NCBI RefSeq assembly: GCF_900129905.1
Contig: NZ_FQXG01000005.1
Coordinates: forward strand, 1-64,000
Direction: 5' to 3'
Source of the DNA: Ferrimonas marina
GTDB taxonomy: Bacteria > Pseudomonadota > Gammaproteobacteria > Enterobacterales > Shewanellaceae
DNA: 64,000 nt
The position numbers and the translations under genes were made by a program. A model generated the notes under the pieces. It was given only the letters and a program-made list of their open reading frames with translations. It had not been told where the DNA came from and made no database searches. Of the stretch, positions 1 through 64,000 are shown piece by piece (the stretch's first letter is position 1; each line of letters begins with the position of its first letter).

Positions 1-221
1 CTGTGGGGCCTGAACCCCGATGGTGGCTGGCTTCGCATCTCGTTGAGTTGCTCGCTGTGCCCCGTCGACAGGAAGCGCATTATAGGGAGCGGATTTCGCC
101 GCGCAAGGGGTTATTTCAAAATCCCGTTCAAGCGGACAATAATCCATCACCTCAAGCATTGTCGCTCAAACAGCCACCAATAGGGGTACATAAAACCAAC
201 AGCACCCACTCATTAAGCGAT

Positions 222-244
222 AAGAAAGGCGGCTCAAGCCGCCT
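222..244 (-). terminator. Rho-independent terminator of the small secreted protein gene
   Basis: Read on the minus strand, 8-base arms (227-234 and 237-244) with a two-base loop are followed by a short T-rich run. It lies about 30 bases past the stop codon of the gene at 274-603. The stretch 1-221 holds no gene that I can support. Confidence 0.7.
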
Positions 245-273
245 GACCTTGTAAAAGCGCTATGACCTGTGGG

Positions 274-603
274 CTATTCCACCAGCTGGTACACCGTCTT
301 GGTGGTACAGGCAACGGCCTGGACGCTGTGGTAGCACTTATCTACCACCTCTTTCTCTATGACTTGGCCACCTGCGCTGGGGCCGGCCGCGGTGGGGGCC
401 GCCTCCAACATCTCATTGATGTCCATATTGCTGGTATCCGCCAGCTGAGCTTGTAGTGCTTCTGCACTGTCGGCCTGGGCCAGCACCTGTGTTTGCTGAG
501 CCTGGGCCTGCATCGCTTTCTCATAGTAGTTGGTGCCGCCATAGTGATTGGCCATCACCGGCGCTGCCCCCAACATCAATGCTACTGCTATTACCGCTTT
601 CAT
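274..603 (-). CDS. Small secreted protein of unknown function
   Basis: I do not recognise this 109-residue protein. It starts with a short Sec-type signal peptide (hydrophobic residues 2-16, likely cut after VMA at about residue 18). The mature part is Gln/Ala-rich at residues 30-60 and probably helical, and it has two cysteines near the C-terminus (about residues 90 and 98) that could form a disulfide in the periplasm. The start codon is preceded by a strong purine-rich ribosome site (AAGGGGAAGGG). The gene is monocistronic: its own terminator follows it, and clpB's terminator lies upstream of it. A periplasmic or envelope location is inferred from the signal peptide alone. Confidence 0.65.
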   Translation of the reverse strand: MKAVIAVALMLGAAPVMANHYGGTNYYEKAMQAQAQQTQVLAQADSAEALQAQLADTSNMDINEMLEAAPTAAGPSAGGQVIEKEVVDKCYHSVQAVACTTKTVYQLVE

Positions 604-680
604 ATCCCTTCCCCTTAAGGCAAGTCACCCTCTGTGAATAGCATTGAACGTAAGTGGGCGCCAGTTGGTTCTGTAACAAA

Positions 681-702
681 ACGCGCGGCCTGGGCCGCGC
701 GT
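681..702 (-). terminator. Rho-independent terminator of clpB
   Basis: A perfect GC-rich inverted repeat (681-690 with 693-702) sits just beyond the clpB stop codon. On the minus strand it is followed by TTTTG. Confidence 0.85.
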
Positions 703-709
703 TGTTGCT

Positions 710-3283
710 TTACTGGCTGAACCGAAGCTCGCCATCGCTGACCTGAACCTGGATCGGTAATCCCGGCTGCAGGCTGCCAGACAGGATCGCCTGGGCTAGC
801 GGGTTCTCCAGCTTCTGCTGGATGGCCCGCTTCAGCGGTCGGGCACCAAACACCGGGTCGAAGCCCGCGGTGGCCAATGCCGCCAGCACTTCGTCGCCGA
901 TCTCCAGCTGGTACTCCTTCTCCGCCAGGCGCCGCTGCAGCTTGTCCAGTTGGATCCGGGCGATACGAGCGATCTGCTCCTGCTCCAGCGGATGAAACAC
1001 CACGGTCTCATCCACCCGGTTGAGGAATTCAGGTCGGAATGCCTGGGCTAACACTCCCTGCACCAGCTCTTTAAGATCACCGTAGGAGAGCTCTCCAAAA
1101 TGCTGCTGGATCTGATCCGAGCCCAGGTTGGAGGTCATGATGATCACCGTATTACGGAAATCCACGGTCCGTCCCTGGCCATCGGTCAGGCGGCCGTCAT
1201 CCAATACCTGCAGCAGGATATTGAACACATCGGGATGGGCCTTCTCCACCTCGTCCAGCAGGATGACGGAATAGGGCTTACGGCGAACCGCCTCGGTCAG
1301 GTAACCGCCCTCTTCGTAACCGACATACCCCGGGGGCGCGCCGACCAGGCGAGCAACAGAGTGCTTCTCCATAAACTCTGACATGTCGATGCGCACCATC
1401 GCCTCGTCGGTGTCGAACATAAAGTGCGCCAGCGCCTTGGACAGCTCGGTCTTACCCACCCCGGTGGGACCCAGGAACAGGAAGGAGCCGATGGGACGAT
1501 CCGGATCGCCCAGCCCAGCCCGGCTGCGACGGATGGCATTGGATACCGCATCCACCGCCTCCTGCTGACCCACCACCCGCTGCTGCAGGTGGCTCTCCAT
1601 CTGCAACAGCTTCTCGCGTTCGCCTTCCAGCATCTTGGCCACCGGGATCCCGGTCGCCTTGGCCAGCACCTCGGCGATCTCGGTGTCGGTCACCTTATTC
1701 TTCAGCAGCTGCATCTCCTGCATCTCCGCCTGGGCGGCCAGGTCGAGCTGTTTCTCCAGCTCCGGGATGCGCCCGTACTGAAGCTCGGACATCCGGCTCA
1801 GATCTCCGGCCCGACGGGCCTGGTCCATCTCCTGACGGGCCTGCTCCAACTCGGCTTTGATGTGCTGGGTGCCCGCCAGTGCCGCTTTCTCACTGCGCCA
1901 GATCTCCTCCAGCTCAGCAAACTCGCGCTCCAGCTCCACCATCTGCTCACGCAGACTGTCGAGCCGTTTGCGGCTGGCTTCATCCTCTTCTTTCTGCAGC
2001 GCCTGTTCCTCCAGCTTGAGCTGGATAATGCGGCGCTCCAGACGGTCCAGCGCCTCCGGCTTGGAGTCGATCTCCAGGCGTATGCTGGAGGCGGCCTCGT
2101 CGATCAGATCGATCGCCTTATCCGGCAGCTTGCGGTCGGAGACGTAACGGTGTGACAGGCTGGCCGCCGCAACGATGGCGGGATCGGTGATCTCCACGCT
2201 GTGGTGAAGCTCGTAACGCTCCTTCAGCCCACGCAGGATAGCGATGGTGTCCTCAACGCTGGGCTCGCCCACCAGCACCTTCTGGAAACGGCGCTCCAGC
2301 GCCGCATCCTTCTCGACGTACTGACGGTATTCATCCAGGGTGGTGGCGCCAACGCAGTGCAGTTCGCCCCGGGCCAGTGCTGGTTTGAGCATATTGCCGG
2401 CATCCATGGCGCCTTCGCTTTTACCCGCGCCGACCATAGTGTGCAGCTCATCGATAAAGAGGATCACCCGACCCTCTTCGTGAGCCAGCTCATTGAGCAC
2501 CGCCTTGAGACGCTCTTCGAACTCACCACGGTACTTAGCGCCGGCCAGCAGCGCGCCCATATCCAGCGACAGTACCCGCTTGTCCTTCAGCCCTTCCGGT
2601 ACCTCGCCATTAACGATGCGCTGGGCCAGGCCCTCAACGATGGCGGTCTTACCCACGCCAGGCTCACCGATCAGCACCGGGTTGTTCTTGCTGCGACGCT
2701 GCAGCACCTGGATGGTGCGTCGGATCTCGTCATCGCGGCCGATCACCGGGTCAAGCTTGCCCGCCTCAGCCCGCGCATTCAGGTCGAGGGTGTACTTCTC
2801 CAGCGCCTGGCGTTGGTCCTCGGCCCCGGCGCTGTCCACCTTGGCCCCGCCACGCACCGACTCAATAGCCTGGTTTAGCTTGTCCGGGTTAGCCCCAAGC
2901 TGCATCAGCAGGTTACCCAGGTCACCCTTGGCTTCGAGTACCGCCAGCACAAACAGCTCGCTGGAGATAAACTGCTCGCCGCGCTTTTGCGCCAGCTTGT
3001 CGCACAGGTTGAGCACCTTGATAAGGTCGCGGGAAAGCTGCACCTCGGCGTCCACACCGGTCACCTTGGGCAGACCCGCCAGGTAGCTCTCCAGTGATGA
3101 ACGCAGGGCATTGGCATCGACGCCTGCTGCCTGCAGTAACGGCCGTACGCTGCTGCCCTGCTGATCCAGCAGGGCCTGCATCACATGGCCGGCTTCGATG
3201 TATTGATGGTCGCGCCCCAGTGCCAGGGATTGGGCATCGGAGATCGCCATCTGGAATCGGTTGGTCATTCGATCAAGTCGCAT
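710..3283 (-). CDS. clpB: ClpB disaggregase, ATP-dependent chaperone
   Basis: The 857-residue product has the full length of ClpB and follows the E. coli protein closely from its first residues ([11 protein letters not shown]). It is a cytoplasmic hexameric AAA+ machine that works with DnaK/DnaJ/GrpE to pull proteins out of aggregates. Visible parts are an N-terminal Clp repeat domain (1-145), a first AAA+ module with Walker A GEPGVGKT at about 206, a long coiled-coil middle domain (about 410-525) rich in Glu, Arg and Leu, a second AAA+ module with Walker A GPTGVGKT at about 606, and a C-terminal D2-small domain. No ClpP-binding IGF/L loop is seen, as expected for ClpB. The ribosome site is GAGGGG. 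A sigma32-type promoter lies 34-63 bases upstream, so heat-shock control is likely. Confidence 0.98.
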
Positions 3284-3317
3284 CGTCTGTCCCCTCTAAT
3301 CTTTGCTACTGAGAGGA

Positions 3318-3346
3318 ATTTGGGGACAGATTGACCGAATTTCAAG
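3318..3346 (-). promoter_or_regulatory. Sigma32-type heat-shock promoter of clpB
   Basis: On the minus strand the -35 element CTTGAAA (3346-3340) is followed by a 14-base spacer and the -10 element CCCCAAAT (3325-3318). This is close to the RpoH consensus CTTGAAA-N13/14-CCCCATNT. The -35 element overlaps the last codons of pgeF, so clpB can be induced separately from the upstream rluD-pgeF pair. Confidence 0.85.
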
Positions 3347-4070
3347 CTTGAGGGCGGATCCCGATCAGGCTGGCCTGACGGCCGGTGCGGGATTGACGAC
3401 GGTAGGAATAGAAACGGGAAGGGTCACTCCAGGTGCAGAGATCGCCGCCATAAATGGCGGTCACACCAAGGCGTTGCAAGCGTTGCCGGGCCAGTTGGTA
3501 GAGATCCGCCAGGAAACGATCGCCATGAGGCTGAAAGGCGCTGTCGGCCTTGGCATCCTCGGCCAAAAACGCCTCACGCACCTCCGGCCCCACCTCAAAG
3601 GCGGTGGGGCCGATGGCCGGACCGAGCCAGGCCATCAGCGACGGCGGCGCCGCACGGAATCGCTCGACGCTACGCTCCAGCACCCCCGCCTGCAGGCCGC
3701 GCCAACCAGCATGAGCCGCCGCAACCTCGTCGCCAGCCTGGCTGCATAGCAGCACCGGCAGGCAATCGGCGGTCATCACCGCGCAAAACTGGCCGGGCTG
3801 ATCGCTGTAGCTGGCGTCGGCGACGGGAATGGATTCGGCCCTGGGCAGGGTTACCACCTCAGTGCCGTGTACCTGCTCAAGCCACTGCAAAGCAGCGCCC
3901 TCGGGCAAGGCCGCCATCAGACGTTGGCGGTTCTGCTCGACCCGGACGGGGTCATCCTGAACATGACCACCCAGGTTAAGACCACGAAAGTCTCCCTCGG
4001 AGACCCCGCCAAAGCGGCCGGTGGACAGCGCCAGCACAGAGTCCGGTACGGGCCAACAGGGCTTCAACAT
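3342..4070 (-). CDS. pgeF: Purine nucleoside phosphorylase/multicopper-like PgeF (YfiH family)
   Basis: This 242-residue protein belongs to the YfiH/DUF152 family. Members have been described as peptidoglycan editing factors and as zinc- or copper-dependent purine nucleoside phosphorylase/laccase-like enzymes. Family features visible are EQVHGTEV (His), TADCLPVLL (Cys) and AAAHAGWRGL (His), the metal-binding His-Cys-His set. The reading frame could be extended upstream, but I place the start at the ATG that overlaps the rluD stop codon as TGATG, which gives the usual family length and implies translational coupling to rluD. The gene order rluD-pgeF-clpB is standard in gammaproteobacteria. The clpB promoter lies in its last codons. 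Confidence 0.93.
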   Translation of the reverse strand: MLKPCWPVPDSVLALSTGRFGGVSEGDFRGLNLGGHVQDDPVRVEQNRQRLMAALPEGAALQWLEQVHGTEVVTLPRAESIPVADASYSDQPGQFCAVMTADCLPVLLCSQAGDEVAAAHAGWRGLQAGVLERSVERFRAAPPSLMAWLGPAIGPTAFEVGPEVREAFLAEDAKADSAFQPHGDRFLADLYQLARQRLQRLGVTAIYGGDLCTWSDPSRFYSYRRQSRTGRQASLIGIRPQA

Positions 4071-5041
4071 CAGTAGTCGAAGCCGTGCTCTTGGGTGTCC
4101 TGGCGCAGCAGTTCCGCCAGATCCACCATGTCCTGGGGCACATCGGCCTGCCACTGCATCATCTCACCGGTGATGGGGTGCTCAAGGCGCAGCATAGCAG
4201 CGTGCAGGGCCTGACGACCCAAGCCCTTGATGGCGTTGCGCAGCGCTTCACTGGCGCCCTTGATCGGACGGGGACGACCGCTGTAGAGCGGATCGCCCAC
4301 CAGCGGATGACCCAGGTGGGCCATATGTACCCGGATCTGGTGGGTACGGCCGGTCTCCAGGCGCAGGCGCAGGCGGGTGTGGGCCCGGTATTTCTCCGCT
4401 ACCCGGTAGTGGGTGACCGCCGGCTTGCCGATCTCGGTCACCGCCATGTGGGTGCGACGCTGCGGGTGACGGCCGATGGGCTCATCAACAAAGCCACCGG
4501 CGGTCATCATGCCAAAGGCGATCGCCTCGTACTCCCGGGTGATCTCCCGGGCCTGCAGCTGGGCCACCAGGTGGGTCTGGGCCGGCACCGTCTTGGCAAT
4601 CACCATCAAACCCGTGGTGTCCTTATCCAGGCGGTGGACGATCCCCGCCCGCGGCACATTCACGATCTCCGGGTAATGATGCAGCAGGGCATTGAGGATG
4701 GTGCCGTCGTGGTTGCCGGCACCGGGGTGCACCACCAGATCCGCCGGCTTGTTGATCACCAGGATGTCGGCGTCTTCATAGACGATGTCCAGCGGGATAT
4801 CCTGAGGTCGAGAACTGACCTCCTCCTCCAGCTCGGCCTGGATCCGAACTGCTTCTCCCCCCATCACTTTTTCACGGGGTTTGGCGGCGATTCGGCCGTC
4901 AAGGGTGACCATCTCCGCCAGGATCCACTCCTTGATCCGGCTGCGGGAGTAGTCCGGGAAGCACTCCGCCAGGGCTTGGTCCAACCGTTGTCCCAGTTGG
5001 GATTCGGAGATGTTTCCTTCTAATTCAATCTGTTGCGTCAT
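4070..5041 (-). CDS. rluD: 23S rRNA pseudouridine(1911/1915/1917) synthase RluD
   Basis: The 323-residue product carries an N-terminal S4 RNA-binding domain (about 17-80) and a RluA-type catalytic domain containing HRLDKDTTG, whose Asp is the catalytic residue. RluD modifies helix 69 of 23S rRNA, which matters for ribosome assembly and release-factor function. Length and motifs match the E. coli enzyme (326 residues). It is the first gene of rluD-pgeF and is divergent from bamD, with a 122-base intergenic region holding both promoters. This divergent bamD/rluD arrangement is conserved in many gammaproteobacteria. Confidence 0.96.
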   Translation of the reverse strand: MTQQIELEGNISESQLGQRLDQALAECFPDYSRSRIKEWILAEMVTLDGRIAAKPREKVMGGEAVRIQAELEEEVSSRPQDIPLDIVYEDADILVINKPADLVVHPGAGNHDGTILNALLHHYPEIVNVPRAGIVHRLDKDTTGLMVIAKTVPAQTHLVAQLQAREITREYEAIAFGMMTAGGFVDEPIGRHPQRRTHMAVTEIGKPAVTHYRVAEKYRAHTRLRLRLETGRTHQIRVHMAHLGHPLVGDPLYSGRPRPIKGASEALRNAIKGLGRQALHAAMLRLEHPITGEMMQWQADVPQDMVDLAELLRQDTQEHGFDY

Positions 5042-5163
5042 AGTTTCAGGCTTAAGCTGGAAAGGCTCGAATTCAATATCAGTTCTGTTAGAATCGCTCA
5101 GATTGCATTTTATCGCTTTTTGCCGTGCTCCGGCACGGTCAGTTTTAGGGATCCTTCACACGC

Positions 5164-5928
5164 ATGCGTAAAATCACAGGCCCGCTGCTGCTGGCAGTCA
5201 GCAGTCTCCTAGTTGTCACCGGGTGCTCCAGCTCAGGCGACGATAACCAGTTCCAGCTGGATAATCGCTCCCCCGAGACCCTGTATAACGATGCACGCCA
5301 AGCCATGGAATTGGGCAACTTCACCCGGGCTTCCGAGATGCTGGAAGCGCTGGATAGCCGTTACCCCTTTGGCGCTCACAAGACCCAGGTTCAGCTGGAC
5401 CTGATCTACGCCTATTACAAGCTGGATGACAGCGCCAGCGCCCTGGCCAACGTCGACCGCTTCATTCGCCTGAACCCGACCCACCCGGACATCGACTACG
5501 TCTACTACATGCGTGGCCTGGTCAACATGCAGACCGACAGCTACCTGTTCCACGAGATGGTTGGGATGGACCGCAGCGATCGCGACCCGAGCAACGCCAT
5601 CAGCGCCTTCCGGGATTTCGAGACCCTGATCAAGACCTACCCGGACAGCCGCTACGCCCCGGACGCCCTCAAGCGGATGCAGATGCTGAAAAACCGCCTG
5701 GCGGAGTACTCCCTGCGTGTGGCCGAGTACTACGTCACCATGGAGGCCTGGGTGGCCGCCGCCAACCGGGCCCAGCTGGTGCTGGAGACCTACCCGGACA
5801 CTCCCGCCACCGAGAAGGCGCTGGAGATCATGGTGCGCAGCTACGGTGAGCTGGAGATGAGCGCGATGGAAGACCACAGCCGCCAGGTGCTAAAGGCCAC
5901 CTACCCCGATAACCGCCTGGTGCGCTAA
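5164..5928 (+). CDS. bamD: Outer membrane assembly lipoprotein BamD
   Basis: The 254-residue protein has a lipoprotein signal peptide with lipobox VTGC (Cys at about residue 21), followed by TPR-type helical repeats (motifs such as LYNDARQAMELGNF and a second block around residues 60-130). It is the essential lipoprotein partner of BamA in the complex that folds beta-barrels into the outer membrane. Length and the divergent position next to rluD match the E. coli gene. A 16-base tandem repeat that includes the stop codon follows it, then a strong bidirectional terminator shared with hpt. Confidence 0.96.
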   Translation: MRKITGPLLLAVSSLLVVTGCSSSGDDNQFQLDNRSPETLYNDARQAMELGNFTRASEMLEALDSRYPFGAHKTQVQLDLIYAYYKLDDSASALANVDRFIRLNPTHPDIDYVYYMRGLVNMQTDSYLFHEMVGMDRSDRDPSNAISAFRDFETLIKTYPDSRYAPDALKRMQMLKNRLAEYSLRVAEYYVTMEAWVAAANRAQLVLETYPDTPATEKALEIMVRSYGELEMSAMEDHSRQVLKATYPDNRLVR

Positions 5929-5960
5929 GCGTCGAGTGCGCTAAGCGTCAGCTGCGCTAA
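5921..5960 (+). repeat. 16-base tandem repeat spanning the bamD stop codon (2.5 copies)
   Basis: The unit beginning TGCGCTAAGCGTC occurs at 5921-5936 and 5937-5952, with a partial third copy at 5953-5960. Each copy carries the last codons and the TAA of bamD. It looks like a small duplication of the gene end. Confidence 0.75.
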
Positions 5961-5970
5961 CCAGGACACA

Positions 5971-6001
5971 AAAAAGGCGTCGCAACTGCGACGCCTTTTT
6001 T
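5971..6001. terminator. Bidirectional terminator between bamD and hpt
   Basis: Nine-base perfect arms (5975-5983 and 5988-5996) are flanked by A-rich and T-rich runs on the two sides, so the hairpin can end transcription of both convergent genes. Confidence 0.92.
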
Positions 6002-6014
6002 ATTGGCTCACCCC

Positions 6015-6542
6015 TTAGGCCGGGATCACCTTAGCGATGTAGGGCAGTTGGCGGTAACGCTCGGCGTAGTCCAGACCGTAGCCCACCACGAACTCATCCG
6101 GGATCTCCATGCCAACGTAATCCACCGGCACCTCCACCACGCGGCGGCTCGGCTTGTCCAGGAAGGTGACGATCTTGATGCTGGCCGGGTGACGGGTCAT
6201 CAGCAGCTCACGCACCTTGGACAGGGTACGACCGGTGTCGATGATGTCTTCCACCAGCAGCACGTGACGGCCATGGATGTTGTTGGCCAGGTCCATCACG
6301 ATCTTCACCTCACCGGAGGACTCGGTACCACCGCCGTAGGAGGAGGCGGTCATGAAGTCCATGCGCACATCGAAGTCCAGGCGACGTGCCAGATCGGACA
6401 TAAACACCACGGAGCCTTTCAGCAAACCAACCAACAGCAGGTTGTCCACATCGGCATAATCCTTATTGATCTGCGCCGCCAGTGCGTCCAGTTTGGCGTC
6501 GATATCCGCTTGGGAGATCATCTCCTCAAGGGTGTGCTTCAT
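6015..6542 (-). CDS. hpt: Hypoxanthine phosphoribosyltransferase
   Basis: This is a purine-salvage enzyme of the cytoplasm, converting hypoxanthine (and guanine) plus PRPP to IMP/GMP. The PRPP-binding motif VEDIIDTGRT is clear, as are LLVGLLKGS and the C-terminal block DEFVVGYGLDYAERYR typical of Hpt. I chose the ATG that gives MKHTLEEMI, the N-terminus seen in E. coli Hpt (MKHTVEVMI), giving 175 residues. An in-frame ATG 12 bases further upstream (6554) is possible and neither has a strong ribosome site. It is the last gene of mpl-ubiX-hpt, with a short gap to ubiX. Confidence 0.95.
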   Translation of the reverse strand: MKHTLEEMISQADIDAKLDALAAQINKDYADVDNLLLVGLLKGSVVFMSDLARRLDFDVRMDFMTASSYGGGTESSGEVKIVMDLANNIHGRHVLLVEDIIDTGRTLSKVRELLMTRHPASIKIVTFLDKPSRRVVEVPVDYVGMEIPDEFVVGYGLDYAERYRQLPYIAKVIPA

Positions 6543-6561
6543 CAATTCACTCATTTGCTTA

Positions 6562-7206
6562 TCAGCCTTGGGTGTCTTCAGTCTTATTGCTTGGCCCATA
6601 ACCCCAACGGGTCATCAGCCGGTGTTCAATGTTCAGATGATCGAGGATCCGCGCCACGATGAAATCCACCAGGTCCTCGATGCTTTGGGGTCGATGGTAG
6701 AACCCCGGTGACGCCGGCAGGATAGTGGAACCCAGCTGGGTCAGCTTCAGCATATGCTCCAGGTGGATGGCGTTGTACGGCGTTTCCCGCGGTACCAGCA
6801 CCAGCTGGCCGCGTTCCTTGAGGACCACATCGGCGGCCCGCTCGATCAGGGTGTTGCTCATCCCGGTGGCCACTGAGGCCAGGGTGCTGGTGCTGCAGGG
6901 GCAGATCACCATCCGTCGTGGCGCACCAGAGCCGGAGGCCACCGGTGAGAACCACTGCTCCTTGCCATACACCTGCAGCTGACCCGGCTTGGCACCATAG
7001 CGCTGGCTCAGGGCCTCGGCACAGGCCTGGGGCGCGGCGGGCAGCTTCATCCCCTCCTCCTCGGCCAGCACCACACGGGCGGCGGAGGAGACCATCAGGT
7101 GCACCTGGAGGCCGGATTGTAGCAGACACTCCAGCAGACGCAGACCGTAGGGTGCGCCGGATGCCCCGGTGAAGGCCAAAGTGATGGCTTGCTCACGCTT
7201 TGACAT
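6562..7206 (-). CDS. ubiX: Flavin prenyltransferase UbiX
   Basis: The 214-residue protein makes the prenylated FMN cofactor needed by the UbiD decarboxylase in ubiquinone synthesis. The N-terminal flavoprotein motif [10 protein letters not shown], the [14 protein letters not shown] block and the C-terminal [12 protein letters not shown] block are characteristic of UbiX/Pad1. The start overlaps the end of mpl by 14 bases, indicating co-transcription and coupling. The C-terminal tail after RWG is slightly longer than in most members. UbiD itself is not in this window. Confidence 0.96.
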
Positions 7207-8560
7207 GTTCTGCCTCCAGTGCGCTCAGCAGTTTCTCATGGATACCGTCGAAGCCGCCGTTGCTCATTACCACGATGGTGTCCCCCGGCTTCGCCTCGGC
7301 CACCAGCCGGGTTACCAGGCTGTCGGTGGCCTGGGCCAGGGTGACCGGCACCGGTGCCTTCGCCATCACCGCCTCGATATCCCAGCTTAGTCCCTCGGGC
7401 TGCAACACAAAGGCCGCATCGGCATCACCCAGCGCCTGCGCCAGGGTGGCCTGATGGATCCCCTGCTTCATGGTATTGGAGCGTGGCTCCAGCACCGCCA
7501 GCACCCGGCCTCCCTGGGCCCGGGCCCGCAGTCCCGCCAGGGTAGTGGCGATGGCGGTGGGGTGGTGAGCAAAGTCATCAAACAACTCGATGTCCGCCAC
7601 CGCGCCACGCAGCTCCAATCGCCGTTTGGGACCGGCGAAGCGGGCCAGGCTGGCGATGCCATCGGCGGGGCGGACCCCGACATGGCGCGCTGCCGCCAGC
7701 GCCGCCAGGGCATTGCTGATGTTGTGATCGCCGATCAGATCCCACTCAACGGTGCCCATCAGCGCGCCCTCGAGGTAAACCTCAAAGCGCTGACCATCCT
7801 CGCTGAGTTTACGGGCCTGCCAGCCCTGCGGGTCGTCCAGTGCTACCCGCTCGCTCCAGCAGCCCATCGCCAGGGTCTGCTCGATCGACTCTACCCCGCT
7901 GGGGGCCAGGATCTGGCCACTGGCCGGCACGGTGCGGATCAGGTGGTGGAACTGACGCTGGATATCCGACAGGTCACGGAAGATATCGGCGTGGTCGAAC
8001 TCCAGGTTGTTGATCACCAGGGTGCGGGGACGGTAGTGGACAAACTTGGAGCGCTTATCGAAAAAGGCGCTGTCATACTCGTCCGCCTCCACCACGAAAA
8101 AGGGGGTCTCTCCCAGTCGGGCCGAAACGCCAAACTCGCGGGGTACGCCGCCGATCAAAAAACCCGGGGCTAGCTGGTTGTCTTCCAGTAACCAGGCCAG
8201 CATCGAGGCGGTGGTGGTCTTACCGTGGGTACCCGCGACGGCCAGCACCCAGCGGCCAGGCAGCACCTGCTCCGCCAGGAATTGCGGGCCGGAGACGTAA
8301 TTGAGGCCACGCTCCAGCACCGCTTCCACACAAGGATTGCCCCGGCTCATGGCATTACCGATCACCACCAGATCCGGCTCGGGATCCAGCTGCTGGGGGT
8401 CAAAGCCTTCAATCAGCCCGATCCCCTGCTGCGCCAACTGGGTACTCATGGGCGGGTAGACGTTGGCGTCGCTGCCCGTCACCCGATGACCCTGGCTGCG
8501 AGCCAGCAGGGCCAGCCCGCCCATAAAGGTGCCGCAGATCCCAAGAATATGAATATGCAT
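7193..8560 (-). CDS. mpl: UDP-N-acetylmuramate:L-alanyl-gamma-D-glutamyl-meso-diaminopimelate ligase
   Basis: Mpl recycles the cell-wall tripeptide by ligating it onto UDP-MurNAc in the cytoplasm. The 455-residue product (E. coli 457) is a Mur ligase: an N-terminal Rossmann-like domain starting [15 protein letters not shown], the ATP-binding loop AGTHGKTTT, a central domain with [16 protein letters not shown], and a C-terminal domain with [10 protein letters not shown] reject an extension of 44 codons upstream because it has no homology and the internal ATG gives the standard N-terminus. It is the first gene of mpl-ubiX-hpt. anmK at the other end of the window acts in the same recycling field. 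Confidence 0.96.
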
Positions 8561-8762
8561 AGAAAGTCCGAGTCCTGGCGCAAAAGCGACATTGTAACGG
8601 ATATCGGAAACAGGCTGAATGACGATGACGGAAGCCAAGCCGTTTAGACGTCTATATTGACGGAAGTCCAAAGATCCCGTACATTCCCGCACCAGTAGAA
8701 AATCACAATCTCACATGGATGCGCTTGTCGGCAGGGAGATGCCACCGCTTCAGGAATCGCTC

Positions 8763-10115
8763 ATGAGTCACACCCAGGCCTGCTCCGCTGCCCACGTCGA
8801 ATCCACGCCGCGCCCCTCCGCGCTGGCCCTGCTGCCCCTGTTGGTTTACCTGGCCCTGTTTGTCGGTGCCGGCGTTTACTTCCAGAGTCAGGGCACCGAC
8901 TTCGCCTTCTACCAGCTCTCCCCGGTGGTGGCGATCCTGCCGGCGATCATCCTGGCACTGGCCCTGAGCAAGCAGCGCCTCAATGACAGCATCGAGACCC
9001 TGATGAAGGGCATTGGTGACAATAACATCATCGCCATGTGCCTGATCTACCTGCTGGCAGGCGCCTTTGCCGCAGTGGCCAAGGCCACCGGTGGAGTGGA
9101 CGCCACCGTCGCCCTGGGTCTGGCCCTGATCCCGGCCACCCTGCTGCTGCCGGGCCTGTTCCTTATCAGCGCCTTCATCGCCACCGCCATGGGCACCTCC
9201 ATGGGCACCATCGCCGCGGTTGCCCCGGTCGCCCTGGGCATCGCCAGCCAGACCGGCATCGATCCGGCACTGATGGCCGGCGTGGTGCTGTCCGGTGCCA
9301 TCTTCGGTGACAACCTCTCCATCATCTCCGACACCACCATCGCCGCCACCCGTACCCAGGGCGCCGAGATGAAGGACAAGTTCCGCGAGAACATCTACGT
9401 TGCCGGCCCCGCCGCCATTGTCGCCCTGCTGCTGTTCACCCTGGCCGGCAGCGGCCAGGCAGAGATCGCACCACAAAGCATCGAGCTGACCAAGGTGGCG
9501 CCCTACCTGACCATCCTGATCCTGGCGGTGATGGGTCTGAACGTGTTCCTGGTACTCTCACTGGGGATCCTGCTGGCCGGTGTGACCGGCATGATCAGCG
9601 CCATGGGCGATGCCCAGACAAGCTACGGCATCATGACCTTTGGCCAGGACATCTACGAAGGCTTCACCAACATGCAGGAGATCTTCCTGCTGTCCATGCT
9701 GGTGGGTGGCCTCGCTGCGCTGATGACCGCCCAGGGCGGCCTGAGCTGGCTGACCCAGAAGATCACCGGCTGGCTGGGGCAGCGCCGCAGCGCCGCCAGT
9801 GCTCAGCTAGGCATGGGCGCCCTGGTGGCCGCCACCAACACCTGCGTGGCCAACAACACCGTGTCCATCATTGTCGCCGGCCCGGTGGCCAAAGACCTGG
9901 CGGACAGCAACGGCGTCACCCCCCGTCGCTCCGCCGCCACCCTGGATATCTTTGCCTGCATCGTCCAGGGCCTGATCCCTTACGGTGCCCAGGCCCTGCT
10001 GCTGGCCTCCACCTTTGCCCTGTCACCGCTGACCGTGGTAGCCCACGGCTGGTACTGCATGATCCTGGCGGCGATCGCCATCGGCACCATCCTGTGGCGC
10101 AGCAAGCGCGACTAA
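8763..10115 (+). CDS. NhaC-family Na+/H+ antiporter or related transporter
   Basis: This is an inner-membrane transporter of 450 residues with about 11-12 hydrophobic segments. Sequence blocks such as GTSMGTIAAVAPVALGIA, SGAIFGDNLSIISDTTIAA and ATNTCVANNTVSI are typical of the NhaC/ion transporter superfamily, whose members exchange sodium for protons or for organic acids or amino acids. The substrate cannot be told from sequence. I start at the ATG preceded by CAGGAATCG; a longer reading with 16 extra codons lacks a ribosome site. It is transcribed alone and ends in a good terminator. Confidence 0.85.
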   Translation: MSHTQACSAAHVESTPRPSALALLPLLVYLALFVGAGVYFQSQGTDFAFYQLSPVVAILPAIILALALSKQRLNDSIETLMKGIGDNNIIAMCLIYLLAGAFAAVAKATGGVDATVALGLALIPATLLLPGLFLISAFIATAMGTSMGTIAAVAPVALGIASQTGIDPALMAGVVLSGAIFGDNLSIISDTTIAATRTQGAEMKDKFRENIYVAGPAAIVALLLFTLAGSGQAEIAPQSIELTKVAPYLTILILAVMGLNVFLVLSLGILLAGVTGMISAMGDAQTSYGIMTFGQDIYEGFTNMQEIFLLSMLVGGLAALMTAQGGLSWLTQKITGWLGQRRSAASAQLGMGALVAATNTCVANNTVSIIVAGPVAKDLADSNGVTPRRSAATLDIFACIVQGLIPYGAQALLLASTFALSPLTVVAHGWYCMILAAIAIGTILWRSKRD

Positions 10116-10139
10116 GCGCTCTGCAAGGATGAAACAAAC

Positions 10140-10166
10140 CGGCCACCCTTTTGGTGGCCGTTTTTG
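10140..10166 (+). terminator. Rho-independent terminator of the NhaC-type gene
   Basis: Eight-base arms (10140-10147 and 10153-10160) with a five-base loop are followed by TTTTTG. It lies within what would be an upstream extension of the next reading frame, which argues against that extension. Confidence 0.88.
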
Positions 10167-10209
10167 TACAATAAGAAAATTCCAATCTGTTTCAGGACCT
10201 TTGTTCTCC

Positions 10210-10530
10210 ATGCAGCGTGAACTCAAACTGGCCTTACTGGCCTACGCACTCTACTTCGGCTCCTTTGTTCTGGCCTTCGCCCCCTATGCCTTTGTCGGCA
10301 ACGAGGCAGAAGCGGGCCAGATGATGGCCGGCTTCGGTGGTTGGGCCTTTATCATCGCCTCGGTGGTGGTCACCCTGGCCTGGTTCCTCCATATCCCGGG
10401 CCTGTTCTACTCGGTCAAAACCCTGATGAACGGCCCCAGCGGCCAGTCGATGGTGGCCCTGCTGCTGCACCTGCTGCCCACCGTGGTGCTGCCGCTGCTG
10501 CTGTGGAGCAACCGCACCATCGTCTTCTGA
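10210..10530 (+). CDS. Small inner-membrane protein, three or four TM segments
   Basis: I do not recognise this 106-residue protein. Four hydrophobic stretches are visible (about 6-24, 36-53, 72-90 and a C-terminal one to residue 101), so it is almost certainly an integral membrane protein. I start at MQREL, preceded by CAGGACC; the reading frame is open further upstream but only through the terminator of the preceding gene. A perfect bidirectional-looking terminator follows. Nothing in the context suggests a specific job. Confidence 0.7.
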   Translation: MQRELKLALLAYALYFGSFVLAFAPYAFVGNEAEAGQMMAGFGGWAFIIASVVVTLAWFLHIPGLFYSVKTLMNGPSGQSMVALLLHLLPTVVLPLLLWSNRTIVF

Positions 10531-10542
10531 GGGTCTGCCCTG

Positions 10543-10573
10543 CAAAAAAACCGGCGTAAGCCGGTTTTTTTGC
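10543..10573. terminator. Terminator after the small membrane protein gene
   Basis: A symmetric inverted repeat with A-rich 5' arm and T-rich 3' arm around CCGGC-GTAA-GCCGG; it can work in both directions. Confidence 0.88.
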
Positions 10574-10641
10574 GCCAGATCACTGTGGTGCGACGTGGTC
10601 AGCCTTAAACTTGCATCACGGTTGCACCTTAAGGAAATCCC

Positions 10642-10911
10642 ATGTCAGCGTTCACCATCTACCTGCTGTATGGCTTTATCACCCTGTTTGCCCTGCTGGC
10701 TCCCTACCTGCTGCTGGCCTTTCTGGCCTCCGGCCGGATCTGGATGTGGCCCATCGGGGTGATATTGTTTGTGGCGATCCTGACCTTCCTGCCGCCCCCG
10801 GTGGCACTGTTCTCCTTCGGTCTGGCTTTGCTGGGCATCGCGGCGCTGCTGGCCAAGACGATCTATCAGTGGATTAGCCAAAAACGTCGACTCGGCGCAC
10901 TAACCCCTTAG
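10642..10911 (+). CDS. Small hydrophobic membrane protein
   Basis: The 89-residue protein has three hydrophobic segments (about 5-30, 34-48 and 52-76) and a short basic C-terminal tail (QKRRLG), which suggests an inner-membrane protein with the tail in the cytoplasm. The start is well supported by TTAAGGAAATCCC before the ATG. It is 75 bases upstream of fbp in the same direction, but no functional link is evident. The family is not recognised. Confidence 0.7.
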   Translation: MSAFTIYLLYGFITLFALLAPYLLLAFLASGRIWMWPIGVILFVAILTFLPPPVALFSFGLALLGIAALLAKTIYQWISQKRRLGALTP

Positions 10912-10986
10912 GACTTCCAACTCGCCTTCGGCTATCATACCGCCAGTCCAATCTGTCCCACTGGCAACCACCTAAGGACCGCCGAA

Positions 10987-11952
10987 ATGTCGAGTTTACA
11001 TGCACAACTTCAGTCCCGGAACGTCGACCCGGAACTGGCCTCCCTGATCCTGACCCTGGCCGAGTGCGGCAGCGCCATCAGCACCCTGGTGCGTGGTGGT
11101 GCCCTGTCTGGCATCCTCGGGGCGACCGAATCGGAGAACGTGCAGGGGGAGACCCAAAAGAAGCTGGATGTCATCGCTAACGACCTGATCAAGGAGCGTC
11201 TCAGCGCCCAGCCGCTGGTGCAGGCTTTGGCCTCCGAAGAGGAAGATCACAGCGTTGACGCCAACCCCGCTGGCCGCTTCCTGGTCAGCTTTGACCCCCT
11301 CGATGGCTCCTCCAACATCGACATCAACAGCCTGGTAGGCACCATCTTCTCGGTACTGCCGGCGCAATCCGGCGTCAGTGGCGAGGCGGCCTTTATGCAG
11401 CCCGGCCGCAACCAGCTGGCGGCCTGCTACATCCTCTACGGCCCGGCGACCGTGATGGCACTGACCACAGGTCAGGGCACCTGGATGTTCACCCTGGATC
11501 CGCAGACTGACACCTTTGTGCTGAGCGATGGCCAGGTGCAGATCCCCCAGCAGACCGGCGAGTTCGCCATCAACGCCTCCAACCAGCGCTTCTGGCAGCC
11601 GGCGATGCAGCGTTACATCGCCGACCTGATCGCCGGTAAAGAGGGCCCGCGCGGCCGCAACTTCAATATGCGCTGGATTGCCGCCATGGTGGGGGATGTT
11701 CACCGGGTGCTGAGCCGCGGTGGTCTGTTCACCTACCCGCAGGACACCAAGAACCCGGCCAAGCCTTACAAGCTTCGCCTGATGTACGAGGCCAACCCGA
11801 TGGCGATGCTGGTAGAGCAGGCCGGCGGAGTTGCCTCTACCGGCTATGAGACCATCCTCGACATCGAGCCGGAGCAGATCCACCAGCGTGTCGCGGTGAT
11901 CCTGGGCTCCAAGGATGAGGTGGAGACCTGCCTGGATTACCACAAAGCGTGA
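10987..11952 (+). CDS. fbp: Class I fructose-1,6-bisphosphatase
   Basis: This cytoplasmic gluconeogenic enzyme hydrolyses fructose-1,6-bisphosphate to fructose-6-phosphate. The 321-residue product carries the metal-binding and signature motifs of class I FBPases: SEEEDH, the [10 protein letters not shown] block, and [14 protein letters not shown] with [12 protein letters not shown] near the C-terminus. The ribosome site CTAAGGACC precedes the ATG. Being immediately upstream of ppa, which pulls pyrophosphate-forming reactions forward, it forms a small carbon-metabolism cluster, but each gene appears to have its own promoter. Confidence 0.97.
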
Positions 11953-11967
11953 TCCGGATCCCGCCCC

Positions 11968-11996
11968 TTAACGGAACTGTGGGGGCGGGTTATACT
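11968..11996 (+). promoter_or_regulatory. Likely sigma70 promoter of ppa
   Basis: TTAACG (11968-11973), a 17-base spacer and TATACT (11991-11996) fit a sigma70 promoter. The spacer contains one arm of an inverted repeat (11960-11967 with 11982-11989) that may act as a weak fbp terminator. Confidence 0.55.
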
Positions 11997-12031
11997 CTCC
12001 CCACCTCACCGCTCGGAATAAGGATTTTTTC

Positions 12032-12565
12032 ATGAGCCTAAACCACGTTCCCGCAGGCAAAGCCCTGCCCGACGACCTCTACGTCATCATCGAGATCCCT
12101 GCCAACCACGATCCGATCAAGTACGAGGTAGACAAAGACAGCGGTGCGCTGTTTGTCGATCGTCTGATGAAGTCCCCCATGTTCTACCCGGCCAACTACG
12201 GCTACGTGAACCAGACCCTGTCGCTGGATGGTGATCCGGTGGATGTGTTGGTGCCCACCCCGTTCCCGCTGCAGCCCGGTTCAGTGATCCGCTGCCGCCC
12301 GGTGGGTGTGCTGAAGATGACCGACGAGTCTGGCGAGGACGCCAAGATCATCGCCGTGCCCCACACCAAGCTGTCCCAGGAGTACGACCACATCCAGGAT
12401 GTGGACGACCTGCCGGAGCTGCTCAAGGCCCAGATCAAGCAGTTCTTCGAACGCTACAAAGAGCTGGAGAGTGGTAAGTGGGTGCAGGTGGATGGCTGGG
12501 ATAATGCCGACGCCGCCCGTGCTGAGATCAGCAGCTCCGCCGAGCGCTATCAGCAAGAGGGCTAA
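12032..12565 (+). CDS. ppa: Inorganic pyrophosphatase
   Basis: The 177-residue product (E. coli 176) is a family I soluble pyrophosphatase, an essential cytoplasmic enzyme that hydrolyses PPi. The Mg2+-binding signature DGDPVDVLV and the DVDDLP block are present, as are the substrate-contacting [12 protein letters not shown] and the terminal FFERYKELE region. A sigma70-like promoter lies 36 bases upstream of the start. It converges on the lipoprotein gene at 12572, with only six bases between the two stop codons. Confidence 0.97.
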
Positions 12566-12571
12566 TTAGCC

Positions 12572-13696
12572 CTAGTGGGATCGCAGCGCTGTCAGCTTAA
12601 GCTGGTAGCGCTGTTTTTCGTTCTGGGGGGCCAATTCGTGGGCCTTACTCAGGTGGCGCTCGCTGAGTCGGAACTGACCGTTGGAGAAGTAGGCCCGGGA
12701 CAGGCCAAAGTGAAACTCGTGGCGATAATCCGCCAGGTCCAGCGCCCGCTCAAAGTAACGCACCGCCGACGCGTACTGGCCACGGCGATAGGCCTGCTCC
12801 CCCATGTCGTAGTAGTAATAGGGGTTTCGTATTCGCCGCAGTTCCAGCTCTTTGTGGATTGCCTGCCACTCTATTAGGCGATTCTGACTGGCCAACAGCA
12901 CCGACAGGTTGTGCATCGCATCCAGCTCCACCTTGGGCAACTGCATGGCATGGCGATAGACCGCCTCAGCCTCCGCCTCCAGACCATGACGGCGATAGAG
13001 TACCCCCAGGGTGTTCCACATCTGGTCGTAGCCAGGCTCAATCTGGTAGGCCATCTTCAACAGCTGGTAAGCCCGGTCCCGATCGCCATCCACCATCGCT
13101 TCCGCCGCCAGGTTGTTGTAGTAACGCGCCATCAACTGGGATTCGGACAAACGGCGGATCTGGTAACCACGCATCTGGCTGCCCGGCAGAAAATCAATGG
13201 TGGAGGTATCGCCACTGAAGCGCACCTCATCCAGGTTCACGACATTGGAAAGACGCAGATTGACGTGGCCATTGAGTAGGTAGAGTCCGCCTTGGCGATC
13301 CCACACCGGTGGTGCTTCCACCAACTGGTACTGGTAGGGGATATTGAGGCTGCGGGCCAGGCTGGCGGTCATCAGTACCAGCGACATGCAGTTGCCGGAG
13401 CCGGTTTCAAAGGTTTCTGAGGCGTTGCGGGTACGGCTGTTGTCGTAGCGCACCTCGCCATCGTCGAACAGGTAATCCACCAGCGCCTTTTTGGGATTGG
13501 AGCTCTTGGCCAGCTTGCGTGCCAGTACCTCCATTGGCGGGCTCATAGCAAACGCCTGCTCAGGGGAGGGCACCACGCCGGAGTCATCAAAGTGATGATC
13601 CTGCCAAAGCGAGGGGTCGGCCGTCTGGGTGGGCCCGCTGCTGGCGCAGCCTGCCAGCCCCAGTAACAAGGCGAGGAAAACGGACAGAGTTCGCAT
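12572..13696 (-). CDS. Lipoprotein with transglutaminase-like and TPR domains
   Basis: The 374-residue product has a lipoprotein signal with lipobox LAGC (Cys17). Residues about 60-175 form a transglutaminase-like domain: Cys103 in GSGNCMSLVL, His144 in NGHVNLRL and Asp168 in TIDFLP fit the Cys-His-Asp triad. Residues about 190-370 are TPR repeats (for example NTLGVLYRRHGLEAEAEAVYRHA and the following units). Proteins of this design are probably envelope proteases or scaffolds, but I know of no assigned substrate. The gene is monocistronic, convergent with ppa and divergent from the MFS gene. Confidence 0.75.
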   Translation of the reverse strand: MRTLSVFLALLLGLAGCASSGPTQTADPSLWQDHHFDDSGVVPSPEQAFAMSPPMEVLARKLAKSSNPKKALVDYLFDDGEVRYDNSRTRNASETFETGSGNCMSLVLMTASLARSLNIPYQYQLVEAPPVWDRQGGLYLLNGHVNLRLSNVVNLDEVRFSGDTSTIDFLPGSQMRGYQIRRLSESQLMARYYNNLAAEAMVDGDRDRAYQLLKMAYQIEPGYDQMWNTLGVLYRRHGLEAEAEAVYRHAMQLPKVELDAMHNLSVLLASQNRLIEWQAIHKELELRRIRNPYYYYDMGEQAYRRGQYASAVRYFERALDLADYRHEFHFGLSRAYFSNGQFRLSERHLSKAHELAPQNEKQRYQLKLTALRSH

Positions 13697-13803
13697 AAAG
13701 ACAGCATAGCGCCGCCGCGGACACTTTACACCCCATTCACACGATCGTCACAATACTCTGCTAGTGACCTGAATGCCGACCGCACTCGAACAAGGACCTG
13801 TCG

Positions 13804-14988
13804 ATGCCAACCTTTACTCCGCAAGCCAAGCTCCTGCTGGGACTGACCTTTATCATGTCGCTGGTGTTCGCCACCTGGCAGGTTTTGCTCAACAACTTCG
13901 TGGTGGAGGTGGCTCAGTTTGATGGCCAGCAGATAGGCTTGCTGCAGTCCTTGCGGGAGGTGCCGGGTTTTCTTGCCTTCACCGCGGTCTGGCTACTGCT
14001 GCTCTGGCGCGAGCAGACCCTGGCGCTGTTGGCGATGGCGGCATTGTGTCTTGGCGTCGCCCTGACCGGCCTGTTTCCCTCGGCGCTGGGCCTTTATGCC
14101 ACCACGGTATTGATGTCCATCGGCTTCCATTACTACGAGACGGTCAATCAGTCGCTGACCCTGCAGTGGCTGCCCAAGCAGCAAACTGCTGAATTTCTCG
14201 GTCGCAGCCTGTCGGTGAAGGCCTTCGGCGCGCTGCTGGCTTACGGCCTGATCGCCCTGCTGATGGGCTGGCTGGAGTGGGACTATGCCCAGGTCTACTT
14301 GCTGATCGGCACTCTGGGGATGGGGATGCTGCTGGCGCTGGCCCGTCATTTTCCACGCTTCGAGGGTGGCCCGGCCCAGCATAAGAAGCTGTTGCTGCGG
14401 CGTCAGTACTGGCTCTACTACGGCCTCACCTTCCTGTCCGGCGCACGACGGCAGATCTTTCTGGTCTTTGCCGCCTTCCTGATGGTGGAGCGGTTCGAGT
14501 TCAGCGTGCTGGAGATCACCGCCCTATTCCTGTTCAACCACCTATTCAACCTGCTCTGTGCCCCGGCCATCGGCCGCTTGATCGCCCGCTTTGGTGAGCA
14601 GCGTGCCTTGCTGCTGGAGTACAGCGGCCTGGTGCTGGTGTTCTGTGGCTACGCCGTGGTCGACAATGCCGCTATCGCCGCCGGGCTCTACGTCATCGAC
14701 CACCTGCTGTTTGCCCTGGCCATCGCAATGAAGAGCTATCTGCAGAAGATTGGCGATCCCCGGGACATGGCCGCCACCGCTTCGGTCAGCTTCACCATCA
14801 ACCACATCGCCGCGGTGGTTATCCCCGCCCTGTTGGGCTGGCTCTGGCTGCAAAGCCCGAGCCAGGTTTTCCTGATCGGCGCTGCATTTGCCGCGGTGTC
14901 ATTGACGTTATCAATGGCAATCCCTCGACAACCCACACCAGAACAGCCAGTTCGTCCTTGGCTGACGCTGAGGTCAGCTAAGCTATAG
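13804..14988 (+). CDS. Major facilitator superfamily transporter
   Basis: A 394-residue inner-membrane protein with about 12 hydrophobic segments in two halves, separated by a basic cytoplasmic loop near residues 186-205 (RHFPRFEGG...KKLLLRRQYW). This topology and size are typical of MFS permeases. The substrate is unknown: no diagnostic sugar or drug signature stands out. CAAGGACCTGTCG before the ATG is a good ribosome site. The gene is followed closely by the SRPBCC gene in the same direction (27-base gap), so the two may be co-transcribed with the TIGR03899-like gene. Confidence 0.8.
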   Translation: MPTFTPQAKLLLGLTFIMSLVFATWQVLLNNFVVEVAQFDGQQIGLLQSLREVPGFLAFTAVWLLLLWREQTLALLAMAALCLGVALTGLFPSALGLYATTVLMSIGFHYYETVNQSLTLQWLPKQQTAEFLGRSLSVKAFGALLAYGLIALLMGWLEWDYAQVYLLIGTLGMGMLLALARHFPRFEGGPAQHKKLLLRRQYWLYYGLTFLSGARRQIFLVFAAFLMVERFEFSVLEITALFLFNHLFNLLCAPAIGRLIARFGEQRALLLEYSGLVLVFCGYAVVDNAAIAAGLYVIDHLLFALAIAMKSYLQKIGDPRDMAATASVSFTINHIAAVVIPALLGWLWLQSPSQVFLIGAAFAAVSLTLSMAIPRQPTPEQPVRPWLTLRSAKL

Positions 14989-15014
14989 TCTCCTGGCAGA
15001 GCAAGGACTCTCGG

Positions 15015-15554
15015 ATGAAAACTCTTCTTAAATTATCGGTATCGATAGTCGCTATTGTGATTGTGCTAGGTGTCTTGCTCCCCGCCAATTTCAGCGTGGA
15101 GCGGGAGGTGGTGATCGAGGCCCCATCGGAGCAGATCCACCCCTATGTGAACGAGCTCTTTCTCTGGCCGCTATGGTCCCCTTGGGAAGACCAGGACCCG
15201 AATATCCAGGTGATACTGGGGGTACCCAGCCAGGGTGTGGGCGGTAATCAAAGCTGGACCGACAGCAGTGGCGGTGGGCGGCTGGTGATCACCGCCTCGG
15301 ATCCTGCGGTTGGAATCAGTTACGATACGTTCTTTGGCACCAGCCCAGAAGCCTACCCGGCCTCGTTTAACTTTGAGCCATTGAATGGACAAAGTACCCG
15401 AGTCTATTGGCGCATGGAGGGCACCATGAAGGTGCCCATATTAGCGCCCTACCTGGCGTTGATGGCTGACCGAATGATTGGCGACCCGTTTGAGCAAGGA
15501 TTGGGGAAACTCAAGTGGGTTGTGGAGCAACAGCAGATGCCTGAGGAGCAGTAG
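15015..15554 (+). CDS. Membrane-anchored SRPBCC (START/polyketide cyclase-like) protein
   Basis: The 179-residue protein has an N-terminal hydrophobic anchor (about 5-24) followed by an SRPBCC-type hydrophobic ligand-binding fold. The start FSVEREVVIEAPSEQIHPYV and the block WPLWSPWEDQDPN correspond to the beginning of such domains in related envelope proteins. These bind lipophilic ligands, but the ligand is not known. It sits between an MFS gene and a TIGR03899-like gene, and its stop codon is only three bases from the next start, so the two are probably co-translated. Confidence 0.75.
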   Translation: MKTLLKLSVSIVAIVIVLGVLLPANFSVEREVVIEAPSEQIHPYVNELFLWPLWSPWEDQDPNIQVILGVPSQGVGGNQSWTDSSGGGRLVITASDPAVGISYDTFFGTSPEAYPASFNFEPLNGQSTRVYWRMEGTMKVPILAPYLALMADRMIGDPFEQGLGKLKWVVEQQQMPEEQ

Positions 15555-15557
15555 TCG

Positions 15558-16403
15558 TTGAGCGAGACCACATCCACCGCAGTGGCAAAAACCCAACCGG
15601 GCACCCTGTCCACCAAACAGCGCAGCACCCGCCATATGGCGGTCGCCCTGACCAGACTGATTGGTCTGAATACCGAAGAGACGGGCCAGCAGGCCACCCT
15701 GTTACAACGGGCCGATCAACGCAGCAAACGCCGAGCAGAACAGTACCAGCTCAATGTGGAGTCGGTGCTCAACCACGCCCTCAACTTCTCCGATAACAGC
15801 CTGGCCGGTCACGAGCCGGATCCGGACTGGATGCACCAGTTCCTGATGCTGTCAGAACAGATCCACTCCAGCCGAATGCAGGAGATGTGGGGTCGGATCC
15901 TGGCCACCGAACTGGGCCAGCCCGGTGCCTTTAGCCTGCGCTCACTGGAGTGCCTGCGGCGGATGACCCAGAGGGATGCCCTACTGCTGGCTCGTGCCGT
16001 CGCCCTGTCCTGCACCCTCAACGCCGAAAGCAGCCGCACTATTGTGCTGGGCTACAGCAGCCGCTCCGCCTTCGGTGGCCTGGTCCGTTCGCGTCAGCCC
16101 CAATTGTCATTGTCGCGCTTTGGCCTGCCCTACAGCGCCATCCTCAGCCTGCGCGAGCAGGGGATCCTCTACAACGCCGAGCTGGAAACCGGCGTGCTGG
16201 AGGAAGCCAAGCCGCTGCGTCTGCGTTTCATCAACAAGACCCTGTTGATGACCCCCAAGCACGACCGCCTAAGACTGCGCTACTACCGCTTCACTCCGCT
16301 GGGCCAGGAGCTGGCCCGTCTGGCCCAGGATCACAGCGATCCGGACTACATCGCCGCGTTAAGCAAGCTGGTGCCCAGGGACTTCGACACCTCCACTTCC
16401 TGA
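15558..16403 (+). CDS. TIGR03899-like conserved protein
   Basis: The 281-residue product matches, by my recollection of the family, the TIGR03899 proteins found mainly in Vibrio and Shewanella relatives. The helical block around residues 85-125 (DWMHQFLMLSEQIHSSRMQEMWGRIL, in part) is the recognisable part. No catalytic motif or membrane segment is seen, so it is likely cytoplasmic and of unknown function. The start codon is TTG, with GAGGAG ten bases upstream within the end of the SRPBCC gene. Its last 58 bases overlap the 3' end of cobA on the other strand. Confidence 0.7.
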   Translation: MSETTSTAVAKTQPGTLSTKQRSTRHMAVALTRLIGLNTEETGQQATLLQRADQRSKRRAEQYQLNVESVLNHALNFSDNSLAGHEPDPDWMHQFLMLSEQIHSSRMQEMWGRILATELGQPGAFSLRSLECLRRMTQRDALLLARAVALSCTLNAESSRTIVLGYSSRSAFGGLVRSRQPQLSLSRFGLPYSAILSLREQGILYNAELETGVLEEAKPLRLRFINKTLLMTPKHDRLRLRYYRFTPLGQELARLAQDHSDPDYIAALSKLVPRDFDTSTS

Positions 16404-17173
16404 GGCACATACCAGTCCAGCTCGGCCGCCAAGCCCACTACCTCTCCCACTACCATAGCGGCAGGGGTGGGAAGGTTTGGGGTTTGAGCCAACTGGCTCA
16501 GCTGACTCAACTCGCCGACAACCCTTCGCTGGCCAGGCTGGCTGGCCTGACCCACGATCGCCACCGGGGTGCTGGCATCCATGCCCGCCGATAGCAGCCC
16601 TTCCATCACCGACTCAGCGCGCTTAAGGCCCATGTAGATCACCAGGGTGTGGCCGGTCTCAACATAAGGGCGCCAGTCAGGTACCGCCTGACCCGCTTTG
16701 CCGCGGCCGGTAACAAAGGTGACGCCCTGGGCCAGGTCGCGATGAGTCAATGGCATCGCACCATAGGCACTGACCGCACTGGCGGCAGTCACCCCGGGCA
16801 CCACCTTGTAGGGGATCTTCGCCGCCTTCAATGCCGCCATCTCCTCACCGATGCGGCCAAACAGCATCCCATCGCCCCCCTTCAGTCGCACCACGCGGTG
16901 GCCCTGGTGCGCCTTGGCGATCATCACCCGCTCGATCTCCCGTTGGTCCATGCTGTGAGCACCGCAGCGCTTACCCACGGCGATCAACTCGACCGATGCC
17001 GGGATCAGTGCCAGGATCGCATCGCTCACCAGGGCGTCATGCAGTACCACTTCGGCCTGCTGCAGCGCTTGGTAGGCGTGCAGAGTCAACAGGCCGGGAT
17101 CACCCGGCCCTGCACTGACCAGCCAGACCAGGGCACTCTCTTGGCTGGGCATGGTGATGACGTCCTGACCCAT
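16346..17173 (-). CDS. cobA: Uroporphyrinogen-III C-methyltransferase
   Basis: The 275-residue enzyme transfers two methyl groups from SAM to uroporphyrinogen III, giving precorrin-2 for sirohaem (and cobalamin). Motifs of the family are VSAGPGDPGLLT near the N-terminus, VVRLKGGDGMLFGRIGEE, PGVTAASAV, and GQASQPGQRR. It is a SUMT without the fused CysG oxidase/chelatase domain. Sirohaem is needed by the CysI encoded 4 kb away. The ribosome site is ATGGAGAATCTGC. Its 3' end overlaps the convergent TIGR03899-like gene by 58 bases. Confidence 0.95.
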   Translation of the reverse strand: MGQDVITMPSQESALVWLVSAGPGDPGLLTLHAYQALQQAEVVLHDALVSDAILALIPASVELIAVGKRCGAHSMDQREIERVMIAKAHQGHRVVRLKGGDGMLFGRIGEEMAALKAAKIPYKVVPGVTAASAVSAYGAMPLTHRDLAQGVTFVTGRGKAGQAVPDWRPYVETGHTLVIYMGLKRAESVMEGLLSAGMDASTPVAIVGQASQPGQRRVVGELSQLSQLAQTPNLPTPAAMVVGEVVGLAAELDWYVPQEVEVSKSLGTSLLNAAM

Positions 17174-17341
17174 GCAGATTCTCCATTCAAAGGGCGATTC
17201 GAGCGCTTAGCATACGTTCAGGCCTTATAGCGAAGGAAAGACGCTTTTCCCTTTTGATATTCCCCACGGTAATAAAAAAGGAGAAAGTCTGCGCCTTTCG
17301 GTGATAAAAACAGCGCTTGGTCGCAATTGCCAAACTAACTC

Positions 17342-17369
17342 TTGCGCCCTAACGTAAAATCGATAAACT
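17342..17369 (+). promoter_or_regulatory. Likely promoter of the tRNA-Pro genes
   Basis: TTGCGC (17342-17347), 16 bases and TAAACT (17364-17369), followed by a GC-rich stretch (GCCGCCG), resemble a stable-RNA promoter with a stringent-type discriminator. It lies about 40 bases before the first mature tRNA. Confidence 0.45.
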
Positions 17370-17411
17370 ATGCCGCCGTTGCACAGGGAAACCTGGGCAG
17401 GCAAAGACAAT

Positions 17412-17488
<77 letters not shown>

Positions 17489-17545
17489 CTTTTATAAGTT
17501 TTGCGATTGCGAAACTTTGGCGCTTAGCCAGAAGCAAAAATTTAT

Positions 17546-17622
<77 letters not shown>

Positions 17623-17633
17623 CATTTAGAGAG

Positions 17634-17664
17634 AAGCCGTGATGCCCAGCATCGCGGCTTTTTT
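17634..17664 (+). terminator. Terminator after tRNA-Pro copy 2
   Basis: Twelve-base arms (17634-17645 and 17649-17660, one G-T wobble) are followed by six T. An almost identical hairpin recurs at 17991-18022. Confidence 0.88.
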
Positions 17665-17764
17665 CGTTTCCGACCCGCCCTCTGGCGAGGACAGTCGGAC
17701 CGGGGCGCCGGCCGGGTGCTCTGACCCAAAAGAGCTGCCTCTCACACCGGCCACATTAAGAGAT

Positions 17765-17788
17765 AACCCACCGTCAGGTGGGTTTTTT
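17765..17788 (+). terminator. Terminator inside the tRNA-Pro repeat array
   Basis: AACCCACC (17765-17772) pairs with GGTGGGTT (17777-17784) around a four-base loop and runs into T residues. It follows the repeat at 17739. Confidence 0.8.
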
Positions 17789-17990
17789 CGTTTCTGGACC
17801 CTGACGCAGTTCGGCCCTCGGAGTCGGAGCGGAGTGCCGCCCAGGCGCTCTTTCCTCCTAGAGCAGCCTCTCACACCGACCACTTTTAAGTTGGTTGGAA
17901 CAGCTGGGTTCGGGACTCGAAGTCGGAGCGGAGTGCCGCCCAGGTGCTTTTGCTTCTAAGAGCAGCTCTCACACCGACCACATAGAGAGA

Positions 17991-18022
17991 AAAGCCGTGA
18001 TGCCCAGCATCGCGGCTTTTTT
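17991..18022 (+). terminator. Last terminator of the tRNA-Pro repeat array
   Basis: This hairpin and its flanks nearly duplicate the terminator at 17634-17664, again just after a tRNA 3' end copy. Confidence 0.85.
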
Positions 18023-18057
18023 CGTTTCTGCCCTCCGACACCCGCTTCAGAAGGCAA

Positions 18058-18084
18058 CAAAAAGCCCACCTTGCGGTGGGCTTT
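18058..18084 (-). terminator. Terminator of the chemoreceptor gene
   Basis: On the minus strand AGCCCACC (18082-18075 side) pairs with GGTGGGCT and is followed by TTTTTG. Confidence 0.85.
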
Positions 18085-18101
18085 GCTGGGTCATCTTAAG
18101 A

Positions 18102-19952
18102 TCAGATGCGGAAGCGTTCGACCTGCTGCTGCAACCCCAGGCTCTCCTGCTCCATCGACTCGGCGGAGTTGCCCAGCAGATCCGAAGCCCGAGCCATCGC
18201 CTGGCTGTCGTCGCGGATGCTCTGTGCTGAGCCTGCCAGCTCCTGGCTAACCCCCCGCTGCTGCTCTGCGGCGGTGGCGATCTGGGTGGTCATGGCGGCG
18301 ATCTCGGCAATGGCATCCAGGATCACCTGCAGGCTCTGCTCCGCCTGATGGGCCTCCGCGGCACCACTGCGGGCCAGCTCCTTGCCCTTCTCCATCTCAC
18401 CCACCGCATCACGACTGACCTGCTGCAGCTGTTCAATCATCTGGCGGATCTCATCGGTGGAGCTGCTGGTACGCTGAGACAGCACCCGCACCTCGTCGGC
18501 GACCACGGCAAAGCCCCGACCCTTCTCGCCCGCCCGAGCCGCCTCAATCGCGGCATTCAGTGCCAACAGGTTGGTCTGCTCGGCGATATTCTCGATGGTC
18601 ACCAGCACCTGGTTGATCTGCTGGGCATGGTTCTCCAGCTGACCAATCACCTTGGCGCTTTGGTCCACCTGCACCGCCAGCTCATCACTGACCTTGGCGG
18701 AGCGCTCCAACACCACCTCACTTTGCTGACAGGCCCCCGAGGCAGAACGCACCGCCTCTGAGGTGCTCACCGCCCCCGTAGCCACTTCTTGGGCGGAGGC
18801 GGCCATCTGGGATACCGCGGCGGCCACCTGGTTCAGCCGGGCGTGCTGACGTTCCGCCGCCTGCTGTTGCTCGGCCGCCTGCTGACGATTGCCCCGGCTA
18901 TGGGACAGCAGCGCCTCACTGCGATCAGACACGTTGCCCACCATCTGGGCCAGGTGGGCGATAAAGTCATTGAGTTGTTGCGCCACTCTACCCAGCTCGT
19001 CCTCCCGGCTGATCGGCAGTCGGCGGGTCAGATCACCATCTCCCTGGGCCAGCTCGCCAATCGCCTCTTCCAGCTCGGACACCGGCTGCAGCAGGGTGTG
19101 CAACAACCAGGCGGTCAGCAATGCCACCACCAGGATCAGCACACCGGTCAACCAGGCACTGCGCTTGAGCATCACCATCATGCCCCGCTCAGCGTATTCC
19201 CGGTCGTACAGCATCACCACCTGCCAGCCCCACTGGGGCAGGGTTTGAGCGCCGATATAGTGGCTGTGCCCGCGCCATTGCACCAGGCTGTCACCCTGAG
19301 CCAGGGCTTGCTCAAACTCGGGGATCACTGCAGCGATGGGCTGCAGCAGCAGCTCGGTATCCCGCGCCGCCAGAATGCGACCACGTTCATCCAGCAGCAT
19401 CAGCGCCCCCTGCTCCTCCGGCAGTTGTCCAGCCAGTGCCTGGGCCTGGCCGCCGATCAGCAGATCCGCCGCCACCACGCCGTTGTAAGTACCGGAGAAC
19501 GGCGCCGCCAGGCTGATCACCATCTCACCACCGACATCCTGGTAGGGCTCGGTCATCACCAGGGTCTGTTGCGCCTGGGCCAGGCGGTACCAGGGGCGGC
19601 TGCGCGGATCGATATCCGGCACCGGCACATCCAGTTTGTCCCATACGATGCCACCGTCGGCAAAACCGGCGTAGAAGGCCGCCATCTCATTGGCCTGGGC
19701 CACCATGTGGTAGAGCTCCGGCGTCATCGGCTGCTGCGACAGCGCCACGGCGGCTTGCTCAACCGCTGCGGCCTTGCCCGCCAGCCATTGGCTCATCTGA
19801 CGCTCGGTGGAGGTCACCTGGAACTCGATCTGCTCCAGCACCTCTTCACGGCTCTCCTCAAGGTAACGCTCAAGGAACAAACCTGTCTGGATCAGACTCG
19901 CCGCGATGACGACGGCTGCGATAAATGCCTGCAGCCGATGCTTTAGACTCAT
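18102..19952 (-). CDS. Methyl-accepting chemotaxis protein with periplasmic dCache-type sensor
   Basis: The 616-residue receptor has an N-terminal TM (about 9-28), a periplasmic ligand-binding region of about 245 residues with a Cache/PDC pattern ([35 protein letters not shown]), a second TM (about 278-299), a HAMP domain and a long cytoplasmic signalling coil. The hairpin tip [20 protein letters not shown] and the following [12 protein letters not shown] are the CheA/CheW-binding signature. The ligand is unknown; the DxxxRPWY pattern is common in dCache domains that bind amino acids, amines or carboxylates. The start follows a strong site (GGGAGG). No CheR-tethering pentapeptide is at the C-terminus. 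Confidence 0.93.
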
Positions 19953-20128
19953 GGTGCCTCCCAAAAAACCCGATTCATCGAGCAAAATGACTGATTTCAC
20001 TCAACATTGGCGGCATATCATACAGCCCGGTCAGTGACGATCTTTTCCAAGTCACCGACGACTGCAGATCTGGGAGCAAGGTCGCAAAGTTGTGGAGGGA
20101 AGGTATGACCACTAGGGCCAGAGATAAC

Positions 20129-20148
20129 GTGGGCCGGGAGCGGCCCAC
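20129..20148 (-). terminator. Hairpin after cysH, possible terminator
   Basis: Perfect eight-base arms (20129-20136 and 20141-20148) lie just after cysH, but the T-rich run on the minus strand is poor, so termination may be inefficient. No gene is seen between here and the start of the chemoreceptor gene. Confidence 0.5.
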
Positions 20149-20156
20149 GCAGAGGT

Positions 20157-20894
20157 TCAGATGTCGTAGTGCAGGCCGCACTCGCGCTTGAGGCCAAAGA
20201 AGCGGGTCTCCTCCTCGCTCATGCCCAGCTCCAGCGGCCGGGAGGTGTGGATATCCCCCACCGACACGTAACCCTCATGCCACAGCGGGTGATAGGGCAA
20301 GTCGTGCTCCTCCAAGTAGTAGTGCACGTCCTTGTTGCTCCAGTCGAGGATCGGCAGCAGCTTGAAGCGCCCACTGCGTACCGCCAAGAATGGCAGCTCT
20401 GCCCGACTCTGGGCCTGTTCACGGCGCAAGCCGGCGAACCAGCTGCCTACCTCCAGCTCCTCCAGGGCACGCTGCATCGGCTCCACCTTGTTGAGGCGGT
20501 TGTAGCGATCGATGCCGTCTGTGCCCTGCTCCCACTGGCGGCCAAAGCGGGCCTCCTGCCAGGCCGGAGACAGGGTCGAGCGGTACACCTTAAGGTTCAG
20601 ATCCAGCCGCTCTTTCAGCTCGTCGATAAAGCGATAGGTTTGCTCAAACAGGTAACCGGTGTCGGTGAGGATCACCGGGATCTTGGGGGCCTGCTCGGTC
20701 ACCAGCTTCAGCATCACCGCCGCCTGCACACCGAAGCTGGAGGAGAGGGCATGCTGACCCGGCAGATTCTCCAGCCCCCAGGCCACCCGCTCCTGGGCGG
20801 TCAGCCCCCCCAACTCCCGGTTCAGCGACGCCAGCGCCGCTTCACTTTGCGCCGCCGATTGACTCAGTAGCGCCGTCAGACTGTTACTGGGCAT
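20157..20894 (-). CDS. cysH: Phosphoadenosine phosphosulfate reductase
   Basis: CysH reduces PAPS to sulfite and PAP with thioredoxin. The 245-residue product (E. coli 244) has the PP-loop [25 protein letters not shown], the Arg-rich [11 protein letters not shown] segment and the C-terminal KRECGLH, whose Cys is the catalytic nucleophile. The absence of the extra CC...CxxC cluster ligands indicates a PAPS rather than APS reductase. The start overlaps the end of cysI by 11 bases, as last gene of a cysJIH operon. Confidence 0.97.
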
Positions 20895-22629
20895 AAAAAT
20901 CCCTCCTCGACACCTCTACCGGCGCGATCACCCCGGTACGGACAACAAAGTCGCCAAAGCCTTCACCGGGCTGTCGCTGCTTGGCCCAGCGGCCAATCAG
21001 CTCATCCAGCACCGCGAGGATCTGGTCCTCATCCAGGTTCTCCTGGTACATCTTGGGAATGCGGGTGCCATTGCGGTTACCGCCCAGGTGCAGGTTGTAG
21101 CGACCCGGCCCCTTACCCACCAGCCCCACCTCCGCCAGCATGGCGCGGCCGCAGCCATTGGGGCAGCCGGTGACCCGGAAGATAATGGCGTCGTCCGCCA
21201 GGCCATGTTTGGCCAGCACCCCCTCCAGCCGGGTGACGTAGTCCGGCAGGAAGCGCTCTGCCTCCGCCATCGCCAACGGGCAGGTAGGCAGCGAGACACA
21301 GGCCATGGCGCTCTTGCGCTGCAGGCTCACCTCGTCGTCCAGCAGGCCGTGATCCCGGGCCAGCTGTTCGATCTGCGCCTTGTCCGCCTCTGCCACCCCG
21401 GCGATCACCAGGTTCTGGTTGGCGGTCATGCGAAACTCGCCCTGGTGAACCTCGGCGATGGCCGCCATGCCGCTTTTCAGTGGCTTGCCGGGATAATCCA
21501 GGATCCGACCGTTCTCAATAAACAGGGTGAGGTTGTGCTTGCCATCAATGCCGGCGGTCCAGCCAAAGGCATCGCCCCGCTCAGTCAGCTCATAAGGCCG
21601 GGTCGGCTCAAAGTCGACGCCAGCACGGCGCTCCACCTCCGCCTTGAACACCTCGATCCCCACCCGGTCCAGGGTGTACTTGGTCTTGGCATTCTTTCGG
21701 TTGACCCGGTTGCCCAGGTCCCGCTGGGTGGTGACCACTGCGGCGGCCACCTCCAGGGTTTTATCCAGCGGCACAAAGCCAAATTCGTCCGCCTTGCGAG
21801 GGTAGGTGCTGTGATCACCGTGGGTCATGGCCAGGCCACCGCCCACCAGCACATTGAACCCCACCAGGGTGTCCCCATCGGCGATGGCAACGAAGTTGAG
21901 ATCGTTGGCGTGCAGGTCCACATCGTTCTGCGGCGGGATCACCACCGTGGTCTTGAATTTGCGCGGCAGGTAGGTGGGCCCGAGGATCGGCTCCGCCTCC
22001 GGTGCAATATCGCTGTCCTGGGTGCTCTCCACCTTCTCGCCATCGAGCCAGATCTCGGCATAGGCCTGGGTACGGGGCAGCAGGTGCTCGGAGATCTTGG
22101 CGGCCCAGGCGTAGGCCTGGCTGTGCAGCGCTGACTGCTCCGGGTTGGAGGTGCACAGCACGTTGCGATTAACGTCACCGGCGGTGGCTATGGAGTCGAT
22201 GCCGATGCGATTCAGGGTCTGGTGCATCAGCTTGATGTCGCGCTTGAGCACGCCGTGGAACTGGAAGGTCTGACGGGTGGTCAGGCGGATACTGCCGGCG
22301 TGGGTGTGCTCGCCGGCAAAGGCATCGATGGCCAGCCACTGGGTGGGGCTGATCACCCCACCGGGCATCCGGGCCCGCAGCATCACGGTGTGCAGTGGCT
22401 CCAGCTTCTGCTCGGTGCGCTCCTGGCGAATATCCCGATCGTCCTGCTGATACATGCCATGGAAACGGATCAGCTGGAAGTTATCGGCGCTGAAGCCACC
22501 GGTCAGGTCATCCTTAAGATCCTCGGCGATGGTGCCCCGCAGGCCCCGGCTCTGTCCCTTGATCCGCTCGTTGTCTGCCAGTGGCCCTTCCACCTGCAGC
22601 GCCTTCAATTTCTCATTCAGCTGTTCCAT
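20884..22629 (-). CDS. cysI: Sulfite reductase (NADPH) hemoprotein beta subunit
   Basis: The 581-residue subunit carries sirohaem and a 4Fe-4S cluster and reduces sulfite to sulfide with six electrons delivered by CysJ. The cluster/sirohaem ligands are seen in [11 protein letters not shown] and [10 protein letters not shown] (about residues 444-495). [13 protein letters not shown] and the Arg/Lys-rich sulfite site region are also present. The start codon overlaps the cysJ stop codon as TGATG. Sirohaem can be supplied by the cobA product encoded at 16346-17173, together with an oxidase/chelatase encoded elsewhere. Confidence 0.97.
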
Positions 22630-24401
22630 CAGTACACATCCTTCTGATAACGCTTGGTGTCGCGCAGACGCTCCAGGTATTCGTTTGCTTGCTGTTCAGT
22701 CATCTGGCCATGCTCGATCAGGATCGTCAGCAGGGTGGCTTCGACGTCCTTGGCCATCCGATGCATGTCGCCACAGACATAGAAGTGGGCGCCCCGCTCC
22801 AGCCAGGCGTAGACCTCAGCCCCCTGCTCTTGCAGCCGGTCCTGGACGTAGATCTTCTCCGCCTGGTCCCGGGAGAAGGCCAGGTCGATGCGGCTGAGCA
22901 GGCCACTTTTGGCGTAGCCCTGCCACTCCACCTGGTAGAGGAAATCTTCGGTAAAGGTGGGGTTGCCAAACAGCAGCCAGTTATCGCCACTGGCACCCCG
23001 GGCATCCCGCTCCTGCAGGAACGCCCGGAACGGAGCGATGCCGGTACCGGGGCCGACCATGATGATCGGGGTGTCGTCGTTGTCCGGCAGGCGGAAGTTG
23101 TTGTTGGACTCGACATAGACCCGCACACTGTCGCCCTCGCTCAGCCGCCGGGCGAAGGCACCGGAGACCATCCCCAGCCGCTCCTCGCCATCACGCTGGT
23201 CACTCACCAGCCCGACGGTCAGGTGCACCTCCTCCTCCACCTCCGCCTGACTGGAGGCGATGGAGTAGAGACGGGGGGTCAGCTTGCGCAGTACCGACAG
23301 CAGCTGCTCGGCATCGGGCTGGGCCGGATAGCGGCTGGCCAGATCAATCAACTGGTGGGATTGGATCAGCGGCCGCAGGGTCTCACCGTCCCGGGCCAGC
23401 TTGGTCAGCTCATCACTGCCGGACCACTCGGCCCAGGCCTGCACCAGCGCCGGGTGCAGCAGGGTCAGCTCATAGCGACGGATCAGCGCCTCACGAAGGG
23501 TCTCCTCCGCCACTGGGGTGTCGCCGTCCAGGCCGGTTAACGCCAGCAGCTGGGTCACCAGCTCGGGGTCATTGTCCATCCACACCCCCAGGGCATCCCC
23601 GGGTTGATAGCGCAGGCCGGAGTCCGCCAGGTCCAGCTCCACGTGGCGCACGTCCTTGATCGAGTTGCGTCCGGTGATCTTCTGACTAAGCAGCAGCGGC
23701 GCGGCAAAGGGGGCGTTGCGGTCATACTCGCTCTCCGCAGACACCAGGGAGGGATTGAGTGGCACCACCTGGCCGGAGCCAGTGCCCTTATCCGCTTTCT
23801 CCAGCACCGACTGACGCCACTGGCTGGCAGCGGATTCGAAATCCACGTCACAATCGATGCGGTCCACCAGCCGGGTGGCACCCAGCTCCGCCAGGCGCAG
23901 ATCGAACTCTTTGCCGGTCTGGCAGAACTGGTCATAGCTGGAATCCCCCAGCGCCAGTACACTGAACTTGAGGTCGGGCAGTTTCGGGGCCCGATTGGAG
24001 TGCAGGAACTTGTGCAGGGCCGCGGCATCGTCCGGCGGATCGCCCTCGCCGTGGGTGCTGACCAACACCAGCAACTGCCGTTCGCTTTTCAGTTGCTTCG
24101 GCTTGTAATCGGACATCGACACCAGGTTCACCACGAACCCTTGTGCCTCGGCGTCCTTGGCCAGCTGCTTGGCGATACCCCGGGCGGTGCCGGTCTGGCT
24201 GCCGTAGAGGATGGTCAGCGGCTCAGCGCTGGGTTGAGATTCGGCCACTGGCAGGGCCTGCCCCTGGTTGGCGACCGCGGCCAGATAGCCACTGACCCAG
24301 GCCGCCTGGATGGGGCTGAGTTCCGCGCTGAGGGCTCTGAGGGTCTTGATCTGCTCTGGCGCCAGCAGGCCTGCACCCGCCTCCAATGCCTTTAACAACA
24401 T
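22629..24401 (-). CDS. cysJ: Sulfite reductase (NADPH) flavoprotein alpha subunit
   Basis: The 590-residue subunit takes electrons from NADPH through FAD and FMN to CysI. Domain order is an N-terminal variable part, a flavodoxin domain ([16 protein letters not shown] at about 68 and [12 protein letters not shown]), a connecting domain, then an FNR-type FAD/NADPH domain with RLYSIASSQ and [13 protein letters not shown] and the terminal DVY typical of the family. It is the first gene of cysJIH. An AT-rich 280-base intergenic region separates it from the divergent pnt genes. The presence of CysB was not looked for outside this window. Confidence 0.97.
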
Positions 24402-24681
24402 GCTTGTTCCTACCCGGATCCTTATGAAGTAGCCACAGGGTAGGCAGTTTAGGTATGGTAAAAAAAGATTAGATCATCAGTTTTTATAACAAAAAGTAAT
24501 AAAGCAACCTCAGTTCTAGCTCAAAAAAGAGCCAAATAAACAGTACATTAAAATACAGATTGCCCCTATCGTTGCGTCCCGCTGTCCCCAACGTCATCGA
24601 GGCTGCACCATACCAGGATGTATCGCTGTGGGAGCCTGCCAGCAGGCCCCCGATCCGTATTAGTAAAAGGAGGTCCCACCT
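24402..24681. promoter_or_regulatory. AT-rich divergent promoter region between cysJ and pntAA
   Basis: About 130 bases (24430-24560) are much richer in A and T than the surroundings, with runs such as AAAAAAAG and TTTTTATAAC. By analogy with other cysJ promoters this is where CysB would bind. I could not assign exact -10 and -35 boxes. No reading frame with coding character is present. The 3' end holds the strong AAAGGAGGT ribosome site of pntAA. Confidence 0.5.
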
Positions 24682-25893
24682 GTGAAGATCGCAGTGATCA
24701 AAGAGACGTTCCCCGGTGAAACCCGGGTCGCGCTCATCCCCGCCAACGTAAGTAAGTTGACCAAAGCGGGCCTATCCATTGCCGTTGAAGCAGGCGCCGG
24801 GGAAAATGCCGGTTTCGATGATCCCCTCTACACCGAGGCCGGAGCCGTGATCGGCAGCCGTGCCGAGGTGCTGAAGGACGCCGACGTAGTGCTGACCCAC
24901 CACGGCCGTGGCGACGAACTGGACCTGCTGCTGCCGCAATTGACTGAAGGCCAGACCCTGGTGGCCATGATGGATCCCCTCGCCGGGCCTCAAGTGGCCG
25001 AGAAGCTGGCGCAGGCCAAGATCAATGGCATCGCCCTAGAGCTGGTGCCCCGCATCACCCGGGCCCAGTCCATGGATGTGCTCTCCAGTAACGCCACCAT
25101 TGCCGGCTACAAGGCCGCGCTGCTGGGGGCGACCCACTCCCATCAGATGTTCCCGATGATGATGACCGCCGCTGGTACCCTGAAACCGGCCCGAGTTTTC
25201 ATCATGGGGGTTGGTGTCGCCGGCCTGCAGGCCTGTGCCACCGCCAAGCGCCTGGGTGGCGTGGTCGAGGCCTATGACATTCGCCCCGCCGCTCGCGAGC
25301 AGATCCTGTCGGTGGGTGCCCGCCCGGTGGAGCTGAACATCGAAGCGGAGAACACCGAGACCAAAGGCGGTTACGCCAAGGAGCAAAGCGACGACTTCAT
25401 CGCCCGCCAGCAGGCAGCGATGGCAGACGTGCTGGCCCAGCAGGACGTGGTGATCACCACCGCGGCCATCCCCGGTCGCAAGGCTCCGGTGCTGATCACC
25501 GAGGCGCAGCTGATGAAGATGAAGCCCGGCGCGGTGATCATCGACCTGGCCGCCGAAACCGGCGGTAACTGCGAACTGACCGTGGCCGGTGAAGCCGTGG
25601 TACACCATGGTGTCACCATCGTCGGCCCGCAGAACTTTGCCGCCAGCGTGCCCAACCACGCCAGCCAGATGTTCGGCACCAACCTCACCAATCTGCTGAT
25701 GCTGATGAACCAGGAGGGCCAGCTGAGCTGGGACTTCGAGGACGAGATCATCCGTGATACCACCGTCAGCCACAACGGTGAGGTGGTGAGCGTCCGCCTG
25801 CGCGAACTGCTGGGTATGGACCCGCTGACGCCGCCGGCACCCGCCGAAGAGCAACCGACCGCCGAGTCCACCGACAATAAGGAAGCCAGCTGA
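24682..25893 (+). CDS. pntAA: NAD(P)+ transhydrogenase, alpha subunit part 1 (NAD-binding domain I)
   Basis: The 403-residue product is domain I of proton-translocating transhydrogenase: the soluble NAD(H)-binding part, with KETFPGETRVALIP at the N-terminus, the RAQSMDVLSSNATIAGYKA region and the nucleotide fold GVGVAGLQACATAKRLG. It lacks the membrane segments that in E. coli are fused to its C-terminus and ends in a linker rich in Pro, Ala and Glu. The start codon is GTG behind a near-perfect AAAGGAGGT. Its stop overlaps the next gene's start (TGATG). The complex converts NADH plus NADP+ to NADPH using the proton gradient. Confidence 0.96.
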   Translation: MKIAVIKETFPGETRVALIPANVSKLTKAGLSIAVEAGAGENAGFDDPLYTEAGAVIGSRAEVLKDADVVLTHHGRGDELDLLLPQLTEGQTLVAMMDPLAGPQVAEKLAQAKINGIALELVPRITRAQSMDVLSSNATIAGYKAALLGATHSHQMFPMMMTAAGTLKPARVFIMGVGVAGLQACATAKRLGGVVEAYDIRPAAREQILSVGARPVELNIEAENTETKGGYAKEQSDDFIARQQAAMADVLAQQDVVITTAAIPGRKAPVLITEAQLMKMKPGAVIIDLAAETGGNCELTVAGEAVVHHGVTIVGPQNFAASVPNHASQMFGTNLTNLLMLMNQEGQLSWDFEDEIIRDTTVSHNGEVVSVRLRELLGMDPLTPPAPAEEQPTAESTDNKEAS

Positions 25894-26168
25894 TGGAACT
25901 GTTACTGCTGATCACCGTTTTCGTGGTGGCCCTGTTTCTCGGGGTGGAGCTGATCACCAAGGTGCCGCCCACCCTGCACACACCGCTGATGTCCGCCTCC
26001 AATGCCATCTCCGGCATCACCCTGGTGGGCGCCCTGCTTGCCGCCGGCTCCGGTGCCGGCATCCTGGTTAACGTACTGGGTTTCGTGGCCGTGACCCTGG
26101 CCTCCATCAACGTGGTGGGTGGCTACATGGTCACCAACCGCATGCTGGCGATGTTTAAAAGGAAGTAA
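25893..26168 (+). CDS. pntAB: NAD(P)+ transhydrogenase, alpha subunit part 2 (membrane domain)
   Basis: The 91-residue protein is the membrane part of the alpha subunit, encoded separately. Three hydrophobic segments are visible (about 2-22, 35-53 and 57-78), with the family block VPPTLHTPLMSASNAISG between the first two. Together with pntAA it corresponds to the single 510-residue PntA of E. coli, so here the enzyme has three polypeptides, as in Rhodospirillum-type transhydrogenases. Confidence 0.95.
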   Translation: MELLLLITVFVVALFLGVELITKVPPTLHTPLMSASNAISGITLVGALLAAGSGAGILVNVLGFVAVTLASINVVGGYMVTNRMLAMFKRK

Positions 26169-26174
26169 GCTGCC

Positions 26175-27563
26175 ATGAGTTCAACCGTGATTTACCTGAG
26201 CTACCTCGTTGCTGCCGTCCTGTTCATCCTCGGCATCAAGAACCTGACTAAGCCCCGTACCGCCGTGCTGGGTAACCGTCTCTCCTCCATCGGTATGCTG
26301 ATCGCCGTGGTGGTCACCCTGCTGGATCAGAACATCCTCTCCTACGAGTGGATCATCGCCGGTCTGGTGCTCGGTGGCGGCATCGGTGCCTTTATGGCCC
26401 GTACCGTACAGATGACCTCCATGCCGCAGATGGTGGCGATGCTCAACGGCTTCGGTGGTGGCGCCTCCCTGTTCGTGGCCCTGGCCAACGTCTGGGACCC
26501 GGTCGCCAGCGCCGGCATCGTGGCGGATCTGTCCATCGGCATCACCATCCTGATCGGTGCCGTTACTCTGTCCGGCTCCTTCGTCGCCTTTGCCAAGCTG
26601 CAGGAGCTGATCTCCGGCAAGCCGATCTCGGTGCCCGGCAACACCCTGCTCAATGGTGCCCTGGTGCTGGTGGGCCTGGCATTGATCGCGCTGAGCGTCA
26701 CCAACCCGGGCGAAACCGGCTACATCTACGCCCTGGTGGCGGTCGCCGTCCTGCTGGGCCTGGTGCTGGTGCTGCCCATCGGCGGTGCCGACATGCCGGT
26801 GGTGATTGCCCTGCTCAACTCCTACTCCGGGATTGCCGCGGCCACCGCCGGTTTCATCTCTGGCAATACCGTGCTGATCATCTCCGGTTCGCTGGTGGGC
26901 GCATCTGGCCTGATCCTGACCCAGATCATGTGTAAGGCGATGAACCGTTCGCTGCCCAACGTGTTGTTCGGTGTGATGGCAGAAGGCGGTGAAACCATCG
27001 ATGCCGATGAGATCTACGCCGGTAAGGTGACCGCCTCCTCCCCGGACGAGGTAGGCATGATGCTGGAAACCGCCGAGCGGGTGATCATCGTGCCCGGCTA
27101 CGGTCTGGCGATGGCCCAGGCTCAACACGCGGTGCGTGAACTGGCCACCGTGCTGGAAGCCCGTGGCTGCGACGTCAAATACGCCATCCACCCGGTGGCC
27201 GGTCGGATGCCTGGCCACATGAACGTGTTGCTGGCCGAGGCCGAGGTGCCCTACGAGCAGCTGGTGGAGATGGACGAGATCAACCCGCAGTTCGAGCAGG
27301 CGGATATGGCTATCGTCATCGGTGCCAACGACGTGACCAACCCGATGGCCCGTGAGGACAAAGGCTCGCCCATCTACGGCATGCCGATCCTCAACGTCGA
27401 CAAGGCCAAGACCGTGGTGGTGGTCAAGCGTTCCCTCAGCCCGGGCTTCGCTGGCCTGCCCAACCCGCTGTTTGCCAAAGACAATGCTCTGATGCTGTTT
27501 GGCGATGGTAAGAAGGCGATCGTCGATCTGACCGCGTCGCTGAAGGAAGCGGAAGCCGCCTAA
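26175..27563 (+). CDS. pntB: NAD(P)+ transhydrogenase beta subunit
   Basis: The 462-residue subunit has about eight or nine membrane helices (residues 1-260) forming the proton channel with PntAB, and a C-terminal NADP(H)-binding domain III (from about 285) with GYGLAMAQAQHAVREL, HPVAGRMPGHMNVLLAEA and the terminal GDGKKA. It starts six bases after pntAB and ends in a strong terminator. As NADPH producer it is a logical neighbour of the NADPH-dependent sulfite reductase, and gltBD in this window also uses NADPH. Confidence 0.97.
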   Translation: MSSTVIYLSYLVAAVLFILGIKNLTKPRTAVLGNRLSSIGMLIAVVVTLLDQNILSYEWIIAGLVLGGGIGAFMARTVQMTSMPQMVAMLNGFGGGASLFVALANVWDPVASAGIVADLSIGITILIGAVTLSGSFVAFAKLQELISGKPISVPGNTLLNGALVLVGLALIALSVTNPGETGYIYALVAVAVLLGLVLVLPIGGADMPVVIALLNSYSGIAAATAGFISGNTVLIISGSLVGASGLILTQIMCKAMNRSLPNVLFGVMAEGGETIDADEIYAGKVTASSPDEVGMMLETAERVIIVPGYGLAMAQAQHAVRELATVLEARGCDVKYAIHPVAGRMPGHMNVLLAEAEVPYEQLVEMDEINPQFEQADMAIVIGANDVTNPMAREDKGSPIYGMPILNVDKAKTVVVVKRSLSPGFAGLPNPLFAKDNALMLFGDGKKAIVDLTASLKEAEAA

Positions 27564-27571
27564 ACACAGCC

Positions 27572-27607
27572 AACACAAAGGCCGCCCAAGGGGCGGCCTT
27601 TTTTTGT
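27572..27607 (+). terminator. Terminator of the pnt operon
   Basis: Ten-base perfect arms (27578-27587 and 27591-27600) are followed by a run of T. Confidence 0.92.
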
Positions 27608-27724
27608 GCTCACACTTCCATGACAACAGGACAAAAAGCGCGGGTAATTTCGCGCCATTCGCGTATACTTTGCGCCCCTGTTCTGGGGCCGGTCCCCACA
27701 CTCTTTATTACTGAGTATTCCAAC

Positions 27725-28105
27725 ATGGCTCAAAGCAAAAAATACGATTATCGCGTAAATGAAAAGGGCGGCGTCTGGTCTGCCGCGATCCTCCGTAAGG
27801 TCACTGCACGACGTACCGTGGTGTCCAAGAAGCAGGGCAAATTTGCCAGCGAAGCGGAGGCCGTGGCTTGGGCTGAGAATGAACTGAAGGCCTTCCTGTC
27901 TCAGCAGGCGGAGCGCAATGAGCGCAAGGCTAAGGGTCGCCTGGAGCGTGAGGCCCTGGCTGCCCAACAGGCGGAGAAGGCGGAGCAGAAAGCCGCTGCT
28001 AAGCGCCTGGCCGAGCTGGCTGAGCAGGAAGACTCAGAAGACGAGGACGGCGACGACTGGAGCTTCGAAGACGGCTTCGACGGCGACGACGACAACCAGC
28101 GCTAA
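27725..28105 (+). CDS. DUF3622-like small protein with acidic tail
   Basis: The 126-residue product starts MAQSKKYDYRVNEKGGVWSA. It resembles, as I recall, the DUF3622 proteins of Shewanella and Vibrio, whose function is not known. Residues about 45-100 are Ala/Glu/Lys/Arg-rich and should form a long helix or coiled coil. The last 25 residues are very acidic (EDSEDEDGDD... DGDDDNQR). This charge pattern would fit a soluble protein that binds basic partners or nucleic acid-associated complexes, but that is only inference. A longer frame upstream lacks coding character. Confidence 0.7.
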   Translation: MAQSKKYDYRVNEKGGVWSAAILRKVTARRTVVSKKQGKFASEAEAVAWAENELKAFLSQQAERNERKAKGRLEREALAAQQAEKAEQKAAAKRLAELAEQEDSEDEDGDDWSFEDGFDGDDDNQR

Positions 28106-28128
28106 CCCACGGCAGCGCTGAAAAACAC

Positions 28129-28160
28129 GGGCCCCAACCGCATGTCGGTTGGGGCCTTTG
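28129..28160. terminator. Terminator between the DUF3622 gene and the convergent membrane gene
   Basis: Eleven-base perfect arms (28130-28140 and 28146-28156) with a five-base loop, followed by TTTG on the plus strand. Confidence 0.85.
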
Positions 28161-28203
28161 TTGTTAGAGCTAGGTTGTTAGGGCCAGGTTATCTCAAGAC
28201 CTA

Positions 28204-28824
28204 TCAGCCATTGCCGGCCCGCGCCTGGGCCTGCAGTTGGGCTGAGCGCTGCGCCAACTCGGCGGAAAGCCCCCGCAGCAAGCTCCAACTGGCCAACAGC
28301 ATCAGCGACAGGGCCAAGGGTTGGCCCCAGGGCGCGGCGAACAGCGCCAGTAATGGCCCCGCCAGCCACAGCAGCAGTGCCGCTACCGCCAGTCGATTGA
28401 CCGAGCGGGGCAGGTGCTGCCAGCAGGCATAGAGCACCACCAACAGCGCCATCGCCAGCATCGCCAGGGGGATCTGCCAGGCCTGACCCAGCAAGCTGCG
28501 CCCCTCGGGGGCCAGCTCTGTGGCCAGCCATCCTTGTGGGTAGGCCACCACGGCAATCACCAGCGCCGCAGTCAGCAGCAGGGTCAGCCAGTAAGCTCCA
28601 TAGCCCTGGCGTCGCTCCAGCTTGGCCAGCAGGCCTAGCTGGGGCAACAATGGCAAAGTCAGCAGCAACAGGGCCATCCGGGCAACCAGGTCCGAAACAA
28701 CGCCCTCGCTCCCCTGCGATGCCGCAAGAGGCCCCGACCAGATCGCCATCAGCCCCACCGCCAGTGCGACCCCATAGCCGATGTTTCGGCGCTCCGATCC
28801 CTTCTCTTTGTGCTGTCCCTGCAT
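28204..28824 (-). CDS. Multi-spanning inner-membrane protein of unknown function
   Basis: The 206-residue protein has a basic N-terminus (HKEKGSERRN) and about six hydrophobic segments, ending in a helical tail rich in Ala and Gln (about 185-206). I do not recognise the family. The start is preceded by CTGGGAGGCAAG. It lies 83 bases downstream of another unknown membrane gene (28908-29636) in the same direction, so the two may be one transcript. Codon use is like its neighbours. Confidence 0.65.
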   Translation of the reverse strand: MQGQHKEKGSERRNIGYGVALAVGLMAIWSGPLAASQGSEGVVSDLVARMALLLLTLPLLPQLGLLAKLERRQGYGAYWLTLLLTAALVIAVVAYPQGWLATELAPEGRSLLGQAWQIPLAMLAMALLVVLYACWQHLPRSVNRLAVAALLLWLAGPLLALFAAPWGQPLALSLMLLASWSLLRGLSAELAQRSAQLQAQARAGNG

Positions 28825-28907
28825 CTTGCCTCCCAGCTCAATCTCATCCCAAGCGACTCATCCATCGCGCTTTTTCTAAGGTTAGTCGATGCTGAGCCAG
28901 GTGCTCG

Positions 28908-29636
28908 TTAACCGGGGCTCCAATGTGGCAGGGCCAACTTGGGGGTAGTGCGAAAGCGCAGCACCCAGCGATCCCGGCCCAGGTACACCAACATCGCCTG
29001 GATATAGAGCAGCAACCCCGCCATCTCTGCGCCCTCCTCCAGGTGCACCAACACCTGGTAGCCGGCCTGTTTCGACGTTGTGGCCTCGAACCACCAGCCT
29101 CCCATGGCTTCGATGCCCAGGGCACCACCGAGGTAGATCCCCCCCGCCAGCAGGGTTTGACGGCGCAGCGGCATCGGCAGCCGCCACCAGAATCGAAAGA
29201 ACACCAGGGCCAGGCCGAGCACCAGCAGGGCGGCGGGCAGCACCCAGGCAAAATAGAGCGGACCAAAGGTCTCTAATCCCAGCAAGGCTCGGACCGGGCC
29301 GCTGAGGCTTTCATGAAACTCCAGCGCTTCATCCATGGCCATCAATACCATGCCCAGGGTCAATCCCAACCAGTAGGGACGGTCCTGGGCACTCGCTGCC
29401 TGGCGGGCCAGAAAGGAAAGTAGGGCAGAAAACAGCAGCAATCCGGAAGAGAAGGCGGTGGGCAGGTTGTTCTCGCCGCCGACGTAGAACAGTTCGGCCA
29501 GGCGGACGAAGTGACGATGGGGCTCCGACACCATCACCAGGGTGGCCCCCACCGACAGCAGCAACAGCGCGGCCCAACTAAGCCAGAGCAGACGCCGTGC
29601 CCGCTCGATTTTTACGTCAATACAGATAACACTCAC
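28908..29636 (-). CDS. Predicted membrane protein with about seven TM segments
   Basis: I start this 242-residue product at a GTG (29634-29636) preceded five bases away by GGGAGG. The open frame extends much further upstream, but across the divergent LysE gene and without coding character. Hydrophobic segments recur throughout, broken by short charged loops; acidic and His residues cluster in two of them (MAMDEALEFHESL near residue 100 and VHLEEGAEMAG near 200). Such placement could bind metal or haem, but no known motif fits. Function unknown. It is divergent from the LysE-type gene. Confidence 0.6.
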   Translation of the reverse strand: MSVICIDVKIERARRLLWLSWAALLLLSVGATLVMVSEPHRHFVRLAELFYVGGENNLPTAFSSGLLLFSALLSFLARQAASAQDRPYWLGLTLGMVLMAMDEALEFHESLSGPVRALLGLETFGPLYFAWVLPAALLVLGLALVFFRFWWRLPMPLRRQTLLAGGIYLGGALGIEAMGGWWFEATTSKQAGYQVLVHLEEGAEMAGLLLYIQAMLVYLGRDRWVLRFRTTPKLALPHWSPG

Positions 29637-29733
29637 AAGCACCTCCCACGAGCTACAGCAACATCCTATGGTATGGTGCGCACTCCAACGTTTTTTGACG
29701 CGAAACTTTAAGCGTAGACCATAGAACCTGACC

Positions 29734-30402
29734 ATGAGCCCCATTCCACTCCATGAACTGTCACTGCTCTCCAGCCTGGCGCTGATCCACCTGGTTGCCC
29801 TGGCCAGCCCCGGCCCGGACTTTGCGTTGGTAGTGCAAAACGCCAGCCGCCACGGTCGTCGCATCGGCCTGGCCATCGCCATGGGGATCTCTCTGGCTAT
29901 CCTGCTGCACGCCATCTTGGCGATCACCGGGGTCAGTTTGCTGATCCGCCAGATCCCGGCCCTAGCAACCGGACTGCAGATAGCCGGCGGCAGCTACCTG
30001 CTGTACTTGGGGTATGGGGCACTGCGGGGAGCCTGGCTGAGCTGGCATGCCGGTGCGCAACGCAGCGCTGCCAAGGCGGAGGAGTTTACCCACTGGGCTG
30101 CAGCCCTGCTGAAGGGCTTCACCACCAACCTGCTCAACCCCAAGGCCCTGGTGTTTTTCCTCAGCCTGATCACCAGCCTGATCCCCGCCACCATGTCCGT
30201 TACAGGCAAAGGGGCGGCCATTGTACTGCTGTGGGGTTTATCGTTGGGGTATTTTGCGCTGTTGGCCTGGCTGCTGACCGGCCAGCGGATGCAGCGCTGG
30301 GTGATGAAGGTGGCACCACTGATCGATGCCCTGTGTGGCGGGTTGTTCGTATTGGTCGGCGGCGGGATCCTGCTGTCGGCCCTGCTGTCGATGGGGGCTT
30401 GA
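29734..30402 (+). CDS. LysE/RhtB-family amino-acid exporter
   Basis: The 222-residue inner-membrane protein has about six TM segments and the family motif HLVALASPGPDFALVVQNA at the N-terminus (G-P-[GD] block), followed by a conserved GxxxAxG-type helix and LLKGFTTNLLNPKALVFF in the middle. Members export amino acids such as homoserine, threonine or lysine; the substrate cannot be told here. It is monocistronic. Confidence 0.88.
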   Translation: MSPIPLHELSLLSSLALIHLVALASPGPDFALVVQNASRHGRRIGLAIAMGISLAILLHAILAITGVSLLIRQIPALATGLQIAGGSYLLYLGYGALRGAWLSWHAGAQRSAAKAEEFTHWAAALLKGFTTNLLNPKALVFFLSLITSLIPATMSVTGKGAAIVLLWGLSLGYFALLAWLLTGQRMQRWVMKVAPLIDALCGGLFVLVGGGILLSALLSMGA

Positions 30403-30437
30403 ATAAACGGCGCAGTCAGCCCTAGTGCAGGGCTAGA

Positions 30438-30472
30438 GGCTTGCCATAACGCCGAGCTACGGCATGGCAAGC
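30438..30472. terminator. Bidirectional hairpin between the LysE gene and the small-protein operon
   Basis: A two-level inverted repeat: GGCTTGCCAT (30438-30447) pairs with ATGGCAAGCC (30463-30472), and within it GCCG and CGGC pair. No T-run follows on either strand, so it may act as a weak terminator or a mRNA-stabilising structure. Confidence 0.5.
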
Positions 30473-30482
30473 CCCCATACCC

Positions 30483-30737
30483 TCATACCAGCTTGCGGAT
30501 CTCCGCATTGAGGGCGGTGCTCTCTTCGGTGGCCAGGCGCTCCAGCACCGCCACCCGCTCAGCCAGCTGACGGTTCTGCTCGGTCAAGCTATCCAGCTGC
30601 TGTTGCATCTGATCAGTGCCGCCCTTGAGCTGAGCCATCCGCTCCTTGTGGCGGTAGTCCAGTCCCGCCATCAATCCAGCGAACACCATCCCGCCGATGG
30701 GGAAGATCAGCCACCAATAGGCATGAAACAGTTCCAT
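30483..30737 (-). CDS. Small membrane/coiled-coil protein, PspB-like, fourth of four paralogues
   Basis: The 84-residue protein has one N-terminal TM (about 5-25, MELFHAYWWLIFPIGG region) followed by a basic hinge and a coiled coil with heptads (QLDSLTEQNRQLAERVAVLERL). It is the most diverged of the four: the LE-x-IVTD-x-GF motif shared by the others is reduced to LERLATEE, but the IRKL end remains. The size, topology and coil resemble PspB of the phage-shock response. The start has a strong AGGGAGGAAAG. It is 10 bases after gene three. Confidence 0.75.
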   Translation of the reverse strand: MELFHAYWWLIFPIGGMVFAGLMAGLDYRHKERMAQLKGGTDQMQQQLDSLTEQNRQLAERVAVLERLATEESTALNAEIRKLV

Positions 30738-30747
30738 CTTTCCTCCC

Positions 30748-30999
30748 TTAGCCCAGCTTGCGGATCTCGTCCGCCACATCGAAACCGCGATCGGTGACGA
30801 TCGCCTCCAGGGTTTCCACCCGCTGACGCAGCGCCTGGTTGTCTTGCTTTAACGCCTCTACCTCCTGCGCTACATCCTTAACGGCGCTGGCACTGGCACT
30901 GGCGTCGGCTTGTTTCTGTTTGGTCTTGTTGTGGCTGGTCCAAGCATCCAGGGCGAAGGCCCCACCAAAGAAAATGGCCAAAAAGGTCCAAAACGACAT
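30748..30999 (-). CDS. Small membrane/coiled-coil protein, PspB-like, third of four paralogues
   Basis: The 83-residue product has one TM (about 3-18), an Ala/Ser/Lys-rich linker and a coiled coil (EVEALKQDNQALRQRVETLE) that ends in LEAIVTDRGFDVADEIRKLG, nearly the same tail as its two upstream neighbours. One TM plus a short coil is the design of PspB and related envelope-stress proteins, which anchor stress partners to the inner membrane. Function here is inferred only. Gaps to the genes on each side are 10 bases, so it is certainly in one operon. Confidence 0.75.
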   Translation of the reverse strand: MSFWTFLAIFFGGAFALDAWTSHNKTKQKQADASASASAVKDVAQEVEALKQDNQALRQRVETLEAIVTDRGFDVADEIRKLG

Positions 31000-31009
31000 G
31001 CTACTCTCC

Positions 31010-31297
31010 TCAACCCAGTTTGCGGATCTGCTGATCCAGCTCGAATCCGCTGTCGGTTACGATGGTTTCCAGCGCCGCCAGTCGGGATTTCAGCGCCTCA
31101 TTCTCGCTCTCCAGTGCCTCAATGCGCTTCTCAAGCTCCGGATCCGCACTAACCGCCTGTTCGATCGCTTTATCCAATGGGCCGTCAGACATGCCCATGG
31201 CGGCGCACCATTGGCGAAAGCGGGTGGGTGAGCGCCAGGCCAGCACCATAAAGACCACCGCAATGGCCAACAGGCCGACAATCAATAGCTCTTTCAT
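31010..31297 (-). CDS. Small membrane/coiled-coil protein, PspB-like, second of four paralogues
   Basis: The 95-residue product has one TM (about 3-21), a short basic segment (RSPTRFRQW), a Pro-containing linker and a coiled coil (ELEKRIEALESENEALKSRLAALE) ending in the shared tail LETIVTDSGFELDQQIRKLG. It has one Cys (about residue 31). The start has a good GGAGAGG site. It lies 16 bases after gene one and 10 before gene three. Confidence 0.75.
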   Translation of the reverse strand: MKELLIVGLLAIAVVFMVLAWRSPTRFRQWCAAMGMSDGPLDKAIEQAVSADPELEKRIEALESENEALKSRLAALETIVTDSGFELDQQIRKLG

Positions 31298-31313
31298 GAA
31301 TCCTCTCCTTTGG

Positions 31314-31544
31314 CTAACCCAGGTTACGGATCGACTGATCCAGCTCGAAGCCCCGATCGGTGATCACCCGCTCAAGGATCTCCACCCGGTGCTGCAGCGC
31401 CTGGTTTTTCTGTTCCAATTCGTCAAAGCGCTGTTCCCAGCTCGCCTTCTCTTTGCTGTTGGCACCACCACGCCCTATCTGCACCATCAGCACTACCCCC
31501 GCCATGACCACTGCCACAACGGCCACTATCGCCCAGGAAGCCAT
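31314..31544 (-). CDS. Small membrane/coiled-coil protein, PspB-like, first of four paralogues
   Basis: I start this 76-residue product at the ATG (31542-31544) behind GAAGGAGGGAGG; the frame is open further upstream but without coding character. One TM (about 2-21, MASWAIVAVVAVVMAG region), then a Gly/Lys linker and a coiled coil (EQRFDELEQKNQALQHRVEILE) with the shared tail LERVITDRGFELDQSIRNLG. It is the first gene after the sigma54-type promoter at 31704-31720, with a leader of about 150 bases. Confidence 0.75.
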   Translation of the reverse strand: MASWAIVAVVAVVMAGVVLMVQIGRGGANSKEKASWEQRFDELEQKNQALQHRVEILERVITDRGFELDQSIRNLG

Positions 31545-31703
31545 CCTCCCTCCTTCTCTGTTGCCTTTCGGCCCGTCTGAAACTTTGGCCTCGTGGCCGC
31601 CACAGTCAAGTGACAACCACGCTGCCATGCGCTGGAGAGCCGTCACCCTCTCCCGAGTCAAAGTCACCCCCGGGGATCACCTTACCGGGGGCGGTAACGG
31701 TTA

Positions 31704-31720
31704 AGCAATAACCAGACCAA
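31704..31720 (-). promoter_or_regulatory. Sigma54 (RpoN)-type promoter of the PspB-like operon
   Basis: Read on the minus strand the 17-base element TTGGTCTGGTTATTGCT matches the RpoN consensus YTGGCACGRNNNTTGCW at 11 of 14 defined positions, with the invariant GG (-24) and GC (-12) separated by exactly ten bases. An ATCAA-N4-TT core that fits half of an IHF consensus lies just upstream (31723-31733) in an AT-rich stretch. The element is about 60 bases past the stop codon of the upstream gene and 160 bases before the first small gene. PspF-type control is an inference. Confidence 0.75.
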
Positions 31721-31781
31721 AAAACAAGTTGATGATTTTAATTAGGTTTTAAAAATGCAGACGCAGAAGAAGTGGTGAAAA

Positions 31782-32654
31782 TCACTCATTGATCACGGAA
31801 CAGACCGATGCGGCGACCGGCAGATGTTGCTGCCCGTAGTAGCGCTCAAGATCGACGCCCATCCACTGGAAAGTGGGCTGTAGCAAGGCTGCCCAGTGAG
31901 CCCGATGGGGCTGGGCCAGGTAAGGCTGGGCAACGGAAGGGGGGGTCAGGGCGAACTGGCGTTGGCCCAGGCGTCGGTAGGCGGACAGTGGCCAGTCCTG
32001 GCTGCCGCTGAGCACCGCATCCAGGAAGGGTTCCAGCGGTCGCTCGGCCAAAAACTCCAACCGTTTAAAATCGCACAGCAGCGGCGCGGTGACCGGGGTG
32101 GTCCAATGGGTCCAGTCCGGCCGGGCCTGGATCAGGCTGATGTTGCGTAGATGCACCTGCATCCACAGTTCCTCCGCCTCGGCCCCTTCCCGAAGCAGGT
32201 GCCAGAACAGGTAGAGATCCGCCAGCACCTCCTCGGCCCAATGGTGGGGCCATAAAGGCTGCCTGAGCTGCTCAAGCCAGGGGGAGTGGCGCGTCGCCAC
32301 GTGGCCAATCTCGTGATAATAGGTGGAGCGGAAGTTGCGCAGGGGGGGGCGTTCAATCAGCTGGTTGCCCAGCAGGATGACGTGCTGACGTTGCAGGCTT
32401 TGGGGGTCAAGCAGGATCAGGGCATCCTGTTCGGACAGCAGGGTCACGCCCCCCTGCCCGGCCAGGGCCTGGCTCACCGATTGCTCCAGCTCACCGGGCC
32501 ACAACTGGGTCAGCACCTGTTGCCAGTTGCTGGGCAGTTCATGACGGCACAGCGTCAGCTGATCAAGCCGGCAGAGTTGGTGCGAAGGCACCGCGGCCGC
32601 TGGCAGCGCCAGGGCCGCCAGCAGCAGTATCAGTAAGCGCTTCCCTGCGCCCAT
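31782..32654 (-). CDS. Secreted HExxH metallopeptidase-like protein
   Basis: The 290-residue product starts with a Sec signal peptide (about 1-21, cut near AAA-V). Residues 113-118 read YHEIGH, an HExxH zinc-binding motif (His114, Glu115, His118), and the downstream EEVLADLY (about 141-148) offers a third acidic ligand, so it looks like a gluzincin-type zinc protease of the periplasm. The family is not recognised and the substrate unknown. Its start is four bases from the hldE stop codon, so it is co-transcribed with hldE. The frame upstream of this ATG belongs to the hldE overlap and is not coding. Confidence 0.7.
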   Translation of the reverse strand: MGAGKRLLILLLAALALPAAAVPSHQLCRLDQLTLCRHELPSNWQQVLTQLWPGELEQSVSQALAGQGGVTLLSEQDALILLDPQSLQRQHVILLGNQLIERPPLRNFRSTYYHEIGHVATRHSPWLEQLRQPLWPHHWAEEVLADLYLFWHLLREGAEAEELWMQVHLRNISLIQARPDWTHWTTPVTAPLLCDFKRLEFLAERPLEPFLDAVLSGSQDWPLSAYRRLGQRQFALTPPSVAQPYLAQPHRAHWAALLQPTFQWMGVDLERYYGQQHLPVAASVCSVINE

Positions 32655-32658
32655 CCGC

Positions 32659-34089
32659 TCAATCCTGCTGGCGGATGGTATTGATGATGGCGGTGGTGGA
32701 GCAGCCATCTTCGAAGCCAAGGATCTTGACCTCACCGCCGTTATCCAACACCTCGCGGTGTCCGGCGATCTGCTCAACCTCGTAGTCACCGCCTTTCACC
32801 AGGATGTCCGGCAGAACCCGGGCGATCAGGCGCTGCGGGGTGTCCTCGCTGAAGGGCACCACGTAATCCACCGCACCCAGACCGGCCAGAACCGCCATAC
32901 GACGGTCGACGCTGTTAACCGGGCGACCATCGCCTTTCAGGCGGCGCACCGATTCGTCATCGTTAACCGCCACGATCAGGCGATCACCCAGTTTGCGGGC
33001 CTGGTTCAGGTAGCTGACGTGGCCAGCGTGGAGGATGTCGAAACAGCCATTGGTCATCACCACGGTCTCGCCACGGGCCTGGGCGGCTGCGACGGCGTAG
33101 CACAGCTGGGTTTCGCTCATCACACCGAAACCACCCTCGTCGTGCATGGAGGCGACCATGGTGGCCAGCTCCACGTCAGAGATGGCAGAGGTGCCCACCT
33201 TGCCGACCACCACGGAGGCCGCGGCATTGGCCAGGGCACAGGCACTGTCCAGCTCACTGCCGGCAGCCAGGGCGGCGGCCAGGGTACCGATCACCGTGTC
33301 ACCGGCACCGGTAACGTCGTAGACCTCACGGGCCATGGCCGGCAGATGCAGCTCCGGAAGGTTGGGGCGCAGCAAGGTCATCCCCTTCTCGGAACGGGTG
33401 ATCAGCAGTGCCTCCAGCTCCAGCTCAGCGATCAGGGCCAGGCCCTTCTCCACCAGGTCTGCTTCGCCGTCCACCGGGCCGACCACGGCCTCAAACTCGG
33501 ACATGTTCGGGGTCAGCAGGGTGGCGCCGCGGTACTTGCCAAAATCGCTGCCCTTAGGGTCCACCAGCACCGGAATGCCAGCCTGTTTGGCGCTGGCGAT
33601 CAGGTCATGGATCTGCTGCAGGGCGCCCTTGTTGTAGTCCGACAGCACCATCACCTTGGCCTGGGACAGGTTGTCCTCAGTGGCTTGCTGCAGCGGGGCC
33701 GCGGATTCCGCATCAAAACCATCCTCGAAATCCAGTCGGATCAGCTGCTGGTTGCGGGACAGTACCCGCAGCTTGGTGATGGTGGGGGCCCCCTCAACGG
33801 CCACCAGCTGGGGTTTCACCCCCGCGGCGTTGAGGCTTTGGCGCAATGCATCCGCCGCTTCATCCCAACCCACCAGCCCCACCAGGGCAGATTGGCCGCC
33901 CAGGGCCGCCACATTCAGTGCCACGTTGGCCGCGCCGCCGGGGCGATCCTCGGTGCTATCCACCTTCACCACCGGCACCGGGGCTTCCGGAGAGATCCGG
34001 CCAGTCGGGCCAACCCAGTAACGGTCCAGCATCACATCGCCGACCACCAAGACCTGAGCCTGTTCAAATGCAGGCAGGGACACTTTCAT
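32659..34089 (-). CDS. hldE: Bifunctional heptose 7-phosphate kinase / heptose 1-phosphate adenylyltransferase
   Basis: HldE makes ADP-heptose for the LPS inner core. The 476-residue product (E. coli 477) begins [20 protein letters not shown], equal to the E. coli start. The N-terminal ribokinase-type domain ends with the DVTGAGDT phosphate-binding motif (about 265); the C-terminal cytidylyltransferase-fold domain has [13 protein letters not shown] (about 350) with the HxGH nucleotidyltransfer motif. It is divergent from lpxL, an LPS lipid A gene, across a 428-base region, a sensible pairing. Confidence 0.97.
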
Positions 34090-34517
34090 CGCCACTCTCA
34101 ATCGTTTCAACAATCAGTGTCGCGAGTGTAACACAGCCCCCCGGGGGCAAGGCTTGGCTTTGGCGCACAAAGCGGGCAAATACGAGGCTGATTCAGGCTA
34201 CTTTACACTGGGTTGTGCCACCGTTAATGGGCCAAGCGCGCACCAGGCGCCGCAGCGGCCAGCACGGTTGCCAGCCCCGCCAGTGGGCTTTATCCTACTC
34301 TGTCCGTTGACTACCCGCCGAAAGTCCGTTGTCGCAAGCCCTCTAATGCGCTCTGCTTCAGTAAGATAGCGGCCAGGGTAGACCGGGCTACGAAGCGATA
34401 GTATCCAGAGCCCGGTTCGAGCCCCGACGGCGCTGACGCCCTGACCCGCGCTCAGCCCACCACACTCTGCAGCCCATGCTGCAGCGGGCACTTCGCCCCT
34501 GTTCATTGAGGAACGAG
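34090..34517. promoter_or_regulatory. Divergent hldE/lpxL intergenic region
   Basis: No gene is supported in these 428 bases. The only structure I see is an inverted repeat CCGGGCT (34383-34389) / AGCCCGG (34409-34415) with a 19-base loop, between the two start codons. Promoters of both genes must lie here; I cannot place their boxes. Confidence 0.4.
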
Positions 34518-35435
34518 ATGCAACAAAGCGCGCAGTTTGACCGCAGCCTGCTTCACCCCAAGTACTGGTTAACCTGGTTTGGGGTTGCGGTAATGAAGCT
34601 TATGGCACGCCTGCCCCTGGCCACCCAGTACCGTCTGGCCAGCGCCTTTGGTCGCGCCATCCTGCGCTGGGTGCCCAAGCGCGCCCATGTCGCCCGTCGT
34701 AACCTGGAGCGCTGCTTCCCCCAGATGCCGGAGGCCGAGCGCGAGGCGCTGGTGGTCAAGAACTTCGAAGAAACCGGCATGGCGATATTCGACAGCGCCA
34801 ACGCCTGGTGGTGGTCTGATGAAAAGGTGCAGCGTCACATGACCATCAAGGGTACCGAGCATGTAGACGCCGCCGCCGAGGCGGGCCAGGGGGTCATTCT
34901 GCTGGCCGCCCACTGCCTGATGCTGGAACCGGGTGCCCGGATCTTCGGCCAATACCGGCAGGGGATCGGGGTGTATCGCCCCCACAACAACAAGCTGATG
35001 GAGTACCTCCAGGTTAAGGGCCGGCTGCAGTCCAACAAGGCGCTGATCCCCAAGCGGGAGGTACGCCAGATGGTCAAGGCACTGCGCAAGGGCGAGGTGC
35101 TCTGGTACACCCAGGACCAGGACGGCGGCCGCAAGGGCACCTTTGTCGACTTCTTTGGCATCCCCGCCTCCACTGCCGCCGGTGCCTCCACCCTGGCCAA
35201 GCTAGGTAAGGCTCGAGTGCTGCCCTTCTTCGTCGAGCGTAACGCCGATCACTCCGGCTACACCATCGAGATCCAGCCGGCCCTGGCGGATTTTCCCAGT
35301 GGCGACGAGCAGGCGGACACCCAACGCTGCAACCATGTCACCGAGCAGCTGGTGCTCAAACGGCCGGATCAGTACATGTGGCTGCACCGCCGCTTCAAGA
35401 CCCGGCCCTCTCCGGACGACCCGGCCTTCTACTGA
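34518..35435 (+). CDS. lpxL: Lipid A lauroyl/palmitoleoyl acyltransferase (LpxL family)
   Basis: The 305-residue inner-membrane protein transfers a secondary acyl chain to Kdo2-lipid IVA. The start (SLLHPKYWLTWFGVAVMKL) and end (YMWLHRRFKTRP) are near-identical in pattern to E. coli LpxL/LpxP. The catalytic HxxxxE pair is His132 and Glu137 (AAHCLMLEPGA). I chose the ATG behind GAGGAACGAG; the frame is open 14 codons further upstream without homology. LpxL and LpxP cannot be separated from sequence alone. A strong terminator follows. Confidence 0.92.
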   Translation: MQQSAQFDRSLLHPKYWLTWFGVAVMKLMARLPLATQYRLASAFGRAILRWVPKRAHVARRNLERCFPQMPEAEREALVVKNFEETGMAIFDSANAWWWSDEKVQRHMTIKGTEHVDAAAEAGQGVILLAAHCLMLEPGARIFGQYRQGIGVYRPHNNKLMEYLQVKGRLQSNKALIPKREVRQMVKALRKGEVLWYTQDQDGGRKGTFVDFFGIPASTAAGASTLAKLGKARVLPFFVERNADHSGYTIEIQPALADFPSGDEQADTQRCNHVTEQLVLKRPDQYMWLHRRFKTRPSPDDPAFY

Positions 35436-35440
35436 AACAA

Positions 35441-35472
35441 CAAGCCCAGTCAGCCTGACTGGGCTTTTCTTT
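35441..35472 (+). terminator. Terminator of lpxL
   Basis: Ten-base perfect arms (35443-35452 and 35456-35465) with a three-base loop and a following T-rich run. Confidence 0.9.
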
Positions 35473-35894
35473 GCCCAGGCCATTGGGTCGACGACTCTTC
35501 CCCTCTCTCCGCGATGGTTTCAACCCAGGCTCATCAGCCAACTTCCACTGGCAAACCTCGGAAAATCGACACTAACAAACAGGTTGAGCCTGCTCACAAA
35601 AATGAAGCTTTTTGCGATACCGCGAAAGACCTTTCTGCCCGTTACCGGGAAAGTGGCATCCAGCACACACCTTTGTCTTAAAACGTGATCTTCTGAATCA
35701 GTGCCCTGCCCCAAGGGGCAAGGAATACAACGGGTATCGCCCTACAGAAACCCGATTCAGGCAGGAGATCTCACTAATTAGAAAAAGAAATTTCGACAAT
35801 TGGAAAGCTGAAATTCACATGCTCAAATCAATCTCGCAACGCAAATGCACCTTTACGAGTAGCAAACAACAACAAGCGATTGCAGAGGATGATG
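35473..35894 (+). promoter_or_regulatory. Leader/promoter region of the NrfA-like gene
   Basis: These 420 bases have no gene. They become AT-rich toward the start codon. A perfect 14-base palindrome TGCCCCAAGGGGCA lies at 35707-35720, about 175 bases before the start. I looked for FNR and CRP sites (TTGAT-N4-ATCAA, TGTGA-N6-TCACA) and found no convincing one. Confidence 0.4.
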
Positions 35895-37598
35895 ATGAAA
35901 TTTAACAAAGTATTGATCGCCATGGCCGTACCTATGGCTCTGGCTGGATGTAGCAGCGATGATGGCAACGACGTTACCTGCGGTGAAGGCTCTGTCCTCA
36001 ACCCGGATAACAACATGTGCGAGGTGGTCCCCGGCCCGCCGCCGACCGAATGCGGTGAGGGCACCGTGCTGGATCCTGACACCAACAGCTGTGTGATCCC
36101 GCCCTCCGAAGGCCCGATCGATTATTACAACAGCGCCAACTGGGCCGAGAAATTCCCGGCGGAGTTTGCCTCCTGGGCCGAAACCGAAGAGAACACCCCG
36201 GAAGCGGGGCCGGATGACCTGCTGGAAGCCAATCCAAACCTGGTCGTTGCCTGGGCAGGTTACGGCTTCGCCAAGGACTACAACCGTGCTCGAGGCCACC
36301 ATTTCGCCCTGACCGACGTGATCGCTTCCCTGCGCACCGGTAACCCCATGGTCAGCGAAGACGGCACCGTAGTGGGTGAGGCGATGCCCGCCAACTGCTG
36401 GTCCTGTAAGACCCCGGACTCCGCCCGCATGTTTGACCAGGTTGGCGAAGGCTACTTCTCCGACAACTCCTGGTCGACCTGGGGCCACGAGATGTCCAAC
36501 ACCATCGGTTGTGCCGATTGTCACGAACTGGGTGAAGACAAGCTGCGCCTGTCTCGTCCGTTCACCGACCGGGCAATGACGGAAATCGGTCGCACCTTCG
36601 GCCAGCAGGAGATCGCCGAGCAGGGCAACCAGGTGTGTGCCCAGTGCCACGTTGAGTACTACTTCGACGGCACCGACAACCGCAACGTCAAATACCCCTG
36701 GGACTTCTGGGTTCCGGGTGTCGAAACCAACTACGCCGAGCAAGCCGGTTACCAGGGTGATGATGACCTCTACCTGGGCTTCACCGCCGAAGCGCAACTG
36801 GCCTACTACGACGCCATCGGTTTCAAGGATTGGACCAACGCCATCTCCGGTGCCCCGAGCCTGAAAGCGCAGCACCCGGAGTACGAGAACCTGGCGGATC
36901 GCCAGTCCGCTGGCATGAGCAGCCACATGGACTTCACCTGTGTCACCTGCCACATGCCTAAGGCCAGCAACGACGATGGGGTTGAGTACTTCCGCCATAA
37001 CGTGCGCTTCGATGCCAACGCACTGCCCAGCAGCTGCCAGGGCTGTCACGACGCTGACGCCTTCGACACCATGCTGTCTGCCCGCAAGGCCACCATCAAC
37101 GAGCTGCGCTTCGGCACCAACGGCTCCGACGCCCGATTGACCGAGCTGCATGTGAAGGCTCAGGCCATCTGGTCTGCCAACGGCATCAAAGGCATCAACG
37201 ATGGCGCCACCATCGGCGAAGCCAAAGCCAACTACGAGGGCGCCTTGGCGGCCGGTACCGAGCTGGCGGGTGAGATGAACGGACTGCTGACCCAGATCCG
37301 TAATGCCCAATGGTTCTGGGACAGTGCCACCGCGTCCCACGGTATCCACGCCCATAACCCGGAAGAGGCGATCCGTCTGCTGACCAAGACCAATGCCATC
37401 ATCGATGCCGCCCTGGTCGACGCCGACGCTCTGCTGACTAAGTACGCCGCAGATTACGTCTACAACCCGGCGGACTACGACAGCAAAGCGAAGAATCAGC
37501 CGCACGCAGGCCTCAACCTAGAGAAGATGCAGGCCGATAAAGACACCTTTATCGAAGAGCGCGTGAAGAAGGAGTGGCCGGTCGACCTGCAACTTTAA
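35895..37598 (+). CDS. nrfA: Lipoprotein-type NrfA-like pentahaem cytochrome c nitrite reductase
   Basis: The 567-residue product has five haem motifs: CWSCK (168-172), the special Lys-ligated catalytic haem of NrfA, then CADCH (206), CAQCH (248), CVTCH (about 357) and CQGCH (about 388). RGHHFALTDV, QCHVEYYF and HGIHAHNPEEAI are NrfA hallmarks. It should reduce nitrite to ammonium in the periplasm. Two things are unusual. The signal peptide ends in a lipobox (LAGC, Cys19), so the protein is lipid-anchored. Residues 29-66 form two CxEGxVLxPDxNxC repeats absent from the classical enzyme. No nrfBCD/nrfH genes are nearby, so electrons probably come from a CymA-like donor. Start chosen at the third ATG behind AGAGG. 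Confidence 0.88.
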   Translation: MKFNKVLIAMAVPMALAGCSSDDGNDVTCGEGSVLNPDNNMCEVVPGPPPTECGEGTVLDPDTNSCVIPPSEGPIDYYNSANWAEKFPAEFASWAETEENTPEAGPDDLLEANPNLVVAWAGYGFAKDYNRARGHHFALTDVIASLRTGNPMVSEDGTVVGEAMPANCWSCKTPDSARMFDQVGEGYFSDNSWSTWGHEMSNTIGCADCHELGEDKLRLSRPFTDRAMTEIGRTFGQQEIAEQGNQVCAQCHVEYYFDGTDNRNVKYPWDFWVPGVETNYAEQAGYQGDDDLYLGFTAEAQLAYYDAIGFKDWTNAISGAPSLKAQHPEYENLADRQSAGMSSHMDFTCVTCHMPKASNDDGVEYFRHNVRFDANALPSSCQGCHDADAFDTMLSARKATINELRFGTNGSDARLTELHVKAQAIWSANGIKGINDGATIGEAKANYEGALAAGTELAGEMNGLLTQIRNAQWFWDSATASHGIHAHNPEEAIRLLTKTNAIIDAALVDADALLTKYAADYVYNPADYDSKAKNQPHAGLNLEKMQADKDTFIEERVKKEWPVDLQL

Positions 37599-37627
37599 TC
37601 GCACGACCTCATCTCACTCTCACGTCC

Positions 37628-37656
37628 AAGCCGGCCCCCTGGGGCCGGCTTTTTTG
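37628..37656 (+). terminator. Terminator of the NrfA-like gene
   Basis: A GC-rich perfect hairpin (AGCCGGCCCC with its complement) is followed by six T. Confidence 0.9.
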
Positions 37657-37783
37657 TCCGATGAGGTAGCGGGCGCTCCATTCCCCCCCAGCGCGTTATC
37701 GAAATACCCCGAAGTGCAGCCCATTGACCCACCTGGTCATACCAGTTAGTGTCGATACAACAATCCGACAACATCAGACGGTT

Positions 37784-38584
37784 ATGAACATTGATGCGCT
37801 GCTCGAACAGGCCAGGGCCTGTGCCTTGAACCACACCAGCATGACCTTTCCTGACAGCTGGGCGCAGGGCCGCACCGCCTTTGGTGGCCTCTCCGCTGCA
37901 CTGCTTTACGCAGCAATGAAAACCCAGGTGGCCGACGACCGTCCGCTGCGCTCACTCACCACCAACTTTGTCGGCCCGTTGCTGGCTGACACCGAGTTTT
38001 GCTTCCAGGTGGAGCTGCTGCGTGAGGGCAAAAGCGCCTCTCAGCTGACCGCCCGGATCATCCAGAACGGCCAGGTGGCAGTGCTGCAGCAAGCCAGTTT
38101 CGGGGTAGAGCGTTTTTCAGAGATCGAGGTCAACCAGCGTCGCCAGCATGGATTACCGCAGCCCGAACAGCTCAGCAAGATGCCCTTCCTGCCGGGTGTC
38201 ACCCCCAACTTTATCCAGCACGTCGAGCTGGCCATTGCGGAAGGCGCCCTGCCCTACAGCGGCAACCGCAGCGCGCAGTTGAGCGGCTGGATGCGCTTCG
38301 GCCAGCCACCCAAGATAGTCACCGACGCCCACCTGATTGGTCTTATTGATGCCTGGCCTCCGGCGGTGCTGCAGATGATGAAGGCCCCGGCGCCGGTCAG
38401 CACCATGATGTGGAACCTGGAGTTTATTCACCCGCACCCACCCGCTGCAGGCAGTGACTGGTTTGCCTACAAGGCGATCACCCGCCAGGCCGCCAATGGC
38501 TATGCCCACCTGGAAGCGGACATCTGGGACCACTCCGGCGACTTGGTGGCGATCAGCCGCCAGAGTGTGGCGGTATTCGCCTGA
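37784..38584 (+). CDS. Acyl-CoA thioesterase family protein (double hot-dog)
   Basis: The 266-residue product resembles TesB-like thioesterases with two hot-dog domains. The start region FPDSWAQGRTAFGGLSAALLYAAM is the characteristic N-terminal hot-dog block, followed by RSLTTNFVGPLLADTEF; the second half has MMWNLEFIHPHPPA and DIWDHSGDLVAISRQ near the end. It would hydrolyse acyl-CoA or related thioesters in the cytoplasm. Start chosen at the ATG before NIDALLEQ; an in-frame TTG 20 codons upstream has no ribosome site. No operon partner. Confidence 0.85.
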   Translation: MNIDALLEQARACALNHTSMTFPDSWAQGRTAFGGLSAALLYAAMKTQVADDRPLRSLTTNFVGPLLADTEFCFQVELLREGKSASQLTARIIQNGQVAVLQQASFGVERFSEIEVNQRRQHGLPQPEQLSKMPFLPGVTPNFIQHVELAIAEGALPYSGNRSAQLSGWMRFGQPPKIVTDAHLIGLIDAWPPAVLQMMKAPAPVSTMMWNLEFIHPHPPAAGSDWFAYKAITRQAANGYAHLEADIWDHSGDLVAISRQSVAVFA

Positions 38585-38750
38585 CAGACAACCCAAAGAG
38601 AGCCTGCTCTCGCTGAGCCTGGTTTGAAGCCGCCCCCCTTGGCAGGCAGCTATGCCTCGGCGCAGCAGAAGCCGGATTCGTGATCGCTGCGCCCCTTTTT
38701 ATCCATCCGTATTGGCAGATTGGGTTATTACCCTGCCCTGCGGAGGTCCT

Positions 38751-40432
38751 ATGCATCGCGCTCTTTCAACCGCACTCATATTCCTTCCCTGCCTGTTTAT
38801 CCTGTCCGCCTGCGCAGCGACGAGACGGACGAAGCGCCTGCGCCGGAGGTATCCCGGCTGGCGATCGCCGGCCAGTACGGCGTCAATCTACCGCTTAGCG
38901 CCGAGATCCAGTGCCAGCACTGCCCGCAGATTGATTACCGTTGGTGGATAGACGATGAGCTGGTGTCCGAACACGACACCCTGGTGCTACCAGCCAAGCA
39001 CTATGGCGCGCCAGTCCGCCTAGAGGCCACGGTTCAGGGCTCACCCTCAGCTCCACTCGCCTACGTGGTCTACACACCGGACGTGGTGATGGAGATTGTC
39101 GGCAGCGAGCAGGCCTTTGCCGCGCTGAAAAGCAGTGGCGAGGTGGTGACCTGGGGCCATCCGCTCAAGGGTGGCGACAGCTCCGCAGTGGCCCATGCAC
39201 TTACCGACGGCGTGGCTCGCCTCTACCGAAACGAGAGGGAGGGGGCCTTTGCCGCCCTCAAGCAGGACGGCAGCGTAGTGACCTGGGGCAGACCCGAATC
39301 CGGCGGTGACAGCAGCGCCGTTGCCACCCAGCTGCATTCGGTTCAGGACATCAGCTCGACCCAGGGGAGCTTCTCCGGTTCCTTCGCCGCCCTGCGCAGC
39401 GACGGCTCGGTGGTGACCTGGGGCAAGGCGGATAAGGGCGGCGACAGCAGCCACGTCGCCCATCAGCTTGCCAGCGACGTGGTCTCCATCACCGCCTCGG
39501 GCTCGGCCTTTGCCGCCCTTAAGGCCGACGGACAGGTTGTCGCCTGGAAATGCCCTGACTGTGGCTTTGACGGCGATGTGCCCCGGGATGCGCTGCATGA
39601 CCTCACCGCCGTTGAGGCCAACTGGACCTCCTTTGCCGCGCTCAGAGCGGACGGTTCGGTCATCACCTGGGGCCAGGACGACTACGGTGGTGACAGCAGC
39701 GCAGTGGCCGAACAGCTTGGTGATGAGGTGGTGAAGCTCTACGCCAGCTTCACCGCCTTCGCCGCTCTCAAGTCCGATGGCTCGGTGGTCAGCTGGGGCA
39801 ACCCGGAAGGGGGCGGTGACCAAAGCCGGGTAGCGGAGCAGTTGCGCGCCGACGTGGTTCGCCTCGTGGCCGGAGACAGCGCTTTCGCCGCCATCAAGGC
39901 GGACAACAGTGTGGTCACCTGGGGATTGGATTTTCTCGGCGGCGATTCCAGTGCCGTGGCGTCAGAGCTGGCCGGCGGTGTCGAGCAGATCTACACCAAT
40001 CGGCGCGCCTTTGTCGCTCGCAAGGCCAGCGGCGAGCTGATCCTGTGGGGAAGCCATCACGCCGGCGGCAACCACGCCGAGCGGCCAGAGGCACTTGAGC
40101 AAGGGGTCAGTGAGGTATTCACCAGCGACGGCTCCTGGGGGGCCTTTGCGGCACTGAAAGCCGATGGCTCACTGGTGGTATGGGGGTCGCATTCGGGCGC
40201 TGGCGACAGCAGCGAGGTGGCCGAGCAACTGAGCCAGGGTGTGCAACGGGTATTTGCTACCGGCAAGGCCTTTGCCGCGCTGAAGAACGATGGCGAGGTG
40301 ACCACCTGGGGCAGCAACAACTGGTGTAACGGCTCGGGTTGTCCCGCCAACAACGGCCAGGACAGCTCGCAGGTGCACCATCGGTTGGCGCCGCAGTTCG
40401 TCCTGACCGAGTCCAGCCTGACGCCGCCCTGA
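38751..40432 (+). pseudogene. RCC1-like repeat lipoprotein, frameshifted after the signal peptide
   Basis: A strong ribosome site (GGAGGTCCT) precedes an ATG (38751) encoding a clean lipoprotein signal: MHRALSTALIFLPCLFILSAC. The Cys (38811-38813) is the last residue in that frame that makes sense. From about 38817 the coding frame changes by one base and continues for more than 530 residues to 40432. That part contains ten RCC1-like repeats of about 48 residues, each with FAALKxDGSVVTWGxxxxGGDSSxVAxQL. Adding one base at 38814-38818 would restore the expected CxSDETDEAP start. So the gene is broken by a one-base deletion, or it is a sequencing error or a phase-variable site. Beta-propeller function unknown; surface location inferred. 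Confidence 0.8.
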
Positions 40433-40466
40433 ACCAGCAAGGCCGGGCAACACCGTTAGGGCGTGG

Positions 40467-41387
40467 CTAAAGCGCCGCGCTCTGGCCACCGCGGGCCTTG
40501 AGGTCTTCAACGATGGCGTTCATCGCCAGCCATTTGTCGCCGCACCAGTCCGGGGCTATAAGCTCCGGCGGTCGGGCATAGGCCGCCACCCGGTGGTAGA
40601 CCACCTCTTTCGGCGTCTTGCGGATCAGCTCACCGCAGGTCTTCACATAGCTGTCCATCGACCACAGCTCAAGCCGGCCGGCCTCATACTGCTTGGCCAT
40701 GGTGCTGTTCTGAACGATGTGCAACGGGTGTAGCTTGAGGCCATCGACGCCCACCGCCAGCACCTGGTCCAGGGTCTGGTGAGCATGGGCCGGGGTCTCT
40801 CCAGGCAGGCCCAGGATCAAGTGGGTGCACACCTTGATGCCATAAAGCCGGGCCCGGCGCACGGTGTCGGCGTACACCTCGAACTCGTGGCCGCGGTTGA
40901 TCCGCTTCAGGGTCTCACTGTGGGCGGTCTGCAGTCCCAGCTCCAGCCACACCTCCATCCCCTGTTGCTGGTAGCCAGCCAGCAGCGCCAGCACCTCATC
41001 CGGCACGCAATCCGGCCGGGTGCCGACGCACAAGCCGATGATGTCGGACACCGCCAGCGCTTCCTCGTACTTGCGCTTGAGCACCGCGTACTCGTCGTAG
41101 GTAGAGGTGTAGGCCTGGAAGTAGGCCATGTAGCGCTTGGCCTTACCCGCCTTGGCGGCATTCGGTCGACGGGCCTTGCCGTCGCTAAGCTGCTGCGCCA
41201 CCGAGGCCTTGCTGCCGTGCTCGGCGCTGAAGGAGGAGACGTTGCAGAAGGTGCAGCCGCCGCGCCCCAGGGTGCCGTCCCGGTTAGGACAGGTGAACGC
41301 CGCGTCGATGGTGAGCTTATGGATCTTCTCACCGTACCGCGCCTTCATATACTCACCCAGGGTGTGGACGTGCTGATTCAGCCCCAT
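40467..41387 (-). CDS. yhcC: Radical SAM protein YhcC (TIGR01212)
   Basis: The 306-residue product matches E. coli YhcC in length (309) and in its start, HKLTIDAAFTCPNRDGTLGR, including the spaced cluster Cys motif C-x12-C-x2-C (CPNRDGTLGRGGCTFC). SAM-binding blocks such as GLCVGTRPDCVPD and the LELGLQTAHSETLKRINRGH segment follow. The reaction is not known with certainty. I start at the ATG preceded by GGAGCGAGC; the open frame extends 26 codons further without support. It is divergent from gltB, next to which yhcC is often found. Confidence 0.9.
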   Translation of the reverse strand: MGLNQHVHTLGEYMKARYGEKIHKLTIDAAFTCPNRDGTLGRGGCTFCNVSSFSAEHGSKASVAQQLSDGKARRPNAAKAGKAKRYMAYFQAYTSTYDEYAVLKRKYEEALAVSDIIGLCVGTRPDCVPDEVLALLAGYQQQGMEVWLELGLQTAHSETLKRINRGHEFEVYADTVRRARLYGIKVCTHLILGLPGETPAHAHQTLDQVLAVGVDGLKLHPLHIVQNSTMAKQYEAGRLELWSMDSYVKTCGELIRKTPKEVVYHRVAAYARPPELIAPDWCGDKWLAMNAIVEDLKARGGQSAAL

Positions 41388-41817
41388 GCTCGCTCCAATG
41401 CCGCCCGGCAAAACCGGGCTGTCGAAAAAACGCGCAAGGCTACCAGATCGCCGCGCCCCATGCACCGATCCGGATCACGGTGACAATAAGCAGGGATTAT
41501 CGGCCGATAACCCCACTGACCCGAAACGGGGCAGCCCTGCCCCATTTTGGCTGAGCCGGATTCGCCACCCTGCTCCCACCCCTGCAAAAAGCGGGATTTA
41601 GCGCGCTCAAAGTGCATATTTTACGTTCGTTAATCGCCCTGCCTAAGCCCCTGATTCCTGTCAAGCTATAGCCCAATCATATGATTCCATGCCGGCTGCG
41701 CCTCAAGCCCGGTTATTGACCGGTTCGAGAGCGAAAAGTAATTTAGAATGTTCTGCTGCATAAATATGTACCTGTGCCGTCAATGCCTCATCACGGTGCA
41801 GAGGCTGGAGGGAACAC
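41388..41817. promoter_or_regulatory. Divergent yhcC/gltB intergenic region
   Basis: No gene is supported in these 430 bases. TTGACC (41716-41721), 17 bases and TAATTT (41739-41744) could be a weak gltB promoter about 75 bases before its start. Nothing else stands out. Confidence 0.35.
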
Positions 41818-44800
41818 ATGAGTCTGTATCAACCCGGTTTCGAAAAGGAAAACTGTGGGTTTGGCCTGATCGCGCACATGGAAGGGGAGCGCAGCCACCG
41901 CGTGGTCCGCACCGCTATCTCCGCGCTGGATCGGCTGCAACACCGTGGTGCCATCGGCGCCGACGGCAAAACCGGTGACGGCTGTGGCCTGCTGATGGCC
42001 AAGCCGGATGGCTTCTTCCAGCACATCGCCGAAGAGAACGGCTGGCGTTTGGCCGACAAATACGCTGTCGGCATGCTGATGCTGGGGCACGACCCGGTGC
42101 GCCAGGCCGCCAGCAAGGCGATCATCCGCCAGCAGCTGGAGCGCGAGACCCTCAGCGTCGTGGGCTGGCGTGATGTGCCGGTACAGATGGACACCCTCGG
42201 CCCCATCGCCGCCGCTGATGCCCCCGCCATGGTGCAGGTGTTTATCAACGCCCCGGTGGGCTGGCGCAATGAGGACCTGGAGCGACGCCTCTATATGGCC
42301 CGTCGCCGCATCGAGAAGGAGCTGGAGCAGGACCCGGACTTCTACGTCTCCAGCCTGTCTGGCCAGATCGTGGTGTACAAAGGCCTGATGCTGCCCCGCG
42401 ACCTGCCCACCTTCTACCCCGACCTGGCGGATCTGCGCATGGCCAGCGCCATCTGTCTGTTCCACCAGCGCTTCTCCACCAACACTCAGCCCCGCTGGCA
42501 GCTGGCTCAGCCGTTCCGCTACCTGGCCCACAACGGCGAGATCAACACCATCGCCGGCAACCGCCAGTGGGCGGTGGCTCGCCAGTACAAGTTCCGCACC
42601 CCGTTGATCCCGGATCTGCAGGACGCCGCCCCCTTCGTCAACCAGTCCGGCTCCGACTCCTCCAGCCTGGACAACATGCTGGAGCTGCTGCTGGCCGGGG
42701 GCATGGACATCAAGCGGGCGATGCGACTGATGATCCCGCCGGCCTGGCAGTCCAACCCGGAGATGGACGACGATCTCAAGGCGTTCTACGACTTCAACTC
42801 CATGCACATGGAGCCCTGGGATGGCCCCGCCGGGGTGGTGCTGACCAACGGCCGTCACGCCGCCTGTGCAGTCGACCGTAACGGCCTGCGCCCCTCCCGC
42901 TACGTCATCACCAAGGATCGTATCCTCACCCTGGCCTCCGAGGTGGGGATCTGGGACTACCAGCCCGACGAGGTGGTGGCCAAGGGCCGGGTCGGCCCCG
43001 GTGAGCTGCTGGTGCTGGACACCTACACCGGCAAGCTGCAGACCTCGTTCGAGATCGACACCGATCTGAAGAACCGCCACCCCTACGGCGAGTGGATGAA
43101 GGTCAACGCCAAGCGCCTAGTGGCCGGCGAGAACCTGCCGCTGGAAGCGGACGGCAGCGCCGAGATGAACGACAACCAGCGGCTGCAGTACCAGAAGATG
43201 TTCAACGTCTCCCGCGAGGAGCTGCGGGAGATCATCTGGCCGCTGGCCGACGGTGCCGCCGAGGCGGTGGGCTCCATGGGGGACGACACCCCGATGGCGG
43301 TGCTCTCCACCCAGGTGCGCTCCATCTTTGACTACTTCCGCCAGCAGTTTGCCCAGGTCACCAACCCGCCCATCGATCCGCTGCGGGAAAAACACGTGAT
43401 GAGCCTGGCCACCTGCATCGGCAAGGAGCAAAACCCCTTCAACGAAACCACCGGGTTGGCCAACCGGGTGATCTTCGACTCACCGGTGCTGCTGTACAGT
43501 GACTTTGCCCAACTGATGGCGCTGGATAACGAGCACTACAGCTCTGCCAAGATCGATCTCAACTACGACCCGGCCGAGGGCCTGCAGGCCGCCATTGAGC
43601 GGATCTGCCGCCAGGCCAAGGTGGAGGCGCAAAATGGCGCCACCATGGTGGTGCTGAGCGACCGCCAGCTGCAACAGGACAAGCTGCTGATCCCCGCTGC
43701 CATGGCGGTAGGCGCGGTACAGAACACCCTGGTGCGCAACCAGCTGCGCTGCGACACCAACATCATCGTCGAAACCGGCGCCGCCCGGGATCCGCACCAC
43801 TTCGCCGTACTGCTGGGCTTCGGTGCCACCGCCATCTACCCCTACCTGGCCTACGAGTGCATCAACGTGATGGCACCCAAGCGGGGCGAGACTCACCGCA
43901 TCCGCGAGCTGCTGCACAAGTACCGTGCCGGCATCGACAAGGGGCTGCAGAAGATCCTCTCCAAAATGGGGATCTCCACCATCGCCAGCTACCGCTGCTC
44001 CCGTCTGTTTGAGGCTGTGGGGCTGTCCGATGAGGTGATCGCGCTGTGCTTCAACGGCGTTGCCTCCCGCATCCAGGGTGCCGACTTCGTCGACATCGAG
44101 GCGGACCAGGCCCGGCTGCATCAGGCGGCGTTCCGCCGTCACCAGCCGCTGGCCCACGGCGGCCTGCTCAAGTTTGTCCACGGTGGCGAGTACCACTGCT
44201 TCAACCCGGATGTGGTGCAGCAGCTGCAACAGGCAGTAAACCACGGCGATGCCGAGGCCTGGGCCCGCTACCGGGAGCTGGTGGATCAGCGCCCGGCCGC
44301 GGCGCTGCGCGACCTGATCGCCCTCAAGCCCGGCCAGGACGGCATCGACGCCGACCAGGTCGAGCCGCAGTCCAAGCTGTTCTGGCGCTTCGACACCGCC
44401 GCCATGTCCATCGGTGCTTTGGGGCCGGAGGCCCACGAGGCGCTGGCAGTGGCGATGAACCGGCTCGGCGGCCACTCCAACTCTGGCGAAGGGGGCGAGG
44501 ATCCGCGCCGCTTTGGCAACGATGGCAACTCCCGCATCAAGCAGGTGGCCTCCGGCCGCTTCGGCGTCACCGCTGCCTACCTGATGAGCGCCGACGTCAT
44601 CCAGATCAAGGTGGCCCAGGGCGCCAAGCCCGGTGAGGGCGGTCAGCTGCCGGGCCACAAGGTGTCGGCGGAGATCGCCACCCTGCGCTTCAGCCGTCCC
44701 GGCGTGACCCTGATCTCGCCGCCGCCGCACCACGATATCTACTCCATCGAGGATCTGGCCCAGCTGATCTTCGACCTGAAGCAGGTCAACCCCAAGGCCC

Positions 44801-46269
44801 GGGTGTCGGTCAAGCTGGTATCCGAGCCGGGGATCGGCACCATCGCCTGTGGCGTAGCCAAGGCCAACGCCGACATGATCACCGTCTCCGGCTACGACGG
44901 CGGTACCGGTGCCTCACCGCTGACCTCCATCCACTACGCCGGCTCTCCCTGGGAGCTGGGTCTGGCCGAGGTGCAGCAGGCGCTGGTGGCCAACAACCTG
45001 CGCCACAAGGTGCGGTTGCAGGTGGATGGCGGCCTCAAGACCGGCCTGGATGTGGTCAAGGCGGCACTGCTGGGCGCCGAGAGCTTCGGCTTTGGTACCG
45101 CCCCGATGATCGCCCTGGGCTGCAAATACCTGCGGATCTGCCACCTCAACAACTGCGCCACCGGGGTCGCGACCCAGGACAAGCGCCTGCGTGAGCAGCA
45201 CTACCGGGGCACCCCGGAGAAGGTGATGCAGTTCTTCCAGTTTATGGCCGAGGATGTGCGTACCCTGATGGCCCAGCTGGGGGTGACCGAGTTCAACCAG
45301 CTGGTGGGCCGCAGCGACTGGCTGGCCCAGTTGCCGGGTCAAACCGAGCGCCAGGGCAAGCTGGACTTGACCCCGGTACTGACTCAAGCCCTGCCCTCTG
45401 AGCACACCGCCCGCTTCAACACCGAGCTTAATCCGCCGCTGGATAAGGGCGAGCTGAACCGCCAGCTGGTGGAGTTGGCCCAGGACCACGTCGAGCAGAA
45501 GCGCGACGGCCAGTGGCAGCTGCCGATCCTCAACACCGACCGCTCCGTCGGCGCCACCCTGTCCGGGGTGATTGCCGCCAAATGGGGCAACCAGGGTCTG
45601 GCGGAGCAGTGCCTGCATATCGAGTTCCAGGGCACCGCGGGCCAGAGCTTTGGTGCCTTCAACGTCGGTGGCCTCAAGCTGGCCCTGTCCGGCGACGCCA
45701 ACGACTACGTCGGCAAGGGCATGACCGGCGGTGAGCTGATCGTCCGCACCCCACCGGGGGTGGCCTACGACAGCCACGACTCGGTGATCATCGGCAACAC
45801 CTGTTTGTACGGTGCCACCGGCGGCAAGCTGTTTGCCTCGGGTCAGGCCGGTGAGCGCTTTGGGGTGCGTAACTCCGGTGCCATCGCGGTGATCGAGGGT
45901 TGTGGCGACAACGGCTGTGAATACATGACCGGCGGTGTGGTGGTGATCCTGGGCGAGACCGGGGTGAACTTCGGTGCCGGCATGACCGGCGGCTTCGCCT
46001 ACGTGTTCGATCAGCACAACGACTTCGAGCGCCGCATCAACGGCGAGCTGGTGGAGACCCTGCCGGTGTCCGAGCCGATGATCCAACATCACCTCAAGCA
46101 GCTGCTGCAGGCCCACTACGACGCCACCGGCTCCGAGCGGGCCTATGACATCCTGCAGGATCTGACCCACTGGCTGCCCCGCTTCAAGCTGGTTAAGCCC
46201 AAGTCCAGTCAGTTGACCGAGCTGCTCTCCATCCAGCAGAGCAACGAACTCAAGGTACAGGCGGGATAA
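41818..46269 (+). CDS. gltB: Glutamate synthase (NADPH) large subunit
   Basis: The 1483-residue subunit makes glutamate from glutamine and 2-oxoglutarate. Domain order is an N-terminal class II glutaminase domain (catalytic Cys13 in ENCGFGLIAHMEGE; the short leader is presumably cut), a central domain, an FMN-binding synthase domain (about 840-1180) with the 3Fe-4S ligands in CKYLRICHLNNC, and a C-terminal beta-helix domain with repeated G-x-G motifs. The ribosome site is TGGAGGGAAC. It is followed after 12 bases by gltD. Together with glutamine synthetase this is the main ammonium-assimilation route at low ammonium. Confidence 0.98.
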   Translation: MSLYQPGFEKENCGFGLIAHMEGERSHRVVRTAISALDRLQHRGAIGADGKTGDGCGLLMAKPDGFFQHIAEENGWRLADKYAVGMLMLGHDPVRQAASKAIIRQQLERETLSVVGWRDVPVQMDTLGPIAAADAPAMVQVFINAPVGWRNEDLERRLYMARRRIEKELEQDPDFYVSSLSGQIVVYKGLMLPRDLPTFYPDLADLRMASAICLFHQRFSTNTQPRWQLAQPFRYLAHNGEINTIAGNRQWAVARQYKFRTPLIPDLQDAAPFVNQSGSDSSSLDNMLELLLAGGMDIKRAMRLMIPPAWQSNPEMDDDLKAFYDFNSMHMEPWDGPAGVVLTNGRHAACAVDRNGLRPSRYVITKDRILTLASEVGIWDYQPDEVVAKGRVGPGELLVLDTYTGKLQTSFEIDTDLKNRHPYGEWMKVNAKRLVAGENLPLEADGSAEMNDNQRLQYQKMFNVSREELREIIWPLADGAAEAVGSMGDDTPMAVLSTQVRSIFDYFRQQFAQVTNPPIDPLREKHVMSLATCIGKEQNPFNETTGLANRVIFDSPVLLYSDFAQLMALDNEHYSSAKIDLNYDPAEGLQAAIERICRQAKVEAQNGATMVVLSDRQLQQDKLLIPAAMAVGAVQNTLVRNQLRCDTNIIVETGAARDPHHFAVLLGFGATAIYPYLAYECINVMAPKRGETHRIRELLHKYRAGIDKGLQKILSKMGISTIASYRCSRLFEAVGLSDEVIALCFNGVASRIQGADFVDIEADQARLHQAAFRRHQPLAHGGLLKFVHGGEYHCFNPDVVQQLQQAVNHGDAEAWARYRELVDQRPAAALRDLIALKPGQDGIDADQVEPQSKLFWRFDTAAMSIGALGPEAHEALAVAMNRLGGHSNSGEGGEDPRRFGNDGNSRIKQVASGRFGVTAAYLMSADVIQIKVAQGAKPGEGGQLPGHKVSAEIATLRFSRPGVTLISPPPHHDIYSIEDLAQLIFDLKQVNPKARVSVKLVSEPGIGTIACGVAKANADMITVSGYDGGTGASPLTSIHYAGSPWELGLAEVQQALVANNLRHKVRLQVDGGLKTGLDVVKAALLGAESFGFGTAPMIALGCKYLRICHLNNCATGVATQDKRLREQHYRGTPEKVMQFFQFMAEDVRTLMAQLGVTEFNQLVGRSDWLAQLPGQTERQGKLDLTPVLTQALPSEHTARFNTELNPPLDKGELNRQLVELAQDHVEQKRDGQWQLPILNTDRSVGATLSGVIAAKWGNQGLAEQCLHIEFQGTAGQSFGAFNVGGLKLALSGDANDYVGKGMTGGELIVRTPPGVAYDSHDSVIIGNTCLYGATGGKLFASGQAGERFGVRNSGAIAVIEGCGDNGCEYMTGGVVVILGETGVNFGAGMTGGFAYVFDQHNDFERRINGELVETLPVSEPMIQHHLKQLLQAHYDATGSERAYDILQDLTHWLPRFKLVKPKSSQLTELLSIQQSNELKVQAG

Positions 46270-47700
<1,431 letters not shown>

Positions 47701-47717
47701 CACCGGCCGCAAAGCAC

Positions 47718-47745
47718 AAAGCCCGCTGATTTTAGCGGGCTTTTT
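47718..47745 (+). terminator. Terminator of gltBD
   Basis: AGCCCGCT (47720-47727) pairs with AGCGGGCT (47734-47741), followed by T residues. Confidence 0.9.
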
Positions 47746-47826
47746 CATAGCGAGCAGTGTGTCGCTGACAGGCCAGCGGCCGGCCCCAAGAGGGCGAGCC
47801 GATATCGATCAACACCGCGTGAGGGG

Positions 47827-48015
47827 TTACTCGGCGTCACTGTCCACCGGACTGGCGGGCGGCTCCCTAGTGTTTAGCGGAGGTTGCCAGGTGCCGTGGG
47901 GCGCCCAGCGTCGGTATACCCAGTCCATCACCTTGCCCACCAGGCTAAACAGGGCCAGGGTAACCAGCACTGCTGCCAGTCCCACCAAAAGCCTCAACAG
48001 GATGCTCAATACCAT
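47827..48015 (-). CDS. Small single-TM protein of unknown function
   Basis: I start this 62-residue product at the ATG (48013-48015) behind a strong GGAGGGAGG; the open frame upstream adds 12 codons without support. One hydrophobic helix (about 2-22) precedes a basic stretch (RRWAPHGTW) and a Pro/Ser/Asp-rich tail. It is convergent with gltD, and no family is recognised. The good ribosome site is the main evidence that it is real. Confidence 0.6.
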   Translation of the reverse strand: MVLSILLRLLVGLAAVLVTLALFSLVGKVMDWVYRRWAPHGTWQPPLNTREPPASPVDSDAE

Positions 48016-48224
48016 GTCGCCTCCCTCCGCAAACTGGATGGCCACGCCCACCCTGGGGTCGCGTCAGTCCACCTGCTATCCGTAAACCGGGTAACCGCCG
48101 TGGCGGCATCCCAGTCTCTACACCATTGTTATCACCTTTGTCAGGCCAAGAGTGTTATCCCCTTGGTGAACAAAAAATCCCCAACCTGGAATCTCCCTCC
48201 TACTGCCTAGCGTGTCAGTCCAGA

Positions 48225-48254
48225 GAAAAAACGGCGGCACTGGGTGCCGCCGTT
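48225..48254 (-). terminator. Terminator of the cytochrome/lipoprotein module B
   Basis: On the minus strand an inverted repeat (48232-48239 with 48245-48252) is followed by TTTTTTC. It ends the transcript that carries the lipoprotein at 48277-48741. The stretch 48016-48224 shows no gene. Confidence 0.88.
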
Positions 48255-48276
48255 GTTGCTCAACCTCACCCTAAAC

Positions 48277-48741
48277 TCAGAGCGTGATGGTCTGCCAGTC
48301 GGAAGCGGCACGCTCACCGGCGACGTGGATCATCAGCTTTAGCTGGTTGATGCTCTCGTCCCACTCGGGCGTGACATCCGGCACAAAGCGGTACTGTCCC
48401 GGCTCCTCACTGACCAGCTCGCCCAGGCACTGGGGCACAAACTCACCGCAGCCGAACTGCTCACTGTGATGCCAGCCCATGTTGTAGGCGGAGATCACCT
48501 GATCGGAAAAGCCCAGAAAGGCCAGCAGGTAGTTATCCCCCGCTCCGGTCAGCGGCTCACCACTGTCGTCCGCCAAGGTGAAGGTGACCTCGTGGCTGCT
48601 GGCATCAAAGCCGGTTACCTCGAGCACCACGCTGTCGGCCTGGTCGATGGGTAGGCCCGGGGCCGGATCGTCATCGCTGCTACTGCTGCAGGCGGAGACC
48701 AGCAGCGCCAGCCCTACTGCGGTGGCAAGTTGCTTGTACAT
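48277..48741 (-). CDS. Small lipoprotein paired with a Tat cytochrome (module B)
   Basis: The 154-residue product has a lipoprotein signal with lipobox VSAC (Cys18) followed by an Ser/Asp linker, a pattern typical of outer-membrane lipoproteins. The start follows a perfect AAGGAGGTGTCT. The rest is a beta-rich domain with pattern V-x-F-x-L-x-D-x-x-G-x-P-x-x-G (about 50-65) and the conserved WHHSEQFGCGEFVPQCLGEL (about 92-111) and GQYRFVPD, shared with the paralogue at 50041-50502. The first pattern recalls the N-terminal beta-domain of OmcA/MtrC-type outer-membrane cytochromes; that relation is inference. Its gene begins 10 bases after the cytochrome stop codon. Confidence 0.75.
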   Translation of the reverse strand: MYKQLATAVGLALLVSACSSSSDDDPAPGLPIDQADSVVLEVTGFDASSHEVTFTLADDSGEPLTGAGDNYLLAFLGFSDQVISAYNMGWHHSEQFGCGEFVPQCLGELVSEEPGQYRFVPDVTPEWDESINQLKLMIHVAGERAASDWQTITL

Positions 48742-48751
48742 AGACACCTCC

Positions 48752-49735
48752 TTACTTGTGGCAGGTGAGGCAGTCAGACAGATCGCCACCGCCGAAGTCC
48801 GGGTGCACCGGCGTGGTGTCCAGCGGATGCGGGGCGTGACAGGAGGCGCACTCCATACCGCTCATCACGTTGCTGGCCCCCACCGGGTTGTCCGGCGTCT
48901 GGGCATCGCCGGGCTGGCCATGGCAGCTGATACAGCCCTCGTTGGCCGGCGCTACAATCGGGGCATCCAGCTTGCCGTCCAGGGCGTCATTGAGGAACTT
49001 GACCGCGATGTAGCTGATGTCGGAAGTCACCTGGGCACAGCGTTCGGTAAAGGCCTTGGAGCCGATGCCATACCCGCTGGAGATCGACCAGTTGGTGACG
49101 GAGGCGTGGCACAGCACCGAGCCGGCTACCGAGGCCCCCACCTGCTCCTGGGTCACCGCGCTGCCGTCGTCCCACTGGTTGGACGGTGCACCGATAAACT
49201 TCAGGTAACCGGATTCGTTCACGTCTCCCACCGGAATGGAGGTCTTCTCGTAGTAACGGAAGATGGCGTGCAGCACCGCCGCATTAGTGGCGTTGCCACC
49301 GGGCAGCTCGAGGATATTCACCGCCATTGCGATGCCGGTCAGGGCACCACACAGGGAGCCGTAGCCCAGCATGCCGCCCTGGCCCACGGCGGCCACGTTG
49401 GTGGGCACACACTCCACCCGCTCGGCATCCTCGTCGCGGCCCTGGCGGCGCAGTTCGTCCGCCAACGGCTTGAGGATCGACTGGAAACAGCCATAGGAGC
49501 AGTGCTTGCGCCAATAGCCCTCGTAGCCCTCTTTCGCTGCCACCAGCGGGTCGAGGCGAACATAGGGCAGGCGGCGCTCTTCCAGATCGGTACCCCCGGT
49601 ACCCACCCCGTTGTCGCAGCAGTTGCAGGGGTGGTCCGCGGCCAGGGCCTTGGGCCCAATCAGGGCGGCCCCGGTCATGGTGCCGGCGATGCCAAGGATC
49701 TGCCCCATGGCTTTGCGTCGATTGATGGACATCAT
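48752..49735 (-). CDS. Tat-exported three-haem cytochrome, split-Soret/C_GCAxxG_C_C-like (module B)
   Basis: The 327-residue product begins with a Tat signal (NRRKAMGQILG, then a hydrophobic stretch to about residue 32). The central domain has CSYGCFQSIL, YGSLCGALTG, LCHASVTNW and ERCAQVTSDI, conserved Cys/His positions also found in its paralogue and reminiscent of the split-Soret cytochrome and C_GCAxxG_C_C redox proteins. Three CxxCH motifs lie at the C-terminus (CISCH, CASCH, CLTCH). It is therefore a folded-exported periplasmic haem protein, probably an electron carrier or reductase. Tat export implies cofactor insertion or folding before export. Start: ATG behind AGGAGAGCA. Confidence 0.82.
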   Translation of the reverse strand: MMSINRRKAMGQILGIAGTMTGAALIGPKALAADHPCNCCDNGVGTGGTDLEERRLPYVRLDPLVAAKEGYEGYWRKHCSYGCFQSILKPLADELRRQGRDEDAERVECVPTNVAAVGQGGMLGYGSLCGALTGIAMAVNILELPGGNATNAAVLHAIFRYYEKTSIPVGDVNESGYLKFIGAPSNQWDDGSAVTQEQVGASVAGSVLCHASVTNWSISSGYGIGSKAFTERCAQVTSDISYIAVKFLNDALDGKLDAPIVAPANEGCISCHGQPGDAQTPDNPVGASNVMSGMECASCHAPHPLDTTPVHPDFGGGDLSDCLTCHK

Positions 49736-49989
49736 TGCTCTCCTTTACTCAGAAATCGGCAGGCCAGGGATTCCTGGGCCACTCCGGTTGAGAATCAATA
49801 TATCCATCTACAAATCAGCCATTTGATAGCAAGATCACAGGCCAAATAGTAACCTAATTCGGTATAAAAAAAGCGGAACCCCAAGACAAATCCAGCAGGT
49901 TCGAAGAATCCCCATTACCTCTTCCCCCTTGTGCAAATCCATAATCTGAAACCGGCACATACGGCCTGAAATACTCGTTAAGCCGAGTA
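49736..49989. promoter_or_regulatory. Region between the two cytochrome modules
   Basis: About 250 bases without a gene, AT-rich in 49790-49870 (TATATTGATTC on the minus strand), probably holding the promoter of module B. I could not find a convincing CRP or FNR site here. Confidence 0.4.
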
Positions 49990-50018
49990 CAAAAAAGGCC
50001 CCATCACAGATGGGGCCT
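49990..50018 (-). terminator. Terminator of module A
   Basis: On the minus strand AGGCCCCATC pairs with GATGGGGCCT across three bases and runs into TTTTTTG. It separates the two modules into different transcripts. Confidence 0.92.
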
Positions 50019-50040
50019 CAATGAGCAGGTTAGCGAGTCT

Positions 50041-50502
50041 TTACTGTGCCGCTTCCGGCACCACCACCTCAGGGGCGCTGCTGGTGCGGGCACCGTGGAC
50101 TCGAACCGTCAGTTTGACGTCCTCAATGCGCCAGCCCATCTCCGGCGCCTGATCCGGCAGGAAACGGTATTGACCCTTGGCGTGCTCCTCAAGATCCCCC
50201 AGACATGCCGGGACTTCCTGGCCGCAGCCAAACTGCTCGGCACTGTGCCAGGGGAAGCTAAAGGCGGTGTGCTCTTCGCCGGCGAAGCCGTAGTAGGTGA
50301 CGCTGTAGTCGTTCACACCGGAGACGGCGTTGCCGTTGCCATCGTGCAGACGGAAACCCACCTGGTAGGTCTCGACGTCCAGGGTGATAGCAGAAACAAC
50401 CAGCTCGTTTGCCTCGTCCACGTTGACGCGCTTATCACTGTCGCTGCTGCAGGCGGTCAGGCTCAGCGCCAGAACCCCTGCCAGGCCAATCGCTCTTTTC
50501 AT
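50041..50502 (-). CDS. Small lipoprotein paired with a Tat cytochrome (module A)
   Basis: The 153-residue product has lipobox LTAC (Cys18) and the same layout as the module B lipoprotein: V-x-F-x-L-x-D-x-x-G-x-x-V-x-G pattern, then WHSAEQFGCGQEVPACLGDL and GQYRFLPDQAPE. The two are clearly paralogues over most of their length. The C-terminus differs (more Pro, Glu and Val). It begins 12 bases after the cytochrome stop, and the lipobox implies outer-membrane anchoring. I know of no function for this family. Confidence 0.75.
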   Translation of the reverse strand: MKRAIGLAGVLALSLTACSSDSDKRVNVDEANELVVSAITLDVETYQVGFRLHDGNGNAVSGVNDYSVTYYGFAGEEHTAFSFPWHSAEQFGCGQEVPACLGDLEEHAKGQYRFLPDQAPEMGWRIEDVKLTVRVHGARTSSAPEVVVPEAAQ

Positions 50503-50514
50503 GGCGCTCTCCTA

Positions 50515-51429
50515 TCAGTGGCAGTCGCTGCAGGTGTTGTGCGGGTTGCCTTCGGTGACGATCTTGTGCGGCGTGTGGCAAGAGCTGCATTCCATCTGGC
50601 TGTTCACGTCGGTGAAGAAGTAGTCCTCACGCTCAGCATCGGTGCCACCGTGGCAGGCCATGCACTCGCCGTTGTCCGGCGACTGGGTCGGGGCGTCGAG
50701 GTTCTGTTCCAGCGAGGCGTTGAGGTAGACCACGGTCTGGTAGGCAATCTCGGCAGTGACCTGGGCGCAACGCTCCAGCTTGGCCTGGTGGTTGGAGCCG
50801 TAACCGGATTCCTTGGACCAGCGGGAAACGGAGGCGTGACACAGGATGGTCTGGGCTACGGAGCTCTTGATGTGCTCCGGAGTCAGCAGCTCGTCATTGC
50901 CGTTGAAGCGGGTCGGGGCACCGATGGCATCCAGGAATGACTTGTCGCCGCGGGGCATGTCGGCACTTTCGTAGTAGCGGAATACCGCGCGGATCACGTT
51001 GGGACGGTCAACGCCGTCCAGCATGTTAACGGCCATGGCGGTGGCGTTGACACAGCCACACAGGGTGCCCCAGCCAGCGATGCCGCCGCCGCCATAAGCA
51101 GAGATGTTGGTGGGGATGGCGGCAAAGTTCTCGGCATTCTCACTGCCGGACTTGGCCAGCTCCTTGACGATGGCGTGGAACACACCGTACATGCAGCCGC
51201 CGTTGCCGTAGCCTTCGTAGGCGGTCTTGGCAACCGCCATCGGGTCCAGCTTAACGTACTGCAGCAGGTTCTGACCCAGGTCGCCGTTACCGCCGCAGCC
51301 GATACCGATCTCACTGCCACAGCCGCCTTCGTTAGCAAACACACTGGGTACGGCCAACGCCGCACCGGCACCACCGGCGATCCCCAGGATCTGACCCATT
51401 GCTTTACGACGATCGATCTTTGCCGTCAT
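50515..51429 (-). CDS. Tat-exported three-haem cytochrome, split-Soret/C_GCAxxG_C_C-like (module A)
   Basis: The 304-residue product has a Tat signal (DRRKAMGQILG, then an Ala-rich hydrophobic stretch) and a mature N-terminus with Cys-Gly repeats (GCGSEIGIGCGG). The central domain shares NGGCMYGVFHAIV, WGTLCGCVNATAMAVN, LCHASVSRW and ERCAQVTAEI with its paralogue. Three CxxCH motifs close the protein: CMACH, CSSCH and CSDCH. It is a periplasmic haem protein of unknown reaction. It is divergent from the ToxR-like gene, whose 431-base upstream region is rich in repeated AAAAT elements. The ribosome site is GAAGGTGAG. Confidence 0.82.
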   Translation of the reverse strand: MTAKIDRRKAMGQILGIAGGAGAALAVPSVFANEGGCGSEIGIGCGGNGDLGQNLLQYVKLDPMAVAKTAYEGYGNGGCMYGVFHAIVKELAKSGSENAENFAAIPTNISAYGGGGIAGWGTLCGCVNATAMAVNMLDGVDRPNVIRAVFRYYESADMPRGDKSFLDAIGAPTRFNGNDELLTPEHIKSSVAQTILCHASVSRWSKESGYGSNHQAKLERCAQVTAEIAYQTVVYLNASLEQNLDAPTQSPDNGECMACHGGTDAEREDYFFTDVNSQMECSSCHTPHKIVTEGNPHNTCSDCH

Positions 51430-51860
51430 CTCTACTCACCTTCTCAATGTTGCAGCGGCAACCCACTGTCGCCACCAAAGATGGAAGCCATGTTACGGAG
51501 CGTCGGGGGCCGATTTTGGTGTGGCAATCACACAAAGGATTGGGCTGGAGCGACCAAAATTCGCTCGCCCCTCATGCGAAACTCCCTACGGCCGCAGCCG
51601 CCATTTTGTGAGCTGGCGCACCATGAGGTCGACTCAAGATAATCAGCCACCAGTAAAGGTGGGGATTTGGTGGCGCAAATGTTTATTTGCGGTGACAAAA
51701 ATCGATTTGCCGGGGCGAAAATTAGCGGTTGTGGATCACAGATGCGACCGGCAGCTTTGCCTCTTGCCCGGTCCACCTCTAGCGTTGCCTTTATGGCTAA
51801 CCCGTTAAGCTGCTGACCGGATCACGGACAGTATTCGGACAAGGCGATACCATCCTCTGA
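51430..51860. promoter_or_regulatory. Divergent regulatory region with repeated A/T elements and palindromes
   Basis: No gene is supported here. An inverted repeat CGCAAAT-N4-ATTTGCG is at 51674-51691 and GTGTG-N5-CACAC is at 51519-51533. Elements like CGATTTTGG, CCAAAATTCG, CCATTTTGTG, CAAAAATCGATTTG and CGAAAATTAGCG recur at roughly 51511, 51558, 51602, 51696 and 51716. This clustering between the cytochrome gene and a ToxR-like gene suggests operators. Confidence 0.55.
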
Positions 51861-52709
51861 ATGAGCAAGACACAGCACCCCAACCTGGTTCATATCGGAA
51901 CTTGCAGCTTTCTGCCGGACACCAAACGACTGCTGCACACCAACGGCGAACAATGGGACCTGCCCCGGGCAGAGTGCCAGGTATTGACCTTGCTGGTGGC
52001 GGAGCGTGGCCGACCGGTGGACAAGTTGCGTCTGCGCTGCGGCGAGTTCGATCAACCCCAGGTGGGGGAGTCCGCCGTGGCCCGGGCTGTGTTTCAGCTG
52101 CGCAACTTCCTGGAAGATGAAGACCACACCCTGATTGAGACCATCAAGGGGGTGGGCTACCGCCTGGCCAACGAACCCCAGGCAGGCAGCGCTGAGCAGC
52201 AGATCGCCAGCCCGTCTGTCGACAGCGTGGAGCCACAACCCAGTCTGGCAGCGATCAAGCCCCAGCCAGCCCAAGAAAAGCCAACCCGCGTCCCCTGGTG
52301 GGTCCGCAACCGGGCGCTGTCACTGCTGTTGGTGGGGGTACTGCTGGTTTTGCTGCTGCTCACCCACGCCAGCTACTTCATCCGTACCCAGGCGAGCTCA
52401 GGTTTCGAGCCACGGCAGATTAGTCATGGGGACGTCACCCTGCACTGGTACAGCCCCAGCACCGGCCACGGCCTGGATCAACAAGCCCTGAGCGATCGCA
52501 TCCTCAAGAGCCTGGCACAATGCCCCGAAGCCCCCTGGGAGTCGGTTTACATCGCCCTGTCGTCAGATCAGCAGGGGCTCTCTGTCACCCTGGTAGGACA
52601 CGATGAGGGGGGGCAACTGAAGCTGCGTAACCTGAAGGTCGTCGATACCCGCCTGCGCGGCGATTTCGCCCCAGAGCAATGGTTCCAGAAGGGAGGCCTG
52701 TGTGACTGA
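51861..52709 (+). CDS. ToxR/CadC-type membrane-bound transcription regulator
   Basis: The 282-residue product has an N-terminal OmpR-type winged-helix DNA-binding domain (about 10-103, ending TLIETIKGVGYRL), a Pro/Gln-rich linker, one TM (about 152-169) and a periplasmic domain with two Cys (221 and 281) that could form a disulfide, as in ToxR. It therefore senses something in the periplasm and acts directly on DNA. The stop codon overlaps the next gene by 8 bases. It is divergent from cytochrome module A, whose promoter it may control. Confidence 0.85.
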   Translation: MSKTQHPNLVHIGTCSFLPDTKRLLHTNGEQWDLPRAECQVLTLLVAERGRPVDKLRLRCGEFDQPQVGESAVARAVFQLRNFLEDEDHTLIETIKGVGYRLANEPQAGSAEQQIASPSVDSVEPQPSLAAIKPQPAQEKPTRVPWWVRNRALSLLLVGVLLVLLLLTHASYFIRTQASSGFEPRQISHGDVTLHWYSPSTGHGLDQQALSDRILKSLAQCPEAPWESVYIALSSDQQGLSVTLVGHDEGGQLKLRNLKVVDTRLRGDFAPEQWFQKGGLCD

Positions 52710-53202
52710 CCGATTGAAACTGGCCCTGCTGGTCCTGGTGGTACTGTTGATTGCCGCGGCCCACTGGCTGCGGCCCGGGCCCGGTTACCTGCGCCTCAAC
52801 TGCCATAACACCCTGTACGATGCGTCATCGGAAGCCTCTGGACCAGAAGGCTTTTACCTGGCGGACTATGTCTTCTTCGGCAAAAGTGGGCGCATCTACT
52901 ACCGCTATTTCAGCGTCGAGGGGGAGCCCATCGCCACCCTGATGCTGTCCGGCAAACGGGTGAACCGCGATCCTGACAACCTGGTGATGGACATGGATCA
53001 GTTCGAACCGGTGATGCACCAGCAAGATGCCCAACTGCCGGCCCACTACCATCAACTGGCCAACGCCATCGCCAGTAATGTGGACCGCGATGGCATCCAC
53101 CGGGTACAGATGCAGGTGATTGAACGTCACGATGATGACAACGCCATCGTGGTCCGTTTTGAGCCCAGCCAGATGGTCTGCTCCTGCGTCTACGCCGGAT
53201 AA
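52702..53202 (+). CDS. ToxS-like membrane-anchored periplasmic partner
   Basis: The 166-residue product has one N-terminal TM (about 7-22) and a periplasmic domain with pattern [13 protein letters not shown] and two terminal Cys ([10 protein letters not shown]). The start codon is GTG behind GAAGGGAGG, inside the end of the ToxR-like gene. By position, size and topology it is a ToxS-type partner that would protect or tune the regulator's periplasmic domain. I see no firm sequence relation to ToxS. Confidence 0.7.
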
Positions 53203-53288
53203 CCTGCCGGATCACCCCAGGGTCACTGTGCCGGCCGGAAAAGCTGGTATCATTACCGCCATTCATCTTTTTAAAGCGAAGCAATATC

Positions 53289-53990
53289 ATGAAAATCGGC
53301 ATTATTGGCGCCATGGAGCAAGAGGTTGCCCTGCTGCGCAGCCACATCGAGAACCTGCAGATCGACACCGTGGCTGGCATCGAATTCTACCAGGGCAAGC
53401 TGGGCCAGGCGGACGTTGTACTGTGCCGTTCCGGCATCGGCAAGGTGGCCGCCTCCATCGCCACCAGCCTGCTGATTGAGCGCTTCCAGCCCAACTGCAT
53501 CATCAACACCGGCTCCGCCGGTGGCTTCGCCCAGGCGCTGAGCATTGGCGACGTGGTGATCTCCTCCGAGGTGCGTCACCACGATGTGGATGCCACCGCC
53601 TTTGGCTACGAGATCGGTCAGGTACCGAGCCAGCCGGCGGCCTTCAGCCCCGATCCCCAGCTGGTGAAAGTGGCCCGCGAGAGTGTGGTCAAGGTGGGTG
53701 AGGTTAACGCCATCGAGGGCCTGATCTGCACCGGTGATAGCTTCATTGCCGATCCCGCCCGCACCCAGGTGATGCTGTCCAACTTCCCCGCCATGGCGGC
53801 CTGTGAAATGGAAGCGGCGGCCATCGCCCAGACCTGTCACCAGTTCGGTACCCCCTTCGTGGTGATCCGCGCCATCTCCGATAACGCCAACGACGACGGT
53901 GCCGTGGACTTTGACAGCTTCATCGTTCAAGCCGGCGAGCACTCCGCCAAGGTGGTGATGGTGATGCTGGAATCCCTGGCCGACGCCTGA
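53289..53990 (+). CDS. mtn: 5'-methylthioadenosine/S-adenosylhomocysteine nucleosidase
   Basis: The 233-residue product (E. coli 232) begins [16 protein letters not shown], with the catalytic Glu in that block, and has NTGSAGGF and the terminal [10 protein letters not shown] and AISDNAND blocks with the catalytic Asp. It removes adenine from MTA and S-adenosylhomocysteine, products of SAM use, including in AI-2 precursor formation. The stop codon overlaps the next gene's start (TGATG). Confidence 0.97.
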
Positions 53991-54955
53991 TGGCTCAACT
54001 GGGTCCCTTCGCGCCGATGCTGATGCCACCGCTGCTGCTTGCGGTGGCCTACCTGATGGCGCTGCTGATCCCGGAGCGTTTCCGGCCCCGGCGCTACCTG
54101 GCGCCCATCGCCGAGACCCTGGCTCGCAAGACCCACAAGCCCCAGCGCAGCCCGCAACAGCAGCGCATCGCCGGCACCCTTGCCAGCCTGATCGTGCTGC
54201 TGCCCTGCCTGCTGGCCACCGCGTTGATCCTCAACGTCGCCGCCTACCCCCTGCCCTTTGAACTGGCCCTGCTGGCCTGGCTGATGCCCGGCATCGCCCT
54301 GGGCCAGGACAGCGTCCGCCTGGCGGCAGAGCTGCAGGCCGGACACAAGGAGCAGGCCCGCGGCCTGCTCAGTCACTGGACCATCCGCGATACCCAGAGC
54401 CTGTCGGAACTGGGACTGACCAAGGCCGGCATCGAAACCCAGCTGGCCCACAGCCAGAGTCAGCTGTTCACCGTGTTGTTCTGGTACTGCATCGGCGGCA
54501 TCTACCTGACCCTGCTGGCCTGGCTTTGTCAGGAGCTGGCCCGGGCCTGGCATCGCAACCGGCCGCAGATGGCACCCTATGCCCAACCGGTCTCGACCCT
54601 GGCGACGGTGCTGGCCTGGCCGGTCAATGGCCTGCTGGCGCTGACCCTGTCGCTGTACGGCTCCCCCTTTGCCGTGTGGCGAGCCCGGCACCAGCTCACC
54701 GGCGACTGGCAAAGCCGCAGTCAGCAATGGCCACAGCTGAGCCTGGCCTTTAGCCTCGGGCGCCAGCTCGGCGGCCCATGGCAGATCGAGGGCCAGCGCC
54801 TGCTGCGTCCTCGGCTGGGGCCAGCTAGCGCACCGCAAAGCCAGGATGTGTTGCGCACCCGCCGTCTGCTCAGCTTCGCCAGCTGGTTGTGGCTGGCACT
54901 GATCTTCCTGCTCGGGGCCGCTCTGGCCCTGGTCTGGTACCACACCATCTATTGA
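53990..54955 (+). CDS. cbiB: CbiB/CobD-type (or AmpE-like) membrane protein
   Basis: A 321-residue integral membrane protein with several TM segments and a central block GLLSHWTIRDTQSLSELGL followed by QSQLFTVLFWYCIGGIYL, as in the CbiB/AmpE-type family. In Vibrio and Shewanella relatives this gene is commonly called cobD/cbiB and sits next to mtn. The true reaction (aminopropanol attachment in cobalamin, or something else) is uncertain without the rest of a cob cluster. It overlaps mtn by one base. Confidence 0.75.
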   Translation: MAQLGPFAPMLMPPLLLAVAYLMALLIPERFRPRRYLAPIAETLARKTHKPQRSPQQQRIAGTLASLIVLLPCLLATALILNVAAYPLPFELALLAWLMPGIALGQDSVRLAAELQAGHKEQARGLLSHWTIRDTQSLSELGLTKAGIETQLAHSQSQLFTVLFWYCIGGIYLTLLAWLCQELARAWHRNRPQMAPYAQPVSTLATVLAWPVNGLLALTLSLYGSPFAVWRARHQLTGDWQSRSQQWPQLSLAFSLGRQLGGPWQIEGQRLLRPRLGPASAPQSQDVLRTRRLLSFASWLWLALIFLLGAALALVWYHTIY

Positions 54956-54963
54956 GAGCCACC

Positions 54964-55359
54964 ATGGACTTGACCACCCCGGCCCTGCTGTTTCCGGCCA
55001 TCTCCCTGCTGCTGTTGGCCTACACCAATCGCTTCCTGTCCCTGGCGGCCCTGGTCCGCTCGCTGGCACCGCAAACCCAAACCACCAGCGCGGCCGAAGC
55101 CTGCCAGGTGGCCAGCCAGCAGCTGGATAACCTGCGTCGCCGCATCGGCATCATCCGCCGCATGCAGGAGGCAGGCGTGCTCAGCTTCATCTTCTGCGTG
55201 CTGAGTATGTTGCTGATTTACTTAGAGCTGGATGCGGCCGCCTTCTGGACCTTCGGAGCCAGCCTGGCACTGCTGATCTACTCCCTGTTGCTGTCGGTGC
55301 TGGAGATCCGCATCTCCCAGCGCGCCCTGGACATCTTCCTGGATAACCTGGCCAAATGA
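54964..55359 (+). CDS. DUF2721 membrane protein
   Basis: A 131-residue protein with three hydrophobic segments: an N-terminal one ([18 protein letters not shown]), then [20 protein letters not shown], and a C-terminal pair. This pattern is that of DUF2721 proteins, of unknown function. The start is the ATG behind GAGAGCC. Its stop overlaps the TRIC gene's start (ATGA), so it is part of the mtn-cbiB-DUF2721-TRIC transcript. Confidence 0.75.
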
Positions 55360-55985
55360 ACAACTTCATCTATGCCGCCGATCTGTTCGGCACCGTGGTG
55401 TTTGCCATCTCCGGCGCCCTGGCCGCCGGTCGACTGCGGATGGATCCCTTCGGCGTGCTGGTGCTGGCCGGCGTCACCGCGGTTGGCGGTGGCACCGTCC
55501 GAGATGCCATCCTCGGCGCCACCCCGGTGTTCTGGATCACCAACACCATCTACGTCTGGCTGATCGCCCTGACTGCGGCCCTGGTCATTTTGCTGGTTCG
55601 CTGCCCTCGCCGACTCTCCGGTCGCTGGTTCCAGGTAGCGGATGCCTTTGGTTTGGCAGTGTTTACTGTTATCGGTGCACAGAAGGCGTTAAGCTTTGGC
55701 ACATCCCCGCTGATCGCCATCATGATGGGCACCATGACCGGAGTGATGGGGGGCATGATCCGCGACGTGCTCTGTCGTGAAGTGCCCCTGGTATTGCGCA
55801 CCGAGATCTACGCCACTGCCTGCATCGCCGGTGGCGTGCTCTACGTCAGCGCCCTGGCCCTGGGCCTGGCGCCGGTGTTCGCTGCGGTACTGGGGATGCT
55901 GGGCACCTTGGTACTGCGCCTGGTGGGGATCTTCACCGGGCTGTCACTGCCCGCCTTTGCCTTGGACAAACCCGAAAAGCATTAA
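55356..55985 (+). CDS. TRIC-type cation channel (UPF0126/YadS family)
   Basis: A 209-residue inner-membrane protein with about seven TM helices in two repeated halves. [23 protein letters not shown] and [11 protein letters not shown] are matched by [17 protein letters not shown] and [19 protein letters not shown] in the second half, as in bacterial TRIC channels, which are glycine- or cation-permeable trimers. It overlaps the preceding gene by four bases. Confidence 0.9.
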
Positions 55986-55996
55986 GGAGTCTTCAC

Positions 55997-56518
55997 GTGG
56001 GGAAATGGGTGTCTGGCTGCCTGTTATGGCTCTCGCTGACCACACTGGCCTGGGCCGAGCAACCCGGGCCGCCGGAGCCGGTCAGTCCGGATCTGCCCGA
56101 GGCGATCGTGCTGGCGCAAAATTACATGGATGCCCTGACCAACCGCGACTACAGCCGGCTGTCCCGCTTCTACGACCGGGAAACCGAATGGTACGACCGC
56201 ACCGCCGGCAAGAAGCTCACCGGTCGTCGCGACATCATCACCTTCCTGCGCCGGGTCCATAGCTACACCCAGGAGTACTACTTCGTCAGTGACCATACCT
56301 TCTATAACGGCTCACTGGTGGTGATGATCGGCAGCTACTACTACAAGGCCCGGGGCGACCTTTTTGGCTACCCCGGCAAGTCGATCACCTTCTCGCTGCC
56401 CGGCGTCACCACGCTGAAGCTGGATATGGAAAACCAGCGGGTGGATGAGCACCTGGACCTGCTGGATTACGCCACCATGAAAGACCAGCTGAAGATGACC
56501 TACTCGGAGCTTTACTGA
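55997..56518 (+). CDS. Secreted NTF2/SnoaL-like protein
   Basis: The 173-residue product has a signal peptide (about 1-20, cut after AWA) and a soluble domain of the SnoaL/NTF2 type (AIVLAQNYMDALTNRDYSRL, RFYDRETEWYDRTAGKKLTGR). Such folds bind small molecules or act as scaffolds; the ligand is unknown. It starts with GTG behind TTAAGGAGTCTTCAC, directly after the TRIC gene, so it may be the last gene of the mtn operon. Confidence 0.75.
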   Translation: MGKWVSGCLLWLSLTTLAWAEQPGPPEPVSPDLPEAIVLAQNYMDALTNRDYSRLSRFYDRETEWYDRTAGKKLTGRRDIITFLRRVHSYTQEYYFVSDHTFYNGSLVVMIGSYYYKARGDLFGYPGKSITFSLPGVTTLKLDMENQRVDEHLDLLDYATMKDQLKMTYSELY

Positions 56519-56588
56519 GCCAAGACCCGCTCAGGCCTGATTGTTGGCGGTCAAAGCGGCCAAAACGCTCAACCGCGCCGCCCAATCG

Positions 56589-57467
56589 TCATTGCTCCCC
56601 ACTCCAAAGTCCCTTAAGCCGCTGTAACGCTGGCAGGGCGTCACTGCTGGGCGGGTGCACCAGGTAGAGTCGCCGAACCAGCGTTTCGGGCAGGCGCAGC
56701 TCGCTGACTTGCCCTTGTGCTATCGCTTGCTGGCAGGCCAACCGGGAGACCAGCGACAACCCCAGGCCCGCCGCCACCGCCCGCACCACCGCCTCCAGCT
56801 GGCCCAACTCCAACACCACCTGAACACGCTGCAGCTGCGGCGCCACCCGATGATCAAACTGGGCGCGACTGCCAGAGCGGGGTTCGCGCAATACCCAGGG
56901 CTGCCCCTCCAGCGCCGACCAGGCCGCCGACTGACCCGCCAAAGGGTGGTCGGCCGGGGCGATCAGCACCATCTCATCCTCGCGCCAGGGCCAGCGGCTG
57001 AGCTCACTATGCAGGCTTTCGGACTCCACCAGGGCCAGGTCCAGCTCGCGTTGCAGCAGCGCCTGCTGCAGATGTTCGCTGTTGGCCAGCTGCACCTGGG
57101 GCAGCGGCCACTCCCCGGGCCAATGCTGTGCCAACAGCGTGGGAAGCAGGTAGTTACCGATGGTGGTGCTGGCCCCCAGGCGCAGTGGTATCTGCAAGGC
57201 CCCGGAGTGAAACAGTGCCTGGACCCCCTGCTCCTGGGCCAGTAGCGCCTCGGCCAGTGGCAGCAGTTGCCGCCCCTGGCTATTGAGCAGCAGGCGCTGA
57301 GTCCGTCGTTCAAACAGGGCGACTCCCAGCTGCTGCTCCAGTGCCTTGATCGCCTGGGACACCGCGCCCCGGGTCAGGAACAGCGCCTCGGCGCTCTGGC
57401 CAAGGTTGCCACTGTGGGCCACCGAGACAAAAACACGCAGTTGACGCAGGGAAAGCTCCGCCACCAT
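56589..57467 (-). CDS. LysR-family transcriptional regulator
   Basis: The 292-residue product has an N-terminal winged helix (about 4-63, with SAEALFLTRGAVSQAIKALEQQLG) and a C-terminal effector domain of two periplasmic-binding-like lobes (LRLGASTTIGNYLLP at about 93). This start of the effector domain is common to the CysB/YeiE-like branch of the family. It is divergent from a TDT transporter gene with 90 bases between them, so it most likely controls that gene and itself. Confidence 0.93.
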   Translation of the reverse strand: MVAELSLRQLRVFVSVAHSGNLGQSAEALFLTRGAVSQAIKALEQQLGVALFERRTQRLLLNSQGRQLLPLAEALLAQEQGVQALFHSGALQIPLRLGASTTIGNYLLPTLLAQHWPGEWPLPQVQLANSEHLQQALLQRELDLALVESESLHSELSRWPWREDEMVLIAPADHPLAGQSAAWSALEGQPWVLREPRSGSRAQFDHRVAPQLQRVQVVLELGQLEAVVRAVAAGLGLSLVSRLACQQAIAQGQVSELRLPETLVRRLYLVHPPSSDALPALQRLKGLWSGEQ

Positions 57468-57557
57468 ATACCTCAGCTATACAGGCCGTAAGAAATCATT
57501 CGATATCGCTAAACATAATGGCAGCGCACAATGGCAGCAACCCAGAAGGAGCACGCC

Positions 57558-58508
57558 ATGCCATTTGCCCACAGCCTCAACCGCATCCCAACCCCCCTGG
57601 CTGGACTGGCCCTGGGGATCGCCAGCCTGGGCCTCTGCCTGGATCAGCGCCTTGGCGGTCAGGGGCAGTGGCAACTGGCGGCGGCACTGCTCGCTGGGCT
57701 GTTGTTGCTGCTGCTGTTGCTCAAGTTTCTGCTCAACCCCGGGCAGCTCAAGCAGGACCTGGCCCATGCGGTGGTGGGCAGCGTCATTCCCACCTTTGCC
57801 ATGGCCACCATGGTGATTGCCACCAGCCTCTACCGCTTTTTGCCCCAACAGGGGCTGTGGCTCTGGCAGACCGGGGTGGCGCTGCATCTGATGATGCTGC
57901 TGAGCTTCCTCTATCACCGCGTTAAGCAGCCGGGCTGGCACCATGTGGTGCCCAGCTGGTTCGTGCCGCCGGTGGGGATCATCGTCGCCGCGGTAACCTG
58001 CCCCAGCGACGATGTTCGCCCGCTGGCCACCGCGCTGCTTTACGGTGGCATGCTGGCCTATGCGGTCACCCTGCCACTGATGCTCTACCGCCTGATCTTC
58101 CACGCCAATGTGCCTGAGCCGGCCAAGCCCACCATCGCCATCCTGGCAGCACCGGCCAGCCTCTCGTTGGCGGGTTACCTGAACCTGGTGAGCGAGCCCA
58201 ACGCCCTGGTGGTAGCCTTGCTGCTGGGCATCGCCCTGTTGATGACTGCACTTATCTACCTGGCGTTCTTTCATCTGCTGCAGCTGCCGTTCAGCCCCGG
58301 CTATGCCGCCTTCACCTTCCCCATGGTGATCGGTGCCACCGCGCTTTACCAAAGCGCCGACCTGTTCCGCCATTGGCAGCTGGAGCAGGCTAATCTGTTG
58401 CACCACCTGGCGGACATCGAGCTGGTGATCGCCACCGCGGTGGTGACCTACGTGGGCCTGCGCTACCTGGCGGCCTACTGGCCCCGCTTCGGACCAGCTC
58501 AAAGCTAA
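57558..58508 (+). CDS. TDT-family (TehA/SLAC1-like) transporter
   Basis: The 316-residue inner-membrane protein has about ten hydrophobic helices and the TDT pattern, beginning RIPTPLAGLALGIASLG and with HHVVPSWFVPPVGIIVA in the middle and FPMVIGATALYQS near the end. TehA/SLAC1 relatives move tellurite, C4-dicarboxylates or anions such as sulfite; the substrate here is unknown. Start chosen at the ATG behind AGAAGGAGCACGCC; nine extra codons upstream are unsupported. Convergent with the tyrS array. Confidence 0.85.
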   Translation: MPFAHSLNRIPTPLAGLALGIASLGLCLDQRLGGQGQWQLAAALLAGLLLLLLLLKFLLNPGQLKQDLAHAVVGSVIPTFAMATMVIATSLYRFLPQQGLWLWQTGVALHLMMLLSFLYHRVKQPGWHHVVPSWFVPPVGIIVAAVTCPSDDVRPLATALLYGGMLAYAVTLPLMLYRLIFHANVPEPAKPTIAILAAPASLSLAGYLNLVSEPNALVVALLLGIALLMTALIYLAFFHLLQLPFSPGYAAFTFPMVIGATALYQSADLFRHWQLEQANLLHHLADIELVIATAVVTYVGLRYLAAYWPRFGPAQS

Positions 58509-58532
58509 CCGCTACCACCGAGCTACAGGCAC

Positions 58533-58558
58533 AAAAAAGCCTCCCATTTGGGAGGCTT
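58533..58558 (-). terminator. Terminator, distal tyrS 3' copy
   Basis: On the minus strand AAGCCTCCCA pairs with TGGGAGGCTT and is followed by six T. It can also end the TDT gene from the other side. Confidence 0.88.
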
Positions 58559-58738
58559 TTCTTCTAACCAGCAAGCCAGCAGCTTACTTGATGGTGACCC
58601 GGGCCCAAACTTGGAGTTAGCGCGTTTGCCCACGTGGTAGACCACGATGCCCGCGGCCGGCACCAGCCATCACCACAAACTTAGTGTCTTCAATCTTGTC
58701 ACCGTCGCATTTGGCGCCACGGTGAACGCCGTATCATC
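58533..58738 (-). repeat. Decayed copy 2 of the tyrS 3' end with terminator
   Basis: 58584-58738 on the minus strand repeats the last part of tyrS (S4 region to stop codon) with many small changes and frameshifts, then the same terminator. The unit begins 217 bases from the next. It shares private changes with the copy at 58801-58957, so one arose from the other. Confidence 0.85.
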
Positions 58739-58750
58739 AGCAACCGGTAC

Positions 58751-58776
58751 AAAAAAGCCTCCCATTTGGGAGGCTT
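58751..58776 (-). terminator. Terminator, middle tyrS 3' copy
   Basis: Same hairpin and A/T runs as at 58533-58558, in the next repeat unit. Confidence 0.88.
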
Positions 58777-58957
58777 TCTTCTAACCAGCGAGCCAGCAGC
58801 TTACTTGATGGTTACCCGGGCCCAAACTTGGTGTTAGCACGTTTGCCCACGTGGCAGACCACGATGCCCGCGGCCGGCACCAGCCATCACCACAAACTTA
58901 GTGTCTTCAATCTTGGCACCGTCGATCTTGGCGCCGCAGTGAACGCCGGATCATGCG
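58751..58957 (-). repeat. Decayed copy 1 of the tyrS 3' end with terminator
   Basis: 58801-58957 (minus strand) repeats about 150 bases of the tyrS 3' end with scattered changes that break the reading frame, including the stop-codon context TTACTTGA; the next terminator follows. The unit lies 231 bases from native tyrS. Confidence 0.88.
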
Positions 58958-58986
58958 CCCTCCGGCAGCTCATCAGCAACCGACAC

Positions 58987-59012
58987 AAAAAAGCCTCCCA
59001 TTTAGGAGGCTT
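58987..59012 (-). terminator. Native terminator of tyrS
   Basis: AAGCCTCC (minus strand) pairs with its complement across a short loop, followed by TTTTTTGTG. One change in the loop-proximal stem distinguishes it from the two copies. Confidence 0.85.
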
Positions 59013-59031
59013 GCTTCATACGAGCAACCGC

Positions 59032-60219
59032 TTACTTGACGGTCACCCGGGCGAACTTACGCTTGCCCACCTGGTAGACCGCGGTGCCCGCGGCCGGTAC
59101 CAGCTTGGTGTCTTCAATCTTGGCACCGTCGATCTTGGCGCCACCTTGACGGATCATGCGCAGCGCATCGGAGGTGGTATTCACCAGACCGGCGTCTTTG
59201 AGCAGGTTGGCGATAGCAATGCCTTCGGCAAACTCAAACTCTGGCATCTCGTCAGGGATCTGCTTCTTGGCAAAGCGGCTGGTGAACTCTTGCTGCGCCG
59301 CTTCGGCCGCCGCTTCGTCGTGGAAACGGGCAATGATCTCTTTGGCCAGTGTAAACTTCACATCACGTGGGTTGGCACCGTTGGCGATGTCGGCCTTGAA
59401 CTGAGCGATCTCCTCCAGCGGACGGAACGACAGCAGCTCAAAGTAATCCCACATCAGTTCATCGGAGATGGACATGATCTTGCCAAACATCTCACTCGGT
59501 GCATCGGACACGCCGATGTAGTTGTTAGCGGACTTGGACATCTTCTTGACGCCATCCAGACCCACCAGCAGCGGCATGGTGATCACCACCTGGCGCTCCT
59601 GACCTTCGGCCTTCTGCAACTCACGGCCCATCAGCAGGTTGAACTTCTGATCGGTGCCGCCCAGTTCCACGTCGGCCTGCAGCGCCACGGAGTCGTAGCC
59701 CTGCAGCAGCGGGTACATAAACTCGTGGATGGCGATGGACTGACCGGAGCCGTAGCGCTTCTTAAAGTCATCCCGCTCCAGCATCCGGGCCACGGTCTGT
59801 TGGGACGCCAGGCGCAGCATCCCTTCAGCACCCAGCGCACCGAGCCAGGAGGAGTTGAACTCGATGCGGGTCTTGGCCGGGTCCAGGATCTTGTAGACCT
59901 GCTCTTTGTAGGTCTCAGCGTTGGCCAGCACCTGCTCTTTGGTCAGCGGCGGACGGGTGGAGTTCTTACCGGACGGGTCACCCACCATGCCGGTAAAGTC
60001 ACCAATCAGGAAGATCACCTCGTGGCCCAGCGCCTGGAACTGGCGCAGCTTGTTCAGGATCACGGTATGACCCAGGTGGATATCCGGGGCGGTCGGATCG
60101 GCCCCCAGCTTCACCCGAAGCGGACGGCCCAGCTTCAGCTTCGCCACCAGCTCCTCTTCCACCAGGATCTCATCAGTACCACGACGGATCTCGGCCAAGG
60201 CCTTGTCCAAATCACTCAT
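59032..60219 (-). CDS. tyrS: Tyrosyl-tRNA synthetase
   Basis: The 395-residue enzyme attaches tyrosine to tRNA-Tyr. The class I motifs are HLGHTV (a HIGH variant, about 45) and KMSKS (about 229), and the C-terminal S4 RNA-binding domain covers about 335-395 ([15 protein letters not shown] region). I start at the ATG behind GGAGACACGGA; a longer frame overlaps the divergent gene and lacks support. Length matches the shorter TyrS type. Two decayed copies of its 3' end lie beyond its terminator. Confidence 0.97.
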
Positions 60220-60343
60220 TCCGTGTCTCCGCAAGCAAAGTTTGCATCTGTTCGCAAAAGCGATAATGTTACTGGTTAGCCCCACTAAAGGAAAGACTGG
60301 CGGTGGCTCTGTGGGCCGTCGCGCAACATGAGGTATCAAGGAC

Positions 60344-61672
60344 GTGGCTGGGCAGCAAGCAAGGAAGATCCGAAACCGCAGCGGAGGCGATGCTGGCGCC
60401 TCCTGGCAACGGCTACCCAGCCCCCACAAATGGGGGATCGGCACCGCCGTGCTGTTGGTGGTGATTGCGATGACCCTACCCTCCGCCAGCTCCCTGGCCA
60501 GCCGCTTTACTGAACCCCTGCCGCTCAACCAGCGATTGGCCCTGGATGTTCCCGAGGTCCTGACTGCCCCTCACCAGCCGGCCCAGACCCCGCAATTGCA
60601 ATGGAAGCGGTTCGAGGTGCAATCCGGCGACAGCCTGGCCCGCCTGTTCGATCGTGCCGGGCTCTCGCCGCAAACCCTCTACCGCATCACCCAGCTGAAG
60701 CATGCCGGCAAAAATCTGGTCAAGATCCTGCCGGGCCAGACCATCGAGCTGGGGTTCGATCAAGACACCCTGCGCCAGTTGCGCTACCAGATCGATCCGC
60801 GCCAAACCCTGATCGTCCACCAGGGGGACGGCGGCTTCGAAGAGACGCTGGAGGTTGAGGTCGTAGAGAAGCGCCGCAACTTCGCCCAGGCGGAGATCCG
60901 CAACAACTTCTGGAACGCCGCGGTGGGTGCGGGCATGACGCCAAACCAGATCATGCGCCTGGCGGGGCTGTTTGGTTGGGATGTGGATTTCGCCCTGGAT
61001 ATCCGCGCCGGTGATCGTTTCGCGGTGTTGTGGGAGGATGACTACGTTGGCGGCACCTACGTTGGCGATGGCGACATCCTGGCAGCGGAGTTCGTCAACC
61101 AGGGCGAGGTGTTCCGGGCGATCCGCCACGATGATGGCAAGTACTACGCCCCGGATGGGCGGCCGATGCGCAAGGCCTTCCTTCGAGCCCCGGTGCAGTT
61201 CAACTACGTCAGCTCCAACTTCAATCCCCGTCGATTGCACCCGGTAACCGGCAAGGTGCGCCCCCATAACGGCACCGACTACGTTGCCCCCCATGGCACC
61301 CCGATCATGGCCGCCGGCGACGGCAGCGTGGTGGCCTCCGGCTACAACCAGTACAACGGCCACTACGTCTTTATCCAGCACTCCAGCACCTACGTCACCA
61401 AGTACCTGCACCTGTCCAAACGGCTGGTGAAAAAGGGCCAGCGGGTGCGCCAGGGCCAGCACATCGGCAAGCTTGGGGCCACCGGTCGGGTTACCGGGGC
61501 CCACCTGCACTATGAGTTCTTGGTTAACGGCGTCCACCGCAATCCCAGGACGGTCAAGCTGCCACAATCTAAGCCATTGTCAGACAAAGAGAAGCCTGCA
61601 TTCGCTTTGCGTTCTGACGATCTTTTGAGCCAACTGGCGCACCGTCAGGCCATAGTGCTGGCCAACCCCTAG
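60344..61672 (+). CDS. mepM: Peptidoglycan DD-endopeptidase, M23 family with LysM-like domain (MepM-like)
   Basis: The 442-residue product has an N-terminal membrane anchor (about 32-52), an OapA/LysM-like domain (about 85-170, [21 protein letters not shown]), a linker and a C-terminal M23 domain with [14 protein letters not shown] (His-Asp ligands) and HLHYEF (HxH). Both metal motifs are intact, so it should be active on the peptide cross-links of the murein. I start at GTG (60344), after AAGGAC; an in-frame stop lies just upstream. It is divergent from tyrS and followed by anmK. Confidence 0.93.
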
Positions 61673-61721
61673 TTCCGCTGCCATGCTGTCTCGCAGTCCC
61701 CTCGCTTAACGGAAGCTTGCC

Positions 61722-62819
61722 ATGACCTACTGCATTGGATTGATGTCCGGAACCTCCATGGACGGCATCGACGCGGTGCTGGCCCAGTTTGACTCAGCTG
61801 GGGTTCCGACCCTGGTGGCCCATCACAGCATTGAGATCCCACCGCCACTGCTGTCGGATCTGCATCGCCTGTGCAGCCCCAACAACAACGAGATCGACCG
61901 GATGGGACGGGCTGACCGAGCCATCGCCTTCGCCTTTGCCGAAGCGGTTCATACCCTGCTGGCCAAAGCAGAGCTCAAGCCCGAGCAGATCGCCGCCATC
62001 GGCAGCCATGGCCAGACCGTACGCCATCACCCCGGTGGCCCGCACGCCTTCACCCTGCAGATCGGCTGCCCCAACACCCTGGCGGTGGAGACCGGCATCG
62101 ATGTGATCGCCGATTTTCGCCGCAAAGACATCGCCCTGGGCGGCCAGGGCGCGCCCCTGGTGCCCGCCTTCCACCAGGGCCTGTTTGCCGCCGACGTCCC
62201 GCGGATGATCGTCAACATCGGCGGCATTGCAAACCTGACCTGCCTGAAAGGCGATGAGGTGCTGGGTTATGACACCGGCCCGGGCAATACCCTGATGGAC
62301 GCCTGGGCCCGCGAGCATTTTGACCTGCCCTTTGACCGCGACGGCCAGATCGCCGCCAGTGGCAAGGTGGACGGCGCGCTGCTCAAGCGACTGCTGAGTC
62401 ACCCCTACTTTGCCCAACCTGCGCCCAAGAGCACCGGCCGGGAGCTGTTCAACACCAGTTGGCTGGCCAGCCACCTCAACAGCCTCGATGCTCTGCCGCT
62501 GGAGGATGTGATGGCCACCCTGCTGGCCCTGACCGTGCAAACCATCGCCACCAGCGCCCAGCGTCATAGCGACAGCGGCGAGCTGTACCTTTGTGGTGGT
62601 GGTGCCTTTAACGCGGCTTTGGTCAGTCAGCTGCAGCAAACCCTGCCCAGCTTCAAGGTCACTACCACCTCCGAGCTGGGGCTGGACCCTCAATGGGTAG
62701 AAGGGCTGGCCTTCGCCTGGCTGGCCTGGCGCCACATCAACGGCCTGCCCGGCAACCTGCCGGCGGTCACCGGCGCCAAGCGCGAGGCGATCCTCGGCGC
62801 GCGCTATCCGGCAGCATGA
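61722..62819 (+). CDS. anmK: Anhydro-N-acetylmuramic acid kinase
   Basis: The 365-residue enzyme phosphorylates 1,6-anhydroMurNAc, feeding recycled murein sugar back into metabolism. Motifs are [15 protein letters not shown] at the N-terminus, [30 protein letters not shown], and [10 protein letters not shown] with DTGPGN. Its place after a murein endopeptidase gene is typical. Mpl at the start of the window works in the same recycling. Confidence 0.97.
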
Positions 62820-62856
62820 TGTTGTTGTCGCTTTAGCGACGGCGAACGCTGGATAA

Positions 62857-62881
62857 GAAAAGGGGCCCCAAGGCCCCTTTC
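62857..62881 (+). terminator. Terminator of anmK
   Basis: AAAGGGGCC (62859-62867) pairs with GGCCCCTTT (62872-62880). The sequence is near-identical to the hairpin at 63208-63234. Confidence 0.85.
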
Positions 62882-63207
62882 TCAATCCAAAAGAGCACGG
62901 TTGAGAGGAAAGTAATTCAATACTCAAAGACGCGATGCCCCAACTGCTTCACGCCGACTTAGAGGTGCCTGAGCAGAAGCGGCGTCGGCAAGGCTGAGGG
63001 CCAGGATGGCCCGAATGACCAGCGGAGACAGGGAGGTCGACTCTGGTCAGTGCTGCTAGCCGATGTCGCTGGGCGAAGACAAGCACCGAATGGAGGCAAA
63101 GGGGAGTCCAGAGGGGCAGAGCCCCTTTGGTTGAAGTCGCCAACGCGACAACCAAGTGCTTTGAAGCTGCTGCACAATGGCAATGTGGAAACACAAAGAC
63201 AAAAGAA
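62882..63207. other. Gene-free spacer between anmK and chrA
   Basis: About 325 bases with no supported gene, bounded by two near-identical hairpins. It contains GAGGGGCAGAGCCCCTTT (63110-63127), a hairpin in itself, and a GTCGC/GCGAC repeat (63136-63149). Short frames on the minus strand have no coding character. Confidence 0.5.
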
Positions 63208-63234
63208 CAAAGAAAGGGGCCCGCAGGCCCCTTT
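63208..63234 (-). terminator. Terminator of chrA
   Basis: On the minus strand AAAGGGGCC (63234-63226) pairs with GGCCCCTTT (63221-63213), followed by CTTTG, just past the chrA stop codon. Confidence 0.85.
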
Positions 63235-63241
63235 AGTATCC

Positions 63242-64000
63242 CTACAGCAGGGCGAAACGCAGCAAGCAAGCCCCGACCATAAAGGCGATCAGCGCCCAAA
63301 TCGGCCACTTCAAGCCCCGCAGGACAAACAGCCCCAGGATCACCAGCGCCATCTCCACCGGGCCGTGCACCGCGGTGACAAACACCGGGGCAAACAGGGC
63401 GCTGATCAGCAACCCCACCACTGCAGCGTTGATCCCCGCCGCTGCCGCCGCCACCTTAGGGCGTGACGCCAGCGCCTCCCAGCCGTGATAGAGCACCAGT
63501 ACCAGCAGCAGTCCCGGCAGGAACAACGCCAGGGTGGCCACCAAGGCCCCCAGCAACGGCGATTGCGGTGCCAGCTCCGCCCCCAGGAAGGTAGCCAGGG
63601 TGAACATCGGCCCCGGCACCGCCTGAGCAGCAGCGTAGCCGGTCAAAAAGGTCTCCGCCCCCACCTGGCTGCCCACGGTTTCCTGCAGCAGTGGCAGCAC
63701 CACGTGGCCGCCACCAAACACCAGCGCCCCGGCCTGGAAGAAGTCTTTGTAGATCTGATGCAAGCCGCCCATGGCGGGTAACAGCGCCAGGCCCAGCGCC
63801 AGCGCCAATGCCAGTGCCGCGCCGCGCTGCCAGCGCGTACTACCGGTGCCATTGGCGGTTGCCGGTATCGCAACCGCTGGGGTCAGGCTAGCTGACAGCA
63901 GCGCCGCGACAGCCAATACCGCCAGTTGCGCCAGCACCCCGGGCACCACCAACAGCACCGCGGCACTGACGCAGGCCAGGCCCCAGTGCAGCCGACGTTT
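63242..64000 (-). CDS. chrA: Chromate transporter ChrA (5' end outside the window)
   Basis: The visible 253 codons stay open to the window edge, so the start lies beyond 64000. The visible part is the C-terminal half of a CHR-family transporter: QAGALVFGGGHVVLPLLQ, a second block GYAAAQAVPGPMFTLATFLG, and several TM helices. Typical ChrA has two such homologous halves of about 200 residues; the first is presumably outside. It may export chromate from the cytoplasm, but some CHR members have no shown role in resistance. Confidence 0.85.
   Translation of the reverse strand, partial: KRRLHWGLACVSAAVLLVVPGVLAQLAVLAVAALLSASLTPAVAIPATANGTGSTRWQRGAALALALALGLALLPAMGGLHQIYKDFFQAGALVFGGGHVVLPLLQETVGSQVGAETFLTGYAAAQAVPGPMFTLATFLGAELAPQSPLLGALVATLALFLPGLLLVLVLYHGWEALASRPKVAAAAAGINAAVVGLLISALFAPVFVTAVHGPVEMALVILGLFVLRGLKWPIWALIAFMVGACLLRFALL

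Follow-up and report, generated by a model that had tools for sequence, protein, structure and literature searches.

Two gene units lying head to tail in Ferrimonas marina, each consisting of a cytochrome gene followed by a small lipoprotein gene, raise the question of whether the two products work together and where in the cell envelope they would pass electrons. The window analyzed here is the whole 64,000-nucleotide stretch at the start of contig NZ_FQXG01000005.1, and both units lie on its minus strand. The ORFs match the arrangement described in the initial annotation: copy 1 comprises a cytochrome of 304 amino acids (P0001; positions 50515 to 51429) and a lipoprotein of 153 amino acids (P0002; 50041 to 50502) with 12 bp between their genes, and copy 2 comprises a cytochrome of 327 amino acids (P0003; 48752 to 49735) and a lipoprotein of 154 amino acids (P0004; 48277 to 48741, read from the ATG at 48741 in preference to the GTG farther upstream that opens the longest ORF) with 10 bp between. 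A 305-bp gap separates the units. Each had been credited with its own promoter and terminator. A terminator-like hairpin follows both copy 1 (49995 to 50019, minus strand; an 11-pair stem with a T tail) and copy 2 (48230 to 48254, minus strand; a stem), with six terminator-like sites found in the region versus 3.5 expected in shuffles. Separate promoters are not supported by the sigma-70 scan, which gave one site, on the plus strand (1.4 expected). The comparison of the two window copies for a common operator yielded nothing useful, the best ungapped match being 13/16, with no control run.

Both cytochromes have three CxxCH motifs and, close to the N terminus, RRKAMGQILG, as had been claimed. 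In copy 1, these motifs are located at residues 256 to 260, 281 to 285, and 300 to 304, all C-terminal, and the core cysteines of the split-Soret-like domain are C79, C124, C197, and C221. Copy 2 has the same architecture and is a divergent paralog on a long branch, 47% identical to copy 1. The assignment of a split-Soret-like domain was borne out by profile matches to PDB entry 1H21 (E = 6.9e-29 with three rows and 7.5e-33 with fifteen rows, the latter covering 1H21 residues 23 to 236) and to NF047622 (E = 8.3e-34 and 7.3e-33; 117.3 and 114.2 bits). The window cytochromes fall below the 400-bit equivalog cutoff of NF047622, which no match exceeded in any of 299 genomes, and thus count as relatives, not as proteins filed under the equivalog. 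The four core cysteines, H198, and two CxxCH motifs align with Cys/His residues of 1H21, and each is conserved in 110 or 111 copies of the 111 aligned, an alignment from which L170 and the L171 piece were left out. These matches place the window cytochromes as divergent relatives of the known split-Soret cytochrome c family. They and the diheme Ssc of Desulfovibrio desulfuricans ATCC 27774 (1H21) have in common the fold domain, the twin-arginine signal, the core cysteines (four), the LCH motif, and two C-terminal CxxCH motifs; compared with Ssc and NF047622, the window pair adds a third CxxCH, present in both copies, and a lipoprotein partner, and most two-heme loci add a regulator pair. The electron route had been proposed as possibly undescribed; the cytochrome-lipoprotein pair is little studied, but the cytochrome superfamily is already known and annotated in Shewanella. 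An internal stop or selenocysteine codon was considered in the third copy and rejected, the TGA in question serving as the normal stop of that copy.

Besides the hemes, a C_GCAxxG_C_C-like core is recognized, with PF09719 scores of 32.2 bits for P0003, 26.1 bits for P0001 (just under the gathering score of 27), and 20.3 bits for P0005. The four core cysteines are presumably ligands of the extra iron center of split-Soret cytochrome, and this center could be an active site for redox or nitrosative defense or catalysis, where NO, nitrite, peroxide, or a sulfur species would be the small oxidant reduced, with the hemes as the electron entry and the lipoprotein as a chaperone or anchor. We regard such a role as improbable: ssc does appear in the NO-response table for D. 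desulfuricans 27774 but with a decrease (-1.74) (PMC5701242, cited for that table), and none of the ten neighboring ORFs compared with Pfam looks like a nitrogen-cycle gene.

The lipoproteins of copy 1 (lipobox ending in LTAC18; W85-H86; C93 and C100) and copy 2 (lipobox ending in VSAC18) belong to the same family, are 38% identical, and reached no cutoff in Pfam or NCBIfam. Their suggested resemblance to the N-terminal domain of OmcA/MtrC proved significant at the profile level. The top five PDB matches of the lipoprotein profile were all of the OmcA/MtrC/MtrF/UndA type (best, 6r2q_C residues 12 to 136, E = 1.2e-7; fifth, E = 0.034), and the same five entries led after removal of the signal and tether (best E = 7.8e-4, to OmcA); one E-value run of the domain I comparison assumed a database size of 5000, and L073 was left out of analysis A11, its tether cut having been misplaced by the regular expression. 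Among 16 single lipoproteins, one reached PF22111 (E = 0.0068) and one matched the unrelated PF18614 better (E = 5.6e-4). The profile also matched the starts of ORFs of 655 to 901 amino acids in relatives (best E = 4.5e-13 among the matches listed, with hemes unchecked there), and three weak matches in the F. marina genome (E = 0.004 to 0.027) were all in multiheme ORFs. Domain I of OmcA, MtrC, MtrF, and UndA (PF22111, MtrC-MtrF_N) has in common with the lipoproteins a lipobox, an acidic tether, and an aligned pattern that includes W...C...C.G....G.Y. The lipoproteins differ in having no further domains, in their length of ~135 residues after the lipobox, in the location of their genes next to that of a split-Soret-like cytochrome, and in the hemes, ten in OmcA/MtrC, as neither P0002 nor P0004 contains a CxxCH. 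On sequence grounds, the lipoprotein is a domain relative of the heme-free domain I of OmcA/MtrC and not a member of that family.

The co-occurrence of the two families, proposed earlier as a check, was examined in 116 family-level genomes, and the pair was found to be kept together: a lipoprotein gene is directly downstream of the cytochrome gene in 111 of 113 cytochrome matches, counted as 113 cytochrome rows against the best 111 lipoprotein rows listed. Such pairing is far beyond chance. The two exceptions are a gene fragment lying at the end of a contig and a distant split-Soret protein. The further lipoprotein matches listed (E of at least 4.5e-13) are ORFs of at least 655 amino acids, except for an 87-amino-acid ORF in G070, a genome with no cytochrome match; lipoprotein genes lacking a cytochrome neighbor may occur beyond the matches listed. 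Three-heme cytochromes form a minority class (21/113 rows), and the lipoproteins cluster by the class of their partners (21/21 and 89/89), with a distance correlation of 0.86 over 110 pairs (L169, L170, and L171 left out); the order and class searches scored the best 6 to 9 candidates per genome. The tandem arrangement is real in the window but was seen only in this F. marina genome, and in four relatives the unit is single copy at the same locus (the comparison treated neighbors outside the window and L014 by clustering alone). Recent tandem duplication was rejected as the main story in view of the 47% cytochrome identity, the long branch of copy 2, and the single-copy state of those relatives.

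We put at about one in two the probability that each unit is a two-piece, outer-membrane-anchored electron transfer module. The cytochrome, with its Tat signal, would be exported by the Tat system, probably because its four-cysteine iron center is built in the cytoplasm, and once it is in the periplasm its C-terminal tail would acquire two or three c-type hemes. The lipoprotein would travel to the outer membrane, a stand-alone equivalent of the heme-free domain I, and would dock its own cytochrome; the docked pair would be a split counterpart of a surface multiheme reductase, moving electrons at or across the outer membrane face. The homologies (1H21/NF047622 and the OmcA/MtrC profile) and the 111/113 pairing are observed, whereas contact, location, and substrate are inferred; we also count in favor the clustering by partner class, the rarity of Asp after the lipobox cysteine (4 of 99 lipoproteins with a regex-found lipobox, 111 being scanned), and the extracellular prediction for a Shewanella oneidensis protein, SO0939.

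In the literature searched, SO0939 is named in a Tat paper and a network paper and SO0938 in none. We take locus L132, which has cytochrome, lipoprotein, and regulator pairs, to be the SO0939 locus, and SO0939 appears to belong to this cytochrome family, being alike in Tat prediction and split-Soret annotation but having two hemes versus three in the window copies. It is a predicted Tat substrate described as a "split-soret diheme cytochrome c" (PMC3623810), is extracellular by prediction in section 9 of that article, and stands in the OM//Ex column in the cited part of PMC4837345. Counted against the outer membrane reading are the misses of single lipoproteins with PF22111, the absence of the SO0939 deletion from the growth-defective mutants named in section 9 of PMC3623810, and two Desulfovibrio alaskensis split-Soret genes that gave no phenotype in the conditions tested, according to the cited part of PMC4215793.

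None of the eight window neighbors and two third-unit neighbors compared with Pfam looks like an outer membrane conduit, and therefore the route across this membrane is unexplained. Nothing shown here crosses it, and Tat export and c-type heme attachment deliver a cytochrome to the periplasm by default. A periplasm-facing lipoprotein might then tether a cytochrome that buffers electrons or bridges inner membrane donors and other reductases, with no exposure at the surface. This is possible, though we doubt it: the closest solved relatives of the lipoprotein are domain I of surface decaheme cytochromes, the C-terminal end of L021, a split-Soret relative from a Bacteroidetes MAG, presumably resembles a T9SS surface-sorting tail, and SO0939 is predicted to be extracellular, whereas the D. 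alaskensis split-Soret protein is called periplasmic in the cited part of PMC4215793.

A regulator pair absent from the initial annotation lies at 51861 to 53202 on the plus strand, divergent from copy 1. Its first gene (51861 to 52709) encodes a ToxR-type transcription factor with a Trans_reg_C domain at residues 29 to 102 (scores, 35.7 and 30.5 bits versus a cutoff of 26.2), a hydrophobic segment as read from the sequence only, and a C-terminal part with two conserved cysteines, one of them penultimate; its best matches in PDB are ToxR entries, under the title cholera toxin transcriptional activator. The second (52702 to 53202, GTG start) encodes a small membrane partner with a conserved cysteine near the N-terminal end (C34) and a C-terminal CxC (C160/C162), which had no match in PDB and only chance-level rows in Pfam. 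The cysteine codon TGT of the regulator (52701 to 52703) overlaps the GTG of the partner (52702 to 52704), the genes overlapping by 8 nucleotides; among 77 measured pairs, the genes overlapped in 67, and by exactly 8 nucleotides in 38. Since the winged helix, the membrane segment, the C-end cysteine, the partner start overlapping a cysteine codon, and a partner with N- and C-terminal cysteines are all found in the co-component systems ToxR/ToxS, VtrA/VtrC, and MarT/FidL, the small protein is a candidate co-component sensor, although the pair here adjoins a cytochrome pair and not virulence genes.

In the outer-membrane-anchored module, an envelope or redox cue would prompt this ToxR/VtrA-type factor and its VtrC/FidL-like partner to switch on the cytochrome-lipoprotein pair. 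The divergent regulator with its partner accompanies 87 of 91 two-heme rows, and it is found beside window copy 1, but its presence in only 6 of 21 three-heme rows counts against the module. A further regulator match with an adjoining partner occurs downstream at 24 of 90 two-heme copies; at 12 more, the downstream match has no partner and may be a plain response regulator. The prevalence at two-heme loci, the conserved cysteines of both proteins, and these additional downstream pairs would also suit a sensory accessory, in which the cytochrome-lipoprotein pair reports redox state to the ToxR-like system and the output is the regulation of other genes. With no regulator of this kind in the stretch retrieved for 14 of 21 three-heme rows, we consider this very improbable. 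Upstream of two-heme copies, TGTGA-N6-TCACA, which we take to be the CRP consensus, was found within two mismatches in 75 of 89 cases (17% in shuffles); the enrichment was weaker upstream of three-heme copies (10/21 versus 11% in shuffles), and the window copies have two-mismatch sites only. We do not lean on this enrichment because the shuffles ignore shared ancestry.

A structure of a split-Soret cytochrome has been available for about two decades, and we know of no established function for these proteins; the lipoprotein partner and the sensor are fresh handles on it. Shewanella is a main model for extracellular electron transfer, and of the 116 genomes sampled in the family, 91 contain the pair, on which there is little in the literature searched. 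We tentatively suggest a split surface reductase, in which a Tat-exported cytochrome, with its iron center and two or three hemes, docks onto a free lipoprotein anchor equivalent to the MtrC-type heme-free domain I; this might be a second, Tat-dependent extracellular electron transfer module for Shewanella and Ferrimonas, under the sensing and control of its own ToxR/VtrC-type co-component system. With an MtrC domain I that stands alone, the function of the heme-free domain could be tested directly, and a co-component sensor beside a cytochrome would extend such systems past the virulence context of their original description.

Two cytochrome-lipoprotein units lie in tandem on the minus strand, and all four gene positions proposed in the initial annotation were borne out. 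In copy 1, the cytochrome P0001 (50515-51429) is separated by 12 bp from the lipoprotein P0002 (50041-50502), with a terminator-like hairpin after the unit at 50019-49995; in copy 2, 10 bp separate the cytochrome P0003 (48752-49735) from the lipoprotein P0004 (48277-48741), and another such hairpin lies at 48254-48230. The copies are 47% identical in their cytochromes and 38% identical in their lipoproteins. A sigma-70 scan detected no minus-strand promoter-like site near the units. On one side of the locus is a gene pair of glutamate-synthase type and on the other a gene of the nucleoside phosphorylase superfamily; four relatives with the same locus carry a single unit there. A third unit of the window genome, with a two-haem cytochrome, is on contig C6. 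Among the fetched loci, NZ_JAHVJZ010000001.1, titled Marinobacter nauticus, appears to be Ferrimonas-type, of the same genus as the window.

Both window cytochromes matched NF047622, the model for split-Soret cytochrome c (E values, 8.3e-34 and 7.3e-33), with scores of 117 and 114 bits, far below the equivalog cutoff of 400. The only strong relative of solved structure was the split-Soret cytochrome c 1H21, matched at 2.4e-19 by P0001 alone, at 6.9e-29 with three rows, and at 7.5e-33 with fifteen rows. In the alignment of 111 cytochromes, from which the divergent protein L170 and the short gene piece L171 were omitted, a twin arginine occurs in every one of the 109 rows with letters at that position. 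The four core cysteines (C79, C124, C197, and C221), H198, and the first two CxxCH motifs are each kept in 110 or 111 rows and align with the Cys and His residues of 1H21. The four core cysteines are presumably the ligands of an extra iron centre. A third CxxCH is found in 21 of these cytochromes.

The cytochrome was identified in 91 of the 116 sampled family-level genomes, with 113 matches, and at 111 of these the lipoprotein is encoded directly downstream on the same strand, the gap between the matched stretches being -4 to 191 (median, 30). One of the two exceptions is a cytochrome gene of genome G006 that is broken across two contig ends: its front part (L171) lies on contig C60 and the rest on contig C137, where the lipoprotein gene follows; the split could stem from an assembly break or an insertion. 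The other exception is L170, a distant split-Soret protein with a very long branch. It is encoded in genome G031 (positions 4366-5205 of the locus) by an extra split-Soret-like gene that is far more divergent and lacks the lipoprotein. At the order level, the A5 search matched 15 of 247 genomes, all inside the family, and in the class sample 1 of 369 genomes matched, namely, the window's own; in both, the best 6 to 9 candidates per genome were scored. Of 299 phylum-level genomes, NF047622 matched in 3, all of them within the family; it matched none of the 14 control genomes. A pattern-based scan of named genomes yielded seven relatives, including one in a Bacteroidetes MAG (L021, 5818-6975). 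This protein has a C-terminal tail (LEQNYPNPFNPTT...) that resembles a T9SS surface-sorting domain, and no lipoprotein homologue was found near it in the 12.6-kb locus.

Neither P0002 nor P0004 reached a Pfam or NCBIfam cutoff, the chance-level rows numbering three and one, respectively. When a 16-row lipoprotein profile was searched against all PDB sequences, five OmcA/MtrC-type cytochromes headed the list: 6r2q_C (E = 1.2e-7; positions 5-133 of 164 in the profile), MtrF 3pmq (2.5e-6), OmcA 4lmh (6.7e-6), UndA 3ucp (5.3e-4), and 6qyc (0.034). With the signal and tether cut off, the same five entries lead more weakly (E values, 7.8e-4 to 0.13), so the score derives partly from the lipoprotein signal and partly from the domain. 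Among the matches listed in the family search, the best after the stand-alone lipoprotein genes were the starts of ORFs of 655 to 901 amino acids and one 87-amino-acid ORF. Three weak matches in the window genome (contig C15; E values, 0.004 to 0.027) sit in ORFs with at least 5 to 10 CxxCH motifs in the fetched stretch. OmcA/MtrC-type multihaem ORFs are clustered in this part of C15 (about 181000-186000), and the lipoprotein profile matches their N-terminal parts. Scanned singly, one of the 16 lipoproteins matched PF22111 (MtrC-MtrF_N; E = 0.0068) and one matched an unrelated Pfam model (E = 5.6e-4). The lipobox cysteine, H91, C98, C105, G115, and Y117 (P0004 numbering) are invariant in the 16-row alignment.

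By haem count, the 113 cytochrome rows comprise 90 two-haem rows (including the C137 piece of G006), 21 three-haem rows, L170, and the L171 piece. A well-supported branch (99/100) splits the two-haem rows from the three-haem rows plus L170. The haem-class label takes two changes on the tree because window copy 2 joins L170; since the tree program warned that long-branch joins such as this may be false, the third haem probably arose only once. The nearest lipoprotein has the same partner class in all 21 three-haem and all 89 two-haem cases. Across 110 pairs, cytochrome and lipoprotein distances show a correlation of 0.86, a value inflated by shared species history. As judged from sequence, the lipoproteins follow their own cytochromes.

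Divergent from copy 1 and next to it are the genes for a ToxR-like regulator (51861-52709; Trans_reg_C, 35.7 bits over 26.2), whose best PDB matches are ToxR, and its small membrane partner (52702-53202). Of 91 two-haem rows (L170 included), 87 have homologues of both located divergently upstream; among the 21 three-haem rows the number is 6, counting both window copies, which share one regulator. The partner's start codon, GTG at 52702, shares bases with the TGT Cys codon of the regulator (52701-52703), an arrangement already described for co-component cassettes (PMC9214523). With longest-ORF starts, the two genes overlap in 67 of the 77 pairs measured, by exactly 8 nt in 38. The word "Shewanella" is absent from the main text of that paper and of the survey PMC10269533. 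A downstream regulator match with a partner accompanies 24 of 90 two-haem copies. In the genome taken to be S. oneidensis MR-1 (L132), a ToxR-like regulator and partner lie on both sides of the unit (606-1911 and 3779-5045). A CRP-like palindrome, TGTGA-N6-TCACA, is enriched upstream of two-haem cytochromes (75 of 89 within two mismatches versus 17% in shuffles, which take no account of shared ancestry), as in the third unit of the window genome, about 87 bp ahead of the cytochrome start; it is weak at the window copies.

The features established from sequence are the twin-arginine signal, haem motifs, four conserved cysteines, lipobox, domain-I homology, conserved pairing, and regulator architecture. 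In the mechanism that we propose, the iron centre would be assembled before export of the cytochrome, which would explain the use of Tat, and the haems would be attached afterwards. The lipoprotein would sit at the outer membrane (Asp directly follows the lipobox cysteine in 4 of 99 lipoproteins); there it may dock the cytochrome, and electrons would pass at the outer-membrane face. Two observations count against this mechanism: no outer-membrane conduit was identified among the ten neighbouring ORFs given to Pfam, and among the mutants for which section 9 of PMC3623810 names a growth defect, the deletion of SO0939, the S. oneidensis "split-soret diheme cytochrome c," does not appear.

In the open-access literature searched, SO0938 was not found, and the match for "split soret" with Shewanella concerns androglobin; nor did we find this combination described there. 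The cytochrome and lipoprotein form a real and conserved two-protein unit, little studied so far, in which two known kinds are joined and for which we infer a function in electron transfer.
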